Source of the DNA: a virus
Virus record (IMG/VR): IMGVR_UViG_3300033153_009841
Span: 1 to 43,790 of that record
Strand: one strand, 5' to 3'
Length of the DNA stretch: 43,790 nt
The position numbers and the translations under genes are program-made. The notes under the pieces are model-generated. The model had not been told where the DNA came from and made no database searches. It was given only the letters and a program-made list of their open reading frames with translations. This document shows positions 1 through 43,790 of the stretch, in pieces (within the stretch, counting starts at the first letter, position 1; every line of letters starts with the position of its first letter).

Positions 1-58
1 CAACCCCTGGCGGAGCCTGCGGGGGGGGCTCGGCAAAGGACCCCGCCCCCCGGGGGGG

Positions 59-256
59 CTACCGGCAGAGTGGTCCATCGGTGAAATACCGCACCACGAC
101 CGTCAGCACCCCGGCCACCAGCCCCAGGCACGCCACCGCCGCCGGATACGCTTGGATCCACTCCTCGCCGGCCACCAGCCCCAGCACGGAAATGAGGGTC
201 GTGGCCATCCCCAGCCGGATCGTCTTGCTCTTCCACCACGGCTTCGGGTTATTCAT
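59..256 (-). CDS. Holin-like small membrane protein
   Basis: A 65-residue protein with two hydrophobic segments (about residues 15-30 and 37-56), a basic N-terminus (WWKSKTIR) and a short polar tail. Size, two-helix topology and position as the last gene before the terminase genes (if the contig is circular) fit a phage holin or holin-like lysis protein. Its start overlaps the stop of the upstream gene by 4 nt, so the two are probably translationally coupled. No family signature is decisive; another small phage membrane protein is possible. Function is inferred from topology and context. Confidence 0.6.
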   Translation of the reverse strand: MNNPKPWWKSKTIRLGMATTLISVLGLVAGEEWIQAYPAAVACLGLVAGVLTVVVRYFTDGPLCR

Positions 257-615
257 TGCGTGGTTTCCCTTTCTGTTTTCGGGAGACGCGGGACGTCAAT
301 CAGTCGGCCCTTCGCATCGTAATGTCGGACCTCATACTCCAGATCCACGGGGGAACTCGACGCAGGTTGTGGCACCGCCGGCCGAATCGCGTCCTTCAGG
401 AGCCAGCCGCCGCCGAGCAGCCCCGCCGTTATCACCGCCAGGCCCCGCCACCCGATGCCGTTGTGCTGGACGCTCAAGTTCACGTCCTCGTCCTCCGGGA
501 TATCGACGGCCTTGTGTGCCAGTTTCGCGGCCAACCGGTCGCGCCACCGCTGGCCGCGCTGGAATTCCCCGTACAGGGAATCCTTATCCGGCAAGATGTC
601 CTTCAAGTTCGGCAT
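253..615 (-). CDS. Single-pass membrane protein, lysis-region
   Basis: A 120-residue protein. The ATG at 615 is preceded by AGAGGAAG at good spacing, so it is preferred over longer in-frame starts. The N-terminal half is charged and probably cytoplasmic. One hydrophobic segment lies near residues 58-72 (LAVITAGLLGGGWLL), followed by a proline-rich stretch and a short charged C-terminal domain. It overlaps the upstream gene by 32 nt and the downstream holin-like gene by 4 nt. The arrangement of a membrane-anchored protein next to a holin-like one suggests a lysis or envelope role (spanin-like or lysis regulator), but no family is recognised. Confidence 0.6.
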   Translation of the reverse strand: MPNLKDILPDKDSLYGEFQRGQRWRDRLAAKLAHKAVDIPEDEDVNLSVQHNGIGWRGLAVITAGLLGGGWLLKDAIRPAVPQPASSSPVDLEYEVRHYDAKGRLIDVPRLPKTERETTQ

Positions 616-769
616 CGGCTTCCTCTTGGGATCGCAGCGATTCGGCCACAAACTCTTCGCCGGCCCTCGCCACATCGAGCCCCTGCAGCACGGCTACCCG
701 ACGCAGCTCTGCGTGCGTCGGATTGTCGCCTGCTTCGAGTCGATCGATGAGGTCCTGGGTCCGCGACAC
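584..769 (-). CDS. Small acidic hypothetical protein
   Basis: A 61-residue, helix-rich acidic protein (start MSRTQDLIDRLEAG) with no membrane segment and no recognised domain. Its end overlaps the downstream membrane-protein gene and it follows the 780-1019 gene closely, so it is one cistron of the same minus-strand operon. The overlap arrangement is the main support that it is real. Confidence 0.5.
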   Translation of the reverse strand: MSRTQDLIDRLEAGDNPTHAELRRVAVLQGLDVARAGEEFVAESLRSQEEADAELEGHLAG

Positions 770-779
770 GGCTGTCTCG

Positions 780-1019
780 TTACTTGGTTTCGATCCCCAG
801 CAGACGGTCGGCGATGATCTGTCGCCTGGAGGCGGCCGCCTCGTAATTCTTGCCGGCGATCTCGACCGTCAGTGCCTGGCCGCGGGCCACGATTGCATTG
901 AAGTTCACGTCGGCCGGCGTGTCGTTGGTCAACTGGTGTTGCGCCTGTCGTGTGTCGTCCGAGTTTTCGGCCGCGCCGAAACCTTGGCTGTGTTGGGGCG
1001 TCTGGTCTTGTTGTGGCAT
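780..1019 (-). CDS. Small Gln/Asn-rich hypothetical protein
   Basis: A 79-residue protein starting MPQQDQTPQ. This start has an AGAGGAG site about 8 nt upstream, whereas the longer in-frame version begins in low-plausibility Arg-rich sequence. The N-terminal 35 residues are polar and disordered-looking (Gln, Asn, Asp, Thr). The C-terminal part is helical (FNAIVARGQALTVEIAGKN). It lies between the protease gene and the small acidic gene. Function is unknown. Confidence 0.55.
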   Translation of the reverse strand: MPQQDQTPQHSQGFGAAENSDDTRQAQHQLTNDTPADVNFNAIVARGQALTVEIAGKNYEAAASRRQIIADRLLGIETK

Positions 1020-1062
1020 CTCGATAGCTCCTCTGCTGGACTGCGCTGAAAAGTGGAAGTGG

Positions 1063-2139
1063 TTATTTGCGCGGCACGACGTCCCAATACGCGGGCACGG
1101 GCACCGGTTCACGCGTCGTCGACGCATCCTTGCCGTCCCGTCCGTGCTTGCCCGGCGGTCCAGGCGGGCCGGGCGGCCCTCGAGGTCCTGCCGGTCCTGC
1201 CGGTCCTGCCGGCCCCTGCCGGCCCGTGCACACCTCGACCTGCTCGCGTAGCGTCTGCACCTCGCGTTCCAGGTCCGCCAGCCGCTTTAGTATCGCGGCA
1301 TTGGCCGGGGCCACGGGCGGCAAGACCGTCGCCGCGGGCGGCGCCTGTGGTTTCTCGGGCATGACCACCACCTGCCGAGGTTTCGGGAGAATGATACCGG
1401 GCCGATTCGGATACGGCGGCAGCACCGCCCGCAGAATTCGACGCAACCGGGGCAGGCAGCAGCCGTACGTCGAGCGTCCGGTGGTCGCGGAAATGACCCC
1501 CACCACGCCGCCGCGAACGCCGATCATGGGGCCGCCGGAATCACCTTCACGCGCGCCGGTCGAGACGGTCATCAGCTCGAACGCCGAGCCGTCGCGATCC
1601 GGCGCCGCGAAGCCGGCCAACTGCCCGGCCGCGTGCCGGTATCGCCCGCTGCCGAAACCCGCAATCCAGATCTGCTGGCCGCGCGTGGGCGTTGCATCCG
1701 ACAGCGGCAGAGGTCTTATCCCGGGGTCCGCGATCTTCAGCAGCGCCACGTCCCAGAGTTTGTCCGCGTGCACCAGCGTCGCGTTGTACTCCCGGCCGCC
1801 CGCCCATACGAACGCCCGCCCCCGACCGCCGGAGTCGCGGAAGGTGTGCCATGCAGTCAGGACATAGGCCACGCCGTCGCGCCGGTCCACGATTGTACCG
1901 CTGCCGAGGTCGGTTGTGCTCCCGTACTGGCAGCCAATTCGCACGATCGCAGGGTTTTGCGTTTGCACCGGGGCCGCTCGAACCGGCGCGATCAACTGCG
2001 GCCGCCAGCCCTGCGTCGGCACCGGGCACTGGCCCGTGGGGAAGCACTGGCCTCGGGCGATCGGCGGCAACAGCAGCAGCGACAGCACGACACAGATTGA
2101 TGAATGATGATTGATGATTGATGAACGGTCGAAGCTCAT
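1063..2139 (-). CDS. Secreted trypsin-like serine protease with collagen-like C-terminus
   Basis: A 358-residue protein. An N-terminal hydrophobic stretch (residues 15-27) ending near ARG-QC looks like a Sec signal peptide. The body is a chymotrypsin/trypsin-fold peptidase with His98 (TAWHTF), Asp130 (WDVALL) and Ser201 (GDSGGPM), a complete triad. A Pro-rich linker, a short coiled coil (about 281-303) and about nine Gly-X-Y triplets (307-336) follow, which suggests a trimeric stalk. The start ATG at 2139 has GAGGAG at ideal spacing and overlaps the upstream HTH gene stop (ATGA). Residues 7-14 of the signal peptide are encoded by a dispersed GATTGAT heptamer repeat. It sits just upstream of the holin-like gene; no lysozyme or amidase was found in the window, so a lysis or surface-processing role is possible. 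Confidence 0.85.
   Translation of the reverse strand: MSFDRSSIINHHSSICVVLSLLLLPPIARGQCFPTGQCPVPTQGWRPQLIAPVRAAPVQTQNPAIVRIGCQYGSTTDLGSGTIVDRRDGVAYVLTAWHTFRDSGGRGRAFVWAGGREYNATLVHADKLWDVALLKIADPGIRPLPLSDATPTRGQQIWIAGFGSGRYRHAAGQLAGFAAPDRDGSAFELMTVSTGAREGDSGGPMIGVRGGVVGVISATTGRSTYGCCLPRLRRILRAVLPPYPNRPGIILPKPRQVVVMPEKPQAPPAATVLPPVAPANAAILKRLADLEREVQTLREQVEVCTGRQGPAGPAGPAGPRGPPGPPGPPGKHGRDGKDASTTREPVPVPAYWDVVPRK
2095..2127. repeat. GATTGAT heptamer repeat, copy 1
   Basis: About 4.5 tandem copies of ATTGATG/AATGATG. It lies inside the 5' end of the protease gene, just after its start codon, where on the minus strand it encodes the Ile-Asn-His-His-Ser-Ser string of the signal peptide. It is one of eight copies in the window. 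Confidence 0.85.
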
Positions 2140-2654
2140 CGGCTCTCCTCGTCGGTGTCGATCTCGCGCAGTTCGCTTTCGGTCGGCTCGACCAGGTCCA
2201 ACTCGTCCGGAGCGTCCGGGGGATCGACCTCCCGCAGCAGCTCGGTCGTTTTCTGGCGGCGCACCATTTCGTACCGGGCCAGGTCCTCGTCTTTCAGCGC
2301 CATCGTGAGCGGTTCGGTCGGGTCCGGCGTGCCCGGTCGCCGGCGGGCCGCGTGCAGCAGCCCCCGAAGCCGGCACGCGCGACAGGGGAGCATCACCAGC
2401 CCACCGCACTCGCCACAGCGCCCTTCCTCCGTCGACTCCACTCGGTCCCCTGGTTGCAGCCGGGCCTCGACGCACCGTGCCGAATAATCCATCGGCCGCC
2501 GCCCGCTGGCCATGGCCCCGACAGTGCTGCGCGAGACCCGGGTACGACGAGCGATCTCCCGGTTACTGAGCGTCTTGGTCCGCAGTAGGCCGGCCGCCTC
2601 GCGTTCTCGGGCGGGGTCAATCAAGAGGCTGCCTCCGTCCCCACGGTAGGCCAT
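2136..2654 (-). CDS. HTH regulator with zinc ribbon
   Basis: A 172-residue protein. Near residues 28-50 it has a clear helix-turn-helix (SNREIARRTRVSRSTVGAMA). A four-cysteine ribbon follows (CGECGG near 80 and CRACRL near 91). The C-terminal third is acidic and helical. The fold suggests a DNA-binding regulator of phage transcription; the target is unknown. It is the first gene after a 190-nt gap with a possible promoter and operator (2797-2815) and it overlaps the protease gene start by 4 nt, so it may control the protease/holin lysis block. The start is supported only by a weak AGGAA-type site. It could instead be a late-gene activator. Confidence 0.65.
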   Translation of the reverse strand: MAYRGDGGSLLIDPAREREAAGLLRTKTLSNREIARRTRVSRSTVGAMASGRRPMDYSARCVEARLQPGDRVESTEEGRCGECGGLVMLPCRACRLRGLLHAARRRPGTPDPTEPLTMALKDEDLARYEMVRRQKTTELLREVDPPDAPDELDLVEPTESELREIDTDEESR

Positions 2655-2796
2655 CTGCCGGCCGATTCCTAGATCGCTAAGCCTCGCATCTTATCCGGCT
2701 TAACAAACCGAGCAGATAACAGGGCCGGCCGGCGGCCGTGGTGCGGTGGCCGTGGGTGCCGATCTGGGCCGCCGACCGACTCGGCTTTTTACCAAC

Positions 2797-2815
2797 TATC
2801 GCTGTGATAATTGTA
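2797..2815 (-). promoter_or_regulatory. Possible promoter and dyad operator upstream of the HTH gene
   Basis: On the minus strand a TACAAT -10-like hexamer (2810-2815) abuts an imperfect dyad TATCGC-T-GTGATA (2797-2809). A convincing -35 is not visible. The local base composition is AT-rich compared with surroundings, and the block lies about 150 nt before the regulator start, so autoregulation is possible. This is pattern recognition only. Confidence 0.3.
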
Positions 2816-2847
2816 CCGCACCGGAGAAGGGGCCGGAAACCCCAGTC

Positions 2848-3024
2848 TTAGGCCACGGACTCGGCGGCTGCCAGCACGAACTCGAGGTGGCAGCGGTTGC
2901 AGAACGCGCAGCCCTCGTCCGCACCGCCGACGTCATACCCATTTAGCGTTTCGACGTTGCCGCAATGCGGACACCTGATCCTTTCGTCCATCCACGATTC
3001 ATCGGGCTGCGCGTCTTCAATCAT
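2848..3024 (-). CDS. Small zinc-ribbon protein
   Basis: A 58-residue ORF. It begins MIEDAQPDESW and contains CPHC (residues 18-21) and CNRC (42-45), a typical two-knuckle zinc ribbon, then a short hydrophobic tail. Its ATG is preceded by AAGGGAACGAG, the same leader that precedes the upstream gene at 3391, so both share an initiation context. It may be a small transcription- or nucleic-acid-binding accessory of the phage. Function is unknown. Confidence 0.6.
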   Translation of the reverse strand: MIEDAQPDESWMDERIRCPHCGNVETLNGYDVGGADEGCAFCNRCHLEFVLAAAESVA

Positions 3025-3054
3025 CTCGTTCCCTTTCGGATGCCTCGAGGAGGC

Positions 3055-3186
3055 TCATGCCAATCGCAGGGCGAGGATGCGAACCGCGTCGCGGCACACC
3101 GCCCTGATTGCCAGTGGCCCTTCCCCGCCGAGCGTCCCATCACGTTCCGCCAAACTCGTCCACCAGCTTCGCTTACCACCGCCCAT
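3055..3186 (-). CDS. Possible small basic protein
   Basis: A 43-residue frame starting MGGGKRSWWTSL, overlapping the end of the 3173-3391 gene by 14 nt and ending 30 nt before the zinc-ribbon start. The C-terminal helix is Ala/Arg-rich (RAVCRDAVRILALRLA). Operon position is the only real support; it may be non-coding. Confidence 0.35.
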   Translation of the reverse strand: MGGGKRSWWTSLAERDGTLGGEGPLAIRAVCRDAVRILALRLA

Positions 3187-3391
3187 GCGGGACCTCACCG
3201 CCTTCCTCGTCGCTGATCGATCGCACCTTCTGGCTGACCACCACCGCATCGTACTCGGTGAAGCTCAGCTCCGGATTCGACGCGAAGCGTCCCAGCAGCC
3301 GCAACAGCATCGGCCGCTGCGGGAGCGCGAAGTGGAACACGTACCGCTCCGATCCCTTCGCCAGGGCCACCAGGTGCGTGTCTTCAGTCAC
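3173..3391 (-). CDS. Small conserved-looking hypothetical protein
   Basis: A 72-residue protein with an inferred GTG start at 3391. The GTG is preceded by GAAGGGAACGAG, matching the leader of the gene at 3024, and an ATG start would need to lie inside the upstream repeat. The composition is typical of a folded protein (LVALAKGSERYVFHF, then ELSFTEYDAVVVSQK). The frame is open upstream into the hexamer array until a TGA near 3500. No family is recognised. Confidence 0.6.
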   Translation of the reverse strand: MTEDTHLVALAKGSERYVFHFALPQRPMLLRLLGRFASNPELSFTEYDAVVVSQKVRSISDEEGGEVPHGRW

Positions 3392-3436
3392 CTCGTTCCC
3401 TTCCGGCCGCCTCCGGCACCCATTGTCAAAGTCACA

Positions 3437-4083
3437 AGCCAAGTCGTTGTCATCGTCGCAGCCATCGCCATCGCCAAGGCCAGTGCCACCAGCTCAGTCA
3501 ACGCCACCGCCATCGCCAACGCCATTGCCAAGGCCAAGAGCTAAGTCATCGTCACCGCCAGAGCCATTGCCATCGCCAAAGCCATCAGCTCAGTCATCGC
3601 CAGAGCCATTGCCATCGCCAAAGCCATCAGCTCAGTCATCGCCAGAGCCACCGCCATCGCCACCGCCATTGCCACTAGCTAAGTCATGGTCAGCGCCATA
3701 GCCAAGGCCAAAGCCACCGCCAGGGCAATGGCCATTGCCAAAGATAGGAGCTAAGTCATCGTCACTGCCACCGCCAAGGCCAATGCCAAGGCCAGCGCCA
3801 TCAGCTAGGTCACAGCCATTGCCACGGCCAATGCCACGGCCAATGCCACAGCCACCAGCTAGGTCATGGCCACTGCCAATGCCAAAGCCATGGCCAGAGC
3901 CATCAGCTAAGTCATCGTCAACGCCACAGCCACCGCCATCGCCATTGCCATCAGCTAAGTCATCGTCAACGCCATCGCCACCGCCATTGCCACAGCCAAC
4001 GCCAAAGCCAAAGCCAAAGCCACGAGCTAAGTCATCGCCAAGGCCACGGCCATAGTCAAGGCCACAGCCATCGCCATCGAGCT
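3437..4083. repeat. Phased hexanucleotide array (GCCNNN) with spaced boundary motif
   Basis: About 640 bp built from GCCATC, GCCATT, GCCACC, GCCAAG/A and similar hexamers on the plus strand. They are interrupted by an AGCT(A/C/G)(A/G)GTCA boundary motif starting near 3491, 3539, 3587, 3629, 3677, 3749, 3803, 3857, 3905, 3953 and 4025, with a related AGCC-AGTC form at 3437. Spacings are 54, 48, 48, 42, 48, 72, 54, 54, 48, 48 and 72 nt, all multiples of six. 3557-3598 and 3599-3640 are an exact 42-bp tandem duplication. On the minus strand one frame reads G-x-G-x...DDDLA with TGA stops and another reads x-A-x-A...MT with TAG stops. Neither is a normal gene, although the G-x-G-x frame runs into the 3173-3391 gene. 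Confidence 0.85.
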
Positions 4084-4089
4084 ATGCAG

Positions 4090-4740
4090 CTACGCTTCCG
4101 TAAGCTCGACAACCCGGCCCCGGCCAAAACCCATCTTGCGCGAGGCCCCCAGGCCGATCTCCTCGACTGCGTAAGCAAACAGCCGCTTCAAATCGTCCAC
4201 CTTCGCCGTCGGCTCGACGGCCGCCGTGCCAGTCGCCGTAAACGGCGACCCTTCCCCGAGGTAGCCCCCAATGAACTCGTTCTCCTGCCAACTCCGCTTA
4301 GTGGAACCGTCCAGCTTGACGAACCTGGCGTATACACCGTCGCCGTCAGTCCGGTCCGTGCGGAAGTCCGACAGCTGCACCAGGGCCCGAAACGAATCCT
4401 TCTCGTATTTGCCGCGGATGGCCTTCGGGGTCCGGCCGACCGTCTCCACGAGGCACCCGGCAAGCTGGTGCCGAGGAATGATGATCGGGCTGGTCTGATC
4501 CTTATCGTCCACGCGATACCACTGCCGCTTGGAGCTTTCGATCATCGCGTCGTAAGCATCCAACGTGATACCTTCCTTTTGACACTGCCCTTTCAGCGCC
4601 GCGAGCTTCTTGTGCTCGATCTTCAAGCGGTTCACGCCTGAGTGCAGGTCAATAGAGATCACCCGGTCGCACTCCGGCCAATACGGGTGGGCAATGTAGT
4701 TTTCAAACTCGAATACACACCTAAGAACTTTTCGGGCCAT
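4090..4740 (-). CDS. RAMP-like protein (Cas7/Cas6-like glycine-rich loop)
   Basis: A 216-residue protein with its start at 4740 (MARKVLRC), preceded by AAAGGAAA and directly following the upstream zinc-ribbon stop. Near residues 88-97 is IPRHQLAGCL, resembling the 'IPGSSLKG' element of RAMP-superfamily CRISPR proteins. The C-terminus ends in GLGASRKMGFGRGRV (196-210), the glycine-rich loop typical of RAMPs. No cas neighbours and no repeat-spacer array are present, so this is not a CRISPR locus. A stand-alone RNA- or ssDNA-binding ferredoxin-like protein used in phage replication or anti-defence is possible. The family assignment rests on motif shape, not on a search; GC is visibly lower than in neighbouring genes. 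Confidence 0.5.
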   Translation of the reverse strand: MARKVLRCVFEFENYIAHPYWPECDRVISIDLHSGVNRLKIEHKKLAALKGQCQKEGITLDAYDAMIESSKRQWYRVDDKDQTSPIIIPRHQLAGCLVETVGRTPKAIRGKYEKDSFRALVQLSDFRTDRTDGDGVYARFVKLDGSTKRSWQENEFIGGYLGEGSPFTATGTAAVEPTAKVDDLKRLFAYAVEEIGLGASRKMGFGRGRVVELTEA

Positions 4741-4741
4741 C

Positions 4742-4942
4742 TCACATTTCCTTTCGTGGTTCAATTAACGTTCCGTTTCCGTCGCCTCGTTCCCTCTCCG
4801 CCGCCTCCGGCCGCATGAATTCCGGGCTGCCACACTTCGGACAAGAGGCCTCTATCCATTCGCGCTCGGTACCGCAACGGGTGCAGGTCCGCCGCAGTTC
4901 CGGATCGTCCGCGGCTGGCGGCTTGTAGGTCTTGCGTGCCAT
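4742..4942 (-). CDS. Zinc-ribbon protein
   Basis: A 66-residue protein with CTRC (about residues 20-23) and CPKC (34-37), a compact zinc ribbon, followed by an acidic/basic tail. The start has AAGGGG upstream, and the stop lies 1 nt before the RAMP-like gene start, so the two are coupled. Such ribbons often accompany nucleic-acid-binding partners; here the obvious partner is the RAMP-like protein, but that is inference. Confidence 0.65.
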   Translation of the reverse strand: MARKTYKPPAADDPELRRTCTRCGTEREWIEASCPKCGSPEFMRPEAAERERGDGNGTLIEPRKEM

Positions 4943-4945
4943 TGC

Positions 4946-5206
4946 CTAGTACCCCTTCGGTCGCTCCAGCTCGACCACCAGCAGGTCGATCAGCCGCGTC
5001 ACTCGAACCGCCAATTCCTCGGGTGCCATCCCGGCCTCCAGCGTCGCCCGCAGCCCCTCGATCAACCCCTCGCCCAGCACCGGCTGCTGGCTGGTGTCGG
5101 GTATATCGCTATCATCCCTCTGCCGTGCCTCGCCGCGGGCCGAGGGCCGGTGGGCCCGAATCAATCCGCGTGCATCCTCGAGGTCGCGCAGCCGAGTGTC
5201 GCTCAT
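4946..5206 (-). CDS. Small helical hypothetical protein
   Basis: An 86-residue protein with no cysteine motif and no membrane segment. The C-terminal half is helical (APEELAVRVTRLIDLLVVELE). The ATG at 5206 is preceded by GGAGATAGA and overlaps the acetyltransferase stop (ATGA). Function is unknown. Confidence 0.6.
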   Translation of the reverse strand: MSDTRLRDLEDARGLIRAHRPSARGEARQRDDSDIPDTSQQPVLGEGLIEGLRATLEAGMAPEELAVRVTRLIDLLVVELERPKGY

Positions 5207-5670
5207 TCTATCTCCAAGCTGAGGACGTACGCGTCCTCGGACGTCTCGACGTAGTAATCGCGCAGCACGCTCACCGCCCGGAAACCCTGCGTACGGAAAA
5301 ACAACTGGCCGCCCAGGTTGCGCTCTCGCACTTCGAGCACGATCCGACTGCGGCGCTGAGACGAGAGCTTGGCAACCAGCTTGGCCACCATCTGGCTGCC
5401 TACGCCGCGCCGCCGATAGTCGGGCGCCACGCCGAAGTTGAGCACGTGGATTCGAGCGGCGTGTAGCTCATAGATCATAAACCCCACCACGCGGTTCTCG
5501 TGTTCGGCGACCATGCCGATGCAGTTGCGGTGTCGCAGGCACCGGACAAAGTCTCTCTCGGGCCAGGGGAACTCGAAGCTCTCGTCTTCGATGGCGAGCA
5601 CTTCGGGCATGTCGCGCCGGATCATCCAGCGGATGTGAATGCGGACTGCCTGTTTCTGGTCGCTATCCAT
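5203..5670 (-). CDS. RimI-like GNAT N-acetyltransferase
   Basis: A 155-residue single-domain GNAT protein. Motif A/acetyl-CoA-binding loop is RRRGVGSQMV (about residues 86-95), preceded by the beta-4 strand HVLNFGVAP and followed by the QLFFRTQGF motif B segment near 124. The length matches the RimI family, which acetylates N-termini of proteins such as ribosomal S18. In a phage the substrate is unknown and could be host or phage protein, or a small molecule. The start ATG has GGTGGAGCC upstream. It is the third of five tightly packed early genes. Confidence 0.85.
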   Translation of the reverse strand: MDSDQKQAVRIHIRWMIRRDMPEVLAIEDESFEFPWPERDFVRCLRHRNCIGMVAEHENRVVGFMIYELHAARIHVLNFGVAPDYRRRGVGSQMVAKLVAKLSSQRRSRIVLEVRERNLGGQLFFRTQGFRAVSVLRDYYVETSEDAYVLSLEIE

Positions 5671-5685
5671 GCCGGCTCCACCAGC

Positions 5686-6435
5686 TCACGGGGTCCCGTA
5701 GAAGGCCGGGCACTCGAGCGCCCCACCCAGCCGCTCGCCGATCGACTGCTGGGCCCGCTGGATCGCGGTGTCCAGATCCCCGGGCGCCGGCCGAACGCGA
5801 AACGTCTTCGAGTTTGTGTCGATCTCGATCAGCAGCCGCACTGGCCAGGGCTCGCGCTCGCCGAACTCCCGATAAACCGGTATGTGGACCGTGAGTTCGT
5901 CCGGCAGCTCATCTGTGCCGCTGCACTCGGCCTCGATCTCCAGCCCCAGCGACTCCTGGCCTTTGCCGAGGTTGCTTGCGGCCCGCGTGCTATCCGCCCA
6001 GTTCAGTTTCCGAAAGAGGTTTACGGTCTCCGCCGGCACGTCCAAGCTGAACCGCAGGAAGTGCAGCAGTTCGCGCTGCGAAAACGCCGGAAGCTGCCCT
6101 CCCGCGGAATCCCGCAGGCGATCCAGCGCCGTCACCTGCTCGCTGAGAGTCAGCTCGAACGTAATCCGGTCGCGACGATCGCTATCCTCGACGATCAACA
6201 CGACTTCCGTCGCGCTGTACCAAACCACGGGCGTGGTGGCCCCCTCGACGCAGTCGATCAGGTCGGCCAGCGAATAGACACAGTGCGCCCGGTTGGCTGG
6301 AGGTATGTCGAACGGAACTACCTTGCCGTCGACGTCGAACCGCTCGATTCGCCCGTCCGCGGTCGGGCCTAGCCGGCGGACACCCCGGGCCTTTTGGGCG
6401 GTATCTTGGATTAGGGCCAGTGCTTCTTTCAACAT
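5686..6435 (-). CDS. DUF2303 (YfdQ)-like phage protein
   Basis: A 249-residue soluble protein whose architecture resembles the DUF2303/YfdQ phage family. It has an N-terminal region with repeated beta strands (VVWYSATEVVLIVEDSD), then RITFELTLSEQ, a helical region with FLRFSL and FRKLNWADST, and a C-terminal beta segment (ELTVHIPVYREF). Family members are found in early regions of many phages but have no settled biochemical role. The ATG at 6435 has GGAGATGCG upstream. Assignment is from overall resemblance, so moderate. Confidence 0.55.
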   Translation of the reverse strand: MLKEALALIQDTAQKARGVRRLGPTADGRIERFDVDGKVVPFDIPPANRAHCVYSLADLIDCVEGATTPVVWYSATEVVLIVEDSDRRDRITFELTLSEQVTALDRLRDSAGGQLPAFSQRELLHFLRFSLDVPAETVNLFRKLNWADSTRAASNLGKGQESLGLEIEAECSGTDELPDELTVHIPVYREFGEREPWPVRLLIEIDTNSKTFRVRPAPGDLDTAIQRAQQSIGERLGGALECPAFYGTP

Positions 6436-6481
6436 GATCGCATCTCCAAAAACTATCGGATTGAAAAGTCACAACGCTACG

Positions 6482-6820
6482 TCACTCGTCGGCGCCGTCC
6501 ATCAGCGTCGACTGTTCCGGGTTGTCGGGGGCATGTGGAGCAAACGACAACTGCCCCTGCCGGTGCATGACCACCGGCTTGGCCGAAGTCGAGTACACCG
6601 GCAGCTTCACTCCCACCTCGAAATGCACATTGGCGTGGGTCACGCCATCGGGCTCCACGACCGGGTCGAGCACCGTAGTAAGCACCACCCTGCGCTTTTT
6701 GCCGTCCATTCCGCGGTCCATGCAATCACGGACCGTGGCCTGGAGCGCCTTGCGGAAGGCGGCCTCGGCCTTGCCGTAATCAAAATCCTTGAGGTGTTCT
6801 AGGTCCAGTTCTACTGGCAT
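6482..6820 (-). CDS. Early-region hypothetical protein
   Basis: A 112-residue protein starting MPVELDLEHLK with AAAGGAG upstream. The N-terminal half is helical (AEAAFRKALQATVRDCMD) and the C-terminal half is beta-rich (KRRVVLTTVLDPVVEPDG, then VHFEVGVKLPVY). It stands directly upstream of the DUF2303-like gene, and the two may act together. No recognised family. Confidence 0.65.
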   Translation of the reverse strand: MPVELDLEHLKDFDYGKAEAAFRKALQATVRDCMDRGMDGKKRRVVLTTVLDPVVEPDGVTHANVHFEVGVKLPVYSTSAKPVVMHRQGQLSFAPHAPDNPEQSTLMDGADE

Positions 6821-6864
6821 CGCTAGCTCCTTTGTTGGTTGAGGGTTCGCGGCCGGCGACAAGT

Positions 6865-7665
6865 TCAGCCGGCTCGCCGCGCCCGTCGTAGGCGCCTCAC
6901 CGCAGCCTCCGCCTCTTGTTCGTCGACGGGCAGCTTCTGGGCCACCCGCTCCAACGCCGCTTGCAGTTCGGGCGGCAGAGAGTCCATCGCCTGGCGACTG
7001 GCGGCCGCCCGGCCCGCCATCAGTTCGGTTGCGACCGTGGCGGGGATTGCGCGGGCAGGGATTACGGAATCCATGATCTCGCGCAGCCGCGCAGCCGCCG
7101 CCCGATTGCCCCGGTCTTCCTCCTCTGACGGCAGCCCGTCGAATTCCGGGATTTTCCGCAACTGGGCCCGCAGGGCGCCGTAGAAATAGGCAAAGGGTTG
7201 CCGTACTCGACCCAGCTTGATCGCCTTCGCGACCCTCCGTGCCACGGGCAACACCCAGTCCTCCGGCAGCCGGACCTGTGCCACCACGGCCACCCGCAGC
7301 AGAAATTGCCGCCGCTCGGTGTCGGTCGGCGCGGCGCGAACGCCCAGCAGCTTTATCAGCCGTTGGGTTAGCTGGAGTGCCGCGTTCCAATCGATCCGAT
7401 CCGGATCGATTGATCGATCTGAACTCGATAGAGACTTTTCAGAAGTCTCTATCGAGTTCGATCTGATCAGATCTTCGATCTCGATCGCAACTGGCGTGCC
7501 AAACGGTTTAGCCGATTCCGGCTGCCCGGCGCGCGCGCCCGTTGTCTGATCGAGCAGCCCCTTGCCGGCCACCGCGGCGATCGCCGATTCGATCGCCCCA
7601 GCCAGCCGGTCGATTGCCTCTGTCTGCCCGTCGATTGCCTCCGCAAGTTTCTCCGTCCCGTCCAT
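6865..7665 (-). CDS. Early-region helical hypothetical protein, possible replication accessory
   Basis: A 266-residue protein. Residues 1-40 form a helical, possibly coiled N-terminus (TEKLAEAIDGQTEAIDRLAGAIES). A Ser/Ile/Asp-rich linker near 65-92 follows and is encoded by a GATC-rich inverted repeat. The C-terminal domain is helical with a basic tail (RRLRRARRAG). The middle domain (VRLPEDWVLPVARRVAKAIKLG, then FAYFYGALRAQLRK) loosely resembles replisome-organiser-type helical domains, but no motif is decisive. The ATG has GGAG upstream. Function is unknown. Confidence 0.6.
   Translation of the reverse strand: MDGTEKLAEAIDGQTEAIDRLAGAIESAIAAVAGKGLLDQTTGARAGQPESAKPFGTPVAIEIEDLIRSNSIETSEKSLSSSDRSIDPDRIDWNAALQLTQRLIKLLGVRAAPTDTERRQFLLRVAVVAQVRLPEDWVLPVARRVAKAIKLGRVRQPFAYFYGALRAQLRKIPEFDGLPSEEEDRGNRAAAARLREIMDSVIPARAIPATVATELMAGRAAASRQAMDSLPPELQAALERVAQKLPVDEQEAEAAVRRLRRARRAG
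7421..7459. repeat. Perfect 17-bp inverted repeat inside a coding sequence
   Basis: Arms 7421-7437 and 7443-7459 are exact reverse complements separated by a 5-nt loop. The flanks 7391-7480 hold many GATC and TCGATC words. It lies within the linker-encoding part of the 6865-7665 gene. It could be an RNA hairpin, an operator or part of a replication origin. Confidence 0.75.
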
Positions 7666-7700
7666 GGTAGCTCCGTCCGTGTGCGTCTGGCGGCCCCTGC

Positions 7701-8003
7701 CTACAGCTTCACCGCGGGCTCCAGCCCGTTGTCCTTGAGTTGATCCCGCAACTGCACGATCTCCCGGCTCTGCGAAAGGCCGGCCTCCCTCAGCCTCTGG
7801 TTGGCGCGCCGCTGGCAGCTCACGATCTCTTCCAGCCGGCGCGTGTCGGCCCGCTCCTTCAGCAGCGCGGAGCGCAACCCGGCAACCGACACCGGCAGGG
7901 GATCCATCTGCGGCGTCTCGGCGATCCGCAACGGCTGTGGAGCCGGCACCGCCTGCGGTGTCGATGCCGCCGGCGGCGTAAGCAGCTTGGTCTCTTCCGG
8001 CAT
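7701..8003 (-). CDS. Small coiled-coil protein
   Basis: A 100-residue protein starting MPEETKLLTPP, with a strong AAGGAGG site upstream. The N-terminal 40 residues are Pro/Ala-rich and probably disordered. The C-terminal half is a coiled coil (LRSALLKERADTRRLEEIVSCQ, shown in part) with heptad-like spacing. Function is unknown; size and location suggest an early accessory or scaffolding protein. Confidence 0.65.
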   Translation of the reverse strand: MPEETKLLTPPAASTPQAVPAPQPLRIAETPQMDPLPVSVAGLRSALLKERADTRRLEEIVSCQRRANQRLREAGLSQSREIVQLRDQLKDNGLEPAVKL

Positions 8004-8113
8004 CCGATCGGCCTCCTTACGTTGATAGATAGGAAAGCGGGCCGGCGGCCGGACCTCCTGTCGGCCGCCGGCCGGGAAAATGGCGGTAGCGTCCGTGCTG
8101 CCACCGCACCACA

Positions 8114-8410
8114 CTACGCCGCCGAGGCGTCCAGGCTCGGCGCCACCTCCTGTTTCTCGGCGGCCGCTCGGCGGCAGGCCCGCTCGGCGGCCGGATACGT
8201 CCGGTGTTTCGATATCACGTCCCATCCGGGACCTTTGCGGCGCTCGGCCCGGTACACGTCGGGAATCGCCTGCCTGCCCCGCCGCGGCCCGAAAATGCAG
8301 CGGCTGTAGACCACGCGAAACATCCCGCCGGCCGCCAGCCAGATCCGCCGGCGGCTGGTCTCGGTCGTGTCCCGCCGACACCGCTTGGGGAAAATCAGTG
8401 CCACCTTCAT
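8114..8410 (-). CDS. Small basic hypothetical protein
   Basis: A 98-residue basic protein starting MKVALIFPKRCRRDT. The ATG overlaps the stop of the upstream winged-helix gene (ATGA). There are many Arg residues and an aromatic-rich middle (MFRVVYSRCIFGPRRG). It may bind nucleic acid. No family recognised. Confidence 0.55.
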   Translation of the reverse strand: MKVALIFPKRCRRDTTETSRRRIWLAAGGMFRVVYSRCIFGPRRGRQAIPDVYRAERRKGPGWDVISKHRTYPAAERACRRAAAEKQEVAPSLDASAA

Positions 8411-8874
8411 GCTCGGCCCCCTTGGGCCGCGGCCAGGCGCTCCCGGTAGTCGTCGGAGATTGCCCATCGCCGGCCGTCGCAAGCGAACGTCTCGTGCTTC
8501 AGTGCCGTGGTCACGCCGGCCACCGGGATCCCGGTGGCCTCGGCGATCTGATTCTTGCTGGCCCCCTCGTCGGCCTCCTCGAGGTATCGAAAGATCTTCT
8601 CGCGTCTGGCGTGCTGCTCTGCCGCCGTGACCTGCTTCGGCCGGCCGTTGAGCGACCAGTCGAGGCTCTTCCGTGTCAGATCCATGCCCCTGCGCTTCTT
8701 TTGCAGCTCGGCGATCTTCTCGTCGACGGCCTGGATCTGGCGGCCCAGCTCCGCCAGCACGTCGGCGTCCGGACTCTGGAACGCCTCCACCAGCGCGCGC
8801 GCCTTCGCGGAGATCGCGGAATCCCCGTTAGACGCAGGCGCCTCCGCCTTCACGCCCTTCCTTTTCACAGCCAT
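8407..8874 (-). CDS. Winged-helix and coiled-coil early regulator-like protein
   Basis: A 155-residue protein and the first gene of the early operon. An N-terminal coiled coil (about residues 28-62; VLAELGRQIQAVDEKIAELQ) is followed by a C-terminal winged helix-turn-helix (about 91-140; FRYLEEADEGASKNQIAEAT, then GVTTALKHE). The ATG at 8874 has a near-perfect TAGGAGG. An intrinsic terminator (8908-8952) sits 34 nt upstream, so its expression probably depends on read-through. It could be an early regulator or a MarR/ArsR-fold phage protein. Its role is inferred. Confidence 0.65.
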   Translation of the reverse strand: MAVKRKGVKAEAPASNGDSAISAKARALVEAFQSPDADVLAELGRQIQAVDEKIAELQKKRRGMDLTRKSLDWSLNGRPKQVTAAEQHARREKIFRYLEEADEGASKNQIAEATGIPVAGVTTALKHETFACDGRRWAISDDYRERLAAAQGGRA

Positions 8875-8907
8875 GGTATCCCTCCTAAAATGGACCAAAC
8901 GAAACAC

Positions 8908-8952
8908 AAAAAAGCGCCCGGCGGGGGCCAGGTTATGGGTAGCCCGCCGGGC
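8908..8952 (-). terminator. Intrinsic terminator directly upstream of the early operon
   Basis: On the minus strand a perfect 10-bp GC stem (arms 8943-8952 and 8916-8925) with a 17-nt loop is followed 2 nt later by T6 (8908-8913). Only 33 nt separate it from the next start codon, so it acts as an attenuator or an antitermination target rather than as a simple operon end. Confidence 0.75.
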
Positions 8953-8957
8953 TGGGG

Positions 8958-8975
8958 ACCGGGAGCGCTCCCGGT
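8958..8975. promoter_or_regulatory. Perfect 18-bp palindrome, possible operator
   Basis: ACCGGGAGCGCTCCCGGT is a perfect palindrome 6 nt from the terminator arms. It could be an operator for a dimeric repressor or a second hairpin of an attenuator. No promoter hexamers are clear around it. Confidence 0.4.
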
Positions 8976-8989
8976 GGAATGCCTCTTGG

Positions 8990-9024
8990 TATTGAATGAT
9001 GAATGATGATTGATGATTGATGAA
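8990..9024. repeat. GATTGAT heptamer repeat, copy 2
   Basis: About five tandem ATTGATG/AATGATG heptamers in the non-coding gap between the early operon and the integrase terminators. Confidence 0.85.
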
Positions 9025-9162
9025 TGGCGATCGGGCCGGACGGGAGAAAGCAGTCGAAGCCCCGCCCGACCACGATCGCGAGCCGCGGGCCAACACGCGG
9101 CCCTTCGAGATTGTGTGAGAAAAACGCGGCGGGGCCGGTACCGGGGGGACGTGCCGGCAAGT

Positions 9163-9220
9163 AGAAAAAAGGGCGGGGCGTCCTGTTCAAAGCGGGTGTT
9201 GCGCCGCTTTCGCCCCGCCC
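9163..9220 (-). terminator. Intrinsic terminator 2 of a tandem pair downstream of the integrase
   Basis: On the minus strand a 10-bp GGGCGGGGCG stem (arms 9211-9220 and 9171-9180) with a 30-nt loop is followed by a T6 tract and CT. Together with the preceding terminator it insulates the integrase transcript from the early genes. Confidence 0.65.
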
Positions 9221-9236
9221 CGCTGGTCGGCGAGAA

Positions 9237-9302
9237 TAGAAAAACGGGCGGGGCGTTGAGCCATGCGCAGCCGCCAAACAACGCCACGGCGCGCCCCGCC
9301 CG
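9237..9302 (-). terminator. Intrinsic terminator 1 of a tandem pair downstream of the integrase
   Basis: On the minus strand an 11-bp stem (arms 9292-9302 and 9245-9255) is followed by T5 and CTATT. It lies 38 nt after the integrase stop. The long 36-nt loop lowers certainty, but the T-tract and near-identical second copy support it. A third GCGGCGGGGCC plus A5 copy at 9117-9136 lacks a matching arm. Confidence 0.65.
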
Positions 9303-9339
9303 CCCAAGAGAGATGCTGCTGGACCTGTTGGCCCGTGCG

Positions 9340-10374
9340 TCAGAACAGTTCCTTTTGGACCAGCCGGCCCGGCTGGGGCAATTTGGCCAGGGCGTCGCCC
9401 AGGAGCTGCTCGGGGTCCACGTAGTGGTCGATCATCATCTGCATCCCCAGGCCCCGGTGGCCCATCATGATCTGCGCGGCCAGCGGGTTGATCTTGGCCA
9501 GCTCCGTCGAGAAGCAGCGGCGCAGACCGTACAGCGGCAAGGTCCGGATGCCGGCGGCCTGCTGCTGCCGGCGGCGGTGCTTGCGGAACGTGCTCTCGGC
9601 CTCCGGCCAGTTTTGCCAGCCGAACACCAATCCGGCCGCGCGCCGCAGCGGCTCGATAGCCTGCAGCGCCGGGTCGTTCAGCCAGACCCGCAGCCCATCC
9701 TCCCCCTTCGCGATCCCCGTGGGCACGGTCAGCCAATGGCCCGAGATCATCTCCCAGCGGATCCCGAAAAGCATCCCCGGCCGCAAACCGGTGTTGTAAT
9801 CCAGCAGGATCACCGCTCGCCACCAGGCGGGCGGATCGGCCACCGTGATCCGCGGCGTCGCGCGGGCCGTCGCGCCCAAGACCTCCAGCCAAGACTGGAT
9901 CTCGTCGAGCTGCAGGCCGGGCTTCGGCGCGCACTTTTTCTTGCGCGGCCCCCTCAGCCAGGGCGGCAACTCGATCACGGCGGCCCCCTCGGGATTTTGG
10001 CGGCTGGCCGGACCCGTCCACCGCAGCAGCCGCTCCAGGTTGACCCAGTGCTTGTAGATCGTGTTGCCCGCCAGCACCTCGTCGGTCCGCTTGTGCCGGG
10101 CCAGCGCCAAGCGGCCCAGGAACCGCGAGCAGGTCCGCTTGTCGATTTCCCGCAGCGGCGGGTCGCCCGTGAAGATCCGCCAATAGTCCAGCGACTTTTC
10201 GTAGTCCTTTCGCGTCCGCAGCTTGTCGCCCTTGGGTGCCAGGCAGTCGGGCCAGGCGTAGCGCCAAAAGAACTCCGAGAGCGTCATCTCCGCCGAGAGT
10301 TTTCTTGGGGGGGCAGTGGTCGCCGGACGATCGTCGTCGTCCGGCCAGATCACGTCGAACAGCGGATAGCTCAT
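9340..10374 (-). CDS. int: Tyrosine recombinase (phage integrase)
   Basis: A 344-residue site-specific recombinase for integration and excision. An N-terminal SAM-like core-binding domain spans about residues 28-118 and the catalytic domain about 155-330. Catalytic residues visible are Arg198 (TGLRPG), a candidate Lys223, Arg285 (LYGLRRCF), His306 (MGHRG) and the nucleophile Tyr318 (DHYVD). The usual first His of the H-x-x-R box is Tyr282, a substitution tolerated in some family members. The ATG at 10374 has GGAGGG upstream. It is followed by tandem terminators and lies about 1.8 kb from the tmRNA-like attachment candidate, the expected neighbourhood for int and attP. Confidence 0.93.
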   Translation of the reverse strand: MSYPLFDVIWPDDDDRPATTAPPRKLSAEMTLSEFFWRYAWPDCLAPKGDKLRTRKDYEKSLDYWRIFTGDPPLREIDKRTCSRFLGRLALARHKRTDEVLAGNTIYKHWVNLERLLRWTGPASRQNPEGAAVIELPPWLRGPRKKKCAPKPGLQLDEIQSWLEVLGATARATPRITVADPPAWWRAVILLDYNTGLRPGMLFGIRWEMISGHWLTVPTGIAKGEDGLRVWLNDPALQAIEPLRRAAGLVFGWQNWPEAESTFRKHRRRQQQAAGIRTLPLYGLRRCFSTELAKINPLAAQIMMGHRGLGMQMMIDHYVDPEQLLGDALAKLPQPGRLVQKELF

Positions 10375-10950
10375 CCAACAGACCCTCCAGTCGCAGGCTG
10401 GTGTGGGCCTCCGTGCGTTTGGGAAAACCGCCGCCTATGGCCCCAATTGCAAGCATAGCTTTTTCCGAAAGGTCCCGCCCGCGACGCGGACGCCCGGCCA
10501 CCGTCTGAAAGCCGGTTTGCGTCCGCGCCTTGGGTGCGGAACGGGGCCTGGCTGTGAGCGGCCTCACCCCGCGGGTGAAAACAGGGCCGCATGGGCGGCG
10601 AACCGCCGACGCGCTCGGCCTCAGCCAATTTTCATCGAGATGAAGGGATCATGGCGGCTGGGAGGCGGCAGCGAGACGGTGACTCACTCGGCGACTGTGG
10701 TAACGCCCTCTCGGGCACGGCTTGGATCACCCGCCATTGAATCACCTTTTCGGGATCTGTCAACATGGATTTAGCGGGTGACGGGGCGAGGGGCCGGGCG
10801 GGTGAGGGGGTGAGGGGGCGCCTGGGTGACTGGGTGACAGCCGTTCAGCGGCCACTCGATCTTGTGGTCCGGACCGCCGGGGGCCACTACGTGGCGGCCC
10901 TTACCCCACCGAAGATACCGGCCCTTGCCCCGCCGCGGATAGCGGGGAAA
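10375..10950. other. Gene-poor region upstream of the integrase, with G-rich tandem repeat
   Basis: No convincing gene is seen. Frames here are Arg/Pro/Gly-rich with no good ribosome site. 10778-10844 holds a tandem GGGTGAC/GGGTGAG/GGGCGAG heptamer tract, the same family as 26449-26475 and 39457-39500. The divergent promoters of the integrase and of the plus-strand gene at 11082 should lie in this gap, but I cannot place them firmly. Confidence 0.6.
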
Positions 10951-10953
10951 AAA

Positions 10954-10982
10954 CTTTCCCCAAACCGAGAATTCGGTAGAAT
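10954..10982 (+). promoter_or_regulatory. Weak promoter candidate with small dyad
   Basis: TAGAAT (10977-10982) could be a -10 for the plus-strand gene at 11082. It is preceded by a 5-bp dyad with a GAAT loop (10964-10977). The -35 position is poor. The AT-rich run here stands out against the GC-rich flanks. Confidence 0.25.
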
Positions 10983-11017
10983 CAATAGCGCCGGGGCGGG
11001 CCACGACGGGGAATTGG

Positions 11018-11044
11018 TGATCGATGATCGATGATTGATGAACG
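11018..11044. repeat. GATTGAT heptamer repeat, copy 3
   Basis: Tandem GATCGAT/GATTGAT heptamers about 40 nt upstream of the plus-strand gene at 11082. This copy is more degenerate than the others. Confidence 0.75.
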
Positions 11045-11081
11045 GACGATCACCAATCATCCAGACCGGGAGACCAGGCCG

Positions 11082-11390
11082 ATGTGCAAGCAGGAATCGC
11101 CCGCGGAAACATCGAGCCCCGTGTTGGAACGTCTCCGCAGGGCCCGCGCCGAGTTGGCGGAAGCCGAACTGGAGTTCAGGCGCAAGATCCCCTTGTGTGC
11201 GTCCATGGCATCGGACGGCCACGGGGATATCGAACTCGGCCTGCTCGACGAAGACGGGCACAGACGATACTGCCGCCTCGACCCGGTCGGCGCGGCCGTG
11301 CTAGCGGATACCCTGGCCCGGTTCGTCGCCGAACCAACTGAGTTTGATAAGGCGCCCTCTGCGGGGGCGTTTGATTTCCCCGGAGGCTAA
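11082..11390 (+). CDS. Plus-strand small protein, candidate lysogeny-expressed gene
   Basis: A 102-residue protein starting MCKQESPAETS. The ATG is preceded by GGGAGACCAGGCCG, almost the same leader as the plus-strand gene at 12350. An N-terminal helix (ERLRRARAELAEAELEFRRK) is followed by a beta-rich middle (GDIELGLLDEDGHRRYCRLD). It is divergent from the integrase and near the attachment site, where lysogenic-conversion or repressor genes often lie; no DNA-binding motif is visible. The last 90 nt overlap a convergent minus-strand gene. Confidence 0.55.
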   Translation: MCKQESPAETSSPVLERLRRARAELAEAELEFRRKIPLCASMASDGHGDIELGLLDEDGHRRYCRLDPVGAAVLADTLARFVAEPTEFDKAPSAGAFDFPGG

Positions 11391-11510
11391 TGCGCCCCTG
11401 ATGATTTCGACCGTTTCCGTCTGTTCCAGTTTGCGGTAGGCCCAAATCACGTACGTGCCCCCAGTCCGCGTGTCCCTGACTTCCGTCCTGACGTTTGGCA
11501 TTGGAAACAT
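11301..11510 (-). CDS. Small hypothetical protein opposite the 11082 gene
   Basis: A 69-residue protein starting MFPMPNVRTEVRD, with GAGGAA upstream. The sequence looks like a folded small protein (GTYVIWAYRKLEQTETVEII) with a basic C-terminal part. It overlaps the end of the plus-strand 11082-11390 gene. Both read well, so the overlap may be real or one gene may end earlier. Confidence 0.5.
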   Translation of the reverse strand: MFPMPNVRTEVRDTRTGGTYVIWAYRKLEQTETVEIIRGALASGEIKRPRRGRLIKLSWFGDEPGQGIR

Positions 11511-11550
11511 GCGTGATTCCTCGAATCGTGTTTTTCCATCTTCGCAGCTC

Positions 11551-11748
11551 ATGCCGCGTGCCTCCGCGATAGTGATTGAGGCGACCTGGGGCGCAATGAC
11601 CGGCCGGCTCGGCGTAGCCGTTCAGTGTGATGGTCGATGGGTCGTGAGGTTCGACACCGGCTCGACGTACAGTGATGTCGATCCGGCCCACTTCAAGCGC
11701 ATTTGTAGCGTTCCGGACATGGAGTCCCTTTTGAGCGTTTTGGATTAG
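11551..11748 (+). CDS. Plus-strand small hypothetical protein
   Basis: A 65-residue protein starting MPRASAIVIEATWG. It is beta-rich (GRLGVAVQCDGRWVVRFDTG) and ends in an acidic helix. No clear ribosome site precedes the ATG, which lowers confidence. It is divergent from the 11301-11510 gene and ends 100 nt before the paired hairpin elements. Confidence 0.45.
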   Translation: MPRASAIVIEATWGAMTGRLGVAVQCDGRWVVRFDTGSTYSDVDPAHFKRICSVPDMESLLSVLD

Positions 11749-11759
11749 GCGACTGCCCT

Positions 11760-11800
11760 TCCTCTGCGCCCCCGCGTCTCTGCGCGCGATCCCCTTCGGG
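11760..11800. repeat. CTCTGCGTCTCCGCGC-type short tandem repeat
   Basis: Tandem CTCTGCG/CCCCGCG/TCTCTGCGCGCGATCC units. This is the same family as copies at about 24864-24900, 28842-28866, 30246-30283, 38071-38104, 38926-38945, 39175-39215, 40094-40126 and 40330-40365. Confidence 0.75.
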
Positions 11801-11848
11801 CGTGACTTCTCGAGGATGCCGCCCGTGACCGCTGGACACCTGGTCTCG

Positions 11849-11945
11849 GGTGCGAATTGAGGGACGCAGGGTTGCAATACAAACCGCTCCACAGCCCGGG
11901 AAGTCCCAGGTGCCAAGAGTTTCCCTGCGCCCCTCAATTCGCACC
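11849..11945. ncRNA. Structured element A of a tandem pair
   Basis: A 23-bp outer stem (11849-11871 with 11923-11945, one A·C mismatch) encloses a conserved AAACCGCTCCACAG segment, a small inner hairpin with a 4-nt loop (about 11895-11910) and CAAGAGTTT. It is highly similar to element B at 11962-12056, and paired positions differ in a compensatory manner. The strand of any RNA product is unknown. Alternatives are integrase arm-type sites or a MITE-like element. Confidence 0.55.
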
Positions 11946-11961
11946 TTCTGGGGGGAACTCG

Positions 11962-12056
11962 GGTGTGAATTGAGGGACGCACGGTTGATCCAAACCGCTC
12001 CACAGTCCGGGTAGTCCCGGATGTCAAGAGTTTCCGTGCGCCCCTCAATTCACACC
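11962..12056. ncRNA. Structured element B of a tandem pair
   Basis: The outer stem 11962-11984 with 12034-12056 is 23 bp, with the same A·C mismatch as element A. The inner hairpin TCCGGG-TAGT-CCCGGA (12006-12021) is perfect. Relative to element A, outer pairs C-G to T-A and G-C to C-G and inner pair C-G to T-A have changed on both sides. No ORF explains the conservation. Confidence 0.55.
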
Positions 12057-12144
12057 TTTGTGGGGGGAAGGGGAACGCGGGATACATTCCCGCTGCCCCT
12101 TTCACGCCCTTCCAATCGGGGGCCTTTTAGTTTTATCCCCCCAA

Positions 12145-12178
12145 ACGGGTGGAGGCGGCGGGGATCGAACCCCCCGCC
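12145..12178 (-). other. 3'-tmRNA-like fragment, candidate attachment site (attP)
   Basis: On the minus strand a GGTTCGATCCCCGCC T-arm-like segment is followed by GCCTCCACC, matching the T-arm and acceptor 3' end of tmRNA (ssrA). The T-stem carries an extra G/mismatch and the 5' half and tag region are absent, since a plus-strand gene starts at 12350. Many integrases use the ssrA 3' end as attB, and such a phage carries a short copy as attP. Its place between the tail module and the integrase fits that. Confidence 0.55.
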
Positions 12179-12298
12179 CCTGAAAAACCGCCAAAAACGG
12201 CTCCAGCGGCCCCGTACGCACATCCGGCCCGTTTGGGATCGTCCCAGCGCCGGAAGCGCCCCTACGGCCGCCTCTGGCGTCAGAATCACGGCCTGTGA

Positions 12299-12304
12299 TA
12301 TGAT
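12299..12304 (+). promoter_or_regulatory. -10-like TATGAT upstream of the 12350 gene
   Basis: TATGAT lies 46 nt before the start of the membrane-protein gene. The expected -35 position is GC-rich and poor, so this is only a candidate. Confidence 0.25.
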
Positions 12305-12349
12305 CGACCCAGTCGGATCAACACCACCGGGACCGTGGAGGCCAGGCCG

Positions 12350-12778
12350 ATGGGCAACTACTTCAAGCGACTCTCGGGCGTCGTCGTGATCCTGGCCATC
12401 CCTGCTGGATGGATCGCCTTGGCCGCCTCCCAGGGCCTGTCGTACGCGGTAGGCATTGTGTCGGTGGGGCTGGTTGTCCTCGTCGCCCTCGCCGCCCTCC
12501 AAGCGCTCATTCTGCTGGACGTGAAGGAAAACCTCGAACTGCTCACCCGGCGCCAGCGGAAACGCGACGAGACCGAACGGCACGCGGAGCGAGACTACCG
12601 GACCGCGATCGACCAGACGCGAGAAAGAGAGTTCCGGCAGCGGGCTCGCAACATGGCCGAGATCCGCCGTGGCAAGCGCCGGCGGCTTGTGCGGACGCTG
12701 ACCCGCTACGCCTGGATTCCGATCGTGGCCGCGGCCGGCGTTGCGGTCGCCGTGCTGACCTACCTGCTGGTCGCTTGA
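12350..12778 (+). CDS. Plus-strand membrane protein, candidate lysogeny gene
   Basis: A 142-residue protein with three hydrophobic segments. Two are near the N-terminus (GVVVILAIPAGWIALAA at about 10-26; VGIVSVGLVVLVALAALQAL at about 34-54) and one is at the C-terminus (IPIVAAAGVAVAVLTYLLV). A long, highly charged helix (LLTRRQRKRDETERHAERDY, shown in part) lies between them. The start ATG follows GTGGAGGCCAGGCCG, a leader shared with the 11082 gene. Opposite orientation to the lytic genes and closeness to the attachment site suggest expression in the lysogen, for example superinfection exclusion; this is inference. Confidence 0.6.
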   Translation: MGNYFKRLSGVVVILAIPAGWIALAASQGLSYAVGIVSVGLVVLVALAALQALILLDVKENLELLTRRQRKRDETERHAERDYRTAIDQTREREFRQRARNMAEIRRGKRRRLVRTLTRYAWIPIVAAAGVAVAVLTYLLVA

Positions 12779-12780
12779 AG

Positions 12781-13230
12781 TCACCCCGCCTTGTGCCGCC
12801 GCCTCCGGCCTGCCCGGCGGGCGGCCCGCCGCTCGTCCTGGGTCCGCTTGGTCCCGGCGCGGTGAACCTTCTCCACGGCGTCCTCGCCGGCGGCCGTGAC
12901 CGAGCTGGTGGTCACGCCGTGACGGCCCGGACCGTCACGCTTCGGCCCCTCGATGGGTCCCGGCCGGTGCCCGATCCTCCACCGGCGGCAGAACAGGTCC
13001 GACCGGGTCAGCAGCTCGTGATACTCCGGCGTCTCGTCGTCGGTCGCGGCTCGCAGCTCCAGCTCGGCGCAGCCGTTGGCGCGAAACTGGCCGCACGTCC
13101 GGCAGACCGCCAGCCACCGCTCGACCTCCAGTCCCGGCCGCGTGGCCCGGCCCGTGCGAAACTCACGGTTGATCTTCTGGGCCAACTCCACGCCGGCCCG
13201 CCACTTCCTATCCGCCTGGTCGGTTGTCAT
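12781..13230 (-). CDS. Cysteine-containing basic protein at the end of the tail operon
   Basis: A 149-residue protein starting MTTDQADRKWRAG with GGAGGGCACACC upstream. It overlaps the preceding glycosyltransferase-like gene by 4 nt. A possible zinc site is CRTCGQFRANGC (about residues 43-54) plus a later FCRRW. The C-terminus is very basic (RRAARRAGRRRRHKAG). It ends 3 nt from the plus-strand 12350 gene (convergent). Function is unknown; nucleic-acid binding is possible. Confidence 0.6.
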   Translation of the reverse strand: MTTDQADRKWRAGVELAQKINREFRTGRATRPGLEVERWLAVCRTCGQFRANGCAELELRAATDDETPEYHELLTRSDLFCRRWRIGHRPGPIEGPKRDGPGRHGVTTSSVTAAGEDAVEKVHRAGTKRTQDERRAARRAGRRRRHKAG

Positions 13231-13886
13231 GGTGTGCCCTCCGGCTCGACCGCCCCTTCGTCTACTGTGCGGTAATACCACCGCGGCTTGCCGATTGGCC
13301 TGTCGATCACTCCCGCGCCGCATTGGTGGCCAGAACGTCCGCCGTGGGTGACGGAGAATCCGGCCGCCAGAACCTTCTCTGCGAAATAGGCGCAATCGCA
13401 GGACAGCATTTCGCACCCGTCGTCGCTGTACGGGAACCAGAACCACGGGGGCTCGACGGCCGCGAACACCTTTGTTTTCGCTCGCCAAAATGGAGTGTGG
13501 AACGAGGTAGGCAAATCCCATGCGTGCGGGTTGTCCGTTTTGACCTTGCACGCCACAACGTCTCCCGGCGTGGAAAGAAACTGGCTGACCCCCGGGTGCG
13601 TTGGGGTGACGTCGTAGTCGATGGACAGCACGTCGTCAAAGCGGTCCAGGTTTGGGAGGATCACATCACGGATCGGGGCATTGCGAGCACAGAGATAGGG
13701 GCAGATGTTGATTCCGTAGATGTTCTGCTTGGGGAAAGTATCCAGCAGCCACAAGGAGGCAGAAACGCGCATCCGGCGCCAACGGGGTTTTCCGTTTTCG
13801 TGAAACCCACCGTACTGATAAGCGAGCACGGCCGTTCGGTCTGGGTCGATCTGGCTGGACTCCAGGACGACTCGCGGTTCACTCAT
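13227..13886 (-). CDS. Glycosyltransferase-like (GT-A) protein
   Basis: A 219-residue protein starting MSEPRVVLESS with AGAGG upstream and ATGA overlap with the fibre gene. A DYD motif (VLSIDYDVTP near residue 95) resembles the metal-binding DxD of GT-A enzymes. The C-terminal segment CAYFAEKVLAAGFSVTHGG-RSGH resembles the 'E/D-x-FC-x-x-A-x-x-x-G-...-GH' element of family-2-like glycosyltransferases. Next to tail-fibre genes, it may glycosylate a virion protein. The family is inferred from motifs; catalysis is not certain. Confidence 0.45.
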   Translation of the reverse strand: MSEPRVVLESSQIDPDRTAVLAYQYGGFHENGKPRWRRMRVSASLWLLDTFPKQNIYGINICPYLCARNAPIRDVILPNLDRFDDVLSIDYDVTPTHPGVSQFLSTPGDVVACKVKTDNPHAWDLPTSFHTPFWRAKTKVFAAVEPPWFWFPYSDDGCEMLSCDCAYFAEKVLAAGFSVTHGGRSGHQCGAGVIDRPIGKPRWYYRTVDEGAVEPEGTP

Positions 13887-14851
13887 TCGAACCTCTCGAT
13901 GAATCGTGTCCCAAACCACGGGTCGATGTGATCGTCTTCGGCGTGGGTCGGGGGTCCGGTGAGTACCGTAACGGCACCCTCAGTGATATTGACATTGGTG
14001 GTATGGCAATCGTGGGTGTGGGTGAGGTCCCCGCCAGTTCCACCGAGACCTACAGTTCCCCTTCCAGCTACGTTTTCATCATCTTCACCACGGAGATACC
14101 TTCCGCGGGTGTCATCGGCACCACCGGAGCCATCCAGTTCTCGCCAGCCGTCTCGAATCGCAGACCCACCCAGCCAGTTCCATGCCTTGATTGTTTTGAT
14201 TGCATCGTCCCAAATGTCTGAGACGATGATCGGCGTGCCGTCCGGTTCGATCTGGTAGTTGACGATGTAGTCTTTCCAGAGTGCCGTGTCTTTCCCCGGT
14301 CCAGTGACCGACACGCCGAGGTACGGGGTTTTCGCCGTGAACTGCGATCCGTTCATAACCCCGTCCCACGTGCAGTTTTTGAGTTCGACGAGTCGGTTGA
14401 TTACTCCGGGGCCATTTCCAGGCCGGCCATCGTAGTCCATATCCTCCCGTAGCCGTCCCCACAGCAACGTCGCCCCAGCCGCGGCGCCCGTCCAAATCCA
14501 CCACCGCCCGTTGTCGCGGAACACGAACACGACCGTATCCTCGGCGATGTAGCCTTGCAGGCTGTGTGCCACCACCGCCCCGTCTTCCTGCCGTTCGGTA
14601 TGCTCCGGCGTCTGGTCGCCTTCGGTTTCTTCAAAAATGCTGTCTAAGAAAAGTATCCAAAATGTGTCGCCTGTTTCCGGGTAGTCGTCGACGTCGTGAT
14701 CCTCTCGGCAGGTCCGCGCGAGCCGTGGTTGTCGCGGCTGGCCGACCCGTGCCTCCCGCTCGGCCGCCTGGTCGGCCCGTTGACGCAGCTCCCGGATCTC
14801 GGCCTGTAGCCGGCGGAGTTCATCGTCGTAGCTGGGCGAGCGGTCATTCAT
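13883..14851 (-). CDS. Tail fibre with collar-like C-terminus
   Basis: A 322-residue protein. An N-terminal coiled coil (about residues 9-35; DDELRRLQAEIRELRQRADQ) is followed by a beta-rich middle with several Trp, then a tail-collar-like C-terminus with DTRGRYLRGED and GGDLTHTHDCHT, typical of fibre tips that fold through His-rich loops. The chosen ATG lies 4 nt after the hub stop without a good ribosome site, suggesting translational coupling. GC is lower than in the hub gene. It is the probable receptor-binding fibre. Confidence 0.7.
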   Translation of the reverse strand: MNDRSPSYDDELRRLQAEIRELRQRADQAAEREARVGQPRQPRLARTCREDHDVDDYPETGDTFWILFLDSIFEETEGDQTPEHTERQEDGAVVAHSLQGYIAEDTVVFVFRDNGRWWIWTGAAAGATLLWGRLREDMDYDGRPGNGPGVINRLVELKNCTWDGVMNGSQFTAKTPYLGVSVTGPGKDTALWKDYIVNYQIEPDGTPIIVSDIWDDAIKTIKAWNWLGGSAIRDGWRELDGSGGADDTRGRYLRGEDDENVAGRGTVGLGGTGGDLTHTHDCHTTNVNITEGAVTVLTGPPTHAEDDHIDPWFGTRFIERFE

Positions 14852-14855
14852 GGAA

Positions 14856-16958
14856 TCAAAACAGTTGTATCGGGTCCAATTCGGCATAGCCGGTGGTGAT
14901 CCGCGACGTGCCGGCCAGCAGGTCCATTTCGATCCCGGTGACCAGCGCGTTCACGGTCTCGGCCGTGTCGTCCTCACCGATCTCGGTGATCAGGTCGCCA
15001 ACCGACACGATGCTGGTGATCTGTTTCAATTGCAGCGTAAACGCGGCCCGCCGGTTGCCGTACCACTCATACAAGAACTTGGCCAGGTCTTTCATCGCGT
15101 CGCGGTCGTCGCGGACGTACTCGCCCTCGCTGCCCGGAGTGGCTCCGTTGCGGTACTGCAGCTCGCCGTCCAGCAGGTCCACCACCGCCAGCCGGTGGAC
15201 CCAGTCCAATCGAGCCCGCTCACCCAGGTCGACGTAGACCACGCGGGACACGTCCTTGCTGGCCGGCACGTCGTCGTCTGCCGGATATCGCTCCTCGACC
15301 GACGCCTCCAGTTCGATCATCACGGTCAAGATGATCGTCTCCCAATCGACCTCGTCGGCCAGCAGATGCTGCCCGCCGGTTGCGCTGTGCCCGTGTATCT
15401 TGACGATCACACCCGGGGCGTCGGGCTGCATGCGCACCGATGCCGCCCACTGGCGGCCCGCGCCGGTCGCCACGTCCTCGCCGGTCCGCTCGATGCCGGC
15501 CGTATTGGCCAGGCGGTCCAGGTGCCTGTAGCGAGTGGTGGTGGCGCTGTCGGGGTTCTCGATATCCGGAACCTGGATCAACGCCAGTGGCGGCGGGAGA
15601 CTCCGGGGGCTCGTCTCCAGTGCCGCGTCTCGCAATTCTTTAGGCAGGTGTCTGGCGAACCGCAACTCCGGCATGTACCACGTGACTGTCTCCGGATAGA
15701 ACTGCGATGAATAGCTCCCCGTCCCGTCGCCTACCTTGCCGTCCCAGTCTGCCGGCAGGCGGAACCACGAATAGACCCGGTGGAACCGCTCCTCGGTCTG
15801 CCAATCGGCAATTCTCGCTTCCTGCCGGTCGGTGTCGTCAACTCCCGTCAGGTCCGGCCCATCCGTATAGGCCGTCTGGTCGGCCGTGGTCCAATCGGCT
15901 TCAAGCGTGCCGTCGGCCGCCCCGAACGACACCACGGCCCGCCGGCGTGCCCCGCGAACAACCACTTGGTCCACCTGGTGGTGGGCGCTATCGCGAAGCC
16001 CGGCCATCACGTCCACCGCCCCGTCGATCGCCAGGCCGTCCGAACCGAGCTGCACCTGGTTCGGATTCGCCTGCTGGGTCTTGCCCGACGGTAACGTAAG
16101 CGGCGAAGCGTTGAAAGGAGCCACGTCCAACAAGATGGCCGGCCCCGCCGCCGAGTTCTCCGGCCTCAGCGACCACGACAACAATCGCCGCCGGTCGCAC
16201 AGTTCGTTGATGATCGATCGGATCGACCGTCCCGCCGTCTTCACCACCGGTCGGTCCCAGTCCGGCAGCACGGCCTTGGCGTCGGCACTGAGCTTCCAGT
16301 CGATGTGGCTCTCGCCCTTCGCGTCCTTCGGTGCGTGGAACGTCAGGAGGTAGTGCAGGATGTCCTTCGTGCTCCACCAGTTCGCGTCGTACAGGTCGTG
16401 GGCGAACACGTAGGCATTATTGGTCAGCGGACTCCTGCACCGGTTGCCCTCGTCGTCAAACGTGTTCGGGTCGTTGAACGTCAGACCACGTCCGATCTCC
16501 TCCTCGTCGCCGTCACTCTTGCGAACCCAGCTCGTGTCGAAAAACGTTCGCAGCAACAGCAGGTCCAGTCCCTCGGCGGTAAACAACTGGTCGCCGGTTT
16601 CCTTGGGCGCGTCGAGCCAATCCATCGCCCCGTCGCGCCGCCTCACCACGTCCGTGAGGATGCCGTACCAGATCAGGTTGTCGCCGGCCTGGGTGATTTC
16701 GATCTTGACGTATTGATCCAACAGATCGAGCGGCGTCTCGTTGTTCCACACCGCTTCCGTGGGCCGCAGCAATTGCCCGTACGGCCACGATATCGTGGCC
16801 TCCGGGCGCACGGAGCCCGATGCCCATCGGACCGTGTTGGCGTAGAGATACGCGCGCGGGGTCCAGTCATCGCCCCACGCCGCCCGCGTGGCGACGGTGT
16901 GGACCGGCGCCTGGTGGTGCAGGTCGCCGTCGGCTGGAATCAGGAACGCACCGGGCAT
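14856..16958 (-). CDS. Baseplate hub / tail-tip protein
   Basis: A 700-residue protein and the second large tail gene after the tape measure. A beta-rich N-terminal part contains YGILTDVVRRRDG. The C-terminal part has LKQITSIVSVGDLITEIG, a segment typical of tail-hub or tip-attachment proteins that form the distal tail ring. No lysozyme domain is visible. The order tape measure, two small tail genes, this protein, then fibre fits siphovirus tail tips. The ATG overlaps the upstream stop region with GGTGA at 7 nt. Confidence 0.65.
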   Translation of the reverse strand: MPGAFLIPADGDLHHQAPVHTVATRAAWGDDWTPRAYLYANTVRWASGSVRPEATISWPYGQLLRPTEAVWNNETPLDLLDQYVKIEITQAGDNLIWYGILTDVVRRRDGAMDWLDAPKETGDQLFTAEGLDLLLLRTFFDTSWVRKSDGDEEEIGRGLTFNDPNTFDDEGNRCRSPLTNNAYVFAHDLYDANWWSTKDILHYLLTFHAPKDAKGESHIDWKLSADAKAVLPDWDRPVVKTAGRSIRSIINELCDRRRLLSWSLRPENSAAGPAILLDVAPFNASPLTLPSGKTQQANPNQVQLGSDGLAIDGAVDVMAGLRDSAHHQVDQVVVRGARRRAVVSFGAADGTLEADWTTADQTAYTDGPDLTGVDDTDRQEARIADWQTEERFHRVYSWFRLPADWDGKVGDGTGSYSSQFYPETVTWYMPELRFARHLPKELRDAALETSPRSLPPPLALIQVPDIENPDSATTTRYRHLDRLANTAGIERTGEDVATGAGRQWAASVRMQPDAPGVIVKIHGHSATGGQHLLADEVDWETIILTVMIELEASVEERYPADDDVPASKDVSRVVYVDLGERARLDWVHRLAVVDLLDGELQYRNGATPGSEGEYVRDDRDAMKDLAKFLYEWYGNRRAAFTLQLKQITSIVSVGDLITEIGEDDTAETVNALVTGIEMDLLAGTSRITTGYAELDPIQLF

Positions 16959-16964
16959 GGGTCA

Positions 16965-17462
16965 TCACCCGAGGACAATCGCGATCGTGAAAACGTCGGT
17001 GCCCGTGCCGGCCAGATCGATTTCGCAATCACCCGCCGAGACGTCGTCGAGCAGGTCGTCGAACTGGAAAAGCCACGGCTTGGTGCAGCCCGCCGGATAG
17101 ACGATCGGGTTGGCTCCGCCAAATACTTCGTACGGATTAGCCGCTCCCTCACTAATGGTCAGCGCCCCGTTGGTCTCGGCCCCGCAGATATAGAGGGCCT
17201 GCAACTTCTTGCCGGTCCCGTCGATCGTGTCCTGGGACCCGCCCGCCAATGCCGTCAAGTCGATCGTGGCGGCGGCGGCCACCAAGGCCAGCGATTGCAC
17301 CGACACATAGACGCCCGGCGGATCCGAGCTGCCGTTGTATGTGGTCTGCGATCCGACGTTGGGCCGGCTGAACGCTTTGTCTCCTCCGACCAGGCCCTTC
17401 AGGGTGTCCTCTATCGTCATTTGGGCCGTGATTCGCAACGTACTGATTTCTGAAACCGACAT
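16965..17462 (-). CDS. Tail structural protein, hypothetical
   Basis: A 165-residue beta-rich protein starting MSVSEISTLRITAQ, with a strong AGGAGGG. Rich in Gly, Thr and Asn with alternating hydrophobics; no membrane segment. Position between the tape measure and the hub suggests a distal-tail or tip component. No family recognised. Confidence 0.6.
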   Translation of the reverse strand: MSVSEISTLRITAQMTIEDTLKGLVGGDKAFSRPNVGSQTTYNGSSDPPGVYVSVQSLALVAAAATIDLTALAGGSQDTIDGTGKKLQALYICGAETNGALTISEGAANPYEVFGGANPIVYPAGCTKPWLFQFDDLLDDVSAGDCEIDLAGTGTDVFTIAIVLG

Positions 17463-17475
17463 GTTTATTTCCCTC

Positions 17476-17889
17476 CTATGGGTTTGTGATTGCGATCAGA
17501 CCCCAATGGCAGACCAGCTTTGCCAGGCTGGGCGGGTTCAGTCCGCCGGAAGATCCGGCGACCGGCGAAATCCTCGCGTCGCGGACGTCCAGCACAGCGA
17601 CCTTGAAGTTGCCGCCCGTGAGGGCACTGAAGTCGTGACTGTCCTGAACCAACAGCACCGGGTCCGCCCCGATCAGCGCCCGGTAGCCCGCCAGCGTCAC
17701 GTGTGCCGTCGCCAGGTCCGTCTGGTCTACCGCCGAGCGGAGCGTGAACGGCACTCCGCGCACGCCGGTTTTCCGCAGCCCCACCCCGTCCACGCCCGGC
17801 CGCACGATCGGACGATCGATCTGCTCGGTCGGCACCGCCACGCGGCCGAGTAGCGTCAAGAACTGGTATCCGCTGATGCTGTTGGCCAT
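17476..17889 (-). CDS. Tail structural protein, hypothetical
   Basis: A 137-residue protein starting MANSISGYQFLTLLGR. It begins 4 nt after the tape-measure stop without a ribosome site, suggesting coupling. A beta-rich middle (GVPFTLRSAVDQTDLA) and position immediately after the tape measure suggest a distal-tail-type role. It is not recognised by family. Confidence 0.6.
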   Translation of the reverse strand: MANSISGYQFLTLLGRVAVPTEQIDRPIVRPGVDGVGLRKTGVRGVPFTLRSAVDQTDLATAHVTLAGYRALIGADPVLLVQDSHDFSALTGGNFKVAVLDVRDARISPVAGSSGGLNPPSLAKLVCHWGLIAITNP

Positions 17890-17892
17890 GGT

Positions 17893-19611
17893 CTAATTGT
17901 TCGATTGCTGGACTGGGCGTGTCCGCGCCGCGGCGCTTATGGCCCCGGCTGCATCAAGAAGCGCCTGGGCGGCAGTGGCCATCACCCCCGCGCTTCCGCC
18001 CGCCGCCTGGGCTGTCTGGAGTCCCTTGCGGCCAGCAAGTTCGGCAGCCGCGCCCGGAGACACCAACGCCTCCGGCCCGTACGCCATCTGGGCGGCCGAG
18101 CCCGCCCATCCGAGGCCCCACGCCGTGGTCTCGTCACCGCGGGCCAGTGCCGCCCCTTGCATTTGCGTTATAAACCCCTGCACTCGATTCGTTGCGATAC
18201 CCAGCCCCACCGCGGCAACCTCCTTTTGTCCCTCCGCCCGTTCGCGCTCGCGTGCCGCCTTCACTAGCCGGCTGCCTTCGCCTATCGCGATGGTCTTTTC
18301 GATCGCCCCGGTCCGCTGCCCTTCCTCGATCTCGGCCTGTCGAGCCCGGAGGGCGCCCGGCTCCAATAGCCGATAGGCCCGCAGTCCGCGCACGTCCAGG
18401 AGTTTTTGCAGATCGGCGGGGCTCAGGTTTTGGGCGCGGATTGACTCCAGTATATTGGCGACCGGCTGGCCCTTGAACTTCTCGCTGTAGCCCTTCACCG
18501 CCAGTTTGTCCAACATCCGCGAGACCGCCGTTGACGCCTCGTCGGGGGAGTAGACCTGCGAAACCATGGACACCGCGGCGAACAGCTCCTCGTCGCTCAT
18601 CCCCATGGCCTTGGCCGGTCCGCCGGCCTTCGCGGTAGCCTGCAAGATGTCCGCCATGCCCACGTCGGTTACCGGCGCGGCGGCGGCAGTGGCCTTGCTG
18701 AAAATCTGCTTGAATGTCCCAGTCTCTTTCTTGCCAAGGGCCGCCTGGAGCTTGCCGGCCTTGCCGATCATGCTGCCCACGCCCTCCTCACCGGCCACCG
18801 TGGCCAGCCGGGACACGAATCCCGCCTCCCCCAGTGCATCGGCCGAGCCCAGTTGAAATGCTACCCGTCCGGCCTCCTGCATCGTGCGGGCCCCGCCGGC
18901 GCGGCGTATGTCCATCGCCGTTTGCTCCAGTTGGGCCATCTTCGCCGGGTCGCCCTTGGCCAACTGGGCCAGCGAGCCCATGTTGAAACTGGCCTCGCGT
19001 TGCTTCTGTGCGATCTCCTCACGCGCCTGCTGCTGTTCTCTAAGTGCCTGGGTGACGAGCGCGACAGCGCCCGATACACCCACGAAGCCCATTGCGTAGC
19101 CCTGGAGGTCGGCCAGTGCGCGCGCGCCAAACGCGCTTTTGCCCGCCTGGCCGGCTCCGCGATACTCCGCCTTCAGTTTCCCGACCGCCCGCCGGTACGT
19201 GTCCTGGGTCATGCCGGCCTCGCGTGTCAGGCGTCGCAGACGTTGCAGCCGGCTTCGGTATTGCTCCATCGGGCTACGGGTGTCGTCATAGACCCGCTTG
19301 GCCGCCCGGGCGAGATTCCTCTGTTCGGTGGTCAGCGCTTTGGTCGCGGTCAGCTCACGCTTCTTGATCTGGGTCGCCTGCTTGCCCAGCCCCGCGATGG
19401 TCGCGGCGTGCTGCTTGGCCAGGTTCAGCGCCTTTATCTTCTCCCTGACCGTCTCCTTAGTGGCGTTCTGGACTTCCTTCTCGGCCGCCTTGACGGCCTT
19501 GGCCGCGTCCCGGCGCTTCTGCTTCAGACGACCCTCCGCCTCCTCGGCCCTTTTCATATTGGCCAGGTGCTGGGATATCTCAGACGTGATCGTGAGTTGG
19601 ATCTCGGCCAT
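17893..19611 (-). CDS. Tape measure protein
   Basis: A 572-residue protein. The N-terminal 160 residues are a long coiled coil (EEAEGRLKQKRRDAAKAVKA and onward). A hydrophobic segment near residue 170-190 (GYAMGFVGVSGAVALVTQAL) is followed by a helical region with a TP901-type core. The C-terminus is Ala/Gly-rich. It sets tail length; by the usual proportion of about 0.15 nm per residue the tail would be about 85 nm. The start at 19611 is 4 nt after the upstream stop, preferred over a longer non-ATG start. Confidence 0.85.
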   Translation of the reverse strand: MAEIQLTITSEISQHLANMKRAEEAEGRLKQKRRDAAKAVKAAEKEVQNATKETVREKIKALNLAKQHAATIAGLGKQATQIKKRELTATKALTTEQRNLARAAKRVYDDTRSPMEQYRSRLQRLRRLTREAGMTQDTYRRAVGKLKAEYRGAGQAGKSAFGARALADLQGYAMGFVGVSGAVALVTQALREQQQAREEIAQKQREASFNMGSLAQLAKGDPAKMAQLEQTAMDIRRAGGARTMQEAGRVAFQLGSADALGEAGFVSRLATVAGEEGVGSMIGKAGKLQAALGKKETGTFKQIFSKATAAAAPVTDVGMADILQATAKAGGPAKAMGMSDEELFAAVSMVSQVYSPDEASTAVSRMLDKLAVKGYSEKFKGQPVANILESIRAQNLSPADLQKLLDVRGLRAYRLLEPGALRARQAEIEEGQRTGAIEKTIAIGEGSRLVKAARERERAEGQKEVAAVGLGIATNRVQGFITQMQGAALARGDETTAWGLGWAGSAAQMAYGPEALVSPGAAAELAGRKGLQTAQAAGGSAGVMATAAQALLDAAGAISAAARTRPVQQSNN

Positions 19612-19615
19612 GATG

Positions 19616-20122
19616 TCAGAATCGCTGTGTGGTTTGCCGTTGAATCCGCCGCAGTCGGCGGCCAATCCAGGAGTCGTAAACTTGGGCCAGCTTGCGGCCC
19701 TCCGCCGGCGAAACCCGCGTCAAGTCCTTGCGCATTCCGGCCGGAAGGCGATTCATTCCCCGGGCCCCAGGCAGCTTGACGCGAATCACGCTCTCGGTGA
19801 CCTCGACCCGCGCACCGATCGGGGCCGACGTCCGCAGACTGCCACCGTGGACCAGCGGGAGGATCTCGCCCGCCGCCTTCTCCGCCGGCCCGGCGTGCCG
19901 CCGAAACGACTTGCTGCCGGGGCGGAGCCGCTGGTTCTTGCGTGGCCGGTAGCCGTACTCTCGTCCCCCCGCCTTCGTGAAGTGTTTATCGAGGAAGTTC
20001 TCCAGCCAATATCGGCCCACTGCCTCGCCCGCGCCCTTTAGGATCTGCTCCCAGAGCTGGGGCGTCAGGTTGGCCGAGCCCGGCACTGCCCCCTTGTGTA
20101 CGACTTTGATTTCGTAGATCAT
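19616..20122 (-). CDS. Virion morphogenesis / tail-completion-like protein
   Basis: A 168-residue basic protein. Features are LWEQILKGAGEAVGRYWLENF, a Lys/Arg-rich middle (GYRPRKNQRLRPGSKSFRRH) and an extended C-terminal helix. Small basic proteins of this size commonly act in tail completion or tail-terminator joining. It is coupled to the tape measure gene. Family uncertain. Confidence 0.5.
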   Translation of the reverse strand: MIYEIKVVHKGAVPGSANLTPQLWEQILKGAGEAVGRYWLENFLDKHFTKAGGREYGYRPRKNQRLRPGSKSFRRHAGPAEKAAGEILPLVHGGSLRTSAPIGARVEVTESVIRVKLPGARGMNRLPAGMRKDLTRVSPAEGRKLAQVYDSWIGRRLRRIQRQTTQRF

Positions 20123-20128
20123 CGGCGT

Positions 20129-20464
20129 TCAGGCCAGCTTCGGCACGAAAAACAGCTCCAGCACGCAGTCGACGGTCCCCGAGGCGCAGGCCAGCTTCAT
20201 GCGGTCCATCGCGCTGGACACCGGAAACTGCCAGGTCCCGCCGCCGCCCAGCGCCACGGGGGTTCCCCAGTCGCTATCCTCCACGGTGATATCGGAGGCC
20301 GGGGTCAACGCGATCCGCACCGCCTGGCCGTCGGACGGCAGCGACTTGTTGCTCAGCAACGCCAGCGCCGTGGCCAGCAGCTCCGCCACGGTTGTGGCGG
20401 TCACGGTCACCACGATCGTGCAGACCCGCCAATCGGAGAAAACAGTTCGATTTACCGCGCTCAT
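20129..20464 (-). CDS. Small beta-rich tail protein
   Basis: A 111-residue protein starting MSAVNRTVFSDWRV, with GAGAGGG upstream. Alternating hydrophobic and Ser/Thr residues (VCTIVVTVTATTVAELLATA) suggest a beta-sandwich; it ends in ELFFVPKLA. It lies between the lower-GC fibre island and the tail completion gene. Function unknown. Confidence 0.6.
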   Translation of the reverse strand: MSAVNRTVFSDWRVCTIVVTVTATTVAELLATALALLSNKSLPSDGQAVRIALTPASDITVEDSDWGTPVALGGGGTWQFPVSSAMDRMKLACASGTVDCVLELFFVPKLA

Positions 20465-20537
20465 CTGATTACCCTCTCGCTGTTTGCCCCGACGTGTCGC
20501 GGCGGAGTAGTTGTTGTGTCACTCGCCCCGTGGAAAG

Positions 20538-21422
20538 CTACTGCTTACCGTAAACCGCGAATATGTCTCGCCGTGAAACCTGCCACCATTCAGCAGTGTA
20601 GTCGAAGGATGCCCCAGGTCCGTTGTCTCGACTAGCCCCGCCCCACCACAGCACGCCATCTGCTAACTCGAGAATCAGTTGGTTGTATTTCAGCCATGTG
20701 TAGCCGCTCAATCGTCTGGCTACTTGGGCCTCGTGTGTATCCGGGAGTGGGTGTGACTGCCAGAGATCGTAGTATTCACAGTACGGCATCCCGAGAACCG
20801 TGGTCTCGGGGTAGAACCGCCGACAAGAATCAAGCGTCGTCTGAATCCATTTCAGCCTTTGGTCAAACGTGTTGAATAGAGGCGGCAGATTCAAGCGGTC
20901 ATAGAAGTATGGCAACAGAAAATCCACTTCCTTCGCCAACGAATGACAGGCAACGAGAATCTGCTCCCTTCTGCCCTCCAAACCTGGATTCAGTATGAAA
21001 TCGATGCCGGCATAAGGCACTTGACCGTAGAAACCGAACTTCACGTCGGGACGCTCATTCTTGGCTACATCCAGAACGTCGTGGAACCAATCCAACTCTT
21101 CTTGCTGGAAGATGTACCACGGAGACTCTGACAATGGCTGACAAATACGATGTGTCGTGCCCTCGATATTCAGCCAGCACCGTGAGTTTCTTGGAATCGC
21201 CCCGGTGTTGTCGCCCCGGGCCAAGATTCGCCGAAACTTGTTTTCGTCTATCGGCCCGGTAGAGTCATAGCCGCCAGACCCGTTTGACGGGAAGATGCTG
21301 TTGTGAAACAACGCCGGCATCCGGGTAGACCCATAAGGTTCCAGCAGCTTGTCGCAGAAAGCGTGCGGAGTCAGGCTGCCTTCCGGGTCCGAAAACAGGA
21401 AGTAGTGGTAGAAGCGTTTCAT
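20538..21422 (-). CDS. TIM-barrel-like glycosidase candidate, host-range island
   Basis: A 294-residue protein with GGGAGACT upstream of its ATG. Strand-turn segments typical of a barrel are visible: KFGFYGQVPYAGIDFIL near 128, VDFLLPYFYD near 166, TTVLGMPYCEYYD near 206 and DGVLWWGG near 254. Acidic residues at strand ends are consistent with a glycoside hydrolase fold. No signal peptide. Codon use and GC differ from neighbours. It lies in the tail module next to the beta-propeller protein, so it may cut a surface polysaccharide as a depolymerase. The enzyme family is not recognised. Confidence 0.45.
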   Translation of the reverse strand: MKRFYHYFLFSDPEGSLTPHAFCDKLLEPYGSTRMPALFHNSIFPSNGSGGYDSTGPIDENKFRRILARGDNTGAIPRNSRCWLNIEGTTHRICQPLSESPWYIFQQEELDWFHDVLDVAKNERPDVKFGFYGQVPYAGIDFILNPGLEGRREQILVACHSLAKEVDFLLPYFYDRLNLPPLFNTFDQRLKWIQTTLDSCRRFYPETTVLGMPYCEYYDLWQSHPLPDTHEAQVARRLSGYTWLKYNQLILELADGVLWWGGASRDNGPGASFDYTAEWWQVSRRDIFAVYGKQ

Positions 21423-21518
21423 GCGGCTAGTCTCCCAAATGCCTGGGGTTGCTCAGGTTCAACTGCACCCCCAAGTCGGGTAGATCGCTAAACAGGAATC
21501 GGTGATGGATGGGGATGC

Positions 21519-23021
21519 TCAATTGAAATCCTTCACAGTTTCCCAACCCGCGCCTGTATACATCATCAGCGAACCATCAGCACCACCCGCGTCAGTATCG
21601 TAGAACAATGCCCCTTTTGTCGCTGGACCAGGAGTCGTGCCTTGCGGAATAATCAGCCCAGTCGGGATAGTCGTGTTCCCGCTGGCATCTATTTCGAGAC
21701 CGTTGTTAGTGCCGAGCGCACTAGGAGCAATCGCAAACACGCTTGCCGATGCGTCCCACCCCATCGTGGTTTTGCTTGCTGGAGTTGATCCGTGTTGGAA
21801 ATGGAAACGAGGGTCAAAGGAAGCACCCGTAGATGCTGTTCGGGAAGTAATGTTTACGGCAGCCCCACTCGTGTCGTCTATTCGCAACCGCGAGTTCATC
21901 ACACTCACAAACGTAGCTCCGCTCGTCTCCGTGTTGCCGTAGAGGTCTCCGTCATCACCCGCAGCCCAGTGGAGCTTGCCCCGGCCGATACGGTGAAGCG
22001 GAGTGCCACCGGGATCCTCAATCGCCGAGTAAAACACGTCGAAGTAGTTATAGCCAGGCCGCCGGACAAGGGCAGTTTGGTACACTGCCTCATCCCATGC
22101 GGCACCGCCACCACCCCCGAAAACCGGCACCCCATTTACGTCCCAGTTTTCTCCGTCATAAGAGCGAGCGAAGAGTAAAACAGAAGAATTCGTCCAGAGC
22201 CCATAAAAGGCATCACCGTCCCAAATCATGTGAATATGCCAAATATCTTCGCCCGCGTCAGTAGTGATCGTACAAGTCGTGCCCGAACTGAAATCACTTG
22301 TTGGGCTGCTGGATGTCCGGAGATTGATCTCCCTGGGACTCGCCACGTTATCCACAGTCCACAGATAATAGGTCCCGTTGACGTTGCGGACAATCGGGGA
22401 CATAATCCCCTCGGTCGTGTTGACAATCGGGCCGATCACAGTCGTCTCGGCAGACCACGTTTCGCCGTCCGTGGACGTGCGGCACATAATCCTGCCGTCG
22501 TAGGCGTCCTCTGTCTTGAGCATTTCGCGGTAGTAGCAATACAGCGTTCCATCGTCGTACATCAGACACGGATCGGAATTGAAATCGGTTCCAGCCGTAG
22601 GACTGTCATCAATCGGGTTCCCCGCAATGGCCGTCCAAGTCGTTCCGTCGTCGCTGTAGAGAATCTCGGGGTTTTCCAACGTTATGGACGCCCCAAAGAA
22701 TGGGGACATCACCATCCACCAATTATGACCACCAAAACCACCAGAAACATACAGTGAGTCAGGGTGCACACAATCGTTGTCTGAGTTCGACGTAGGCGTA
22801 GTCAGCGGTGCCGACGCCCGCTCGAATGTAAACGGCGTCTCGTTATTATCCGCCGTCACCACCGGGATGTAGCTCTGTGTCCGATGGTTGTCGATTTTCG
22901 GTCGCCACCGCTTGATGACCTTCCACGCTCGGTAGCTGTTGGCCGGGATCCCCGCCCCCAGCACCGCCACCGCGATCGCCGCGAAGACTAGCCCCACCGT
23001 CGCCGCTCGCCAACCTCTCAT
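21519..23021 (-). CDS. Beta-propeller tail-associated protein with N-terminal hydrophobic segment
   Basis: A 500-residue protein. The start at 23021 follows GGAGGACGAGCG. An N-terminal hydrophobic run (residues 6-24; AATVGLVFAAIAVAVLGAG) looks like a signal peptide or anchor. The middle carries repeated blade-like motifs (DPCLMYDDGTLYCYYRE; SPIVRNVNGTYYLWTVDN; IHMIWDGDAFYGLWTN), resembling five-bladed GH43/GH117-type propellers. The C-terminal 120 residues look like tail-fibre repeats (GLEIDASGNTTIPTGLIIPQ). GC is lower than in the surrounding genes. It is probably a polysaccharide-binding or -degrading tailspike or host-derived enzyme. Confidence 0.6.
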   Translation of the reverse strand: MRGWRAATVGLVFAAIAVAVLGAGIPANSYRAWKVIKRWRPKIDNHRTQSYIPVVTADNNETPFTFERASAPLTTPTSNSDNDCVHPDSLYVSGGFGGHNWWMVMSPFFGASITLENPEILYSDDGTTWTAIAGNPIDDSPTAGTDFNSDPCLMYDDGTLYCYYREMLKTEDAYDGRIMCRTSTDGETWSAETTVIGPIVNTTEGIMSPIVRNVNGTYYLWTVDNVASPREINLRTSSSPTSDFSSGTTCTITTDAGEDIWHIHMIWDGDAFYGLWTNSSVLLFARSYDGENWDVNGVPVFGGGGGAAWDEAVYQTALVRRPGYNYFDVFYSAIEDPGGTPLHRIGRGKLHWAAGDDGDLYGNTETSGATFVSVMNSRLRIDDTSGAAVNITSRTASTGASFDPRFHFQHGSTPASKTTMGWDASASVFAIAPSALGTNNGLEIDASGNTTIPTGLIIPQGTTPGPATKGALFYDTDAGGADGSLMMYTGAGWETVKDFN

Positions 23022-23049
23022 CGCTCGTCCTCCGCGTTTCGCATGTGCC

Positions 23050-23195
23050 CTAACCCCGCTCCTCGTCCAGCGCCCACAGATCAACCAGCGTGGGCCGATA
23101 CCCCGGCCGCAGGCCGGCGGCCCACTGCCGCCAGATCAGGCGCCGGCTGCCGATTCCCCTTTCGGGGCCGCCTCGGTCTGTTCCGCTTTTTTTTT
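23050..23195 (-). other. A9 slippery site and -1 frameshift extension
   Basis: On the minus strand GCT-A9-GCG sits near the end of the chaperone gene. A -1 shift there opens a 45-codon extension ending at the TAG at 23050-23052. The extension contains LIWRQWAAGLRPGYRPTLVD, a protein-like sequence past the normal stop. The fused product would be 287 residues, as with lambda gpG-gpGT. Downstream stimulatory structure was not assessed. Confidence 0.6.
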
Positions 23196-23912
23196 AGCCG
23201 TCCATTCTTTCATCGTGGGCCAGTCGACCGCCGCCCAGAGCAGCTCGGCCGCCGAGTTCTGGTCAAATAGTCCCAGCAGCGCGATCTCGGCTTTCTGGAG
23301 CCGGTAGTTGGTCGCCAGCACCACCACCGCGGCGTCGTTACGGCCGGCGAAGTCGAATTCCAGCGTGCCCTCTTCCGTTTGTTCGGCCCCCATGATCGCG
23401 TCCCACCAGGCCGCGGCCACCTCCCACAATCGCGCGTAGCGGCGCACCAGCTCTCCCTGGATCCACTGGCCCTCGTCGTCCACGCCGGTCAACCGCGGCA
23501 GCGCGGTGTAGGCGACCAGCTCCCCGTCCATCTCGGCCAGCCCGCGGGCCACCGGTGCCAGCCACTGCTGCCCATCGGCCAGGTCGACCAGGTGGCCGTC
23601 GAGCTGCTTGTTCCGGGCCACGTCGGCGGGCCTCAGCGGCTCGTCCAATGTCCGCCCGACCCAGGCCCCGGCCGGATTGCCCGGGATTTTGAGCCACTCC
23701 TGCGCGGACCGCCGGTGGTCGGTCCAATAGCCGTGATTGCGGGGTTGCACCCGCGTCGAGTCCGCCAGCACCACGCCGGCGCAATCGTCGGGCCCCCGCT
23801 CGACTCCCCGCGGCGTACAATCGTCTTCGAATGCGTACGCCAAGCCCAGCTCGGCCACCTGGCCCAGCTCGACGTGTTTCCGCTGAGGTATGAAGTACAG
23901 CAACCCGGACAT
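23136..23912 (-). CDS. Tail assembly chaperone, main product
   Basis: A 258-residue soluble protein with GGAGCCACT before its ATG at 23912. It follows the tail-tube gene, the usual place of tail assembly chaperones. Near its end the mRNA has A9 (minus strand of 23187-23195; codons 240-242 are Lys-Lys-Lys), a classical slippery run. A -1 shift would extend the protein (see separate entry). Late helices include YRLQKAEIALLGLFDQNSAA. The chaperone role is inferred from gene order and frameshift, not from sequence similarity. Confidence 0.65.
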   Translation of the reverse strand: MSGLLYFIPQRKHVELGQVAELGLAYAFEDDCTPRGVERGPDDCAGVVLADSTRVQPRNHGYWTDHRRSAQEWLKIPGNPAGAWVGRTLDEPLRPADVARNKQLDGHLVDLADGQQWLAPVARGLAEMDGELVAYTALPRLTGVDDEGQWIQGELVRRYARLWEVAAAWWDAIMGAEQTEEGTLEFDFAGRNDAAVVVLATNYRLQKAEIALLGLFDQNSAAELLWAAVDWPTMKEWTAKKKAEQTEAAPKGESAAGA

Positions 23913-23924
23913 AGTGGCTCCGCG

Positions 23925-24854
23925 TCAAGTGATGGCGCTGGCCGTATTGATCGCCAGCGGCAGATTCGTGCCGTCCCACCTCATGGGCAGCACCAGGCTT
24001 GACTCCGCGGCCCCCTGCCCCTGTGCATCGAAAACCGTGTCGATGTACGCCAGCCCCGCGGCCGTGAGCTTGATATGTTCCGCGGTCTCGTCGATCACGA
24101 ACCCCGTGGCCGACCGCTTTCTGAGGTAGATCGCCGTGTTGGCGTGGGTGGTGTCTTTCCCCAGCAGCGGAATCACCTCCGCCCCCAGCCAGTCCGGGTC
24201 GATCCCGCGCAGCGTAAGCGTGGGCGTGATCGTTTCGATCGAAATGAACGTCGGGAACAGGTCCGAATCTCCGGCCTCCTGCTCGATCTTGAGGCCGAAC
24301 TCGATATCAAACTGCCGGATCTGCGTGAGAACTTCCGTCTCGATCGTGACCGGCCCCAGCGTGAATCGCTCGTCGTCCTCCTCGGCAGTCGGCAGCGACT
24401 GGCTGGCGGTGACCGTAAAGGGCGCATTTAATCCGTCGTAGTTCGACAGAATCCGGCACGTCAAGACGGCATTTCCACCGAAGGCGCAAGAGAGATTCCC
24501 CAGCACCAACATCCCCTCGGTGAAGTTGTACTTGTTGTGCGACGCGGCCCCGGCCCGCGTCCCCCCGGCCGCGTGCTTCTGCAACCAGAGATTGAGCCCA
24601 TTGGCCTGCGCCGAGATATCCAGCCCGGTCAGACCGATCGCCGCCAGCGCCGTGGCCAGGTGATACGTCGCAAACCGCCCACCCGGGTTCTGGCCGGTCA
24701 GTGCGTACCATCGCGGATACGGCTCGGCCGAGGTCGCCTCGACGTCCACCTCCGAATTGGTGCCCAAACCTTGCGAGGTGATCCCGCTCAGAAGGATCGG
24801 CTCGGTGTCAGCTATCTCCACCGCCGACAGAGAATACTTCTTCGTGATAGGCAT
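23925..24854 (-). CDS. Major tail tube protein
   Basis: A 309-residue beta-rich protein starting MPITKKYSLSAVE with AGAGGA upstream. Its place between connector genes and the frameshifted chaperone, and its size and Thr/Gly/Ser-rich beta pattern (FTLGPVTIETEVLTQIRQFD), fit a tail-tube subunit. No tail-tube family signature is clear to me, so this call rests mainly on gene order. Confidence 0.55.
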   Translation of the reverse strand: MPITKKYSLSAVEIADTEPILLSGITSQGLGTNSEVDVEATSAEPYPRWYALTGQNPGGRFATYHLATALAAIGLTGLDISAQANGLNLWLQKHAAGGTRAGAASHNKYNFTEGMLVLGNLSCAFGGNAVLTCRILSNYDGLNAPFTVTASQSLPTAEEDDERFTLGPVTIETEVLTQIRQFDIEFGLKIEQEAGDSDLFPTFISIETITPTLTLRGIDPDWLGAEVIPLLGKDTTHANTAIYLRKRSATGFVIDETAEHIKLTAAGLAYIDTVFDAQGQGAAESSLVLPMRWDGTNLPLAINTASAIT

Positions 24855-24904
24855 CGTTGTCCTCTCTGCGTCTCCGCGCCTCTGCGCGCGATCCTCTTCC
24901 TCTG

Positions 24905-25435
24905 CTACCAGCTCACCCTTAAAATCGCCGCCTGCCAGATCCCCTGTGCCTCGACCTCGCCGGCAGGCGTCCAGAACGGCCCCTCGGCCAGCACGATCCG
25001 CTTGCAGGCCAGGTAGTCGCCGTTGTTGCTCAGTCCGGCCAGCGCCCCCAGCTCGTCCATGATCCGCCCCAAGCTGTTCTTGAACGTGAGGTTCGCCACG
25101 CTGGCGGGCTGATTGCCAGAGGCGTTTTGCTCGAACCTCAAAAGCAACTGCCCGCCGTCGCCGAAATAGAACTTGTCGCCGCCGGCCTCCAGATCCTTTA
25201 CCAGGCCCTCGGTCTCGGCGGTCCACACGATCACGAAGGGCCGCAGTGCCACCAGCTCCTGTTGCTCGTATGCGTCTGCCTTCCCGTCCGGTTCCGGCAG
25301 TCCCTCGTGGAAGATGTGCTCCATCGCCGCGGCCCGGTCGGCCGCGCCGACCCAACTGCGCAGCGTGTCCGAGTCGCCCAGCGTCTTGCGCAGCGCCTCT
25401 TGGGCAAGGCTGATACATCCGGCCGGTTCGGTCAT
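24905..25435 (-). CDS. Tail terminator / connector candidate
   Basis: A 176-residue protein starting MTEPAGCISLAQEALR. An N-terminal helical region is followed by beta strands (PFVIVWTAETEGLVKDLEAG; KFYFGDGGQLLLRFEQN). Position between the head-completion and tail-tube genes suggests a tail terminator or joining protein. It is preceded by a repeat of the GGGATTAGG family (25442-25480). Family not recognised. Confidence 0.5.
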   Translation of the reverse strand: MTEPAGCISLAQEALRKTLGDSDTLRSWVGAADRAAAMEHIFHEGLPEPDGKADAYEQQELVALRPFVIVWTAETEGLVKDLEAGGDKFYFGDGGQLLLRFEQNASGNQPASVANLTFKNSLGRIMDELGALAGLSNNGDYLACKRIVLAEGPFWTPAGEVEAQGIWQAAILRVSW

Positions 25436-25441
25436 GGGGGG

Positions 25442-25480
25442 CAGGGGTTAGGGATTAGGGGATGGGGGCTAGGGAAGTAG
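25442..25480. repeat. GGGATTAGGGGAT-type short tandem repeat
   Basis: Tandem GGGATTAGGGGATGGGGGCTAGGG. Related tracts occur at about 31868-31902 and 32550-32582. Confidence 0.75.
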
Positions 25481-25673
25481 CTCGCATCAGGCGGCCCTCG
25501 ACGACCTGGATCCGCTCGGCCATCCCGGCCGCGCATCGTTCGGAGGCCTTCATGCGGGCGTCCATCCCGCCGGCCCACCACAGCAGCCCGCCGGTCTGCA
25601 ACACCAGCCCGGCCAGCACCACCCCGGCGGCCGCCCACAGCGTCTTCCTCAGTCCGTTCTTGTCGTCGTTCAT
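25455..25673 (-). CDS. Small membrane protein
   Basis: A 72-residue protein with one hydrophobic segment (TLWAAAGVVLAGLVLQTGGLLW, shown in part, residues about 11-32) followed by a charged helix. No good ribosome site. The C-terminal TSLAPIP is encoded by the adjacent GGGATTAGG repeat. It lies between the joining protein and connector genes. Function is unknown. Confidence 0.45.
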   Translation of the reverse strand: MNDDKNGLRKTLWAAAGVVLAGLVLQTGGLLWWAGGMDARMKASERCAAGMAERIQVVEGRLMRATSLAPIP

Positions 25674-25698
25674 CGTTCGTCGCTCGTGGTCTTCGGAG

Positions 25699-26055
25699 TC
25701 ACTGCTCTCTAAATCCCGGACGCGAAACCTCCGCCCGTCCGGGCCACTTCAGCTCCACCACGGTTGCCACCTCCGACTCGGCCACCTTTGACTCCACGCT
25801 CCACACGTCGGAGCCGATGGTCACCTTGCCTTTCATGGCGATCTCGGCGACATCGACCTTGAAGATCGTCACCTCGTGCACGCGCCGCAGTGCCTGCCCG
25901 CCCGAGTCCTGTTCCCGTAGGGTCTCTTCCTCGTCGACCAGCGCCGTGCAGGTCGTCTGCGTCCCGTCCGGCGCGGTGTAGGTCACCTCGCTGCCCAGCT
26001 CGTCCTTCAGGCCCGGCACCGCCGACTCGGCAAATCGATCGGAGAGTCTCGACAC
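25699..26055 (-). CDS. Head-tail joining protein candidate
   Basis: A 118-residue beta-rich protein with a GTG start (MSRLSDRFAESAV). GSEVTYTAPDGTQTTCTALVD and DVAEIAMKGKVTIGSDVWSV resemble small lambda-FII-like joining proteins: a beta barrel with the active surface made of two sheets. Position between the capsid and tail genes supports it. Confidence 0.55.
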   Translation of the reverse strand: MSRLSDRFAESAVPGLKDELGSEVTYTAPDGTQTTCTALVDEEETLREQDSGGQALRRVHEVTIFKVDVAEIAMKGKVTIGSDVWSVESKVAESEVATVVELKWPGRAEVSRPGFREQ

Positions 26056-26059
26056 GGCG

Positions 26060-26506
26060 TCATTCCGCCTTTCCGCCCCGGATCAGCCCGACCAGGTCCG
26101 CCAGGCTCAGCCCCGGCTGCAAATGCACCACGGCCAGCGGTTCGCCCGCCGGCTGGGGCACGCCGTTGACCATCCGCTCCCGGCTCAGCCTGACCACCAC
26201 GGGCCCTTCCATCGCGGCCCGCTCGGCGGCCACCAGCCGGGCCGAGTCGTCCACGATCAGCCTTTCCAGCCGCGCGGCCAGTTTTCGCAGCACCTCGTCG
26301 CAGGCGACGATCCGCTCTCTCACTCCCCGGGCACCTTCCACGGCCCGCGCCGGCCACGGCACACCCGGCACCGCCGCAGTCACCGCCGGTTCCGTCGCGG
26401 CTCGAGCACCGACGTCCGCGTCGCTGTCGGCCGGGGGCTCGCAATCGTGAGGGGGTGAGCGGGTGAGGGGGTGAGGCCCGACGTTCGCGTCTAGTTCCTC
26501 TGCCAT
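26060..26506 (-). CDS. Head-region hypothetical protein
   Basis: A 148-residue protein. Residues about 11-19 (GPHPLTRSP) are encoded by a GGGTGAG repeat tract at 26449-26475. The middle is helical (LRKLAARLERLIVDDSARLV). The C-terminal segment includes LSLADLVGLIRGGKAE. It starts just after the capsid gene. Function unknown; possibly a connector. Confidence 0.5.
   Translation of the reverse strand: MAEELDANVGPHPLTRSPPHDCEPPADSDADVGARAATEPAVTAAVPGVPWPARAVEGARGVRERIVACDEVLRKLAARLERLIVDDSARLVAAERAAMEGPVVVRLSRERMVNGVPQPAGEPLAVVHLQPGLSLADLVGLIRGGKAE
26449..26475. repeat. GGGTGAG short tandem repeat
   Basis: About four copies of the GGGTGAG heptamer, within the 5' coding end of the 26060-26506 gene. 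Related tracts occur at 10778-10844 and 39457-39500. Confidence 0.75.
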
Positions 26507-26568
26507 GGGTTCTTCTCGGATCTGGGTTTAAGGGTCCGCCTTTTCGAGCCTGCTTCCCGCCCGCCGGC

Positions 26569-27549
26569 TCAGAGAATTGTGGTTAAGAGGTGCCCTGCCT
26601 CGGCGTACATCACCTTGATGTCCCGATCGTATCGGGCCCGCAGCACACTCCCGCGGACCTTCTCCTCACGATACTCCTCGGTGATGATCGCCAGCTCTTC
26701 GTCGCTGCCCAGCCCCGCGTTCTCTTCGCTCCACATGAACGTCCGGCCGATGCACGGTTCTTTCGGATCGTTCGTCTCGGCCACCCTACAGACCATTACG
26801 TAGGAGTCCGACCATATGCGGCTGATCGCGGCCGACTGGCCCTTCTTGGCCGTGTTTTTGATCCCGCCGGCCACGATGATGTACTCCAGACCGAAGAGCT
26901 GAGAAGCCACGGCGTGGTTGAGGTTCTTAGGATCGTCCGATCCGCTGTACTTGAGCAAGTCAACGACATTTGCGGTTCTCATCGCATACCACAACTGCCG
27001 GTGGTTCATCACGACCGCGTTCGGCTCGAGGCCCGAGTTGTCCTCGACGTATCGCTTGGCGCCCTCGATGTCCTCGATCGGCGTCCCGCTGGCCGCCACA
27101 CTCCACTTGTTCGAGACCGCGGTGGCCAGGCTGGCACCGGTCCAGACCGCGGTGTCGTACAGCGCCGCCGCGCAGGCGATTTCGTAATTCCGCAGCAGCA
27201 TATCGACCGCCCGCTGCGCGTGGATGTCCTCCGCGTCGAAGACGTCCCGGTAGACCTTCAGCGTCCTGTCGTCAAGGGGCTCTTCACGTGCTTTTTCTTG
27301 ACACGAGTAGGAGTAGCTGGAGATTTCGAAATCGCCCCGCTTGTATTCTCCACCGGGCGCCCGATCGTCCGGTTGCGTCTCCAGTAGGGCCTCCAGGGGG
27401 ATCTTGCCGACGTCGGCCGACTGGGCTCCTACCGGCACGGGCCGGAAGACCTGCGGAGCGACAAACTTCTTGCGGCTCATCGCCAGGTCGAACTCGGTGA
27501 ACGTGGCCGAGAGGTCCAGCCGCGTGATTGCTGTCGATGGAAGGGCCAT
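26569..27549 (-). CDS. Major capsid protein
   Basis: A 326-residue protein starting MALPSTAITRLDLSATF with AGGAGC upstream. Residues 30-100 form an N-arm and E-loop-like region, and residues about 250-326 form a beta-rich end (GLEYIIVAGGIKNTAKKGQS; IKVMYAEAGHLLTTIL). Length and pattern fit an HK97-fold gpE-type major head protein. It follows decoration and S49 protease genes, as in the lambda order. A hairpin with a T-rich tail lies just upstream (27571-27608). Confidence 0.85.
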   Translation of the reverse strand: MALPSTAITRLDLSATFTEFDLAMSRKKFVAPQVFRPVPVGAQSADVGKIPLEALLETQPDDRAPGGEYKRGDFEISSYSYSCQEKAREEPLDDRTLKVYRDVFDAEDIHAQRAVDMLLRNYEIACAAALYDTAVWTGASLATAVSNKWSVAASGTPIEDIEGAKRYVEDNSGLEPNAVVMNHRQLWYAMRTANVVDLLKYSGSDDPKNLNHAVASQLFGLEYIIVAGGIKNTAKKGQSAAISRIWSDSYVMVCRVAETNDPKEPCIGRTFMWSEENAGLGSDEELAIITEEYREEKVRGSVLRARYDRDIKVMYAEAGHLLTTIL

Positions 27550-27570
27550 TGTGCTCTCGCTCCTGTTGAA

Positions 27571-27608
27571 ATAGGAAAGGGGGCCGTGCGATTGCTCGCG
27601 CGGCCCCC
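27571..27608 (-). terminator. Hairpin with T-rich tail upstream of the capsid gene
   Basis: On the minus strand a 12-bp GC stem (arms 27597-27608 and 27579-27590, one mismatch) with a 6-nt loop is followed by TTTCCTATTTC and, soon after, the capsid ribosome site. It could be an attenuator, an RNA-processing stabiliser or a partial terminator separating decoration and capsid transcripts. Confidence 0.5.
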
Positions 27609-27750
27609 TCAACGGGCAGCGAAAGGTTGAGGCTTCTCCCGGTAGCGAACCGGTTCAGCCCTCGAAGTAGCCGGCGAGCTTCCGCCGGCCCCGTGTCAGT
27701 TGTCAGTCTCCAGTTGTCGGTTGTCCGCAGTGCCTATCGCACCGCGGTTA

Positions 27751-28806
27751 TCAGGCCACCAGCCGCTCGGCCTCCACTCGCACGTAGTCCACGCGCATGT
27801 CGAACGTGGAGTCGTTGCTCGTTTTGGCGGCCATGAAGATCGGCGTCAGGGTTCCCGTGTAGTTCGAGATGTCGAAGGTCGTCGTGGAGAGTAGCCGCGT
27901 CCACGCGTTGGTCCCCAGCAGCCGCGTATAGAACTTCACGTCGGCCGTGTCGGAGCAATCGATCTTGAACTCTCTCCATTCGCCCTCGACGAGATTCACG
28001 AGGGTGTCGGTGGCCGCAATGTCGTTGGTCCCGTCGTCGCTGTGAACGTCCAGGTCGAGCGTGGCCCCGTCCACGTGAAAAGCGACGAAACAAGCGATGG
28101 CCCCGAAGTCAGTTGCGTGATCATCACTCGATAAACCGAAGTCAAAAGTTACCGCAGAATGGTCACCTTTGTCTTCGATATCGACGATGGCGTAGAAGAT
28201 TGGGTTCTGATCCACGTCCACGGGGCTGTTCTCCATGAACAAGGATTCCACCGCAACCTCCGCGACGGCATCGGCGGCGAACGACAGCACCCCGTTGGCT
28301 GCATCCACGCTGGTCACGCCCAATCCGTCGGTCTCCAGCTTGGTCCACTTCGTGGCCGTGAGTGCCGTGGCGGCCGCGTCCCAGTCGCCGGTGAAGTCGT
28401 CCTCGATCAGGATCCCCGGCAGCGCGTCCTGGACGTCCGCCCGAGCGATCGGCAGCACCTCGACCTGGTCCCCGTCGGCGGTGGCCGTCTGCAGCGCGAT
28501 CCCCACCGGGTTGTTGTTCGGTATGTCGTCCACTTTGCCGCCCTCGGCACCGTAGAGCACGTCCCGCACGGTAAAGGCCCCCGCGGCCACCATCAGCCGC
28601 GTCCCCTGGGCGTTGTTCAGCACCACCGCCGCTTGGGCACTGGCACCCAGGCCCGAGACGATGTGCCGCTGTTTGAGCGTCCCCAGCCCGACGTCCTCGG
28701 GCCCGCACACGGCCAGCCCGTAGGTCGCATCGAACTTCACCCGCAGATACGGGTCCAGCGCCTGCGTACACGCAAAGGACCCCACGGGCCCGTCGATTAC
28801 CTGCAT
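27751..28806 (-). CDS. Head decoration protein fused to a lectin-like domain
   Basis: A 351-residue protein. The N-terminal 120 residues match a DUF2190-like decoration protein (VGIALQTATADGDQVEVLPI). The C-terminal 220 residues look like a concanavalin/LamG-like beta-sandwich (ATKWTKLETDGLGVTSVD, then GEWREFKIDCSDTADVKFY) of a kind found in surface-binding appendages. The ATG has GGAGAAG upstream. A fusion of a capsid-stabilising domain to a carbohydrate-binding fold would display sugar-binding domains on the head. Confidence 0.65.
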   Translation of the reverse strand: MQVIDGPVGSFACTQALDPYLRVKFDATYGLAVCGPEDVGLGTLKQRHIVSGLGASAQAAVVLNNAQGTRLMVAAGAFTVRDVLYGAEGGKVDDIPNNNPVGIALQTATADGDQVEVLPIARADVQDALPGILIEDDFTGDWDAAATALTATKWTKLETDGLGVTSVDAANGVLSFAADAVAEVAVESLFMENSPVDVDQNPIFYAIVDIEDKGDHSAVTFDFGLSSDDHATDFGAIACFVAFHVDGATLDLDVHSDDGTNDIAATDTLVNLVEGEWREFKIDCSDTADVKFYTRLLGTNAWTRLLSTTTFDISNYTGTLTPIFMAAKTSNDSTFDMRVDYVRVEAERLVA

Positions 28807-28864
28807 GATCTCTTCTCCTGCTGAATGACGATTGTGTTTTGTCTTTCCGCGTCTCCGCCCGCGA

Positions 28865-29377
28865 TCAGCCTTGCAGCTCGAACCGCTCGCCGATCAGCTC
28901 CTGCACCTTCCGGTGGGGCTTGTTCGTGGCCCGCAGCATCGCCTCGTGCAGCCGCCGATCGCCCTTGGCGACCGACCTGATGGCCTGCTGGCGGGTCTTG
29001 CCGGCGGCCATCTGCTTGCCCATCCGCTGGTTGAACTCCGCCACGGGATCGTCCCACTCGCCCCCGCCGGCCTCCGGATCCGCGCCGCCGGTCCCCAGCG
29101 CCTTCTTGATCCCCGGGCTGGCGGCCTTGGCCTTGGCGTCGGCGATTTCCTTGTCCTTCGCCTCCAGCCGGCCCTGCAGCTCCGCGGTCCAGGCGTCCCT
29201 GGCCTGCTCGACGGTGGCCTTGTTCTTCAACTGCGACACAACAAAATCGTTGTCCGCCTTGGGGATCGCGCTGGCGAGCTGCTCGTAAGTGGCCGCCTGC
29301 GGACCGGACACTTTGAGCGTTCCCACCGCGCCCTCCAGCACTTCCGCGTCGACGGCGGCTTCGTTGTCTTTTGCCAT
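28865..29377 (-). CDS. Nested scaffolding protein (internal start)
   Basis: An in-frame internal ATG at 29377 (MAKDNEAAVDAEVLEG) has GAGGAGC about 10 nt upstream. It would give a 170-residue protein equal to the C-terminal scaffold part of the protease, the same strategy as lambda C/Nu3. No independent proof of its use is visible beyond the ribosome site. Confidence 0.55.
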   Translation of the reverse strand: MAKDNEAAVDAEVLEGAVGTLKVSGPQAATYEQLASAIPKADNDFVVSQLKNKATVEQARDAWTAELQGRLEAKDKEIADAKAKAASPGIKKALGTGGADPEAGGGEWDDPVAEFNQRMGKQMAAGKTRQQAIRSVAKGDRRLHEAMLRATNKPHRKVQELIGERFELQG

Positions 29378-30235
29378 GATCTTCTGGCTCCTCGTTCTGT
29401 TGTTGAAACTCTTGCTACGTCTGGCCGCCAGCTCCCCGAGCTGGGCCAGTGTCTCGTCAAACGTCTGGATCCCGTCGATCAGCCCCAGGCCAACCGCCTC
29501 GCCGGCCAGGTAGATTTTCCCCTCGGCCACGGCCTTAACCGCTTCCATGGTCATTCCCCGGCCGCGTACGATCGTGGCCAGAAAGTCCGCCTGAAAACCG
29601 TCCACGATCTCCTGGAAGTACGCCTTGTGCTCGTCGGTGATTTCGGTCCCCAGCGCACCGGCCGACTTGAACTGGCCGGTGTCGATCGGGATCGCCTTCA
29701 CTTGGTGTGAGTCAAACCATCCCTTCCAGTCATAGAGCATCATCCGCGTACCGATCGACCCGATCCGGTCCATCCGCCCCGCGAAGATCTTCTCCGCCTG
29801 GCTGGCCACGTAGTAAGCGGCCGAGGCCCCCAGCCCTTCGAATTGCGCCCAAACCGTCTTCTGCCGCCGGGCCGCGAACACCGTGTCCGCCAGCTCGGCC
29901 AGGCCGTCCACCGACCCGCCCGGCGAATCCACTCGCAGCAGGATCGCGCCGACGTCGTCGTCATCAACCGCCGCCTCGACCGCAAGTTGGACTAGGTTCG
30001 TGGCCGAGGCGTTGAATAGCACCTGGAACATCCCGGCCCGCTTGGTCATCGGGCCGGTAATATCGATCACCGCCACGCCTCCGCTCTTCCACATCAAGAA
30101 CTCCGTCCCGATCCCCCGCGGCGCCCGCATGGCCTCGATACCGTGCGCCTGCAGCGCCTCTCGGAGGCGATCCGCGGCCAGCGGCTCGATCGCCCAGAAC
30201 GAATCCAGTGGAAAAGTCGCGGTGATCTCTGCCAT
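28865..30235 (-). CDS. S49-family head maturation protease with scaffold region
   Basis: A 456-residue lambda-C-like protein. The protease domain (about 50-285) shows VDSPGGSVDGLAELAD and the catalytic serine in GLGASAAYYVAS (Ser138), with an S49 Ser-Lys dyad expected. The C-terminal part (about 287-456) is charged and helical (ELQGRLEAKDKEIADAKAKA), the scaffold portion. The start chosen (30235) has AAGGA at about 9 nt; ATGs at 30241 and 30244 are alternatives overlapping the portal stop. Confidence 0.85.
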   Translation of the reverse strand: MAEITATFPLDSFWAIEPLAADRLREALQAHGIEAMRAPRGIGTEFLMWKSGGVAVIDITGPMTKRAGMFQVLFNASATNLVQLAVEAAVDDDDVGAILLRVDSPGGSVDGLAELADTVFAARRQKTVWAQFEGLGASAAYYVASQAEKIFAGRMDRIGSIGTRMMLYDWKGWFDSHQVKAIPIDTGQFKSAGALGTEITDEHKAYFQEIVDGFQADFLATIVRGRGMTMEAVKAVAEGKIYLAGEAVGLGLIDGIQTFDETLAQLGELAARRSKSFNNRTRSQKIMAKDNEAAVDAEVLEGAVGTLKVSGPQAATYEQLASAIPKADNDFVVSQLKNKATVEQARDAWTAELQGRLEAKDKEIADAKAKAASPGIKKALGTGGADPEAGGGEWDDPVAEFNQRMGKQMAAGKTRQQAIRSVAKGDRRLHEAMLRATNKPHRKVQELIGERFELQG

Positions 30236-30240
30236 GCCCA

Positions 30241-31863
30241 TCATTCCTTCTCTGCGTCCCCGCGACTCTGCGCGCGATCCTCTGTTTCCGGCATGATCGA
30301 CACCTGCACCCCGTCCGGGGTCGGCAGCGAGGCCACCTCCCGCCACGTCACGTCCAGCCCCGGGAACTCGGTATTCAGCTCCTGGGCCTTCACGTGCGCC
30401 TTGCGGATCAGCATCGCGTTGTCATCGCAGATCTCGTCGGACAGATCGCCCCAATCCATCCCGCGTTCGGCCGCCCGTCTCCGCTGGCTGGTCAGTGCGT
30501 TGCGGACCCGCAGCAGGTCCGCCGTAGCATCTTTCCAGGGGTCCACATACGGCCATGCACTTGGCTGGAACCGGTGCCCGAATATCTTGATGCCGTCTTT
30601 CGCCGCCGCGTTGCGCAGCGCGCTATCCCGGGCCATCCACTGCCGGACCTTCCAGTGGTATGTGGGCCGGTGAAACCGCGTGGCCAGCCACTTCTGATTC
30701 CGCCTGAAACCCAGCCGGGCCTGGTCGACCGCGCCCCGCCAGCCCGAGAAGTTCGTCTCCTTGGCGTCCAGCAGCACCATCACCAGCGGCATCCCCAGGT
30801 TGCAGCCGATCAACTGCAAGATCCACCTCGCAAACGGCACGAACTCCGGATTGGGCACGTTCGGCGAGAACCCCTGCAGCTCCTCGTCCGGATCGCCGAA
30901 GACCTGCAGCCCCGGCCCAATACCTTCGAGCGGCCACGTGCTACCGTCGCTCCGCGTCTGGGTCGTCCGCTCGCCCTGCTGCTCGGGCTCCTGGCCGGTC
31001 CCCTGCCAGCTCGGCCCCCGCTTGCGGAAGATCGCGAACGCCGAGCAGACCTGCGCCTGAACCAGCTTCGCGAAGATCACGTCGTCGATGATCGTGCTGG
31101 CCGTGAACATGGGGGCCAGCGCCGTGATCCCCCGGGTCTGAGTCGCCCGCCGCGGATCGTAGACGTGAAACACCTGTTTCTCGCCGTCCTCGCCGTAGGC
31201 CGGGATCTTCTCCACCTGCCCCACGCGGGACACCGTCTGCATGGGGCTGATATCATCCCTGGTGAACCAATACTCCTGGCGCTTGCGCTGCTGGTCGATC
31301 TTGACCCCGTGGATCACCGCGCTGCCGTCGGCGCGTTTCAGCTTGGCGTTGGTCGGTGTCCGTAGCCGGTGTGCCTCGACCAATTGCAGCGCCCCGGAGT
31401 CCCGCCCGGAGTCCCGGATCGGCAACGGCAGGATGTCGCCGGCCACGAAGCAGCTCCGCAGCACGATCTGTTCCATTTCCCAGAAGGTCAAGTCGCCGGC
31501 CACGTCGCACTGCTCGGCGTCCTCGGTCCAGTCGGTCCAGCGGGCAGCCAGATCCTTGTCCAGCTTCTCGTCCCCGGTCCGCACGTCCAACTTGAAGCCG
31601 TCCTGGATCGTATTCTGAACCGCCCGGGTGATCGTCTGGCCGATCGCCAGATCGTTCCGATCCAAATCCCGGGCATACTCCATCAGCTTCAGATACTGGG
31701 CCTCCGAGCGATAATGAAAATCCGCGCCGGACCCGGACGCGGAAACCCCGCTCCGCCGGCGCGTGAACCGCCCGGTCTTCGCGGCGTCGTAATCCGCCCG
31801 CAGGCCCGAGTACCACTCGGCCATCGTGGGTTGGTCGGAGTTGCGTCGCCGGGGTTGGACCAT
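30241..31863 (-). CDS. Portal protein (lambda B-like)
   Basis: A 540-residue portal. Motifs in order: ARDLDRNDLAIGQTITRAVQ (about 64-83), VYDPRRATQTRGITALAPMF (the conserved 'R-x-x-Q-x-RG' segment) and NLGMPLVMVLLDAKETNFSG typical of the lambda-B family. It forms the dodecameric DNA gate at the head vertex. The last 12 residues (DRAQSRGDAEKE) are encoded by a CTCTGCG-type short tandem repeat and look like an addition to the normal C-terminus. The start lacks a ribosome site. Confidence 0.9.
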   Translation of the reverse strand: MVQPRRRNSDQPTMAEWYSGLRADYDAAKTGRFTRRRSGVSASGSGADFHYRSEAQYLKLMEYARDLDRNDLAIGQTITRAVQNTIQDGFKLDVRTGDEKLDKDLAARWTDWTEDAEQCDVAGDLTFWEMEQIVLRSCFVAGDILPLPIRDSGRDSGALQLVEAHRLRTPTNAKLKRADGSAVIHGVKIDQQRKRQEYWFTRDDISPMQTVSRVGQVEKIPAYGEDGEKQVFHVYDPRRATQTRGITALAPMFTASTIIDDVIFAKLVQAQVCSAFAIFRKRGPSWQGTGQEPEQQGERTTQTRSDGSTWPLEGIGPGLQVFGDPDEELQGFSPNVPNPEFVPFARWILQLIGCNLGMPLVMVLLDAKETNFSGWRGAVDQARLGFRRNQKWLATRFHRPTYHWKVRQWMARDSALRNAAAKDGIKIFGHRFQPSAWPYVDPWKDATADLLRVRNALTSQRRRAAERGMDWGDLSDEICDDNAMLIRKAHVKAQELNTEFPGLDVTWREVASLPTPDGVQVSIMPETEDRAQSRGDAEKE

Positions 31864-31867
31864 GGAC

Positions 31868-31902
31868 AGGGGGAGGGATTAGGGATTGGGGATTAGGGGC
31901 TA
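31868..31902. repeat. GGGATTAGGGATTGGGG short tandem repeat
   Basis: Tandem repeat in the short gap upstream of the portal gene and at the end of the 31900 gene. Same family as 25442-25480 and 32550-32582. Confidence 0.7.
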
Positions 31903-32256
31903 TGAAAACTCGCGTACTGAAAACGAATGCCCGTCGTCGTCCAGGCAGTGCTCAGACTTGAACGCGGCCATAGCCTCTGCGTGTTTCTTGCCGTCCTTCT
32001 TCCGGTCTACCATCCGCTTGAAATCCTCCAAGCTGCACGCCTTTCCATGCTGGTCGCGTATCTCCACCCCGGGCTGTGCCAGCACCTCCAACCATCGCCC
32101 GTAACTGGCAATACGTTTGCCGTCCCACGACTCACCCGCGGGCACCGCTTGAAATGTAAACGTCCAGCCCGCCGAGGATTTGCCGATATGCAGCCTGTCA
32201 TCGGTTCGCCCGCAATGGGGGCAACGGTTGCACGTCGCGTAGTAGTTTGTTCCCAT
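31900..32256 (-). CDS. Zinc-finger-like small protein
   Basis: A 118-residue protein starting MGTNYYATCNRCPHCGRTD, with CNRC and CPHC forming a close zinc knuckle. The remaining sequence (GWTFTFQAVPAGESWDGKRI) is beta-rich. The ATG overlaps the upstream stop by one codon. The DNA context is between the portal gene and a small head gene. Function unknown. Confidence 0.6.
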   Translation of the reverse strand: MGTNYYATCNRCPHCGRTDDRLHIGKSSAGWTFTFQAVPAGESWDGKRIASYGRWLEVLAQPGVEIRDQHGKACSLEDFKRMVDRKKDGKKHAEAMAAFKSEHCLDDDGHSFSVREFS

Positions 32257-32549
32257 CAGTCTCGGAAGTCTTCCAAGCTCGTGTGCCGCACTCCGCCGGC
32301 GGTCTGCCGGAGGGATCGCCACCTGGTGGCCTCGCTGATCTGCTGCCGGAGCGATTCCGGGTCGGTGTGCAACTCGAACCCACCGCGGCCGCCCTGCACC
32401 GACACCTTGGGGATCACGCGCAGCAGCATCCGACAGGCCGTGACGAACGCGGCCGCCTTCGCCACCGAGTCGTCCTCGGCATAGGAAGCGTTGTCGTCGT
32501 ACTCGGCCTGGATCTCGGCCAGCGTGCTGGAGCTGGAGAGGGTCGACAA
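32256..32549 (-). CDS. Small helical protein, gpW-like position
   Basis: A 97-residue protein with a possible TTG start (MSTLSSSSTLAEIQ); no ribosome site is visible, so the start is uncertain. The N-terminal 40 residues are helical (EIQAEYDDNASYAEDDSVAK). Its position next to the portal gene fits a small head-tail joining protein such as gpW. Confidence moderate. Confidence 0.5.
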   Translation of the reverse strand: MSTLSSSSTLAEIQAEYDDNASYAEDDSVAKAAAFVTACRMLLRVIPKVSVQGGRGGFELHTDPESLRQQISEATRWRSLRQTAGGVRHTSLEDFRD

Positions 32550-32810
32550 AGGGATCGGGGGCTAGGGATTAGGGGCAAGGCTCGCTGAAGACCCCAGCCT
32601 AAAAGGCCCGCCGGCCAATTTGCACGCCAGAACGGCGCGTACGCAGAATACGGGCCCGGAAAGTCCGTACGGGGAGGGGGGGAGGGGGGATTGATGATTG
32701 ATGAATGATGAATGATGAATGAAGAGGGGAGATTTGTCCGATTCCAGAGTCACGGGGAGACGGAAGAGGATCTACCACAGAGGACACGGAGGAGCACGGA
32801 GGAAAGAAGA
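32550..32810. other. Repeat-rich non-coding gap
   Basis: No convincing gene. It holds a GGGATTAGG tract (32550-32582), a GATTGAT heptamer run (32688-32723) and an AGAGGACACGGAGG-type tract (32770-32805). The accumulation of three families marks a boundary between the head genes and the cargo region. Confidence 0.7.
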
Positions 32811-33272
32811 TCAGGAGCCAGGGGCCGAAGTCCGCGGCCGTGGCGGAAATGTTGTACCGTCTGCCCGGGTAATGGCGCCCTCCAGTATCGGCCAGATGTC
32901 ATCCTCGGCATTCAGGCCCTCGTCAAGCAACCTCACGTGGGCCGCCCTGGATGCCGCCAGTAGGTCATCGGCCGCCGCGGCCCGTTCGCACAGTGCTTTC
33001 ACCGGGAACATGCGGCCGTCGGCGCAATTGCCGCATAGGGCAAACTGGATTCGGGCAGCAAACGACGCGCAGGTCTCGGTGAGGATGCCGCACTTGCTGC
33101 ACACCCAGTATTCCGTCGCGTCGGCCGGCTCGCTCCCGTCGGCGGCCGCTTTCCGCGCTGCAGTATCGACAATCAGGGACGCCAACCGCAACCCCATCGT
33201 GGCGATGCTGTTCGCCAGGATGTCGGCCACGCCCTTTTCCGCCGGGGGCAATTCTTCACACGGCTCACACAT
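32811..33272 (-). CDS. Cysteine-rich protein, zinc-binding
   Basis: A 153-residue protein with AAGGAG upstream of its ATG. It has two Cys at the N-terminus (MCEPCEELP) and a CSKCG...CGNC pair (about residues 58-82), which could bind zinc. The rest is helical. It is the first gene of the cargo region upstream of the small head genes. Its C-terminus may have been altered by the adjacent repeat. Confidence 0.6.
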   Translation of the reverse strand: MCEPCEELPPAEKGVADILANSIATMGLRLASLIVDTAARKAAADGSEPADATEYWVCSKCGILTETCASFAARIQFALCGNCADGRMFPVKALCERAAAADDLLAASRAAHVRLLDEGLNAEDDIWPILEGAITRADGTTFPPRPRTSAPGS

Positions 33273-33286
33273 TCTCTTTCTCCTTC

Positions 33287-33319
33287 ACTTCATCAATCAT
33301 CAATCATCAATCATCATTC
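33287..33319. repeat. GATTGAT heptamer repeat, copy 5 (inverted)
   Basis: About four copies of the heptamer in reverse orientation (ATCATCA) between the cysteine-rich gene and the radical-SAM gene. Copy 4 lies at 32688-32723. Confidence 0.85.
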
Positions 33320-33321
33320 CG

Positions 33322-34107
33322 TCAAACGTCCATCCCCGCCGCCTCCGCCTCCCGCAGCCCCAGCGCCCGCTTATAGGATTCCTTCCAGCGGACCTTGGGC
33401 TGGTCTTTCAGTGCCGCGTAGATCTCCCGGACCCGCTGGTCGGTCTGCCCGGCCTCGATCGCGGCGATCGGCGCCTCCGAGGTCCCGGTCACGCACCGCT
33501 GCCGGACCCGGTTCATTTTACCGATCCAGATCGTGTCGGTGACCCACGGCTCGACGGTGCAAAACAGGTCCGCGGCCCCATCGGCCTCCAGTAACGGCTC
33601 GCAACTCACACTGGTTGACCAGCCGCACTTGCACGCGCTCTGCAGCGCCATGAGCCGTTCTTCGACTGTAGGGGCACCCGGTTCCCAGTAGCCCAGGATC
33701 CTATCGTCCAGCGCCCCGATCGTGAACCGAAACAGAACCTGCTGGCGGAACTCCCGCAGCCGATCGGTGATCTCCAGGATGCACTCCCAGTGAGGTTTGC
33801 TGACCACCAGCACGCGGTTGCCGGCCTCCAGCAGGTTCCGTAGCACCGTCATACACGGCTCCAGTACGGCCGGCGTGATATCGTGGGTGGTCGGGAACAT
33901 CACGGTCCCGCCGACCTTCCGCCGCCGCTTCCGCACGTCCGACGGCCGGACCCGCATCCGCGGCCAGTCCTCGCCCTTCATCCGCCCGAACCGCTCCACG
34001 GCGTTGTAGCGAGCGTAGCAATACCGGCAGTCGTGCTCGCAGCCAGAGACGCAGTTGACCGACTCGACCGACCACTCCTTTGTTCCGCTGATCGTTTTTG
34101 TAGCCAC
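33322..34107 (-). CDS. Radical SAM-like protein (phage, SPL/Gp37-Gp68-like)
   Basis: A 261-residue protein with a GTG start and GGGG upstream. The CX3CX2C iron-sulfur motif is Cys23-x3-Cys27-x2-Cys30 in CEHDCRYCYAR, with an extra Cys19. TTHDITPAVLEPCM and LVVSKPHWECIL are typical of the spore-photoproduct-lyase-like phage radical-SAM group. In phages such proteins are associated with DNA base modification or repair. Substrate unknown. It lies with ASCH, ParB-like and ABC-acetyltransferase genes. Confidence 0.8.
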   Translation of the reverse strand: MATKTISGTKEWSVESVNCVSGCEHDCRYCYARYNAVERFGRMKGEDWPRMRVRPSDVRKRRRKVGGTVMFPTTHDITPAVLEPCMTVLRNLLEAGNRVLVVSKPHWECILEITDRLREFRQQVLFRFTIGALDDRILGYWEPGAPTVEERLMALQSACKCGWSTSVSCEPLLEADGAADLFCTVEPWVTDTIWIGKMNRVRQRCVTGTSEAPIAAIEAGQTDQRVREIYAALKDQPKVRWKESYKRALGLREAEAAGMDV

Positions 34108-34126
34108 GGTAATCCCCGCTGCGGAT

Positions 34127-34149
34127 TGATGAATGATGAATGATGATTA
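34127..34149. repeat. GATTGAT heptamer repeat, copy 6
   Basis: Three heptamer copies at the junction of the radical-SAM gene and the 34147-34461 gene, overlapping the 3' end of the latter. Confidence 0.8.
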
Positions 34150-34461
34150 GTCGATCGGCGGGCGGCCACTACCTGGCGGCGCCAGGGCTAGTCGCCAACC
34201 TCCATGGAATCCAATCTGGGCTGGCGTTTGCTTGACAAGAAAGGTATCGTACTCGCCGCCTTCCGTGGCGACAACGACCTTAGTCCGCTCCGGGATCTCT
34301 TTTACCCTCAGCGGCGGGTCTGCCGGCAGCATTGGCAGCCGCCTGGCGACTACGATCGCATCGGGATCACAGTGTACCTCCAGCCCGCTTTTCCAGTTGT
34401 GCAAAAGGAGCATCTTGCGTTTCGGCACCGCTTCACCTGGCCGAGTTGCTTCCGTTCCCAT
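34147..34461 (-). CDS. Small hypothetical protein in the modification cassette
   Basis: A 104-residue protein starting MGTEATRPGEAVPKRK, with GGAGG upstream. The middle is helical and charged (NWKSGLEVHCDPDAIVVARR) and the C-terminal part is beta-rich (RTKVVVATEGGEYDTFLVK). Its neighbours are radical-SAM and ASCH-like genes. Family unknown. Confidence 0.55.
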   Translation of the reverse strand: MGTEATRPGEAVPKRKMLLLHNWKSGLEVHCDPDAIVVARRLPMLPADPPLRVKEIPERTKVVVATEGGEYDTFLVKQTPAQIGFHGGWRLALAPPGSGRPPID

Positions 34462-34546
34462 CGCGCCGCCCTCCTCATTCTGGATTTCCTCTGTGCCCCT
34501 CCGCGACCTCCGCGGTAGATCCTCTTCTTCCTTCCCACTTCTGCAT

Positions 34547-34572
34547 TCATCAATCATCATTCATCAATCATC
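34547..34572. repeat. GATTGAT heptamer repeat, copy 7 (inverted)
   Basis: Four heptamer units in reverse orientation. This copy overlaps the last codons of the ASCH-like gene and the short gap before the next gene. Confidence 0.8.
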
Positions 34573-34995
34573 CTTCCCCGCGTATTCCCAAAGCCCCAGC
34601 CGGCCCTTGCACGGCACCGGGCGGGCCCACCTCCGCGCGCCCCGCAGAATCCAGCACCACGGCCCGCTGGCCAGCGGATCCTCGGCCAGCCCGTAGGGGT
34701 CCTCGTCGCCGAACTCCGCCCCCAGCGTCCGCTGCTTTGCGCCCGGCGAAGGGTACCGGACCACGTCGATCAGCTCGACCACCCCCAGCACCACGCCCCT
34801 GGGGCAATCCTCGACGGCCTGGGGCAACTCCCAGCCGGCCGCCCGCAGCGAGTCCTCGCCGGCCGGGTCGATCGACAGCCCCGCGTGGATCACCAGCCAG
34901 CCCCGGTACTTCGTCGACCAGGTCCGGTTCTCCACGGCCTTGACCCCCGCCATGATCGCGGAGGCCCAGGGCTGGTGGATCGTGAGGGCCTTCAT
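34564..34995 (-). CDS. ASCH-domain-like protein
   Basis: A 143-residue protein starting MKALTIHQPWASAIMAG. The core pattern (KALTIHQPWASAIMAGVKAV, then a GVVLGVVELIDVVRYPS segment) matches the ASCH fold, a beta-barrel RNA/base-binding domain related to EVE/PUA. ASCH proteins are found in phage modification and translation-related contexts. Its role here may be recognising a modified base or a nucleotide. It is in the cassette with radical-SAM and ParB-like genes. Confidence 0.7.
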   Translation of the reverse strand: MKALTIHQPWASAIMAGVKAVENRTWSTKYRGWLVIHAGLSIDPAGEDSLRAAGWELPQAVEDCPRGVVLGVVELIDVVRYPSPGAKQRTLGAEFGDEDPYGLAEDPLASGPWCWILRGARRWARPVPCKGRLGLWEYAGKDD

Positions 34996-35012
34996 GGGGG
35001 AGCCTCTACGGA

Positions 35013-35034
35013 ATGATGATTGATGATTGAGGAA
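35013..35034. repeat. GATTGAT heptamer repeat, copy 8
   Basis: Three heptamer units just upstream of the ASCH-like gene start. Confidence 0.75.
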
Positions 35035-35049
35035 TGCAGAACCCCTGGC

Positions 35050-35292
35050 CTATACTCGCCCGTGCCGGGCTGCCCATTGGGCGGTTTCTCCGCTGGTCAA
35101 CTCGCGTGCGGTCTTGCCCAATATGTCCGCACGGCTGACCGCCACGCATTCGACCAGGTCGCCTCGACAGAACCAATAGCGCCGGGCCCCTTTGACCTCC
35201 GGGTGTTCGCGAAGGTATCCACGCAAGGCCGTCACGCGGGTAAACAACATCGGCTCTTGGCCGTCGGGTTGCTCGACTTGAAAGTATTTCAT
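35050..35292 (-). CDS. Small hypothetical protein
   Basis: An 80-residue protein starting MKYFQVEQPDGQE, overlapping the upstream mini-gene by 4 nt. It is mixed alpha/beta (LFTRVTALRGYLREHPEVKG; YWFCRGDLVECVAVSRADIL). Part of the cargo region. Function unknown. Confidence 0.55.
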   Translation of the reverse strand: MKYFQVEQPDGQEPMLFTRVTALRGYLREHPEVKGARRYWFCRGDLVECVAVSRADILGKTARELTSGETAQWAARHGRV

Positions 35293-35426
35293 GCGGAGGC
35301 CCCCGATTCTTCTTCCTCGCCGACCTCCCCGTCGGTCGGAAACAGGTCCATCTGCCCGCTCAGGCAGTCCAGTCCGGCGAACAAGACCCGCTGCCGATCG
35401 GCGGCCCCGTCGTCGCAGTCGCTCAC
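35289..35426 (-). CDS. Mini-gene with acidic tail
   Basis: A 45-residue frame with a GTG start (MSDCDDGAADRQ) and an acidic end. It overlaps the start of the next gene by 4 nt, the classical coupled arrangement. The middle motif FAGLDCLSGQMDLFP looks protein-like. The ribosome site is weak. Confidence 0.45.
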   Translation of the reverse strand: MSDCDDGAADRQRVLFAGLDCLSGQMDLFPTDGEVGEEEESGASA

Positions 35427-35442
35427 TGTAAACCGTTCCGTG

Positions 35443-35907
35443 TTAGAACTCCAGTCCAGGTATGCCGGATTCGGCCGCCGCGTTATGGGCCAGCTCCCAC
35501 TCCACCCGGTCCATGGCCCGCCGCATCATCTCCTCGCGAGAGGGCATCCGGTCGTATTGCGAAAACAAGAAGTCCCAGAGCCGCTCGGTGCCGTCGTCGG
35601 TCTGGTATTCGGGAAAGGCCGTGGCGATCTGCTGGCCGATCTCGTCGTAACCGGGCACACAGGTATGGTCCTGGCCGCGGGCCAACTGCCGGCCGAAGCG
35701 GGCGCAAAACCCGTGGCGCCAGAACGGCCAGCAGCCCGGCTGGCTGGCGGTGTGCATCATCCAGGCCATCTCCCGGACCTCGTTCGGCCGCCGCCGCTTC
35801 CCCCGCTCGTTTTCCTTGACCTCCCAGTAGGCCGCCTGCACGTCGGCAAACCGCAGCCCCCGCTCTTGTGCCTCGCGCCGGATCGGATATAAAGGGTCTT
35901 TAGACAT
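35443..35907 (-). CDS. Hypothetical protein of the cargo region
   Basis: A 154-residue protein starting MSKDPLYPIRREAQ with GGGAGGTCACC upstream. A helical, charged protein with PNEVREMAWMMHTASQPGC and late PSREEMMRRAMDRVEWELA. No clear catalytic motif. Function unknown. Confidence 0.6.
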   Translation of the reverse strand: MSKDPLYPIRREAQERGLRFADVQAAYWEVKENERGKRRRPNEVREMAWMMHTASQPGCWPFWRHGFCARFGRQLARGQDHTCVPGYDEIGQQIATAFPEYQTDDGTERLWDFLFSQYDRMPSREEMMRRAMDRVEWELAHNAAAESGIPGLEF

Positions 35908-35986
35908 GGTGACCTCCCGTTCAGGTTGCCGCGTTCAGGCCCGGCCGGCGGCTGTAACCGCCGGCCGGTCCGCTTTGGATCTTGGT

Positions 35987-36271
35987 TCAGTCGCTTTCGT
36001 AATCGGTGGGCGTGGAGACTTCAGCAAGCTCTTCGCACCCGCGGAGCGTCTGTGGCCGGAACATGTCCGGGTCCGGATTCTTCTCCGCCAAAGCCACTTC
36101 TCTTTGGGCGGCGAGCACGATCATTTGCGCGTTGCTAAGCAGAGCTGCGGCGGCTCCCACGCGGGTGCGGTGTTGCTTTGGCGCTCCGCCAAACCAAAGT
36201 GGATGGGACCACCAGCCATCTGCGTGGCGGAAGACCCGTGTCTGACCGTTGAGTCCTAGCGTGAACGACAT
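35987..36271 (-). CDS. Small hypothetical protein
   Basis: A 94-residue protein starting MSFTLGLNGQTRVFRH with GGGAGAAG upstream. This start is preferred over one 25 codons earlier. Trp/His-rich N-terminal part (ADGWWSHPLWFGG) and a helical C-terminus. Function unknown. Confidence 0.55.
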   Translation of the reverse strand: MSFTLGLNGQTRVFRHADGWWSHPLWFGGAPKQHRTRVGAAAALLSNAQMIVLAAQREVALAEKNPDPDMFRPQTLRGCEELAEVSTPTDYESD

Positions 36272-36550
36272 TTCGACTTCTCCCGTTCTGAAGGAAACGT
36301 TTTGGAAGGGACTGTAACCCCGATCGACTACTTGTATTATCGACATCCGTTTGGGCGGTACAAGGACATTCTGCCGGCGGGAGGCGGATTAGGCCCGTAG
36401 TCCTTGGGAGGGTAGGACTTCCGTCTCCAAAATATCCGCCGAATTAGCCTGGAGTCGAGAGCCGAGAGTCGAGAGCCGCGCATGATCCGCAACGGAACCC
36501 CTTGGGAGGGTAGGACTTCGGGCTTCCTCTCGGAATTCCGCATTCTGCAT
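36272..36550. other. Non-coding gap with short repeats
   Basis: No convincing gene. It has two copies of CTTGGGAGGGTAGGACTTC (about 36403-36421 and 36501-36519), a GAGTCGAGAGCCGAGAG tract (36453-36480) and an ATTCTGCATTCATGATTCTGC tract (36538-36568). These look like two further short-tandem-repeat families plus a direct repeat. Confidence 0.65.
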
Positions 36551-37951
36551 TCATGATTCTGCATTTTCCGTCGGGTAGAACGCGATCTGTCGGCCGCCCG
36601 CCCCGCCGCGTCCCTGCCGGGTGATTAGCCCCCGCTCGACCAGCCCCCCGAGCTGCGTCCGGGCCGCGCTGGTGGAGAGGCCCGTCATGCGCGACACGAG
36701 CGAGACCGTGGCACCCGGCCAGCGCGCGACCACCTGCTCGACCGGCATCCGCGGCGCCGCCGAACCGAAGGCCGCCGAGCGGGCGTCTATAAACCTCCGC
36801 GCGTCCGCCGGCGCCGCCGCGGGGCCCACGTACTGGAAGCCGCCGGTGATCCGGCCGACAGAGCTGATGTGCTGAAGTTTGCCCAGCCCCTTGCCCGATT
36901 TCCGCAGTGCCGCGGCATAGAGGCCGGTTGTGCCGGTCGGGCCCGCTATCCCCACCCGCAACGTCTTCCAGTCCGGCGATCGCATCCGGTAGGCGATCAT
37001 GGCCGGGTGACCCGTGGTCGAGAAAGCCCGCCCGCCGGCACCCCGCCAGATCGATCCGCAAAACGCGCTTAAGCGATTGCCGATCCCCAGTCCCTGGTAG
37101 TCGGGCAGGACCACCGTGCGGTGCTCGCGCATATCGCCCGCGCGACAGTGCTTCGTCACGCGGTTCAGCCACGCCGAAAAGGCCACCGGAGAATCGCCCC
37201 AGAACGCGGCAAAGCACTTCGCCCCCACCAGGATGTTTCCGCTCAGATAGTGATGCCGCCGAAACAGAACCCAGGCTGAACGGTGGACCGGAGCGATCTC
37301 GATTTCGATTCTCGGTCGCCGAAGCCGCACCCTTGCCAGCCGCCCACTGGCCATGTCCAACACCCAATCCGCCTCCAGCCAGTTTACGATATCATAGTGG
37401 CAGGACACGGCCACGAACTTTCGGGCCAGTTTCCCCTTGCGGATCGCCTTGCTGACCGCCGCCGAGCCCACCTTGGCCACCGTGCGATCGACCACGCTGG
37501 TGAACTCGTCGTAGACCACGATCGGCTCCTCGCCCAACAGCGCCCGGGCCAAATCGCAACGGAACTGCTCGCCGTTGCTCAACACCGCGTAGGGCTTGAC
37601 CCAGCTCGGCGGCGAACTGAACCCCACCGCCGTCAAGGCGTGCGTGATCCGCTTGATGGGCAGATCCCCAAACCCGTCCACTACGGCCTTCTTATTGTCC
37701 CACCGGGCGCCGGAGTAGACTGCGCTACCAAACGCCTTCCGGGCGATGGTGGTTTTGCCGCTGCCCGAGGGCCCCACGATCGCGCCGATCTGCCAGTCCT
37801 CGGCAGCGTCCCCTTCATCCACCGCCGGAACCTCGACCGTGAACCGCTCTTGCAGCTTCTCTTCCAGCGGCACGTCGAACATCCCGGCGAGCTGGTCGAC
37901 GTGGAACGATCGCCGTACCGGGCAGGACACTACAGCGTCAATAGTCGGCAT
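36551..37951 (-). CDS. ABC-ATPase fused to acetyltransferase and winged helix (COG2401-like)
   Basis: A 466-residue fusion. The ABC ATPase part (about 40-210) has Walker A GPSGSGKTT (60-68), signature LSNGEQ (124-129), Walker B IVVYDEF (144-150) and switch His185. The GNAT-like part (about 215-360) has FRRHHYLSGNI and DYQGLGIGNRLSAF. The C-terminal winged helix (about 405-455) contains VSRMTGLSTSAARTQLGGLV. ABC-GNAT fusions (COG2401) are known from phages and archaea. The GNAT part shows weak resemblance to Mom-type DNA modification enzymes. The ATG has AGGAGG upstream and overlaps the end of the ParB-like gene. Confidence 0.75.
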   Translation of the reverse strand: MPTIDAVVSCPVRRSFHVDQLAGMFDVPLEEKLQERFTVEVPAVDEGDAAEDWQIGAIVGPSGSGKTTIARKAFGSAVYSGARWDNKKAVVDGFGDLPIKRITHALTAVGFSSPPSWVKPYAVLSNGEQFRCDLARALLGEEPIVVYDEFTSVVDRTVAKVGSAAVSKAIRKGKLARKFVAVSCHYDIVNWLEADWVLDMASGRLARVRLRRPRIEIEIAPVHRSAWVLFRRHHYLSGNILVGAKCFAAFWGDSPVAFSAWLNRVTKHCRAGDMREHRTVVLPDYQGLGIGNRLSAFCGSIWRGAGGRAFSTTGHPAMIAYRMRSPDWKTLRVGIAGPTGTTGLYAAALRKSGKGLGKLQHISSVGRITGGFQYVGPAAAPADARRFIDARSAAFGSAAPRMPVEQVVARWPGATVSLVSRMTGLSTSAARTQLGGLVERGLITRQGRGGAGGRQIAFYPTENAES

Positions 37952-38577
37952 TTCCGCCCCTCCTGCTGCAACTGCTCATAGACGGCCTTCTGCTCGTCTT
38001 CGCCCTCGCACTCCACTATCACGTTGTAATGCTCGGGCGCCGGCTCTTCCGCCGCCCCTCCCTTTTCTTTCTGGCTCTGCGTCTCTGCGTCTCCGCGCGA
38101 GTCTCCCTCCCCCGCCGGCTCCTCGACGGCCAGCGCCAACTCGGCCAACTGCAGGGCCGCGGCCAGGTCGGGCGTGCCCGCCTCCAGCTCCGCGATCTGC
38201 ACCGCCAGAATATCGAGATCCCAGCCGGCCAGCTCGGCCGTGCGGTTGTCCGCGAGCGAGAAGCCCCGCTGGGCGGCCTCGTCCTGCTCGACCCAGACCA
38301 CGGCCAGGTGCTTCCAGCCGAGTCCTCGGGCCGCGGCCAGCGTCCCGTTGCCGGCCACCACCTGCGAGTTGCGGCGGTTGACCACGATCGGTTTGAGCTG
38401 ACCAAACTCGCCCAGGCTGGCGGCGGTCGCCGCGATGTTCGGCTCGTCGTGGGTCCGCGCGTTTTGCGGGTCGGCCGTCAATTCCTCGATAGACACGGCC
38501 AGCGGCCGCAGATCCGCGGCGATATGCCCCAGCTCCCCAGCCGGCTTCTTCTTCGCGGCCCGCTTTTTGGTAGTCAT
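37930..38577 (-). CDS. ParB/sulfiredoxin-fold nuclease-like protein
   Basis: A 215-residue protein with GGAGTATT before the ATG. The ParB core (about 26-135) has ELTADPQNARTHDEPNIAA, SLGEFGQLKPIVVNRR and VVAGNGTLAAARGLG, the ParB/Srx signature. Residues near 163-172 (SRGDAETQSQ) are encoded by a CTCTGCG repeat tract in frame. ParB-like proteins in phages are associated with DNA modification and with replication control. The following ABC-GNAT gene overlaps its end. Confidence 0.8.
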   Translation of the reverse strand: MTTKKRAAKKKPAGELGHIAADLRPLAVSIEELTADPQNARTHDEPNIAATAASLGEFGQLKPIVVNRRNSQVVAGNGTLAAARGLGWKHLAVVWVEQDEAAQRGFSLADNRTAELAGWDLDILAVQIAELEAGTPDLAAALQLAELALAVEEPAGEGDSRGDAETQSQKEKGGAAEEPAPEHYNVIVECEGEDEQKAVYEQLQQEGRKCRLLTL

Positions 38578-38607
38578 AATACTCCGGGGTAGAACTCGCT
38601 CATTCGA

Positions 38608-38910
38608 TTATCTCCGTGTTCTCTCAGGCGGTTGAAATCTTCCATTTGCGCGTGCACAGAATGCGCACCCGCGGATAAAAGGCTCCGAGATGGAGGCCAC
38701 GGATGGATCGCGGAAGAGTATCGTGCGCGACCATGCCACCCAGGCCGCCGGATTCCACCATCGGATGCGGTAATACCGTCTACCACCGCGGCGGCCCGGT
38801 AGCAGTTCCAGTTCCAGCGTTACGGCATCGCACAAGAGGGCCTCAATCAGCTCCTCCACGGCCCTGTGCAGTTTGTGGACTCTCCGCAACACAAACCCCG
38901 GCCTTTTCAT
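38608..38910 (-). CDS. Small hypothetical protein
   Basis: A 100-residue protein with GGGAGGGAG before the ATG. Basic N-terminus with a helix (RVHKLHRAVEELIEALLCDA). The C-terminal half is aromatic and basic and contains CAFCARANGRF. It lies directly upstream of the ParB-like gene. No family recognised. Confidence 0.55.
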   Translation of the reverse strand: MKRPGFVLRRVHKLHRAVEELIEALLCDAVTLELELLPGRRGGRRYYRIRWWNPAAWVAWSRTILFRDPSVASISEPFIRGCAFCARANGRFQPPERTRR

Positions 38911-39164
38911 GTTCTCCCTCCCTCTCTGCGCCCCCGCGTCTCCCTTCCCGCTGGCCTACTGCGTTGAAGTCTGCGCAGCGTCTCCTCGAACGGCAACCCC
39001 AACTCTTCGCACCGAGCCCGAAAGGCAGCCCGCGCATCCTCAATGGCCTTCTGCTCGGCGACCACCTGCTTGCACTCTTCGTCAGTCATCTCCTCGCGCG
39101 TGCTGGTGTCGGCAGTTTCATCGGCACACAAAGATCGGCTAGTAGAGAGCCAATGGCCTTTCAT
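38907..39164 (-). CDS. Small acidic/helical protein with repeat-derived tail
   Basis: An 85-residue protein starting MKGHWLSTSRSLCADE with GGAGGAAG upstream. The middle is a helix (EECKQVVAEQKAIEDARAAF). The C-terminal RPAGRETRGRREGGRT is encoded by the CTCTGCG repeat family and is probably an appended tail. It overlaps the next gene by 4 nt. Confidence 0.55.
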   Translation of the reverse strand: MKGHWLSTSRSLCADETADTSTREEMTDEECKQVVAEQKAIEDARAAFRARCEELGLPFEETLRRLQRSRPAGRETRGRREGGRT

Positions 39165-39221
39165 GCTCTTACTTCCTCCGCGTCCCCGCGTCTCTGCGCG
39201 CGGCCCTCTTCCCTCTCCCGT

Positions 39222-39728
39222 TCATAACTCTACATCCTGCACACTACAGTCAATTTGCTCCAGCAGCCAGAGCACGGCCTGGGCATGATTGCCCACGCGC
39301 TTCCCGTCGAGGGTCCGCTCGCCGGCCAGGTCCAGCCCGGTGAACACCCGCCGCATCGTCGCCCGCTGCCGGGCGTTCCGTAACTGCACGTCGACGTGGC
39401 GCGGGCAAGTCCCCTCCTCGCCCGGCGCGATCGGCGGCCCCTGGGGCACGGAGATGATGGTGACGGGGCGAGGGGGCGAGGGGGTGAGGGGGTGAGGGGC
39501 GCCGTCCACGTCGGCGTCGGCCGCCAGGGGCTCGAACTCGCCTGTGTCGGGATCCCACGTCCCATCGACAAGCTCCCCTTGCCCGTCCGACGCCGGCATC
39601 ACCCGGCCACGGTGCGGTCCGGCGCCGATCTCGTCGCCGGACCGCACCGCCGAATCCGTCGCTGTGCGATCATCCACCGCCGCCGGCGTCGATGCGGGCC
39701 CCGCGCTTTTCTTCTTTCGCTTCGCCAT
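39222..39728 (-). CDS. Lys-rich N-terminus protein with in-frame repeat
   Basis: A 168-residue protein starting MAKRKKKSAGPASTPAAV. Residues 79-89 (HPLTPSPPRPV) come from a GGGTGAG repeat tract (39457-39500) inserted in frame. The C-terminal part is helical and beta-mixed (RATMRRVFTGLDLAGERTLD). The N-terminal 20 codons are duplicated in the 40123-40218 mini-gene. Function unknown. Confidence 0.55.
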   Translation of the reverse strand: MAKRKKKSAGPASTPAAVDDRTATDSAVRSGDEIGAGPHRGRVMPASDGQGELVDGTWDPDTGEFEPLAADADVDGAPHPLTPSPPRPVTIISVPQGPPIAPGEEGTCPRHVDVQLRNARQRATMRRVFTGLDLAGERTLDGKRVGNHAQAVLWLLEQIDCSVQDVEL

Positions 39729-40077
39729 GGTGTTTTCCTCTATGTCCTCGGTGTTCTCCGTGGTAATTCCCTGGCCGCTCGAGCCGATCAATCTCCCGGC
39801 TCAGGATGCCAACCAGTGACAACAACATGTCGCGTTGGGCTGCGACGACTTCAACTTCTTCGTGCTCGTCATCATCCAGAAAGCTGGGCGGAAGCTGCCA
39901 GTTGGGAAGCTGCCACTTGTCTACCACTGCAGCTTGCGCGTTTTCCTCTGTGTCCTCCGTGTCCTCCGTGGTAATTCGCCGCCCGACGATCCAGAGGCCC
40001 TGGCCGACGCCACCCATCGCGACGCAGATCAGCAGCAACACAAACCAGTCCGTGCGACTCAGCCTTTCCTTCTCCAT
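39670..40077 (-). CDS. Single-pass membrane protein with repeat-derived segments
   Basis: A 135-residue protein starting MEKERLSRTDWFVLLLI. A membrane segment (residues about 10-32) is followed by TTEDTEDTEENAQ, from a short tandem repeat (39945-39982), and a helical region. The C-terminal EHRGHRGKHHGEAKEEKRGA comes from a second tract (39732-39765) and runs into the next gene's start. The original C-terminus was probably earlier. Confidence 0.5.
   Translation of the reverse strand: MEKERLSRTDWFVLLLICVAMGGVGQGLWIVGRRITTEDTEDTEENAQAAVVDKWQLPNWQLPPSFLDDDEHEEVEVVAAQRDMLLSLVGILSREIDRLERPGNYHGEHRGHRGKHHGEAKEEKRGARIDAGGGG
39674..39732. repeat. 59-bp perfect direct repeat, copy 1
   Basis: 59 bp identical to 40164-40222. 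It covers the start codon and first 18 codons of the 39222-39728 gene. A recent segmental duplication is implied by perfect identity. Confidence 0.9.
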
Positions 40078-40122
40078 GATCTACTTCCTTTCTTCTCTGC
40101 GTCTCCGCGCCTCGGCGCGCGA

Positions 40123-40218
40123 CTATCTTTCAGTGACACCGCCGTCCGTGTCGCCGACCGCGCCCACCGCCGCCGGCGTCGATGCGGGCCCCGCGCTTTT
40201 CTTCTTTCGCTTCGCCAT
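40123..40218 (-). pseudogene. Truncated duplicate of the 39222-39728 gene start
   Basis: A 31-residue frame starting MAKRKKKSAGPASTPAAV with 59 bp identical to the upstream part of the 39222 gene, then diverging and stopping. It is best read as a duplication remnant; it could also be a short expressed peptide because the same ribosome-site region is duplicated. Confidence 0.6.
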
Positions 40219-40381
40219 GGTGCTCTCCTCTGGATAGTGATCTCAATCCCAATTCCAACATCGCTCTCATCTCCGCCAGCAGGCGCAACCCGATCGCCAG
40301 CGGACTGATTCCGTGCGTTGCGATTTCTCCCTCCGCGTCTCGGCGTCTCTGCGCGCCAACCCTCGCCCTTCGCAGCTCCAT
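40130..40381 (-). CDS. Small basic protein with repeat-derived segment
   Basis: An 83-residue frame starting MELRRARVGAQRRRDA with AGGAAG upstream. The AQRRRDAEGE segment comes from a CTCTGCG repeat tract. GISPLAIGLRLLAEMRAMLE looks like a natural helix. The last part overlaps the mini-gene at 40123-40218. It could be an original gene disturbed by repeat insertions. Confidence 0.4.
   Translation of the reverse strand: MELRRARVGAQRRRDAEGEIATHGISPLAIGLRLLAEMRAMLELGLRSLSRGEHHGEAKEEKRGARIDAGGGGRGRRHGRRCH
40164..40222. repeat. 59-bp perfect direct repeat, copy 2
   Basis: Identical to 39674-39732, 490 bp away. Confidence 0.9.
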
Positions 40382-40391
40382 GACCTGCTTC

Positions 40392-40706
40392 CTATGGGCC
40401 CTGCGTCTCCGGGTTTCCCTCCGGCGCCTCGGCCTCTTCTTCGGCAAGATGATTCTCCTTCTTGAAATAGGTGGCCAGGCTGAGGGTGATCAGTGCCATC
40501 TCGCCGTTAGCCCATGCCTGCCTCAGGCGAGCCATTGCATCACGGACGGCCGGGCCACCGTCGGCTACAAAGCCGGTCTCCATGGCCTCCCACTTCGTGG
40601 ATCGCTTTATGCAGCAGAGAAGCTCGTCAATCAGTTTCAGGTCGCTGCTCCGCTGCTCCTTCAGGCGCTTCACTATGGCGCACGCACCGGCTTCTTGTCG
40701 TACCAT
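40392..40706 (-). CDS. Small helical protein near terminase
   Basis: A 104-residue protein starting MVRQEAGACAIVKRLKEQ, overlapping the end of the previous gene. Mostly helical (LKLIDELLCCIKRSTKWEAM; AMARLRQAWANGEMALIT). The C-terminal EAEAPEGNPETQGP is from a repeat tract. Function unknown. Confidence 0.5.
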   Translation of the reverse strand: MVRQEAGACAIVKRLKEQRSSDLKLIDELLCCIKRSTKWEAMETGFVADGGPAVRDAMARLRQAWANGEMALITLSLATYFKKENHLAEEEAEAPEGNPETQGP

Positions 40707-40897
40707 CGCGTATTCCCGCCCTCGACATATCGGAAAAAGTCGCGCAGCCCGGGCTCGGGGTAGTACGCCAGGCTCCAGAGCCCCCACGCGAGTCGCCACG
40801 TACGCTTCCCGCGCCACGAGCCACTGAACCAGCTTGGCCGCCAGTTGAATCGCTTGCCGTCATGCGGGCGCAGGTCCTGCTCAAACGTAAATACCAT
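40673..40897 (-). CDS. Small Trp-rich protein
   Basis: A 74-residue protein starting MVFTFEQDLRPHDGKRF with AAAGG upstream, 3 nt after the terminase stop. Many Trp and Arg (RPSWFSGSWRGKRTWRLAWG). Coupled to the terminase gene. Function unknown. Confidence 0.6.
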   Translation of the reverse strand: MVFTFEQDLRPHDGKRFNWRPSWFSGSWRGKRTWRLAWGLWSLAYYPEPGLRDFFRYVEGGNTRWYDKKPVRAP

Positions 40898-40899
40898 GC

Positions 40900-42945
40900 T
40901 CACCTTTCCGTGGCCAAGAAAGCCCGCCCATCCGGCATCCGCACCGGCGTAGGCCGCGACCCGGCCGGCGCCGGTGTCCGCGCCCCTTCCGACGTGCCCA
41001 CGATCCGCACGCCCAGCAGGTGCCCGGCGCAGGTGGCCAGGTAGCCGGCGTCGAAATAGTGGTTGGCCCTCGACTGCCGGACCCAGCGGCGGAGCAGGCC
41101 CTTGCCCGGTTTGAACTCCTCTTGGATCTTCTCCGACTCGCCGATCTGTTTTGCGATCGTGGTGTGTTCGTTGGGGTTGGTCGAATGGAAAAAGACCAGT
41201 GCCCCGGGCTGGCCCTCGGGCGTGGCCAGCCGTTCGTGCAGGTTCGACTTCCACTGATCGGAGTTGACCTCCACGCAAAACACGCGATCTTTCGGCAACA
41301 GCGAAATATGAAAACCGTCCCCGAGGTGCTTCACTTCGGCACCGGTCTTCTTGGGCTTCGAGTAGCTCTTGGCGTACTGCTGCCCGGCCCCGCGGCCCAG
41401 GCACGGCCGGAATCGCCGGTCGGTGCCCTGGCGTCGGACCCACTCGAATATGACGGCGGTTTGGTAACCGGCGTCGATCCACACTTGATCGGGGATCCGC
41501 GGCTGGCCTGCGCGGGTCTGCCAGCCGGCCAGCACGATGTTTTCCCGAAATTCATCGAGGGCCACGCAGACCGCCCGCTCCACTCCGAGGTCGTCGGTGA
41601 GGATCTCGAAGTAGCCGTAGTCCACGACGTGCCCCGAGCCGTCCTCTCGCCAGGCGATCGCGATCCAGGCCCCGAATCGCTTGTGGATATCCACGCCCAC
41701 GGTCAGGAACTTCGCGTCCTCGGGCACGAGCCCCTTGGTCTCCCGCCCGACGCGCTTCTTGATCTGCTCGGCCGAGAGCGGCGTCTCGTCCCAGAGTGGC
41801 GGCTTGTACGGCACGGCCCAGTAGAATTGCAGCAGCTCCTTCTTGGCGTTCTCTTCATCTTCCGCCCGGGCGGCCGACCATTCCTTGGCCGCGATCTTGC
41901 CGGTCGACCAGAACAGGTTTTGGAAGGCACTCCAGCGGAACCCGAGCGTATCGGTCTCGGCCGGTTTTCCCATTATCTCCCCGCCGGGTGTCAGCTCCTG
42001 GCCGCGGTGCAGCAGGCGGCCCTGCTGGACCATCCGGTATCGCTGCTCGTCGGTAATCTGCTCGCCGCAGTCGGGGCAATAGAAAGAGGCCTCCCGCGCG
42101 GCCTGGATCTTGGTCTCGGCCTCTTGCCAGCCGTGCAGGTGCTCTCGTTCGGGGGAGACCCATTTCGTGCAGTGCGGACACGGGTGAATGATCCGCGTGG
42201 TGGTCCCGGCCAGGTACTCTTGCCAGATCCGGCCGCCCTCGATCGAGACCGTGCACTCCAGCGAGATCTCCCGCTCGGAGTCGTCATACGACGCGGTCCG
42301 TGCCTCGAGCTGGCTGATCGGGTCGGCCTCACGGCTGGCCGCCCCGGCGGCGTCGAACTTGTCCACCTCGGTGGCCACCATCACGCGGGCCGTGAAGCCC
42401 GACCGCTTTTCATCCTTGCCCCGGCCGGACATGAATTTCAGCTTGGCGCCGTTTCGCAGCGTGACCGATTCCAGCTTGGTTCCGCCGCGGCTCCCGGCTC
42501 CACTGGCCGGCAACAGCCCGGCGTACCGCGTTCGCTCGATCACCGGCCGGATCTCGTCGTTCCACTTGTCGTGTGCCACGTCCATCGTCGGGACGCCGCA
42601 GACGACCGACTCCCGCATCTCGAACAGGTAGTAGCAGACCAGCACCGCAAATCCGTGAAAGGTCTTTCCGCTCTGCACGCAACCCAGGATCGCCCGGCGC
42701 CGCCACGGCCCGCGGTCCAGGCAATCGAACAAGAGGGCCCCGTAGGGCTGGCGGTGAGCCCGCCACTTCCGCCCGGCGAACTTTCCCTCGGGGATCACGA
42801 TCTCCTGCTCGGCGAACTGCCGGATCGTCCGTACGGCCGGAGCCCGGGCCGCGTCGACCAGCCAAGACAGCTCGTCATGCGCCGCTCGCCTTGTCGCGGG
42901 AGACAGGTCGCCGACGCCGCTTCCTCCGATCACCGCCACGGTCAT
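40900..42945 (-). CDS. Terminase large subunit (GpA-type)
   Basis: A 681-residue DNA-packaging motor. Walker A is GCVQSGKT (residues 88-95), with VMVATEVDKFD downstream as the Walker B region. A zinc-ribbon-like insertion follows (CPHCTKWV and CPDCGEQ). The nuclease domain begins near FLTVGVDIHKRF. It belongs to the lambda-GpA family. The start at 42945 (MTVAVIGGSG) with GAGG at about 6 nt is preferred over a 19-codon longer start; it overlaps the small-subunit end by about 70 nt. Confidence 0.93.
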   Translation of the reverse strand: MTVAVIGGSGVGDLSPATRRAAHDELSWLVDAARAPAVRTIRQFAEQEIVIPEGKFAGRKWRAHRQPYGALLFDCLDRGPWRRRAILGCVQSGKTFHGFAVLVCYYLFEMRESVVCGVPTMDVAHDKWNDEIRPVIERTRYAGLLPASGAGSRGGTKLESVTLRNGAKLKFMSGRGKDEKRSGFTARVMVATEVDKFDAAGAASREADPISQLEARTASYDDSEREISLECTVSIEGGRIWQEYLAGTTTRIIHPCPHCTKWVSPEREHLHGWQEAETKIQAAREASFYCPDCGEQITDEQRYRMVQQGRLLHRGQELTPGGEIMGKPAETDTLGFRWSAFQNLFWSTGKIAAKEWSAARAEDEENAKKELLQFYWAVPYKPPLWDETPLSAEQIKKRVGRETKGLVPEDAKFLTVGVDIHKRFGAWIAIAWREDGSGHVVDYGYFEILTDDLGVERAVCVALDEFRENIVLAGWQTRAGQPRIPDQVWIDAGYQTAVIFEWVRRQGTDRRFRPCLGRGAGQQYAKSYSKPKKTGAEVKHLGDGFHISLLPKDRVFCVEVNSDQWKSNLHERLATPEGQPGALVFFHSTNPNEHTTIAKQIGESEKIQEEFKPGKGLLRRWVRQSRANHYFDAGYLATCAGHLLGVRIVGTSEGARTPAPAGSRPTPVRMPDGRAFLATER

Positions 42946-43582
42946 CGCCAGCCTCGCTGCCAGGTGTCTCGCCGAAGGCGCGGTCGATCTCACGCTGCAC
43001 ATCGTCCAGGGCCTCCGTCATCACGTCGCCGGCCTCCGGGCCGAACTGCCGCCGGAGAATCTCTCCCGCCGAGCGGATCACCGCGGCCATTTTCCCGTGG
43101 GCCTGGTGCAGCTCGTCCCGAGGCAACAGCGAGCCCTCTTTCTGAAGTCGCTCCAGCCGTGCCAACTTGGCCCGCTCTTCCCGATAGCGCTCCAGTGCCG
43201 GCGAGGCCACGCCGCCCATCATCGGATCGTCCGAGTCGGGCGCATTCAGTCGCGTGGAGTTCGTGGCCAGAAAATCGTGCAGCCACGAAAGCAGGGCCGC
43301 CAGATCCACGGTCCGCCCGGCGATCGGCATCCCGTAGCGCTTGGCCTGGTCGATCAGCACGCGGGCCGACCGGCCGGACATTTCCCGGTAGTCCTTTTTC
43401 GGGCAGGTGCGGTAGTATCGCCACCGCCGCTGGGCCTCCTGTGCCTTCTCCAGCCGCTTCAGCGCCGCCCGCTCTTGCGAGCTGGGCACCTGGCCGGCCT
43501 GCACCTTGCGTAGGGCCGCGGCGGCAAGCTGCCGTTCGATCCGCTCCGACGCCGACTCCGCCGCCGCGTTGCGTTTTCCCAT
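42875..43582 (-). CDS. Terminase small subunit candidate
   Basis: A 235-residue, charged, helix-rich protein immediately upstream of the large subunit. The N-terminal helices (IERQLAAAALRKVQAGQVPS) and a basic central part (RRWRYYRTCPKKDYREMSG) followed by acidic and basic tail (RGGDRRKRRRRPVSRDKASG) suit a DNA-recognising small terminase. No ribosome site is strong. Identification rests on position and general features. Confidence 0.6.
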   Translation of the reverse strand: MGKRNAAAESASERIERQLAAAALRKVQAGQVPSSQERAALKRLEKAQEAQRRWRYYRTCPKKDYREMSGRSARVLIDQAKRYGMPIAGRTVDLAALLSWLHDFLATNSTRLNAPDSDDPMMGGVASPALERYREERAKLARLERLQKEGSLLPRDELHQAHGKMAAVIRSAGEILRRQFGPEAGDVMTEALDDVQREIDRAFGETPGSEAGDDRGGDRRKRRRRPVSRDKASGA

Positions 43583-43790
43583 GGTGCATAGGTCACAGTC
43601 TCTCTGCCGACGTAGTCGCACGCAACCCCGCGGCCGCGTCACAGCTCATGCCGGAGCTGAATCACGGCGTCGGTAGCCATCGGGTCACAGCCCCGCAGCC
43701 AAGCGAATCACGGCGTCCCAGTCCAGCGGCATCGCCGTACAAGAGTGAGTGAGTCCAAAAAACGCCCTTCCCGCAAAAACACCCCACCCG
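43583..43790. other. Right end: possible packaging-site region
   Basis: No gene of normal size. It has two copies of GAATCACGGCGTC (43659-43671 and 43705-43717) with tiny minus-strand frames MPLDWDAVIRLAAGL and MATDAVIQLRHEL spanning them. In lambda-like phages the cos/pac region lies just upstream of the small terminase, so these repeats are candidates for terminase recognition. If circular, this region joins the start of the window next to the holin-like gene. Confidence 0.4.

Follow-up and report, generated by a model that had tools for sequence, protein, structure and literature searches.

Two long hairpins stand in tandem at positions 11849-12056 of a virus record, between a presumed attachment site and the integrase gene, and the question they raise is whether their pairing reflects a function selected in RNA or DNA or the way in which palindromes arise. 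The window, i.e. the whole stretch of DNA that we analysed, is the entire record of 43,790 bases and belongs to a temperate tailed phage of a GC-rich bacterium; a planctomycete host, as implied by the original prediction, is plausible. Nearly all genes are carried on the minus strand, their order starting at the right end with the terminase small subunit (42875-43642, minus strand) and then the large subunit, and including the portal (30241-31863, minus strand) and major head protein (26569-27612, minus strand) genes and a tail-fibre-like gene near 14 kb. In minus-strand order the latter is ahead of a 24-nt fragment of a tmRNA 3' end (12148-12171, minus strand), and the tyrosine integrase gene int (9340-10374, minus strand) reads in the same direction as the tmRNA end and as the proposed hairpin RNA. 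Left of int are more genes, mostly of unassigned function. Searches by integrase or portal detected no close relatives of this phage.

Several other features were recorded along the window. An ABC-ATPase-like protein (phrog_11143) is encoded next to a ParB_N-domain protein at 36551-38577 (minus strand); the two are also adjacent in Gordonia phage Jace, the ATPase occurs in at least 594 viral stretches, and the pair is a conserved phage cassette whose function is unassigned. One phage protein (1063-2088, minus strand) has a collagen-like repeat behind a trypsin-like peptidase and gives weak matches to the protease parts of defence models, and an array of 6-nt periodicity at 3413-4078 (26 overlapping copies over ~660 nt) is probably a repetitive protein. 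Intergenic simple repeats of the GATTGATGA/ATGATGAA type are present in both orientations at 2094, 8993, 11004, 32681, 33289, 34109, 34546 and 35003, and a CTCTGCGTCTCCGCGCCTCTGCGCG-like motif is dispersed in seven copies, 62-80% alike and mostly at gene borders (11758, 24860, 30246, 38071, 39172, 40091 and 40327). Near the start of the packaging and head genes a 68-nt direct repeat is found at 39674-39741 and 40164-40231, its copies 97% identical and 490 nt apart.

Given that late genes, tmRNA fragment and int follow one another in the order usual for temperate tailed phages, we read the fragment as the presumed attP core. Its Rfam tmRNA score is weak (15.1 bits), and the identical 24-mer (with Y at one position) is carried by 62 viral DNA stretches, in many of them within complete tmRNA genes. 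Both a 24-nt tmRNA end and an integrase gene are present in the record, and a tmRNA 27-mer from the window was absent from 85,000 genomes. Cluster K1 mycobacteriophages likewise combine an attP core made of 24 bp of the tmRNA 3' end with a tyrosine integrase close by, and tandem long hairpins are not among the attP features described in the available part of that report (PMC3203893). On the far side of the fragment, a plus-strand reading frame (12335-12778) has a coding composition and predicts a 147-aa protein that matched no family above the cut-off.

Examining the interval between the fragment and int, we found the two elements where the original prediction had placed them: unit 1 (11849-11945, minus strand, 97 nt) and unit 2 (11962-12056, minus strand, 95 nt) lie 16 nt apart with 23-bp outer stems, and unit 2 is separated from the edge of the tmRNA fragment (12148) by 91 nt, close to the 100 nt originally estimated. 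Between fragment and unit 2 is a separate short hairpin (12068-12101; AAGGGG..GCGGGA-loop-TCCCGC..CCCCTT), which has no minus-strand U-run behind it. The order on the minus strand, i.e. tmRNA 3' end, short hairpin, two long hairpins and int, is consistent with an RNA read towards int; the start of int lies ~1.5 kb beyond the hairpins, and gene order as the sole link between the two counts against that reading. Coding was rejected for the hairpin interval, which lacks a coding signal and has a 2-nt indel between the copies, and its non-coding character also argues for an RNA. No promoter-like site was found by a sigma-70 consensus, a result that counts against the RNA reading and is a weak test, as the consensus may not be that of the host. 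Among 60 other viral tmRNA ends surveyed, strong hairpins downstream were not in general excess, which argues against a general tmRNA-linked function.

Folding of the minus strand gives both units one structure: a 23-bp outer stem with a bulge on its 3' side (9 nt in unit 1, 7 nt in unit 2), a 17-bp inner helix containing two bulges of one base each and a 1x1 loop, and a closing loop of 4 nt. Each copy folds independently to this common structure, though the structure was derived from these two sequences. Folding z-scores of -9.3 and -10.6 were obtained on the minus strand and of -6.8 and -8.5 on the plus strand, and none of 200 shuffled sequences was as stable as the units; as single-stranded DNA the units fold well on both strands (z -7 to -9). 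The minus-strand fold is ahead by 9-13 kcal/mol, and on this strand both copies have standard pairs at all 40 of 40 positions, compared with 35 and 37 on the plus strand, both of which point to an RNA of the minus strand. The A·C mismatch that the original prediction noted at outer position 16 is indeed kept in both copies; since an A·C on the plus strand is a G·U on the minus strand, it is a wobble pair. The segment AAACCGCTCCACAG, previously taken to be conserved and single-stranded, was an artefact of reading the plus strand, being paired within the 17-bp inner helix on the minus strand. Altogether five positions are A·C on the plus and G·U on the minus strand, three of them common to both copies and two in unit 1 alone. 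That the wobbles fall on the minus strand at all five positions (two-sided sign probability ~0.06) is suggestive only, since it was the minus-strand fold that guided the alignment of the inner helix. Other long palindromes showed no general one-sidedness of this kind.

Comparison of the two copies, which are 86-93% identical over aligned stretches, revealed 10 substituted columns and a 2-nt indel. Eight substitutions fall in pairs and none of them breaks a pair, which argues for the RNA reading, while the two unpaired substitutions and the indel are located in loop or bulge. The three compensated pairs originally reported are all real (columns 5/93, 21/77 and 36/51 of alignment A2); two further changes, at 33/55 (G·U/A-U) and 38/49 (U·G/C-G), had been overlooked. 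They are one-sided, create or remove a G·U on the minus strand, and also preserve pairing. Under random substitution, with the numbers of transitions and transversions held as in the real copies, the probability of at least three double compensations was 1.5e-4 and that of no broken pair 1e-4. With the 3' partner displaced by 1-3 columns, 32-49% of cells were paired instead of 100%, and all three double changes disappeared; a column-shuffle control (61/500, near 1 in 8) was uninformative with two sequences. Pairing kept between diverged copies, a mark of selected structured RNA, is seen here in two copies of one genome. Together, the data establish solidly that the hairpin pair is a real structured element and not a product of chance.

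The original prediction went further and took the compensation to imply that the fold is selected. This does not follow, as the two copies are tandem and in one genome, and template switching during replication homogenises the arms of palindromes and yields like compensatory changes without selection at the RNA level (PMC8794818); the same process counts against the RNA reading. It is a serious possibility, if short of a probable one, that the pair is a tandemly duplicated intergenic palindrome whose arms were matched by template switching or homogenisation and which has no selected function. At 21/77, template switching easily makes the flip from G-C to C-G, which is awkward to reach stepwise. 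The duplication (11845-12068, spacing 111-113 nt) includes the flanks, each hairpin being preceded by CTCG and followed by a TTNTGGGGGG-like G-run on the plus strand, as expected of a neutral duplicated palindrome. Moreover, in phage contigs that are GC-rich and linked to this phage through the ABC-ATPase gene, 11 inverted repeats spanning at least 80 nt were found versus 2 in GC-matched other viral contigs (463 kb each), a ratio of ~5 that is rough because the control contigs were non-randomly picked for a 14-mer or a tmRNA end. These long inverted repeats are unrelated in sequence, as if the phage lineage readily made and kept palindromes. Against a neutral origin, the column-16 wobble survives in both copies with a changed pair on either side of it (5/93 and 21/77), so that template switching would need at least three short separate events; furthermore, the one-sided changes fit only wobble pairing on the minus strand, and both copies retain their bulges.

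Unrelated inverted repeats, 83-118 nt in span and with arms of 21-28 bp, were found at six of the related loci (L192, L193, L198, L224, L227 and L246), some of them built from simple motifs (GGATGAA, CGCGGAG). A further related contig, L202, carries a 66-nt palindrome twice, at 4076-4141 and 2095-2160, in opposite orientation and 95% identical.

Searches for relatives of the hairpins cover RNA families, phages and bacterial genomes. Rfam 15 gave nothing at the gathering level in the window, in agreement with the original prediction that no known RNA family is involved; a permissive match, a miRNA-like stem across the two units at 24.5 of 80 bits, was judged to be chance. The covariance search that had been proposed as a check was run on Rfam and on viral loci and found no relative. 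Among 80 phage loci related through the ABC-ATPase (50 of them whole records) the element was absent, the L227 match (30.8 bits, E 0.0012) being a simple-repeat palindrome without sequence likeness whose homology we rejected. No homologue was found by blastn against phages and plasmids, by loop and stem patterns in IMG/VR or by loop pattern in 85,000 genomes, and three stem-pattern matches in IMG/VR had no partner arm and were dismissed as chance. The bare 14-mer occurs in at least 119 stretches, roughly the chance level, and the covariance model applied to 80 of these gave nothing convincing. The window holds no further copy of the hairpins, and no comparable tandem hairpins of phages are described in the literature searched. 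With no homologue from other genomes in which covariation could be compared, the RNA reading loses support and a neutral palindrome gains some; given that portal and integrase are without close relatives and the phage is thus isolated, the missing homologues are weak evidence.

Known element classes were likewise rejected. An intrinsic terminator was rejected because neither hairpin is followed by a T-run on either strand and a terminator scan listed none there; a retron msr/msd because the record has no match to the PF00078 reverse transcriptase, for which controls were positive; and an integron attC because the outer ends GGTGYG/CRCACC differ from the R''/R' boxes RYYYAAC/GTTRRRY, as judged from the box sequences alone. 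Neither dispersed copies nor a PF01797 Y1 transposase, as expected of a REP or IS200/IS605-derived element, was found in the record; the transposase for a REP-type element could be in the host instead. REP/RAYT and TIRYT elements are likewise extragenic imperfect palindromes able to form RNA or ssDNA hairpins, and differ in being 20-40 bp long (PMC3733652), whereas the phage units are ~97 nt, lack dispersed copies and any end tag visible by eye, and are not accompanied by a Y1 transposase in the window. A non-autonomous mobile palindrome (MITE, REP or IS200/IS605-derived), which the original prediction had considered, is therefore very unlikely: its MITE-like size and terminal inverted repeats and the recurrence of dispersed palindromes in L202 speak for it, but no other copy was found in the window, phages, plasmids, IMG/VR (stem or loop) or genomes (loop), and head-to-tail copies with common flanks look like one tandem duplication.

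The position of the hairpins between presumed attP core and int and their good folding as single-stranded DNA on both strands would also suit a DNA-level element, i.e. a cruciform or paired inverted sites to which integrase, a replication protein or some accessory factor binds. The usual arm-type sites are far shorter than these hairpin arms, a protein site requires no compensation over a 23-bp stem and an inner helix, and strand asymmetry would be unexpected, and we consider such an element unlikely. In Cluster K phages, inverted repeats located at gene starts and without covariation were interpreted as protein-binding sites, which is in favour of a DNA-level role (PMC3203893). A small RNA or decoy that acts in trans as an independent transcript, driven by a promoter of its own, is more improbable than any of the foregoing; the presence of two structured copies would fit a decoy and a small RNA at a prophage edge has precedent (PMC3861185), but the unit is almost entirely stem and the search by sigma-70 consensus, a weak test here, gave no promoter-like site.

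With the known element classes set aside, position and strand are left as the basis for the minus-strand RNA reading, which we put forward tentatively: tandem long hairpin RNAs transcribed from the minus strand between attP and int, either cut by a nuclease or blocking read-through. Leftward transcripts crossing attP would come from the late-gene side in the phage form and, in the lysogen, from the tmRNA gene re-formed at the junction; on the attP reading, the hairpins of the lysogen would then come immediately after an active tmRNA gene that is oriented towards int. Such transcripts would fold into two 40-pair hairpins, both of which a dsRNA nuclease (RNase III, for example) may cut and/or which may halt or destabilise the transcript, and the tmRNA side would thereby be separated from integrase expression. 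Here we infer transcription, processing, the effect on int and selection on the RNA alike. Intercistronic hairpins processed by RNase III are long, irregular and bulged and can part co-transcribed RNAs; the phage units resemble them in structure alone and, in contrast to them, are outside any known operon. Precedent for a small RNA beside int is given by ncRv12659 of PhiRv2, a non-coding transcript between the integrase gene and the tRNA att site at the prophage edge (PMC3861185); its transcript is known, whereas the phage hairpins are known from DNA. That the pair represents a new family of phage non-coding RNAs, i.e. tandem hairpins of the dsRNA-nuclease type at the attP-int border that insulate int from the highly transcribed tmRNA after integration, is distinctly doubtful.

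As to function, the minus-strand RNA and the neutral palindrome are about equally likely. The hairpin pair is an orphan structured element and of interest mainly as a testable case. If the neutral palindrome is true, it would be an example of clean arm-to-arm compensation between tandem copies that is not to be taken for selection, and a caution for RNA discovery from one genome. If the minus-strand RNA is true, it would indicate how a phage integrated in the tmRNA gene, with int co-directional, stops tmRNA read-through from driving its integrase.
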